Of a stretch of DNA of 20,703 bases, positions 1 to 20,703 are shown piece by piece; within the stretch, counting starts at the first letter, position 1; each line of letters starts with the position of its first letter. Under the pieces are notes generated by a model. It did not search any database, was not told the origin of the DNA, and saw only the letters and a program-made list of their open reading frames with translations. The position numbers were made by a program, and so were the translations under genes. Location of the stretch: the IMG/VR virus record IMGVR_UViG_3300040962_000366, positions 1-20,703 of that record; one strand, 5' to 3'. The stretch comes from a virus.

Positions 1-407
1 ACTTTAAATTCCCATTGACGATCTTCACAGAAATTTTTAGCAGCTTTCCATTTTGCCTGATTTCTTACATACTCTTTTGCTTCGTAGATGTATCCTTTTG
101 TTTTAATATTTTGGGGTTTTGGTTGAACAGTTTGTTTTTTTGGTTTTACCTCAATCAACATTTTTTTAACCACACCACTAGATTCTTTTACTTTGATGTA
201 AAAGTCTGGAAAGTAACGATGAATTCTATTATCTAATGGTGAACGATAAGGAAGAGCAATTTCTTCACTTGCCCATTCTAAAATATTTTCATTTAAATCA
301 CAATATTTCATAAATTTTCTTTCCCATAGAGATCTATAGATAATATTTGATGAATTACCTTTATACTTTCTAGGGAAGGATGGTTGATATTTTCCTCTAT
401 ATGCCAT
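1..407 (-). CDS. 4: Head-completion protein gp4-like, PD-(D/E)XK nuclease fold (3' end outside window)
   Basis: The minus strand from an ATG at 407-405 is open to the window edge, giving 135 residues; the C-terminus lies off the left end. Segments such as NIIYRSLWERKFMKYCDL and HRYFPDFYIKV match my recollection of T4 gp4, which finishes DNA-filled heads before tail joining. T4 gp4 is about 150 residues, so little is missing. A nuclease-type signature is visible: Asp68 in RYFPDF followed by Glu86-x-Lys88 in IEVK, with an acidic pair at 48-49 upstream, as in TnsA-like PD-(D/E)XK enzymes. This is the only minus-strand gene. It diverges from the baseplate operon across about 42 bases containing mirrored late-promoter-like motifs. 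Nuclease activity is inferred from the motif; the family call is firm. Confidence 0.88.
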   Translation of the reverse strand, partial: MAYRGKYQPSFPRKYKGNSSNIIYRSLWERKFMKYCDLNENILEWASEEIALPYRSPLDNRIHRYFPDFYIKVKESSGVVKKMLIEVKPKKQTVQPKPQNIKTKGYIYEAKEYVRNQAKWKAAKNFCEDRQWEFK

Positions 408-415
408 CTAAATAC
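408..415 (+). promoter_or_regulatory. Candidate T4-type late promoter (CTAAATAC) for the baseplate operon
   Basis: CTAAATAC resembles the T4 late -10 element TATAAATA, which is recognised by the phage late sigma factor and needs no -35 box. It lies 35 bases upstream of the GTG start at 450, so transcription would begin at about 421-423 and leave a leader of roughly 28 bases containing TAAGG at 437-441 as a ribosome site. In AT-rich DNA such a match can occur by chance. The mirrored copy at 441-448 supports a real role. Confidence 0.45.
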
Positions 416-440
416 TTAATAATGTAAAGACTCGTATAAG

Positions 441-448
441 GTATTTAG
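441..448 (-). promoter_or_regulatory. Candidate T4-type late promoter (CTAAATAC on minus strand) for gp4
   Basis: Read on the minus strand this is CTAAATAC, the exact inverse of the motif at 408-415. It lies 33 bases upstream of the gp4-like start at 407, a spacing almost equal to that of its plus-strand partner to the gene at 450. The two arms form an inverted repeat between divergent genes, as expected for two face-to-face late promoters. Confidence 0.45.
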
Positions 449-449
449 A

Positions 450-1262
450 GTGGCAAATTCCCTTGTAAGAAAACTTGCTATGAAAGATGCTAGAGATTTG
501 ATGGGAAATCTAGCACAAACTAATCATTATTTGGTATCATTTTCTTCTTTAAAAAGAACAATAACAAATCACTTAAGGTTAAAGTTTGATGTTAATGATG
601 TAGATAATTATCTTTCTAGAAAGGCAGGTATTCTTTGTTCTGAAGCAAGTTTACCTTCATCTTCATTGGCAACAGGAGAAGTTAGAGATAACTTTATGGG
701 TATTCCTCAAGAGTTTGCTCATACTCGTTTATATACTGATTTAGATTTTACTTTTTATGTTGATAATGATTATACAAATTTGAGAGTATTTGAAGGGTGG
801 ATGGATTATATTACTAGTGGATCCGAATATTTTGATAGAGCAAATGAACTAGATGATAATTACTATAGAAGAGTAATGTATCCGGATGATTACAAAGTTC
901 AGACAATGAGAATTATAAAATTTGAAAGAAATTATAAACAGCAATTAGAATATCAATTTATAAATGCCTTTCCAAAGTTAATTACTGCTATTCCAGTTTC
1001 TTATGGTCAGTCTGATATTTTAAAAGTAAATGTTACTTTTAATTATGATCGATATATTGTAAATCCAAAGGGAAATTATCGACCAGGACCAACTAACTTC
1101 ACTTCACTAACATCTTTCGTTCAGCAGCAAAAAGCTCAGAGTTTGAATACGGAAAATCAAAGACGCAGTGCTATTGAAAATACTAACAGATTTTATAATC
1201 AATTTCCAGAATCACAATTACGAGCACCGGGACCAGAAGATTCAATTCTACCACCACCATAA
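450..1262 (+). CDS. Baseplate tail-tube initiator/cap protein, gp54/gp48-like
   Basis: This 270-residue protein starts at GTG 450, preceded by TAAGG about nine bases upstream. The core looks like the tail-tube fold shared by T4 gp19, gp48 and gp54. DLDFTFYVDNDYTNLRVF and the following GWMDYI (about residues 97-121) correspond to the gp54 stretch with ISFRMDSE and the QDW motif. The later segment with FINAFPKLITAIPVSYG and VTFNYDRY (about residues 170-205) matches the closing strands of that fold. In T4 these proteins sit on the central hub and nucleate or cap the inner tube. The C-terminal 50 residues are Gln/Asn-rich and end in PPP, outside the fold. gp54 and gp48 cannot be told apart by eye. 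It leads the plus-strand operon, 30 bases before gp26. Confidence 0.7.
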   Translation: MANSLVRKLAMKDARDLMGNLAQTNHYLVSFSSLKRTITNHLRLKFDVNDVDNYLSRKAGILCSEASLPSSSLATGEVRDNFMGIPQEFAHTRLYTDLDFTFYVDNDYTNLRVFEGWMDYITSGSEYFDRANELDDNYYRRVMYPDDYKVQTMRIIKFERNYKQQLEYQFINAFPKLITAIPVSYGQSDILKVNVTFNYDRYIVNPKGNYRPGPTNFTSLTSFVQQQKAQSLNTENQRRSAIENTNRFYNQFPESQLRAPGPEDSILPPP

Positions 1263-1265
1263 ATA
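1258..1265 (+). promoter_or_regulatory. Candidate T4-type late promoter (CATAAATA) upstream of gp26
   Basis: CATAAATA overlaps the stop codon of the preceding gene and lies 28 bases before the gp26 ATG. The predicted transcription start is about 1272, giving a leader of about 20 bases. The motif sits inside a 16-base exact repeat, CACCATAAATATTCAT (1255-1270), which recurs at 2072-2087 upstream of the tape-measure gene. The gp26 start has no clear Shine-Dalgarno sequence. Confidence 0.4.
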
Positions 1266-1292
1266 TTCATAACTGATTTGTCATAAAATATT

Positions 1293-2015
1293 ATGCCCTT
1301 ACCAAAGATTTCTACACCAACATATGAGTTGGTATTACCTTCTAATGGGAAGAAGATTAAATATCGCCCATTCCTTGTAAAAGAAGAAAAGATTCTAATC
1401 ATGGCATTGGAATCGGAAGATATGAAACAAATTACCAGCGCCATCATTCAAATTTTAAATGATTGTATTATGACAAGAGGTGTTAAAGTTTCTAATTTAG
1501 CAACTTTTGATATTGAGTATTTGTTTTTAAATATTCGTTCTAGATCTGTTGGAGAAACTGTAGAAGTTAATATCACATGTCCTGATGATGGTGAAACAAT
1601 GGTACAACAAGAAATTGACTTAGATACCATACAAATTCAAAAAGATTCTAACCACAAAAATATTATAAAATTAGATGATACTTTATCAATGAAATTAAAG
1701 TATCCATCTATGAATCAATTCGTGGAAAGTAATTTTGAAACTTCGGATAAAGGTTCTGATGTCGAGAAGTCTCTTGAAATGATTATGTCTTGTGTCGATA
1801 TCATTTATAATAAGGAAGAAAGTTGGGATGCTTCGGATTGTACTAAAAAAGAATTGAAAGATTTTATCGATCAATTAAATACGAAACAATTTAAAGAAAT
1901 TGAGAATTTTTTCACAACTATGCCTAAACTTTCACATACAGTATCTGTAAAGAATCCAGAAACTGGTGTAGAGTCTGAAGTTGTATTAGAAGGGTTAGCA
2001 AGTTTTTTCAGTTGA
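1293..2015 (+). CDS. 26: Baseplate hub protein gp26-like; short tail-assembly chaperone form
   Basis: This 240-residue protein opens with PTYELVLPSNGKKIKYRPFL and continues with LVKEEKILIMALESED, the pattern I associate with the T4 baseplate gp26 family of marine T4-like phages (T4 gp26 is 208 residues). TRGVKVSNLATFDIEYLFLN at about residues 61-80 is a second conserved block. gp26 acts in hub assembly around the tape measure. The last codons read LASFFS then TGA at 2013-2015. The Phe-Phe codons form T TTT TTC in the phase that permits a -1 slip into the downstream ORF. This makes gp26 the likely abundant short partner of a lambda gpG/gpGT-style chaperone pair. Its position immediately before the tape-measure gene fits that role. 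Family call strong; chaperone role inferred. Confidence 0.82.
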   Translation: MPLPKISTPTYELVLPSNGKKIKYRPFLVKEEKILIMALESEDMKQITSAIIQILNDCIMTRGVKVSNLATFDIEYLFLNIRSRSVGETVEVNITCPDDGETMVQQEIDLDTIQIQKDSNHKNIIKLDDTLSMKLKYPSMNQFVESNFETSDKGSDVEKSLEMIMSCVDIIYNKEESWDASDCTKKELKDFIDQLNTKQFKEIENFFTTMPKLSHTVSVKNPETGVESEVVLEGLASFFS

Positions 2016-2028
2016 GTATGGCTCATAC
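2003..2028 (+). promoter_or_regulatory. Programmed -1 ribosomal frameshift site (slippery heptamer plus hairpin)
   Basis: T TTT TTC occupies 2003-2009, with TTT (2004-2006) and TTC (2007-2009) being the in-frame gp26 codons. This is the X XXY YYZ phasing required for a -1 slip. A six-base spacer (2010-2015, containing the zero-frame TGA) leads to a perfect five-base-pair stem GTATG/CATAC with a GCT loop (2016-2028). A second CATAC at 2040-2044 offers an alternative pairing. After slipping, translation reads Gln-Leu-Ser-Met-Ala and continues to 2197. Direct sequence evidence is strong; efficiency is unknown. Confidence 0.78.
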
Positions 2029-2197
2029 GAGTCTTGAGTCATACTACAAAATTAACTTTGCTTTGATTCAGCACCATAAATATTCATTAACAGAACTAGA
2101 AAATATGATTCCGTGGGAGAGAGAAGTTTATCTTACTCTCCTTCAACAATACATTGAGGAAGAAAACCTAAAGGCACAACAGAAGAGTGGAATCTAA
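2012..2197 (+). CDS. -1-frame extension of gp26 (gpT-like domain of a tail-assembly chaperone)
   Basis: This short ORF is in the -1 frame relative to gp26 and overlaps its last codon. It has only a TTG (2012) or an ATG (2018) as possible starts, and neither has a good Shine-Dalgarno. It is therefore best read as the C-terminal part of a gp26 fusion made by frameshifting at 2003-2009, spanning 1293-2197 and about 300 residues. The sequence YSLTELENMIPWEREVYLTL is helical and acidic. Its PWERE.Y..LL core is like the second (T) component of phage tail chaperones. Fusion proteins of this kind bind tape-measure protein and recruit tube subunits. The ORF overlaps the tape-measure GTG by 11 bases. 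If translated alone it would be a protein of about 60 residues. Confidence 0.72.
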   Translation: MSMAHTSLESYYKINFALIQHHKYSLTELENMIPWEREVYLTLLQQYIEEENLKAQQKSGI

Positions 2198-3458
2198 AAT
2201 TTTTAAATCACCATTAATTAAAACTAGTGGAAGAAGAATTTCCTCTTCAAGTATTTCTTCTTCTGGTAGTAAGGGAGATGTTACATCTGTATTGACAGAA
2301 ACTAATAGAATTCTTGTAGAGATTCAGAAGCAACTCTCTCTTGATTTTGCAATGAGAGCAGCAGAAGAAAAAAAGGAAAAGAGAGATAATAAGATATCTG
2401 AATCTAGAAAAAGATTTAAAAAAGAAGAAAGTGTATTAGAAAAAACATCTAAAAAAATTAGAAAATCTGTTGGTAAAGCTTCTGAGAAAATTGTTTCTCC
2501 AGCAGTTAATATTTTTGATAAGATATTAGAATTTATTAGTATTGTTGGTGCCGGAATAGCAGTTAATGCTGCCTTTAAGTGGTTTGAAGATGAAGAAAAT
2601 AGAAAAAAATTAGTTAAATTTTTTAATATATTAAAGGAAAATTGGCGACTTGTAGCAAGGATACTTGGAACTCTTGTTGCTGGTGGAGTTATGCTTAAAG
2701 CAGCAGGTGCTATAACAACGATTGCAGCAGTTATAAACATTCTCGCATCTGCAACTATGCTAAAGTTTTTAGCAGTTGCTGGAACAGTAGCATTTGGAAT
2801 TTGGATAGCGGAGCAAATAAAAAACTTTAGTGCTGGTGGAAAACAATATCGAGAATTATATGAAGAAAATAATGAGAAGTTAAATGAGGCTGGGGTTGGT
2901 CAACCATCCAGTCCACTATCCAAATCTGCTCCATTACTTACACCAAATCCAAAAGGTGGATATTTTCAAATGGTTATGAAAGGTATGGATCAAAATACAG
3001 GTCAATTTGGAAACCTCACTACTACATCTATAAATCCACAAACTAATAAACTGTATGCCACAGAAGCACAATTAAAGGCATTTTCTTCTTGGAAAACTGA
3101 AAAACTTAGAATAGATCAACTCGCTAAAGAAGGTAATGTACCTGAAGGAAGAGCACTGGGTGGTCCAGTATCAGCAGGAATTCCATATTTGGTTGGTGAA
3201 AGAGGTCCAGAAATTTTTGCTCCTAATGTTGATGGTTCAATCATTAATAATATGAGAACTGAAAAAATATATCAAATGATTTCATCTGATATAGAAGGTG
3301 ATATTGATTTTATTGAACTTCCTCCTATTACTAATAAGATTCCACCACCAAATGTTCCTTCTTTGGAACAAGCAACTGATGTTCCCATGATCTCAAGTAC
3401 AAATTCGGCAGATCCTTATCTACAAGTTTCTCCAAAGTTATATGGAGTAATGGTATAA
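2187..3458 (+). CDS. Tail tape-measure / baseplate hub protein (gp29-like role)
   Basis: This 423-residue protein begins at GTG 2187, overlapping the upstream ORF. It has a Ser-rich start (18-29), a strongly charged coiled coil (about 55-100), and hydrophobic helices at about 113-131 and 153-210 containing many Ala, Gly and Val. Near the C-terminus (323-353) is a motif with RALGGPVSAGIPYLVGERGP followed by EIFAPN, which is very common at the ends of phage tape-measure proteins. Such proteins set tail length and are ejected toward the host membrane, which suits the hydrophobic helices. At 423 residues it is shorter than T4 gp29 (590) and alone would span only a short tail. Its N-terminal half resembles that of the next protein, so the two may act together. 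Confidence 0.68.
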   Translation: MESKIFKSPLIKTSGRRISSSSISSSGSKGDVTSVLTETNRILVEIQKQLSLDFAMRAAEEKKEKRDNKISESRKRFKKEESVLEKTSKKIRKSVGKASEKIVSPAVNIFDKILEFISIVGAGIAVNAAFKWFEDEENRKKLVKFFNILKENWRLVARILGTLVAGGVMLKAAGAITTIAAVINILASATMLKFLAVAGTVAFGIWIAEQIKNFSAGGKQYRELYEENNEKLNEAGVGQPSSPLSKSAPLLTPNPKGGYFQMVMKGMDQNTGQFGNLTTTSINPQTNKLYATEAQLKAFSSWKTEKLRIDQLAKEGNVPEGRALGGPVSAGIPYLVGERGPEIFAPNVDGSIINNMRTEKIYQMISSDIEGDIDFIELPPITNKIPPPNVPSLEQATDVPMISSTNSADPYLQVSPKLYGVMV

Positions 3459-3462
3459 TAAT

Positions 3463-4884
3463 ATGTCAGTAGAAAATCAAACACAACAACTTAGATTAAA
3501 TGTTACTAACATCCATAGTTTTCTTTTATCTAAAAATAAAGAACAACAAAAATTTAGAAGAGATAAGATAAATTTACAGAAAAGAAAAATAAGTTTTGAG
3601 AAAAAACAACAGGAAGAAAAAATATTGGAATCAGTAAAAACTAGTTCTATAGTAAATATTGCTCAAAATGTTGCTGAATCGCCAAAGATAGGTATTCTCG
3701 ATAAGATATTTAATTTTGGTGGATTATTACTCACTGGAATATTGGTAAATGCTGTCGATAAAATAGTTGAGGAAGGTAAGAAATTTTATAATAATAATAA
3801 AAAATTATTTGATACTATTGGCAATTTTCTTTCTAGCGTTAAAGATGCTGTTGTTGGATTATTAGATTCTTTTACTGGACCGGAATCTGAGAAAGGTGCT
3901 TTTGATCATATTGGAAAATTTAATGCTGATGGTACATTAATTAGATTTGAAAAAGAAGAAGAAAAATCTTTATTGCAGAAAATTGAAGAAGCGTATGATA
4001 GTCTGGGAACTAATCTTAATAAGATTGAAAAAGCTGTTGGTGGAAAGGGTACTATTGGTAATTTTTTAAAGGATCCACCACCAGCATCAGAAAAAACACC
4101 ACCAGCATCAGCAAAAACACCACCACCAGCAACAGCAACACCACCAGCAGCACCAGTAACATCTTCTGGTTCTGCGGCAGATTCTCCAGATCTAAAGACA
4201 GCAATTAGGAGAGCAGAATCTGGCAACGATTATGGAGCAACTTTCAGAGCATATCTGGATGGATTCTCAAGAAGAAATGAAAATATAACAAATATGAGTA
4301 TTAATCAAGTTGTACAATATCAAAAAGATTATATTGCACATCAAAGAAGACTTGGTATTCCTGAAACGCAAAGAAGTGCTGCTGTTGGTGCATATCAAAT
4401 GCTATATCCAGAATTGGCAGCAAGTAAAACAGGTGTTCCTCTGACAGCAAAATTTAATAAAAAAAATCAAGATAGGATGGCAGACTATTACTTAAATGTT
4501 GCCGGATATCAACAATTTATTCAAGGAAAAATTACTGCAGAACAATTTAATAATAGACTTGCTGCTCAATTTGCTTCTCTTAAAACTACTGGTGGTGGAG
4601 GCGTATATGATACTGATGGTATTAATAGGGCTTATGAAAATTTATTGGATTTGATAAAGAAGTCAAAACCACAATTACAATCAAAAATAACACCAGTGCC
4701 GAATAAAGGGAATCAGGCAGCAGCAGTAAACACACCAGATCCAAGAGATAGGAGAAATAGAAGGGGTAGAATTATTGCTCTTCAAAGAGTAAATACTTTA
4801 GTACCTTACACAATAACAGTTCCAGTGAGTTCTTCATCATCAGGTTCTTCGACACCAATTAATAATCCATTAGCATGGGCATAA
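3463..4884 (+). CDS. Tail protein with lysozyme-like (lambda R/COG4678-type) domain
   Basis: Of 473 residues, the first part (about 25-135) repeats the plan of the preceding tape measure: a charged coiled coil, then LDKIFNFGG, a hydrophobic helix with LVNAVDKI, and a Lys/Asn-rich helix. A Pro/Ala linker follows at about 205-232. Residues about 243-400 look like a phage lysozyme/transglycosylase of the lambda R type: AIRRAESGNDYG with Glu252 as candidate catalytic acid, AAVGAYQMLYPELA at 307-320, NQDRMADYYL at 335-344, then an ASL and glycine-rich closing segment. The likely job is local cell-wall digestion during injection, a role carried in T4 by the middle domain of gp5. It sits four bases after the tape measure and six before gp27. 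The C-terminal 70 residues are unassigned. Confidence 0.68.
   Translation: MSVENQTQQLRLNVTNIHSFLLSKNKEQQKFRRDKINLQKRKISFEKKQQEEKILESVKTSSIVNIAQNVAESPKIGILDKIFNFGGLLLTGILVNAVDKIVEEGKKFYNNNKKLFDTIGNFLSSVKDAVVGLLDSFTGPESEKGAFDHIGKFNADGTLIRFEKEEEKSLLQKIEEAYDSLGTNLNKIEKAVGGKGTIGNFLKDPPPASEKTPPASAKTPPPATATPPAAPVTSSGSAADSPDLKTAIRRAESGNDYGATFRAYLDGFSRRNENITNMSINQVVQYQKDYIAHQRRLGIPETQRSAAVGAYQMLYPELAASKTGVPLTAKFNKKNQDRMADYYLNVAGYQQFIQGKITAEQFNNRLAAQFASLKTTGGGGVYDTDGINRAYENLLDLIKKSKPQLQSKITPVPNKGNQAAAVNTPDPRDRRNRRGRIIALQRVNTLVPYTITVPVSSSSSGSSTPINNPLAWA
4073..4158 (+). repeat. CCACCAGCA-type low-complexity repeat (Pro/Ala linker)
   Basis: An imperfect run of CCACCA and GCA units encodes the Pro/Ala/Thr linker between the coiled-coil/membrane part and the lysozyme-like domain of the surrounding gene. 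The strand is almost free of T here, in contrast to its flanks. Such codon-triplet runs expand and contract easily, so linker length may vary between related phages. Confidence 0.7.
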
Positions 4885-4889
4885 AATAA

Positions 4890-6170
4890 ATGGCAAACGC
4901 AGTATCACCGTCAATATACGAGATCCTAACTATAGGAAAAAATGGTAGAGAAATTGGGTTGGAGGGAAGGACAACTAGTTTTGATTACTACGAGAGTTTA
5001 TTGTCTCCAAATGTAACGGCAACAATGACATTTGTCGATACTGGAGATTCTATAAGTGCAAGTCAAAAGACTGATAGGCAACAAAGGTTGGGAACAATTT
5101 ATAATAGTTTGCCAATCACTGGTGAAGAAGAATTGAGATTTAAAATACGATCCAAGTTAGGAACACTAGATTTTAGTAGAGAACCATTAGTCGTAAATTC
5201 TGCCGTAAATTTAGATCAAGAAAGTCAGAGAGAATCTGTATTATTGAGTTTAGTATCAAAACAAGGAACAGAAAATCTCAATATACCACTCAGTAAAAAG
5301 TATGATGGTAGAATTAGTGATAGTGTAAAAAGAATTTTAAAAGATGAATTTAAACTTACTGACGATAAAATTGATATAGAACCCACCAAATTGTCATATT
5401 CTTTTCAAGGATATACTGATTCACCCTTTGAAAATATTATTGATCTGGCAGCAAAATCAACACCGGAATCAGGCAATCCTGGATTCTTTTTCTATCAAAC
5501 TCAAAATAAATTTAATTTTAAGTCGATTGATGGTTTAATATCAGCACCAGAAAAAGCAGTTTATTTTACTTCTGCCGTAAACAAATCATCCATTGAAGAC
5601 GATATCAATGATAATAAAATTTTGAGTTATTCTATTAATAAGAATCAAAATTTACTTAATGCTCTAAAATCTGGAGTATACATTAGTAGAAATATATTCT
5701 TTGATCCAAGAACATTTAAATATAAAGAGATCATTTATACACTGACTGATGGGAAATTGGAAAAATCATTGGGTTCAGATCCTTATATACCAAAAGGTAT
5801 AAAGAGTTATTCTAGAACTCATTCTCATATTCTCGATATTGGATTTCATTCTGAGGGTATTGATACAAAGGCAAATAATAATCCTGAAGAATATCAGGCA
5901 AAAGCAACAATGAGATATAATTTATTATTCTCTCAGGTTGTATCAATGATGGTTCCTTGTAACCCAAACTTAAAAGCAGGTGATACGATACGATGCGAAT
6001 TTGAAAAAATTACATTGTCAGAAAAAGAACAGGGGTCATTTGATGAAAATCAAAGTGGTAAATATCTTATTCTAAATTTATGTCACCATTTTGATACTCA
6101 AAATTCTTTTACATCATTAACTCTGGTTCGTGACTCTTACGGAATATATACTAATAAAAATAAAGGGTAA
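4890..6170 (+). CDS. 27: Baseplate central hub protein, gp27-like
   Basis: This 426-residue protein is of a size with T4 gp27 (391), the trimeric ring that joins the gp5 needle to the tail tube. The N-terminal half has the hub-type beta domain: FDYYESLLSPNVTATMTFVD at about residues 28-47, then paired strands with LDFSREPLVVN. A helical stretch with DSVKRILKDEF and SPFENIIDLAAKS follows, as in the tube-like domains of gp27 and related hub proteins. Near the C-terminus, CNPNLKAGDTIRCEF (around residue 355) is typical of gp27/gpD-type hubs. The final A of its stop is the first base of the next ATG (TAATG), so it is translationally coupled to the gp5 OB-fold gene. This matches the gp27-gp5 partnership. 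ATG 4890 has little Shine-Dalgarno support. Confidence 0.75.
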   Translation: MANAVSPSIYEILTIGKNGREIGLEGRTTSFDYYESLLSPNVTATMTFVDTGDSISASQKTDRQQRLGTIYNSLPITGEEELRFKIRSKLGTLDFSREPLVVNSAVNLDQESQRESVLLSLVSKQGTENLNIPLSKKYDGRISDSVKRILKDEFKLTDDKIDIEPTKLSYSFQGYTDSPFENIIDLAAKSTPESGNPGFFFYQTQNKFNFKSIDGLISAPEKAVYFTSAVNKSSIEDDINDNKILSYSINKNQNLLNALKSGVYISRNIFFDPRTFKYKEIIYTLTDGKLEKSLGSDPYIPKGIKSYSRTHSHILDIGFHSEGIDTKANNNPEEYQAKATMRYNLLFSQVVSMMVPCNPNLKAGDTIRCEFEKITLSEKEQGSFDENQSGKYLILNLCHHFDTQNSFTSLTLVRDSYGIYTNKNKG

Positions 6171-6676
6171 TGCTCCATAACTTAAGTAAAGATCCACTAA
6201 TACCATTCATTGCAACCGTTGTTTCTTTTAAAGATCAACAGGAACAGGTAGAGGGTTTTGGATGGGGATATAGATATAAGATTGCAATTATGGGGGATTA
6301 TTCTTCCAATCAATCTGATATACCTAATTCTAAGATTGATTATGGATATTGTATAGTTCCAACAACTGCAGGTAGTGGAGCAGGTAATTTTGGTAAGTCA
6401 GTTCATGTTGCTCAGGGTGATATTGTTTTTGGTGTAAAGGTGGGTGGAAAAAGAGGAATATCAATTATTATCGGTCTTTTCCCAAGATCAAAAAGTATTG
6501 AATATGGAGTTACTAGATTTGATTCAGAATCTGGGTTCTATAAAGAAATAAAACCAACTAAATTAGTTCGTAGAAATGAAATAAGTGAGCAGGGAGAAAA
6601 TCCAAAACTTCCTAAATCCGAAAAAGGTGTGACAAAACAAAATAGACAATCACCTATCCTAGCATCATCTAAATAA
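6170..6676 (+). CDS. 5: gp5-like OB-fold baseplate hub protein, without lysozyme or needle domain
   Basis: This 168-residue protein carries only the N-terminal OB-fold of T4 gp5. FIATVVSFKDQQEQVEGFGW and YRYKIAIMGDY give the first strands, YGYCIVPTTAGSGAG the loop strand, and VHVAQGDIVFGVKVGGKRG with SIIIGLF the closing strands. T4 gp5 is 575 residues and continues into a lysozyme and a beta-helix needle; neither is present. The C-terminal 55 residues are basic and polar. The ATG overlaps the gp27 stop, with AAAGG just upstream, so tight co-translation with its presumed partner is likely. Lysozyme-like and spike-like domains occur in two other genes nearby (3463-4884 and 8167-8700). Confidence 0.72.
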   Translation: MLHNLSKDPLIPFIATVVSFKDQQEQVEGFGWGYRYKIAIMGDYSSNQSDIPNSKIDYGYCIVPTTAGSGAGNFGKSVHVAQGDIVFGVKVGGKRGISIIIGLFPRSKSIEYGVTRFDSESGFYKEIKPTKLVRRNEISEQGENPKLPKSEKGVTKQNRQSPILASSK

Positions 6677-6690
6677 AAATAAAATTATAA

Positions 6691-8163
6691 ATGACGACTA
6701 TACCAGCACCTAAACCAGATAATGGTGGGCAGTTAACAACAAGTACAGGTACTGCAGTTACTCTTGCTGATCCTTGTAAGAATAATTTCTTTGATATAGC
6801 AGAAGCACATCTTGAAAACTTTTTTAGTACAGTTACCAATGCCTCTAATGTAATTCTTGACTTACCAAATGAAATTAAAAGAATTAGTAGATTATTAACA
6901 GGTGCTGCTAGTGGATATATTGGTTCTATTACAGAACAATTGACAGGAAAAATCACTCCGATTATTAGTAGGGGTTTGACAACTATTGCTAATAATGTCG
7001 AGGCACTATTGACCGGAAAAAGTGTAACTGAAGTGATTAAAAAAACTACAGAGGAACAGGGTAAACTTATAGGACCTATTAAAAACCTTTTTGCTGGATT
7101 GGAATGCTTGGCATCAAAGGTAATAGATGCTGCCGAAAAAATATTTAGTGATATAATTAATGATGCTATCAAAACAGTTTTAAATGTTCCTGTATGTGCT
7201 GTTACTCAAATACTTAGTGAGTTTAATAATAAAGTAGTAAATATAATGGATTCTGTTGTTGAACCTCTTTTAGGACCATTTAGACAAGCATTTGATTTTG
7301 CATTAGATGTAAAGGATTTTATATTTGGTTCTATAAATGTTATTAAAAAGGTTTCAAATTTATTCAAGTGTGGTGAAAAAGAAAAATGTCCCACATCAAG
7401 TAAGTATATCATTGATAAAGGTTTGGTGAAAGATAGAAGTGAGGAAGAGCAAAAAGGATTCTTACAGCAAGCTTTAACACAAGGATCTCTTTCGCAGGGA
7501 GTTTCTAATTTAATTAGCGACACTACACTTTTTGGAATTAAGTTGAATGCTTCTGGTTCTTTACCTCCTTGTTATACTGGCAATGTATTGCAGTGTGGTG
7601 CTCCAAAGGTTGAGTTCTTTGGTGGAGGAGGAATTGGTGCTGCTGGTAGAGTAATACTTGGTAATTTTGTAGATGAACTTGATACTGAAGATATAGTCGG
7701 TTCTGTACAGCGAACTGCAAGCATTATTGGTGTCGAGATTGATAATCCGGGCAGTGGATACGAGGATGCTCCATTTATTACCTTCAGTGATAATTGTGAC
7801 AGAGGGTATGGTGCTTATGGCAGAGCAATAGTTAAAAATGGCAGAGTTACTTCTGTTGTCATAACAAGTATAGGGGAAAATTATCCTACAGAAACGGACC
7901 AGCAAGATGAAGTATTTTATATTGATGATGTAATTATTGAGGATCCGGGAAATAATTATGATGAAGATGATGCTGTTGAAGGACTTGAACTAACAATTTC
8001 GAATGGAAGAGTCACTGCGGTCGGAATTAAAGACGTAGCATTCAATGGATATCCAGACCTAAATATCAATAGTAGTACGGGATACGGAGCTATACTGAGA
8101 CCAGTTATGAGAATAGTTCCACCACAAAAAGAAGTCGTTCAAGTTATAGATTGTGTGAGGTAA
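6691..8163 (+). CDS. Virion structural protein, helical N-terminus with Gly-rich beta repeats
   Basis: I do not recognise a characterised family for this 490-residue protein, though similar proteins are common in marine T4-like phages. Residues 30-260 are predominantly helical, with amphipathic segments rich in Ile, Val and Asn. Residues about 343-475 contain repeats of the form V..I.I..PG.GY followed by NGRV..V (at 346-357 with 383-391, and 413-423 with 438-446). This pattern also appears in marine phage tail proteins, including the fibre at 8702-11956. Nine cysteines are spread along the chain, unusual among its neighbours. It sits between the gp5 OB-fold and the spike-like gene, so a baseplate or hub-collar position is likely. 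CTAAATAA lies 15-22 bases upstream of its ATG. Confidence 0.5.
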   Translation: MTTIPAPKPDNGGQLTTSTGTAVTLADPCKNNFFDIAEAHLENFFSTVTNASNVILDLPNEIKRISRLLTGAASGYIGSITEQLTGKITPIISRGLTTIANNVEALLTGKSVTEVIKKTTEEQGKLIGPIKNLFAGLECLASKVIDAAEKIFSDIINDAIKTVLNVPVCAVTQILSEFNNKVVNIMDSVVEPLLGPFRQAFDFALDVKDFIFGSINVIKKVSNLFKCGEKEKCPTSSKYIIDKGLVKDRSEEEQKGFLQQALTQGSLSQGVSNLISDTTLFGIKLNASGSLPPCYTGNVLQCGAPKVEFFGGGGIGAAGRVILGNFVDELDTEDIVGSVQRTASIIGVEIDNPGSGYEDAPFITFSDNCDRGYGAYGRAIVKNGRVTSVVITSIGENYPTETDQQDEVFYIDDVIIEDPGNNYDEDDAVEGLELTISNGRVTAVGIKDVAFNGYPDLNINSSTGYGAILRPVMRIVPPQKEVVQVIDCVR

Positions 8164-8166
8164 TAT

Positions 8167-8700
8167 ATGGGACAAGAAGCAAGATTTATAGAAACCAGTC
8201 CAAAACATATTAAGGAAACTGGTAATTCCAGAATGACTTATGCCGGAAAGTCGGTATATGTTGAAGCATCTGAATCAGAAAATGGTCTTCGTTTTGTTCA
8301 GGGACACTACGAGAATGGAATCTCACAGATTCATGCCGAAGGAACACTTCAGGTTGAAGCAGGTGCCAAAAATGAACCAGGGAAGGTAGATTTTTTACTA
8401 CACACGCTTAAGGGTGATCTTGCTACAAGTTCTCCATCTGGATCTACTAGAGTATATGCAGATACAATTGTACTTCAGGCAGCAACAGAAATTGTAATTG
8501 ACGCTCCTACAATAAGAATTGGTTCTACAACAATTGGTGGAACACGAGAAATAAAATTGATAGCATCAGATGTTAAAGTTCAAATAGCTGATAATGATCC
8601 TAAAAGTTTAGGTGATATTCTAAAAGTCAGTAATATATTCAAGGCTGTTAGTGGTCCTAAGTCTACGATAGATTTTGCTAAATTTGTGGGGTTAGTGTAA
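8167..8700 (+). CDS. Baseplate spike/needle-like beta-helical protein (gp5 C-terminal-like)
   Basis: The start at ATG 8167 has GAGG seven to eight bases upstream. This 177-residue protein is dominated from about residue 55 to 142 by short alternating strands: IHAEGTLQVEAGA, RVYADTIVLQAATEIVIDAP, TIRIGSTTIGG and IKLIASDVKVQIADN. That pattern resembles the triple-stranded beta-helix needles of T4 gp5 and VgrG proteins, in which VxVxxG-like repeats wind into a membrane-piercing spike. The C-terminal 35 residues are not repetitive. Its place at the end of the hub genes supports a needle-tip role. The T4 needle is part of gp5; here it would be a separate chain. The function is inferred from repeat pattern and context. 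Confidence 0.58.
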   Translation: MGQEARFIETSPKHIKETGNSRMTYAGKSVYVEASESENGLRFVQGHYENGISQIHAEGTLQVEAGAKNEPGKVDFLLHTLKGDLATSSPSGSTRVYADTIVLQAATEIVIDAPTIRIGSTTIGGTREIKLIASDVKVQIADNDPKSLGDILKVSNIFKAVSGPKSTIDFAKFVGLV

Positions 8701-8701
8701 A

Positions 8702-11700
8702 ATGGCTAATGTTCCAAATAATATAGATTTTAGTCAATCTGGTAATTCAGTATTTGAAAATGTCTACATTTATGATACTCTTTATGTTGAAAATTTAGAA
8801 GTTGAAAGTGGTAGTGTTGATTTAGATGAATTAAATGTAAGAAATAAATTTACAGTTGGTCCAGACAAAAAATTATTTAATGTTGATGCTTCCACAGGTA
8901 ACATTGGAATTAATACATTAAATCCTGATAGAGAAATTGTAGCAATAGGTAGTGCCACAATTAGTGGTAATGTTGATATTGTCGGACCTTTTGCTAGACT
9001 AGGTATTGGATCGGATTATGTAGATCCAAACGAAGAAAGACAACTTGAGATTGGTCATAGTGCTAAAATAAGTAAATTTATTTACGATAGAAATAATAGT
9101 AAAGGTCAAAATACTTTTGTCCTTTCTAGAGATGAAGTTGGAATTGTTTGGAGAGAATTATCCACAGAGGTTCAGGAAGGTATTTTCTTACAGGAAGATG
9201 GTGAATTTGTTGGTGGTGGTGTTTCTTTTACTACCATAAACTTTGTAGAAAAAGATAGTCTTGGTATTTCTACCGAAGTTCTGGGTATTACTTCTTCTGG
9301 GCAATCTGGTCTTGCAACCATATTCTCCAATGATTATTGGGGCAATAGTATTCTGATAGATGATACTAATACTGGAATCTATAGATTAACAAATGTTGGT
9401 ATTTTTACTAATACTCCCATAGTTCCTCTTCAAATTGGAGTTAGTACTGATACTGATGAAAATGTTGTTGGTATTACATCAACAGGAAGAGTTGGTATTG
9501 GAACCACAAATCCAAGATTGCCTTTGGATGTTTATGGTGCTGCCTCTATTAGTGGTGTAACAACTCTTGCATCTGCTGGAGGTATTACGACAACTGGTGG
9601 AGATTTATTTGTTGATGATGGTCTTTCAGTAGGTGCTGCTGCTACCATTGTTGGAGATCTAGATGTAAATGGTGGAGATATAAAAACTAATCAAACTACA
9701 TTTAATTTACTTAACAGCACGGTAACCACATTAAATCTTGGTGGTGATGCTACTACTGTTGATATAGGTAAATCTGATGCTACTGGTGTTATAAACATAA
9801 ATGCAACAAAAGAATCCACTAGTTCGACAACAGGTGCATTAGTTGTTGATGGTGGTGTTGGTATTGCTAAAACTTTAAGTGTTGGAGGAAATGTAAGTGT
9901 TGGTAATACTTTAGTATTAGATGGAAAACTTCAGGATATTAATGATGATTTAGGTAACACAGTTTCAACAACTTTATATAAACCAACAGCAGCTTCATAC
10001 AATCCAGCAAATGGAAATCTTACATTAACGATTAATGATCATGGATTTGCTAATAATGATTTAATTAGAATTGCTGATAATTCTTTGACATTTACTTGTG
10101 ATAAAGATAGTCATGTTAGTAACCACACATATCCAAGATTAAGTGATCCTGCTAGTGGTAAGTGGTTATCTGTTAGTAGTGTATCCACAAATACATTTGT
10201 GGTTAATATTGGAAAATCTGGTTCAAATGACCAATATGCTCATACCTTTATTTCTGCCCTTGATGATTGTATTATACATTCAGTAGGTCAATATCTTAAA
10301 GATGATTATCGTTTGGCATCAGTAGGAACAGGTGTTACATGGAGACCTTCTGGTGTAGAGACTAAAAAGACTATTTGGGTCTCTACAAGTGGTAATGATA
10401 ATAATAGTGGATTGCTTGAAGGTGATGCTAAAGTAACCATAGGAGCAGCGGCAGCAATTGCTCAAGAGAATGATACTATTATTGTAAGACCGGGTGTTTA
10501 TGATGAAAACAACCCTATTGGTCTTCGTACAGATGTTTCAATTACTGGTCAAGATTTGAGACTTGTAACAATAAGACCAAAAAATTTACAAAGAGATATT
10601 TTTCATGTAAGAAGAGGATGTTTGGTTGAGAATTTAAATTTCTCTTGTAATAATGTTTCTACTGCCAATACTGCTGGTGCAGCTGTGGCATTCCCACCAA
10701 CACAAACAGATATTGATGCTGAAACTGCATATCAGGCAGTAAGTGGATATACTGATATTGGACCAGCAACTGAAGGTTCAACGGGTAGATGGAGAAGTCC
10801 ATATGTTCGTAATTGTACCAACTTCATGACAGAAAGTATTGGTATGAGAATTGATGGTAATCATGCAACGGTAAATGATATTGCTAATAATGCTGGTAAT
10901 AATCTCAAATCTATGGTTTGTGATTCATTTACACAGTATAATGAAAATGGTATCGGAGTATCAATAACTAATGAAGGATATGCTCAGTTAGTTTCTATAT
11001 TTACAATTAATTGTGATATTGGAATTTATGTTGATACTGGAGGGCAGTGTGATTTAACTAATTCAAACTCATCTTTTGGTAATTTTGGATTAGTTGCAGT
11101 TGGATTGGGAAAGACTCAATTTACTGGGTTAACAACAGACACTGACGCAGAATCTGATACTTTAGTAGCATATGGAGTAACAGATTCTAGTAATAATGTC
11201 AGAAGACCTTATGATGGTCAAGCATTATATTTCAAAATTAATTTAGATAATTATGCTGATGCTGTTGGAACAGGAACAATAACATCTCCACTCGAAAGAT
11301 TGGGTAGTATAAATGTTACTAATGGTGGATCTGGTTTTAGTCAATCTAGTCCGCCTAATATTATTATTCGAGATAATGATGGAAATATTATACCAAAAGG
11401 TCCTCAAGGAATTCCTGCCGAAGCAAGCGCTAATGTAAGTGCGGCAGGAACAATAACATCTATTGATGTTGTTAATTCTGGTAGAAATTATCTATCGACT
11501 CAAAATATTGTTGTTGATATTGATGGAAATACATCATTAGCATCTGCTGTTATGGAACCAATTTATTTTACAGTTTCAGAAGCAACAGAGCAAACACCAA
11601 CAGGAATTACTACGATTACTTTGAATGAATTTGTTCCATATCAATTAGAATTAGATGATCCAATTGAGATGAGAAGAATTAGTAGGATTCTTACTTCATC

Positions 11701-11956
11701 ACATTCTTTTGAGTATATTGGTTCTGGAACGAGCATAAATACCTCGTTACCCTTTGAGGGTGCCATTCCTATTAAAGCAAATGAAGTTGTTGCTACAGAT
11801 GGAGCACAAATTCCATTCACTAGCACAGACCAAAAAGGTAACTTCGATATTGGTGATGGTATCCAAGTTGATCAAACTACATCCACTATACGAGGGAGAG
11901 ATTTCAGTAGAGCAATTCAGGCAGAAGTTACACCATTAATATTAGCTTTGGGATAA
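8702..11956 (+). CDS. Large tail-fibre-like protein with GIGT shaft repeats and a pectin-lyase-like beta-helix
   Basis: This 1084-residue protein begins two bases after the preceding stop. Its shaft holds repeats such as TGNIGINTLNPDREI (about 64-78) and GRVGIGTTNPRLPLDVYG (about 261-278), then TGALVVDGGVGIAKTLSVGG around residue 378. Residues about 557-760 start with WVSTSGNDNNSG and TIIVRPGVYDENNP and continue with N-rich turns, the signature of right-handed parallel beta-helices with a DUF1565/pectin-lyase-like entry. A Gly-rich unit with INVTNGGSGFSQSSPP follows near 867. The C-terminus (TSTDQKGNFDIGDGIQVDQ, from about 1039) is a motif I associate with marine phage structural proteins. 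The likely role is a fibre or baseplate appendage that may bind or trim host surface glycans; catalysis is not demonstrated. Confidence 0.62.
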   Translation: MANVPNNIDFSQSGNSVFENVYIYDTLYVENLEVESGSVDLDELNVRNKFTVGPDKKLFNVDASTGNIGINTLNPDREIVAIGSATISGNVDIVGPFARLGIGSDYVDPNEERQLEIGHSAKISKFIYDRNNSKGQNTFVLSRDEVGIVWRELSTEVQEGIFLQEDGEFVGGGVSFTTINFVEKDSLGISTEVLGITSSGQSGLATIFSNDYWGNSILIDDTNTGIYRLTNVGIFTNTPIVPLQIGVSTDTDENVVGITSTGRVGIGTTNPRLPLDVYGAASISGVTTLASAGGITTTGGDLFVDDGLSVGAAATIVGDLDVNGGDIKTNQTTFNLLNSTVTTLNLGGDATTVDIGKSDATGVININATKESTSSTTGALVVDGGVGIAKTLSVGGNVSVGNTLVLDGKLQDINDDLGNTVSTTLYKPTAASYNPANGNLTLTINDHGFANNDLIRIADNSLTFTCDKDSHVSNHTYPRLSDPASGKWLSVSSVSTNTFVVNIGKSGSNDQYAHTFISALDDCIIHSVGQYLKDDYRLASVGTGVTWRPSGVETKKTIWVSTSGNDNNSGLLEGDAKVTIGAAAAIAQENDTIIVRPGVYDENNPIGLRTDVSITGQDLRLVTIRPKNLQRDIFHVRRGCLVENLNFSCNNVSTANTAGAAVAFPPTQTDIDAETAYQAVSGYTDIGPATEGSTGRWRSPYVRNCTNFMTESIGMRIDGNHATVNDIANNAGNNLKSMVCDSFTQYNENGIGVSITNEGYAQLVSIFTINCDIGIYVDTGGQCDLTNSNSSFGNFGLVAVGLGKTQFTGLTTDTDAESDTLVAYGVTDSSNNVRRPYDGQALYFKINLDNYADAVGTGTITSPLERLGSINVTNGGSGFSQSSPPNIIIRDNDGNIIPKGPQGIPAEASANVSAAGTITSIDVVNSGRNYLSTQNIVVDIDGNTSLASAVMEPIYFTVSEATEQTPTGITTITLNEFVPYQLELDDPIEMRRISRILTSSHSFEYIGSGTSINTSLPFEGAIPIKANEVVATDGAQIPFTSTDQKGNFDIGDGIQVDQTTSTIRGRDFSRAIQAEVTPLILALG

Positions 11957-11957
11957 T

Positions 11958-12620
11958 ATGGCAATAGCACCACTAAATAAATTTGTTACAATCGCTGTTC
12001 CAGTCGCACCAGGAGTAAGTACTGTTTATACGGCCCCTACTGGAACTTCTGCTATCGTTCTTTCTGCCACAGTTGCTAATGTAGGTATAGGAACTACTTA
12101 TCCAAAAGTAACTTTTACACATCAAAGAAAAAGTCTAGCTACAAGAACAAAAAATAATACGAGAAATCATAGAGTTGTTAAGGAAATAGAAATACCTCCA
12201 AATGATTCTTTAATTGTTGTGGAAGGAAAACTTGTTTTGGAAAGAACAGCTCTTGTAGAGGATTCAATTGTAGTATCAGGGATACAATCAGGGATTGTTG
12301 ATATTTCAAATGTTGTATATACAGAAAGCACAGGATTAACCACAGTAACTGCTAATGGTCATAGCTTTTCTGTGGGTGATGAAATTACTATGAGTGGTAT
12401 TGCATTTACTTGTAGTCCGGGCAGTTATGGTCTTACAACTACAATTTATCCAAAACCACAAAGAGGATTTACTGTAGATAATGTTATCGATGCAAATAAT
12501 TTTGAAACAAACACTGGAATAGTTGTTGGTATAGCACATACATATGTGTCTAATACTGGACAAGTTGGTCCGTTACAGATGGAATTGGTAATGAGTATCT
12601 TGGAGAATAGTACGTCATAA
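11958..12620 (+). CDS. Small beta-rich virion/appendage protein
   Basis: This is a 220-residue protein with no named family that I recognise. The first 95 residues are beta-sandwich-like: VYTAPTGTSAIVLSATVANV, then EIEIPPNDSLIVVEGKLVLE, a pattern seen in small phage tail proteins. The second half (about 113-205) contains HSFSVGDEITMSGIAFTC followed by a YPKPQRGF segment. It is clearly related to residues about 445-520 of the preceding fibre (HGFANNDLIRIADNSLTFTC), so the same domain occurs in adjacent genes. It is two bases from its upstream neighbour and four from the next fibre gene, within the appendage cassette. The role is likely connector or fibre-associated, by inference only. Confidence 0.48.
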   Translation: MAIAPLNKFVTIAVPVAPGVSTVYTAPTGTSAIVLSATVANVGIGTTYPKVTFTHQRKSLATRTKNNTRNHRVVKEIEIPPNDSLIVVEGKLVLERTALVEDSIVVSGIQSGIVDISNVVYTESTGLTTVTANGHSFSVGDEITMSGIAFTCSPGSYGLTTTIYPKPQRGFTVDNVIDANNFETNTGIVVGIAHTYVSNTGQVGPLQMELVMSILENSTS

Positions 12621-12623
12621 GAA

Positions 12624-15023
12624 ATGCCAAAGTATATAAGTGGTAGAATTAAGTTAAGAGATCCCGGTAAACTAACTGCTGATAGATATCGTTATCTTGG
12701 ACTAGATCAGGCAGAGCCAAATCTTGGTGATCCTCCAGATGGAACACCACCTACTGCAGCAATTCCATCTGGAGAACGATATCAAATTATTTCTATTGAG
12801 GGGCATCCTGGAGAAAGATATTGGATACCTGTTGAAGGTGGTATTATTCCTGGATCTTTGACCATTTATGATGAAGGAACATTAGTTGGTGGTATTAATA
12901 GCACTACGCAATTAAATTTTGTTGGTGCCGCTATTACTGCTAGTTCTATTAATACATTTAAAGAAACTACTTTAACACTACGAGATTCTTTAACTTTTAG
13001 TTTTACTGTTGGATTAGGAGTAACTCAAAAAAATTCGGATGCTTTTGGATATGTAAAAGCATCCACAACAAATGCTGGTGTCGTTACAATTACGAATGTA
13101 ACAGGATCTTTTACCACAAATGCTGCTGATGAGTTGTTTCAAGATGCCGTTGGTATAGCAAGAACTCCATTATCAAAAAATGCAGTTATTAATGCCAGTG
13201 TAGCTTCTTCTATTACAGTAGCTCCATATTTTTCAACAAATGAGCAAGTTACTTTTAATGATAATGGAGAATTTAATGGTGCTGGTGGATTAGTTTATCG
13301 AAAAAATGGTGCTGGTGATGATACTAGTGTTGGATTGGCATCTGTTGGTGTAGGAACAGATGATCCATACAGAACTCTTCATATTGGTGGTGATTTAAAA
13401 TTAGATGGAACAATTTATGATAATGATAATGAACCGGGCGCTCAAAATAATATTTTAACAAAAGGAACAGATGGAGTTATATGGCAGAGACAGGAAGCAA
13501 TAATTACTGGTGCTGGTGGAACAATAGGGCAGGTTCAATATCATAATGATGCTGGAACTGTTGGTGGAGCAAGTAATTTTTATTTTGATGCTGATAATGA
13601 TAGGGTAGGTATTGGTTCGACAATTCCAACTGTATTGTTTGATGTTCTTGGTAATAGTAAGCACACAGGAGTTTCTACTTTTAATAATTTTCTTTCTGTA
13701 GCAGCAGGTTCTACCTTTATTATAGGAGACAATGTTGGTATTACAACTCATGATACAATAAATGGTGATGATTTAATTATTGAGACTGCTACTCCTAGAT
13801 TAACATTATATTCTAATACGAATGAAATTTCTGAAATTAAATTATTGGAACGGGTCTCTGGAGAAGAAAATTTAAAGCATGGGGCTTTTATAAGATACGA
13901 TGGAAAATCTCCTGCCCCTGATAATTACCTAGTTATAGGAGGTTATGATAACGATACTGAGTATAAATTCATTGAAGCACATAGAGCAAATACTACAAGT
14001 TATGCTTTAAGATTTTATAATAATAATGATTTAAAGTTTGAGGTAAAGAATACTGGAGTAAAAGTAACTGGAAATATACACGTAACTGGAGGAATTTCTA
14101 CATTCTATGGAGATGTAAGATTTGATGGGCAGACTACTAATCGTGATATTTACTTTGATAGAAGTGACGATTCTCTATATGCCTATGATAATGCTCAGTT
14201 CCGTGTTGGAACCGATGGTGATGTAAGAATATATCATGATACCTCAAATACTTATATTGAACCAAAATCAGACGGAGTTGGTGATTTAATTGTAGGTTCG
14301 GCAACGACTGACATTGCAAAGTTTGTTTATAATGGTGGAGTATCACTTTATTACCAAGATGTTTTAAAGTTTGATACAATTGGTGCTGGAGTTACTGTTT
14401 ATGGTACGGCAATTCTTCCTCAAATTAATACAGTCGGTATAGCAACGATTGATAATGTTCAAATAGGACATAGTGATGATAATACAATTAATACTTCTAC
14501 AGGTAATCTGATTTTAGATTCTGCCGATGGAACTGTTCAAGTCAATGATGTTTTATATCTAAACGATACCACACAATCTAATGATGCCACAACTGGAGCA
14601 CTCAGAATAAATGGTGGTGCCGGTATTGCCAAAAATTTAAATGTTGGTGGCGGTGTTACAACTGGTGGAAGATTAAAGATCAATACTCATGTTGATATTA
14701 ATAGTGGATTTGGAACATTTATTGCTTCTGTTGGAGCTGCCACGACTATTGATGAATTTAATGTTATAACAAGTGAATTTAAAACGGCAGAATATACTTT
14801 ACATTTTGAACAAACAGATAAAATACATTCACAAAAAGTTCTTGTTATGATTGGAGGCACAACCACAGCACATTCTCAAGAATTTGCGATTATGTATCAT
14901 CCTGATCGAATGGTTTCATTTGATACTACTATAAGTGCTGGTATTTGTACTCTTTTCGCAACTCCTCAGTCTGGTATGACAGGATTGACTACATTTAGAT
15001 TTTCTAGATCATCTTTGTTATGA
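12624..15023 (+). CDS. Tail-fibre-like protein with GIGT repeats
   Basis: This 799-residue protein starts with KYISGRIKLRDPGKLTADRY and a GLDQAEPNLGDPP segment, an N-terminus I associate with marine T4-like phage fibres. Shaft repeats include LASVGVGTDDPYRTLHIGGD (about 238-257) and NDRVGIGSTIPTVLFDVLG (about 325-343), each pairing a turn with a short strand. Residues about 500-560 form another beta unit with RFDGQTTNRDIYFDRSDD. TTGALRINGGAGIAKNLNVG near 655 matches a block of the fibre at 8702-11956, implying module exchange. The last 90 residues contain EYTLHFEQTDKIHSQKVLVM and ISAGICTLFATPQSGMTGLT, a compact beta domain that could be a C-terminal tip. No S74 intramolecular chaperone signature is seen. 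Confidence 0.62.
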   Translation: MPKYISGRIKLRDPGKLTADRYRYLGLDQAEPNLGDPPDGTPPTAAIPSGERYQIISIEGHPGERYWIPVEGGIIPGSLTIYDEGTLVGGINSTTQLNFVGAAITASSINTFKETTLTLRDSLTFSFTVGLGVTQKNSDAFGYVKASTTNAGVVTITNVTGSFTTNAADELFQDAVGIARTPLSKNAVINASVASSITVAPYFSTNEQVTFNDNGEFNGAGGLVYRKNGAGDDTSVGLASVGVGTDDPYRTLHIGGDLKLDGTIYDNDNEPGAQNNILTKGTDGVIWQRQEAIITGAGGTIGQVQYHNDAGTVGGASNFYFDADNDRVGIGSTIPTVLFDVLGNSKHTGVSTFNNFLSVAAGSTFIIGDNVGITTHDTINGDDLIIETATPRLTLYSNTNEISEIKLLERVSGEENLKHGAFIRYDGKSPAPDNYLVIGGYDNDTEYKFIEAHRANTTSYALRFYNNNDLKFEVKNTGVKVTGNIHVTGGISTFYGDVRFDGQTTNRDIYFDRSDDSLYAYDNAQFRVGTDGDVRIYHDTSNTYIEPKSDGVGDLIVGSATTDIAKFVYNGGVSLYYQDVLKFDTIGAGVTVYGTAILPQINTVGIATIDNVQIGHSDDNTINTSTGNLILDSADGTVQVNDVLYLNDTTQSNDATTGALRINGGAGIAKNLNVGGGVTTGGRLKINTHVDINSGFGTFIASVGAATTIDEFNVITSEFKTAEYTLHFEQTDKIHSQKVLVMIGGTTTAHSQEFAIMYHPDRMVSFDTTISAGICTLFATPQSGMTGLTTFRFSRSSLL

Positions 15024-15029
15024 TCTCTC

Positions 15030-15037
15030 AATAAATA
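15030..15037 (+). promoter_or_regulatory. Candidate T4-type late promoter (AATAAATA) for the collar fibre gene
   Basis: AATAAATA lies in the 33-base gap after the preceding stop, 20 bases before the ATG at 15057. This gap is one of the longest in the fibre cassette. It could allow independent late transcription of the last and largest fibre gene. The match is to the -10 element only, as expected for T4-type late promoters. Confidence 0.38.
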
Positions 15038-15056
15038 ATTAAAAGATATACTTGCA

Positions 15057-18000
15057 ATGGCAGAAAAGTTTTTTGGCGTAGAAGATATAAAGGTAATAGG
15101 TTTAACTTCGACTAAAAATCTGATAGTTTCTGGTGTTTCCACATTTCAAGATGTAAATATTGGAACTGGTGGAACAGTAGCATTCTTTGATGTTAGTTCT
15201 GGTAAAGTAGGTATTGGTTCCGCTATACCTGCTTATACTCTTGACCTTGGAGAATCTCCATCAACCATTCGTCTTGTAAGTGATCATGATGGAACTGCAA
15301 TCCGTATGGGTGCTGGTGATCAAAATCATGATTTCACTATGCTTAGAGTTGATGGTGCTACTGTTCAACATGATGGTGAAAGTGATGATAATGCCTTTGG
15401 ATACAGTCTTAAATATATTGGATCTGGTCTTGGTAACAATAATAAACTTAGAATAGTCGCTGACAATCAAACAGGTGGAACGGCAATCGATGCATTTACA
15501 ATGCTTCAGGATGGTAGTGTTGGTATAAATTCAATAAATCCAAGAGCAACTTTAGATGTTGATGGAACTTTGAATGTATCTGGTTTTACGACTCTTCAGG
15601 CGCTTCAGGTAAATTCTACAAATACGTTTAGTCTTAGAGTTTCTACTACTGGTACAATTGGAATTGCTAGTGATAGAATTACTGGTATTGATACTGCTGG
15701 TATTTCTACAGATCAATTTGTTATTGGTCCGGCAGGGGTATTCACTTCAGAGGCTATAGTAACTGAAGTTGGTATTACATCTATTGGTATTGGTACAACA
15801 GCATTTGTAGCAGCTACTAATCAAACATTTGAGTTTGGAGTTTATAATGATGAAAAAGTAGTATCTATAACATCTGATGGTAAAATTGGTGTAGGAACTA
15901 CTACTCCTGCCGCAAAACTTTCTGTTCATGGACAAACAGAACTTGAGAGTCTTAATGTAACTGGCATTTCTACATTAGGAAATGTCTTTATAGAACCAGT
16001 TGGAACAGGAGCTTCAGTTGGTGAAAAGAACCCTGGAACGAGTGGAGTTGTTACCTTCTATGGAGATGGTTCTGGATTAAGAAATGTCGTTGCGATTGGA
16101 ACTGGTATTGATATACAAAATAGTGGAGTTGTTGCTGGATCTGCATCCACTATTAATTTTAATAATAATTTAACTGGTAGTTTAAGTAATGGTGTTTATA
16201 CTGTAAATGCTCCAGATATTCCAGATGTTTATTGGGTTCAAAATAGTACAGGAATTCATACTTTAGGTAATGTAGGTATTGGAACTACAACTGTCGATAA
16301 TCAATTAGTTGTAAAGGGAAATGTAGATATTGATGATGTTTTTATAACAGATTATCGAGGTGAATGGTATATTCCTGTTGGTTATGCGAGAACAATGGAT
16401 GCTCAAACAGGAACTGGAATTACAGGCACTGGCGCTTTTAATGTTATTGGAATAGGAGCCACAAGAACCACAGATGCTGAAATTTATAATCATTGTTGGG
16501 ATAATTATGAAGCTTTTGATCTTGATGGTGATGGGATAGTAAGTGCTAGTGATAATTGGATGCTTCAGAGGTATATGTTTGGTTCTACATATGCTGGTGA
16601 TTCATTAATAGGAGATATTTCTAATGTATATGCTTATAATGCAACTAGAACCACTCACGAAGAAATTAGAAGATATCTTTCAAAATATGATTATATAATA
16701 GATGGTAGTGTATCGTATACCGATACAGGAACAGTACTTAGTGGAGTTACCACCAGTTCCAGTGCTATAATATTAGATGTTGGTATTGGTGTTACTGGAC
16801 CGGGAATTTCAGCAGGATCAACAGTAACAGCAATTGGTGTTGATTCAGTAACTATAAGTCAGGCAGTAACACAAACTGAAACAAGTGCAACAGTTTATTT
16901 TGGTAATGGAGTATTGGATATTGATGGTGATAAACAAGTAAGTGCACTTAATGATTCTAAGTTGGTAAATAGAGTATTTGGTGCATATGAAGTTACTAGT
17001 GATACTCCTCCCCGAACAAAAGAAGGTTTTGAAAATTTTGATTTTAGTAATGAATCTAAATTAAATCCTGATGATGGTGGAGGAGCACAATTTAGAGGGA
17101 TACGTGGAGTTGGTATTGGAACTACTGTTTTAGCAACTGATGATAATTATTCATTACAAGTTGTTGGTAAAAGTAAATTAGATGGTGATCTTAATATATC
17201 TGGTGTTTCTACATTTGATGGAAGTTTGACATTAAAAGGAAACCGAGATTTTCTTATTAAGACTGTTTTTGATTTACCTGATGGTAGTATATTAGAAAAT
17301 GAGCATTTTACTGTTAAAGATGGAGATGTTTTTATAAGAGAAGATTTAACTGTCGATGGTAATACTGGAATTGTAGTTACCTACGGTGATGTTATTGTAG
17401 GTGGTGGTCTTTCAGTAGCTGATGAGAGCAAACTTAAGGATTTGGAAACACATAGAGGTTCTGATATAAAGTTAAATGAAACTCTTTATATTACTCCTGA
17501 TGATAATGTACAAAACTGGTATATTCCTGTGGGTTATGCGAGAACAACGTCTCCTCAAGTAGGAACTGCAATAACAGATAACACCCTACCTGCAGATACT
17601 ACAGGTTATCTAAGAACCACAGATGCTCAAGTTTATGATTATTGTTGGGATAATTACGAAATTTTTGATCTCGATGGTGATGGTATAGTAAGTCCTATTG
17701 ATACTCAAATATTTTATAGGTATTATTTTGGTTCTGCATTTCATAATGCAAGTTTGACTAATAATTATGATTCTTTATTTTCATCTAATGCGACTAGAAC
17801 AGACTATACATCAATTATAGGATATATTATAAAATATGCCAAGCAAACACAGACGGCATCATTTAATAGTGGAGATACTACAATTGGAATTACTACTGGT
17901 ACTAACGTGCCGGAAGTAAGACCTGGTATTGCTGTTACCGGAACAGGAATTCCGGCAAATACAACAGTAATAGAAATTGGTATTGGTACAATGACTCTAA

Positions 18001-18833
18001 ATCATGCAACAACATCTACAGAAACGGGTGTTACTTTGACTTTTGGTAATGGATTGCATAATATTAGAGGTGGTCCTTCTATAGCAAGTAATGGCGAGGG
18101 TCTTATCCTTAGTAGAATATTTGGAAGTGCTCAGGCACCAGGATCTCCCTATACTGCTGTGCATTATGAGAGTTATCAATATAATAATGAAATTTTGAAT
18201 CCAAATGATGGTGGTCCTGCACAATTTAAAAGATATCAGAAAGTATCAATCGCAGACACCACAAGTAATGCAGGTGGAGCAAGATACATCAGCACCGAAG
18301 CACCATCTGCTGGTATTGGAACAGAAGGTGATATTTGGTATGATATTTCAGCAACTGGAGATTCTACTGGAACCAATGGAAATATTCCAATTGGTGGAAT
18401 TATTATGTGGTATGGGTCGGTTGCGAATATTCCAACATCATGGAGATTATGTGATGGACAATCTTACAGCACTGCTATTGGAACAATTGCAACGCCTGAC
18501 TTAAGAGATAAATTTGTTGTTGGTGCTACTGGAGATACTACTGATACCACATATCCAAGTCTTTCTCCTGGTGCAGATGGTGGTAGTGCTGATTCAAGTC
18601 TAGTTCAACACCACCACTTGGTGGTTAATACTACTGCATCCAATAATGACGTAAGTGGCACTCATCCTTATATTTCACAATCCTCCACGGATGGGGGTTA
18701 TGATTTGAAAGGTAATGCTGATAGTGCTTCATATATTCCTAATGTAGGTAAAACTAGTTCTGCGGGTAATTCTGCTACCAATGCAAACCTCCCACCATAT
18801 TATGCTCTTGCCTATATTATGAGAATCTTGTAA
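15057..18833 (+). CDS. Giant tail fibre with two dockerin-like modules and a phage tail-collar C-terminus
   Basis: Of 1258 residues, about 1-430 are shaft repeats (VGIGSAIPAYTLDLGE, IGVGTTTPAAKLSVHGQTEL, GNVGIGTTT). Two homologous modules follow at about 437-645 and 821-1025. Each opens with WYIPVGYART and contains an EF-hand/dockerin-like loop, FDLDGDGIVSASDNWMLQRY at about 486 and FDLDGDGIVSPIDTQIFYRY at about 869. A second loop about 130 residues on is LDIDGDKQVSALND in copy 1 and a degenerate IRGGPSIASNGEG in copy 2. The C-terminus from about 1108 is a tail-collar domain: IPIGGIIMWYGSVANIPTSW, RLCDGQ, TPDLRDKFVVGA, and the ending PPYYALAYIMRIL. A His cluster, VQHHHLVV at about 1184-1191, lies where gp12-type fibres bind metal. 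The likely role is calcium-stabilised host attachment. Confidence 0.8.
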   Translation: MAEKFFGVEDIKVIGLTSTKNLIVSGVSTFQDVNIGTGGTVAFFDVSSGKVGIGSAIPAYTLDLGESPSTIRLVSDHDGTAIRMGAGDQNHDFTMLRVDGATVQHDGESDDNAFGYSLKYIGSGLGNNNKLRIVADNQTGGTAIDAFTMLQDGSVGINSINPRATLDVDGTLNVSGFTTLQALQVNSTNTFSLRVSTTGTIGIASDRITGIDTAGISTDQFVIGPAGVFTSEAIVTEVGITSIGIGTTAFVAATNQTFEFGVYNDEKVVSITSDGKIGVGTTTPAAKLSVHGQTELESLNVTGISTLGNVFIEPVGTGASVGEKNPGTSGVVTFYGDGSGLRNVVAIGTGIDIQNSGVVAGSASTINFNNNLTGSLSNGVYTVNAPDIPDVYWVQNSTGIHTLGNVGIGTTTVDNQLVVKGNVDIDDVFITDYRGEWYIPVGYARTMDAQTGTGITGTGAFNVIGIGATRTTDAEIYNHCWDNYEAFDLDGDGIVSASDNWMLQRYMFGSTYAGDSLIGDISNVYAYNATRTTHEEIRRYLSKYDYIIDGSVSYTDTGTVLSGVTTSSSAIILDVGIGVTGPGISAGSTVTAIGVDSVTISQAVTQTETSATVYFGNGVLDIDGDKQVSALNDSKLVNRVFGAYEVTSDTPPRTKEGFENFDFSNESKLNPDDGGGAQFRGIRGVGIGTTVLATDDNYSLQVVGKSKLDGDLNISGVSTFDGSLTLKGNRDFLIKTVFDLPDGSILENEHFTVKDGDVFIREDLTVDGNTGIVVTYGDVIVGGGLSVADESKLKDLETHRGSDIKLNETLYITPDDNVQNWYIPVGYARTTSPQVGTAITDNTLPADTTGYLRTTDAQVYDYCWDNYEIFDLDGDGIVSPIDTQIFYRYYFGSAFHNASLTNNYDSLFSSNATRTDYTSIIGYIIKYAKQTQTASFNSGDTTIGITTGTNVPEVRPGIAVTGTGIPANTTVIEIGIGTMTLNHATTSTETGVTLTFGNGLHNIRGGPSIASNGEGLILSRIFGSAQAPGSPYTAVHYESYQYNNEILNPNDGGPAQFKRYQKVSIADTTSNAGGARYISTEAPSAGIGTEGDIWYDISATGDSTGTNGNIPIGGIIMWYGSVANIPTSWRLCDGQSYSTAIGTIATPDLRDKFVVGATGDTTDTTYPSLSPGADGGSADSSLVQHHHLVVNTTASNNDVSGTHPYISQSSTDGGYDLKGNADSASYIPNVGKTSSAGNSATNANLPPYYALAYIMRIL
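16365..16990 (+). repeat. Dockerin-like module, copy 1
   Basis: This stretch is the first copy of a duplicated segment of the collar fibre gene. Its opening (tggtatattcctgttggt...) matches copy 2 at 17517 with one mismatch in 30 bases. The block around the calcium-type loop (about 16466-16545) is also highly similar at DNA level, while the intervening beta segment has diverged. The offset at the start is 1152 bases (384 codons). Both putative EF-hand loops keep their acidic residues here. Confidence 0.75.
17517..18129 (+). repeat. Dockerin-like module, copy 2
   Basis: This second copy of the module starts with the same WYIPVGYART coding block and carries an intact first loop (DLDGDGIVSPID). 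The second loop region, near residues 997-1010, has lost most of its acidic residues. The inner Gly/Thr-rich beta segment still parallels copy 1, with TETSATVYFGNG answered by TETGVTLTFGNG just before the second loop. Confidence 0.75.
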
Positions 18834-18865
18834 ACTACATATATAAAAGAAACTGAATTCATTAA

Positions 18866-19408
18866 ATGAAATACACAGTCACTGATGTTACAACGAGTCA
18901 TATACTTGTAGACTTTGAAGATGGTAAGAAAGCACTGGTTCCTATTCAGGCAGGATGGGATAAGGAAAGGATAGAAGAAGAAATATCAAAATATGTCCCA
19001 TCAACTCCAAAAGTCAGAGAATCTTTTGCAAACACTACATCTATTCCGATTTCTGTAGGTGATACTAATACTATTGAGTCATATAAAGTTGTTAGAGATA
19101 ACAAAATTAAAGCACAACAAGAAGAAGCATTTAAAAAAGCAGAAGAAGATAAAAAGAAAGCAGAAAGTCAATTAGTTTCCTATATGGCAGTTAGATCTGC
19201 CATGTACCCTTCTATAGGAGATCAACTGGATGCTCTATATCATGCCGGAGTTTTCCCCGAAGAAATGGCAAGTAAGATTAGAGAAGTGAAAGAAAAATAT
19301 CCAAAAGATATGGAACAAATTACCGTCAAAGAATTATCAGAATTGCGTACAAAAAGTGGATCTTATGTAGTGATTGATGGCACTCCAGTTCCGGTACAAG
19401 AATCATGA
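18866..19408 (+). CDS. Uncharacterised phage protein with coiled coil and YPSIGDQLDAL motif
   Basis: I cannot name this 180-residue protein. Residues 1-45 form a small beta domain (KYTVTDVTTSHILVDFEDGK, then ALVPIQAG). Residues about 72-108 form a highly charged coiled coil rich in Lys, Glu and Gln. SAMYPSIGDQLDALYHAG at about 111-128 resembles a motif often found in small proteins encoded next to phage tail fibres, including some tail-fibre assembly proteins. The rest is helical with a short C-terminal beta hairpin. Its position just after the collar fibre supports an accessory or chaperone role in fibre assembly, by inference. Its stop overlaps the next start (ATGA), indicating translational coupling. 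No clear Shine-Dalgarno precedes its ATG. Confidence 0.55.
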   Translation: MKYTVTDVTTSHILVDFEDGKKALVPIQAGWDKERIEEEISKYVPSTPKVRESFANTTSIPISVGDTNTIESYKVVRDNKIKAQQEEAFKKAEEDKKKAESQLVSYMAVRSAMYPSIGDQLDALYHAGVFPEEMASKIREVKEKYPKDMEQITVKELSELRTKSGSYVVIDGTPVPVQES

Positions 19409-19578
19409 GTGAAGAAAATTTCTTACAGAAGATACAAAAAATGGGACAAGAAAGGTTTGATATTTGTAAGGAATGTCCCGAACTTTTTACTCCAACAGCA
19501 CAATGTAAAAGGTGTGGTTGTTTTATGAAACTGAAAGTTGTTATACCAAATCAAAAATGTCCTATAGGAAAGTGGTAA
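19405..19578 (+). CDS. Small zinc-ribbon-like protein (57 residues)
   Basis: This short ORF starts at the ATG of an ATGA overlap with the upstream stop and ends at TAA 19576-19578, directly abutting the next ATG. Its cysteines are arranged CKECPELFTPTAQCKRCGCF and, later, NQKCPIGKW. That is CxxC (21, 24), a CxxCxC cluster (34, 37, 39) and Cys52, a zinc-ribbon pattern ending in CPIGKW like small uncharacterised proteins (DUF6171-type as I recall) found in phages and bacteria. It probably binds one zinc ion. Overlap with both neighbours and the conserved motif make it a real gene despite its size. Function unknown; possibilities include a nucleic-acid or protein-binding accessory factor. Confidence 0.72.
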   Translation: MSEENFLQKIQKMGQERFDICKECPELFTPTAQCKRCGCFMKLKVVIPNQKCPIGKW

Positions 19579-20376
19579 ATGCCTGCATATACTGATAATA
19601 CTGATTCTCCTATTGCAATTACAGAAGCAATTAGAACATTAAGAGTAATTGCCGTTGGTGAAGGTGGTGCAGGAACTTCTTATAGTGGTTCTACGGCAAC
19701 AAATGGTAATGATGGTGCAGACACTACATTTATGGGAATTACTGCAGAAGGTGGTAGTGCTGGAGTTAATCAAACTGCAGGGACAGGTGGTGGTGCTACT
19801 GCGACTACGGGAACTATTTTATCCTCTTCTGCTGGTGCTGATGGTGGAAGTCCTGCCACAATTGATGGTGGAGTAGGGCATACATTTACTTCACCATCTT
19901 TAGGTAGTATCACAAAAGGTGCTGGTGAAGATGGAGTTTCTGATTCAGTTACAACACCTGGTCAGTGTCTGTACAGTAGCATAATAGGTACAGTTGGTCT
20001 GAATCAACCTTGTGCTGCGGGGCAATGTGCATGTGGTACAGCTCCAGGACAATTTGGACCTGTAAAAAAATGTTGTATATATCAAAGTGCTTCGACAACT
20101 ACTTATAATGGTGGAGGTGGTGGTGCTGGTGGATTTATTGAAGTTCAGTTTTCTCAATCAGAACTGACATCTTATTATGGTTCTCAAAGTTATTCCGTTA
20201 ATAGTGCCGGAAGTGGAGAACTTAATGGGTTTCTTGAGGTCATTTATTTTTTCACAGATGTTTATATCAAAACTTCTTTGGGTTGGCAGTTGGTAAAAAA
20301 CATTTATGTCAATCAATCAGACGTTGGTATTGGTTGGACAACTTCGGTGGCAAACCTAAAAAATTATGGATGGTAG
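19579..20376 (+). CDS. Glycine-rich, cysteine-containing putative tail/adhesin protein
   Basis: This 265-residue protein starts immediately after the zinc-ribbon gene, with AGGA eight bases upstream of ATG 19579. Residues 25-125 are dominated by Gly, Ala, Ser and Thr (GEGGAGTSYSGS, GNDGADTT). A cysteine-rich insert follows at about 128-166 (PGQC, QPCAAGQCACG, KKCC), with six cysteines. Then comes a polyglycine turn, YNGGGGGAGGFIEVQFSQSE. The final 60 residues are beta-like and end in a Trp-rich tail (LGWQLVKNIYVN, GIGWTT). Glycine-rich domains of this kind occur in phage tail fibre tips and in gp38-type adhesins of T-even phages, where polyglycine loops present receptor-binding segments. No family is assigned with certainty; location after the fibre genes supports a virion-surface role. 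Confidence 0.55.
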   Translation: MPAYTDNTDSPIAITEAIRTLRVIAVGEGGAGTSYSGSTATNGNDGADTTFMGITAEGGSAGVNQTAGTGGGATATTGTILSSSAGADGGSPATIDGGVGHTFTSPSLGSITKGAGEDGVSDSVTTPGQCLYSSIIGTVGLNQPCAAGQCACGTAPGQFGPVKKCCIYQSASTTTYNGGGGGAGGFIEVQFSQSELTSYYGSQSYSVNSAGSGELNGFLEVIYFFTDVYIKTSLGWQLVKNIYVNQSDVGIGWTTSVANLKNYGW

Positions 20377-20403
20377 GACACTTATCCGACTGGCACACAC
20401 CCC

Positions 20404-20432
20404 TTGACCACCCGGTTCAGATGCCCTATAAT
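20404..20432 (+). promoter_or_regulatory. Sigma-70-type promoter, TTGACC-17 bp-TATAAT
   Basis: A -35 box TTGACC (20404-20409) and a consensus -10 box TATAAT (20427-20432) are separated by exactly 17 bases. Transcription would begin near 20439-20440, about 17 bases before the ATG at 20457. The surrounding DNA is visibly richer in G and C than the structural genes. This is the only strong host-type promoter I find in the window. CCCTATAATATGGG around the -10 box is a partial palindrome. Confidence 0.75.
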
Positions 20433-20456
20433 ATGGGGGTAATCAACGGAACCCAG

Positions 20457-20654
20457 ATGACTGAAGAATACGTGGTCGGTATCGTGATCGATGTCTGCTC
20501 CCGCTCCTTCCTCCTCCTGAGCAATGAGGGTGATGAGAAGATGGTAGAATGTGAAACTGTTGATCAGTTTATGAATGTGCTTGAGATGGTGACTGCTAAT
20601 TTGACTGATGAGCAGATCGAATATGCAGACCTTGCGCTTTGTGAAAAAGTGTGA
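20457..20654 (+). CDS. Short conserved-looking phage protein of unknown function
   Basis: The chosen start is ATG 20457, because the promoter just upstream would start transcription after the earlier in-frame ATGs at 20370, 20421 and 20433. The product is 65 residues: MTEEYVVGIVIDVCSRSFLL, LSNEGDEKMVECETVDQFMN, then an acidic helical end. I recall similar small proteins in cyanophages but no function. The pattern is one compact alpha/beta domain: two strands, an acidic turn, and a C-terminal helix. If 20370 were used instead, the protein would be 94 residues and would overlap the upstream stop. Codon third positions here are richer in C and G than in neighbouring genes, matching the GC-rich promoter region. 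No strong Shine-Dalgarno is seen. Confidence 0.6.
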   Translation: MTEEYVVGIVIDVCSRSFLLLSNEGDEKMVECETVDQFMNVLEMVTANLTDEQIEYADLALCEKV

Positions 20655-20664
20655 TATACTATCA

Positions 20665-20672
20665 CTAAATAA
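20665..20672 (+). promoter_or_regulatory. Possible late promoter-like motif CTAAATAA
   Basis: CTAAATAA lies in the 27-base gap after the stop at 20654 and ten bases before the next ATG. It matches the motif family seen at 408 and 6669. The short distance to the ATG would leave almost no leader, so the assignment is weak. Confidence 0.22.
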
Positions 20673-20681
20673 ATTTTAGCG

Positions 20682-20703
20682 ATGCATATTTACACCGTGC
20701 AAC
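20682..20703 (+). CDS. Start of a further gene (truncated by window end)
   Basis: An ATG at 20682 opens a frame reading MHIYTVQ up to the window edge. It follows the previous stop by 27 bases, in keeping with the tight packing of the region. Only seven codons are visible, so it is neither confirmed nor identifiable. Confidence 0.35.

Follow-up and report, generated by a model that had tools for sequence, protein, structure and literature searches.

A conserved candidate -1 frameshift site in gene 26 of marine T4-like phages, predicted to yield a short and a long tail-assembly chaperone

Gene 26 in the viral genome fragment analysed here carries close to its end a slippery heptamer that is kept, in phase, in nearly all of its relatives, and by far the best reading of this arrangement, in which we have high confidence, is a conserved programmed -1 frameshift through which one gene would supply both a short and a long tail-assembly chaperone. 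The heptamer, its phase and its conservation, a covarying stem downstream of it and the homology of the domain encoded in the -1 frame are all directly observed. The window, by which we mean the whole stretch of DNA analysed, is 20,703 nt long (IMG/VR virus record IMGVR_UViG_3300040962_000366), and all of the features described below lie on its plus strand.

Gp26 itself, the zero-frame product and putative short chaperone (TAC-N), is a protein of 240 aa encoded at 1293-2015, and the 3' end of its gene reads AGT TTT TTC AGT TGA. The heptamer T TTT TTC at 2003-2009 has the form X XXY YYZ in the phase of the gp26 codons, as the first-pass annotation had stated, with AGT separating it from the TGA stop at 2013-2015. 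A gpT-like C-terminal domain (2003-2197; FFQLSMAHTSLESYY...), the 'gp51' of cyanophages, occupies the -1 frame as a 61-codon ORF overlapping gp26. This frame stays open as far as 2195-2197, where it meets a stop codon, and shares 11 nt with the next ORF (GTG 2187), in agreement with the earlier description of an open frame running into the start of the downstream gene. Its translation is FFQLSMAHTSLESYYKINFALIQHHKYSLTELENMIPWEREVYLTLLQQYIEEENLKAQQKSGI, with the stop ending at 2197; the predicted junction peptide of a -1 product is ...VVLEGLASFFQLSMAHTSLESYYK and the zero-frame C-terminus is ...LASFFS. The ORF directly 3' of the domain (2187-3458) is a putative tape measure, with weak similarity to tape-measure profiles (phrog_1538, 1.5e-5, residues 312-353). 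In HTVC008M the putative tape measure lies one ORF further downstream than in the layout of the window.

The heptamer in the window alone is unremarkable and proves little. Across the 6,500 codon positions of the window's ORFs there are 61 in-phase X XXY YYZ heptamers, three of which are TTTTTTC, one of them a second copy within gp26 itself (1907). If synonymous codons were drawn at random, Ser-Phe-Phe would be encoded by T TTT TTC in about 9% of cases, so a lone site is not decisive and conservation is the deciding test. The main junction set, drawn from IMG/VR contigs found with three queries together with reference phage loci, holds 185 distinct junctions. An in-phase slippery heptamer is present in 184 of them (181 TTTTTTC, two TTTTTTT and one TTTTTTG), the base preceding the TTT TTC codon pair is T in all heptamers found, and the heptamer starts exactly 10 nt before the zero-frame stop in 181 junctions; the sole exception, L182, has the end of gp26 missing from its assembled sequence. 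A second set, of pelagiphage and Sinorhizobium type but mostly the former, has T TTT TTT or T TTT TTC in 57 of 58 distinct junctions, and the one that does not conform has a stop inside gp26. With the heptamer kept at this frequency in both sets, chance cannot account for it. In a non-redundant set of 160 gp26 genes, TTT encodes the first of the two Phe residues in 159/159 and TTC the second in 156/158, and these codons rank first and second for synonymous constraint among the 112 conserved gp26 codons.

Reference phages with the two-frame arrangement carry the heptamer in 17 of the 18 read. It is T TTT TTC in P-SSM2, P-SSM4, Syn9, P-HM1, MC09, MbCM1, ValKK3, EniLVp02, D486, BUCT608, Ahp1, AS-zj and BUCT-ZZ01, T TTT TTT in HTVC008M and phiN3, T TTT TTG in P10VF and T TTT TTA in XG4. 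The hosts of these carriers are diverse, since they comprise seven cyanophages, Pelagibacter phage HTVC008M, Vibrio phages ValKK3, D486 and EniLVp02, Aeromonas phages Ahp1 and AS-zj, Stenotrophomonas phage BUCT608, Sinorhizobium phage phiN3, Rhizobium phage P10VF and Pseudoalteromonas phage XG4. Conservation of T TTT TTC and of the -1 ORF in related phages, which had been proposed as the check on the frameshift, therefore held in nearly every relative examined. The contrary pattern, in which the heptamer is absent and the -1 ORF has its own ATG at the stop, occurred solely in Vibrio phage D495 among the junctions read (L262, 1045-2001): here the -1 ORF is kept without a canonical heptamer and its ATG overlaps the gp26 stop, which is possibly a secondary loss of frameshifting. 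K485, the second match in the same search, is a similar record.

Downstream of the heptamer we found an 11-bp stem-loop (2015-2045) that is a candidate frameshift stimulator. AGUAUGGCUCA (2015-2025) is complementary to UGAGUCAUACU (2035-2045) across a 9-nt loop, the stem begins 5 nt past the heptamer, and its predicted folding energy is -16.1 kcal/mol (z -4.3). In 51 diverse relatives, pairing is retained in 85.7% of cells compared with 25-43% when the arms are slid, and 13 cells carry a change in both partners, where shuffles give 4.0 (0/500), although these cells count sequences rather than events and may therefore represent few independent changes. The clearest covariation is at column 14-28, where GCT/GAG becomes GCA/GTG or GCG/GCG, such that a silent Ala change is matched by a Glu to Val or Ala change opposite and the pair is kept. 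Codon choice in the 3' arm is also unusual (Ser TCA 123/128, Glu GAG 112/128). The first-pass annotation had placed a different hairpin here, GTATG-GCT-CATAC, after a six-base spacer. That sequence is indeed present (2016-2028), but its predicted fold is weak (-3.9 kcal/mol, z -1.4), its outer pair is present in only 18 of the 51 relatives and a slid control covaries better, so we rejected it as the stimulator; the conserved stem is the stronger, clade-specific 11-bp structure, and the spacer to it is 5 nt rather than six.

The 11-bp stem is confined to the clade of the window. The corresponding position in P-HM1 is occupied by an unrelated hairpin (z -3.8), and no unusual folding was seen at the junction in Syn9, HTVC008M or EniLVp02. 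RNAalifold predicted no consensus structure from a mixed-clade alignment, and a count of the named structure was required instead. Sister groups (L117, L150, L156 and relatives; L087) have lost the stem and kept T TTT TTC; some of their members can form an alternative CTCTAG/CTAGAG stem in a shifted register, and several are also without any start codon near the junction. On the 5' side, GAAGGG at 1989-1994 lies 8 nt before the heptamer and resembles a Shine-Dalgarno sequence. GGAGG, GAGGG, AGGAG or AGAGG stands at this position in 126 of 160 relatives, 24-25 nt before the stop, and the Glu encoded there is GAG in 127 of 155 compared with 31% overall, the window itself carrying the minority GAA. 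A Shine-Dalgarno-like element upstream of a slippery heptamer resembles the dnaX arrangement, and it is possible that GAAGGG is a stimulator of the dnaX kind; support for this is moderate, because another Glu column is equally rich in GAG.

One alternative is that gp51 is a separate protein whose translation starts at ATG 2018 or TTG 2012, through reinitiation or translational coupling. ATG 2018 does stand just past the gp26 stop in the window, and the gp26 stop codon of several Vibrio and Rhizobium phages shares bases with an ATG, but in at least 18 distinct relatives the stretch from the upstream -1 stop to 45 nt beyond the end of gp26 contains neither ATG nor GTG nor TTG, and in 29 it lacks ATG. 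Those 18 or more relatives retain both heptamer and domain, and in them the latter must be produced either through gp26 or from a non-standard start. GAAGGG is purine-rich, yet it lies 17-23 nt 5' of the nearest starts, TTG 2012 and ATG 2018, which is too far for normal initiation, and the earlier claim that the -1 frame has no good ribosome site of its own is borne out. Deposited records carry their own gp51 CDS, but its annotated starts are inconsistent: those of Syn9 and HTVC008M lie some 50 nt inside the domain, MbCM1 has no annotation for it, and neither HTVC008M nor MbCM1 offers a start codon that would fit its true extent. A separate gp51 would also leave the frozen TTT TTC unexplained. 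We consider this explanation very unlikely, while noting that reinitiation at ATG 2018 could make a free C-domain in addition to a frameshift product.

Slippage of RNA polymerase on the T run, giving a mixed mRNA population from which the fusion would be translated, appears more improbable again. The run is T6 in most relatives and T7 in those of pelagiphage type, but six Ts are short for transcriptional slippage, a C ends the run in nearly all of the main set (TTC 156/158), and the codon phase is fixed. A stem 5 nt further on, whose compensatory changes preserve pairing, is in keeping with a stimulator of ribosomal slippage. It is barely credible, finally, that the Phe-Phe codons are kept for some other reason and that no fusion product is made. 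The FF residues are conserved in both frames, but it is the codon choice that is frozen and not the residues alone, the preceding base is T in all heptamers found, and the -1 domain would be untranslatable in relatives without a start codon. This last reading does draw on the fact that other DNA signals overlap the region, as a T4-type late-promoter-like motif, CATAAATA, lies inside the -1 ORF at 2075-2082, outside the frameshift signal, and again before gp26 at 1258-1265, with TTCAT after both. The motif is not enriched by count in the window, so the case for a promoter rests on its conserved position: 151 of 160 relatives retain ATAAATA, in codons that hardly vary (CAT 152/153, AAA 153/156), so the frameshift domain probably contains a late promoter that serves the tail genes downstream.

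Both gp26 and the -1 domain belong by profile to the T4 gp26/gp51 chaperone family (PF12322/phrog_150/phrog_634). Gp26 matches PF12322 T4_baseplate (3.5e-74) and phrog_150 (1.5e-80). The -1 frame encodes a conserved protein domain with no need of a start of its own, which matches phrog_634 ('baseplate hub assembly catalyst', gp51; 4e-29) and also positions 231-278 of phrog_150, the end of the gp26 profile (5e-8), and so the public family already holds members with both parts in one chain. By tblastn the domain has matches in 545 phage records (E<=1e-5). Public 'gp51' annotation in cyanophages and pelagiphages is truncated in Syn9 and HTVC008M and missing in MbCM1 (loci L164 1861-2004, L167 1861-1998 and L177 1513-1692). 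The AF2 model of gp26 has a pLDDT of 87, and the solved structures closest to its N-domain (residues 1-95) are 3fgx (Z 8.1), the HK97 tail assembly chaperone 2ob9 (Z 7.8) and YqbN 3klu (Z 7.0), values near 8 being borderline by the comparison tool's own warning. Foldseek gave no significant match (E 0.9), so the fold match is supportive and not proof. The C-domain modelled alone is weak (pLDDT 72, pTM 0.47), neither the gp26 nor the gp51 profile found a usable match among PDB sequences, and NCBIfam yielded none. A fourth fold match, to residues 6-93 of the gp26 model, is 5ir0 (Z 5.3), ORF19 of a Vibrio cholerae phage-inducible island-like element, which is possibly a satellite protein with a tail-chaperone fold.

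The T4-type phages have the same protein families, with a short form and a long form sharing the C-domain, but there each form has a gene of its own, and the two genes lie on opposite strands. Such opposite-strand pairs, with gene 26 encoding about 184-214 aa and gene 51 about 250 aa, are found in Escherichia phages JS09 and GoldenSnicker, Acinetobacter phage Acj61, Aeromonas phage avDM4 and Shewanella phage Thanatos-1. Comparing profiles for the pairs from JS09, Acj61 and avDM4, gene 51 spans the full length of phrog_150 (JS09 residues 3-249 = profile 13-281, 5e-89), whereas gene 26 stops at position 234-235 in all three, and the C-terminus of gene 51 aligns with the -1 domain (hhalign probability 95%, E 2.5e-8). 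T4 gene 26 ends GAG TTC TTT GAG TTA CTA TAA and has neither a heptamer nor a -1 domain. Since gp51 is a gp26-like chain plus the C-domain, and T4 gene 26 lacks both signals, T4-type gp51 is the in-frame equivalent of the predicted frameshift product. A separate full-length long-chaperone gene, as seen in JS09, Acj61 and avDM4, is not the state in the window; as this is a genome fragment, a second copy may lie elsewhere. This homology, together with the chaperone fold matches, supports the suggestion in the first-pass annotation that gp26 is a tail chaperone; the idea itself is not new, T4-like chaperones having been identified in 2022.

The lambda gpG/gpGT chaperones frameshift on G GGA AAG and, as in the window, the C-terminal extension is in the -1 frame, but here the heptamer is T TTT TTC, the N-domain is longer (240 aa) and belongs to PF12322, and the C-domain is about 62 aa. 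The slippery site of P2 E/E+E' is T TTT TTG, likewise a poly-T heptamer in a myovirus tail-chaperone gene and identical to that of Rhizobium phage P10VF, a likeness in the heptamer. Slippage, its efficiency and the roles of the two products, which we infer, would be as follows. Most ribosomes would terminate at TGA 2013 to give gp26 (TAC-N), and a minority would slip by -1 on T TTT TTC, aided by the 11-bp stem-loop 5 nt downstream and perhaps also by GAAGGG 8 nt upstream, to give a longer form of gp26 with about 62 further residues (TAC-NC, comparable to lambda gpGT). If the lambda system is a guide, TAC-N may coat the tape measure and the extra domain may recruit the tail-tube protein.

Related proposals have been made elsewhere. 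In phage Adele and its group (Vandenendeviridae/Andersonviridae), a -1 slip has been proposed on poly-T near the end of TAC-N, where GTTTTT is invariant and the -1 frame is open in every genome (PMC12846349); this is a different phage family, likened to gp26 by arrangement. Vladimirov, Gautam and Davidson (2022; Virology 566:9-15) are reported to have identified the T4-like tail chaperones (gp26/gp51), and passages citing that paper credit it with T4-like phages that have one short gene and one longer fusion gene (PMC10885494) and with polyT slippery sequences in the TAC-N genes of T4-like phages (PMC12846349). Going by these citing passages, the concept is known and part of the present findings may be in the 2022 paper, while the breadth of gene 26 frameshifting and the 11-bp stem may be undescribed.

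A broader proposal, which we regard as evenly balanced, is that a frameshifting gene 26 prevails across the T4 superfamily, spanning cyanophages, pelagiphages and Vibrio, Aeromonas, Stenotrophomonas, rhizobial and Pseudoalteromonas phages, that T4 and its closest relatives have split it into two genes, and that in the P-SSM2-like marine clade the signal includes a covarying 11-bp stem as well, kept despite amino-acid changes. If the frameshift reading is right, hundreds of marine T4-like genomes, in which 'gp51' is annotated as separate, truncated or missed, would join the class with tail-chaperone frameshifting. There would be an evolutionary contrast inside one superfamily, with recoding in most lineages and two genes in T4's own, which would qualify the picture of T4-like phages as being without frameshifting and would explain the likeness of the essential T4 gp51 to gp26.
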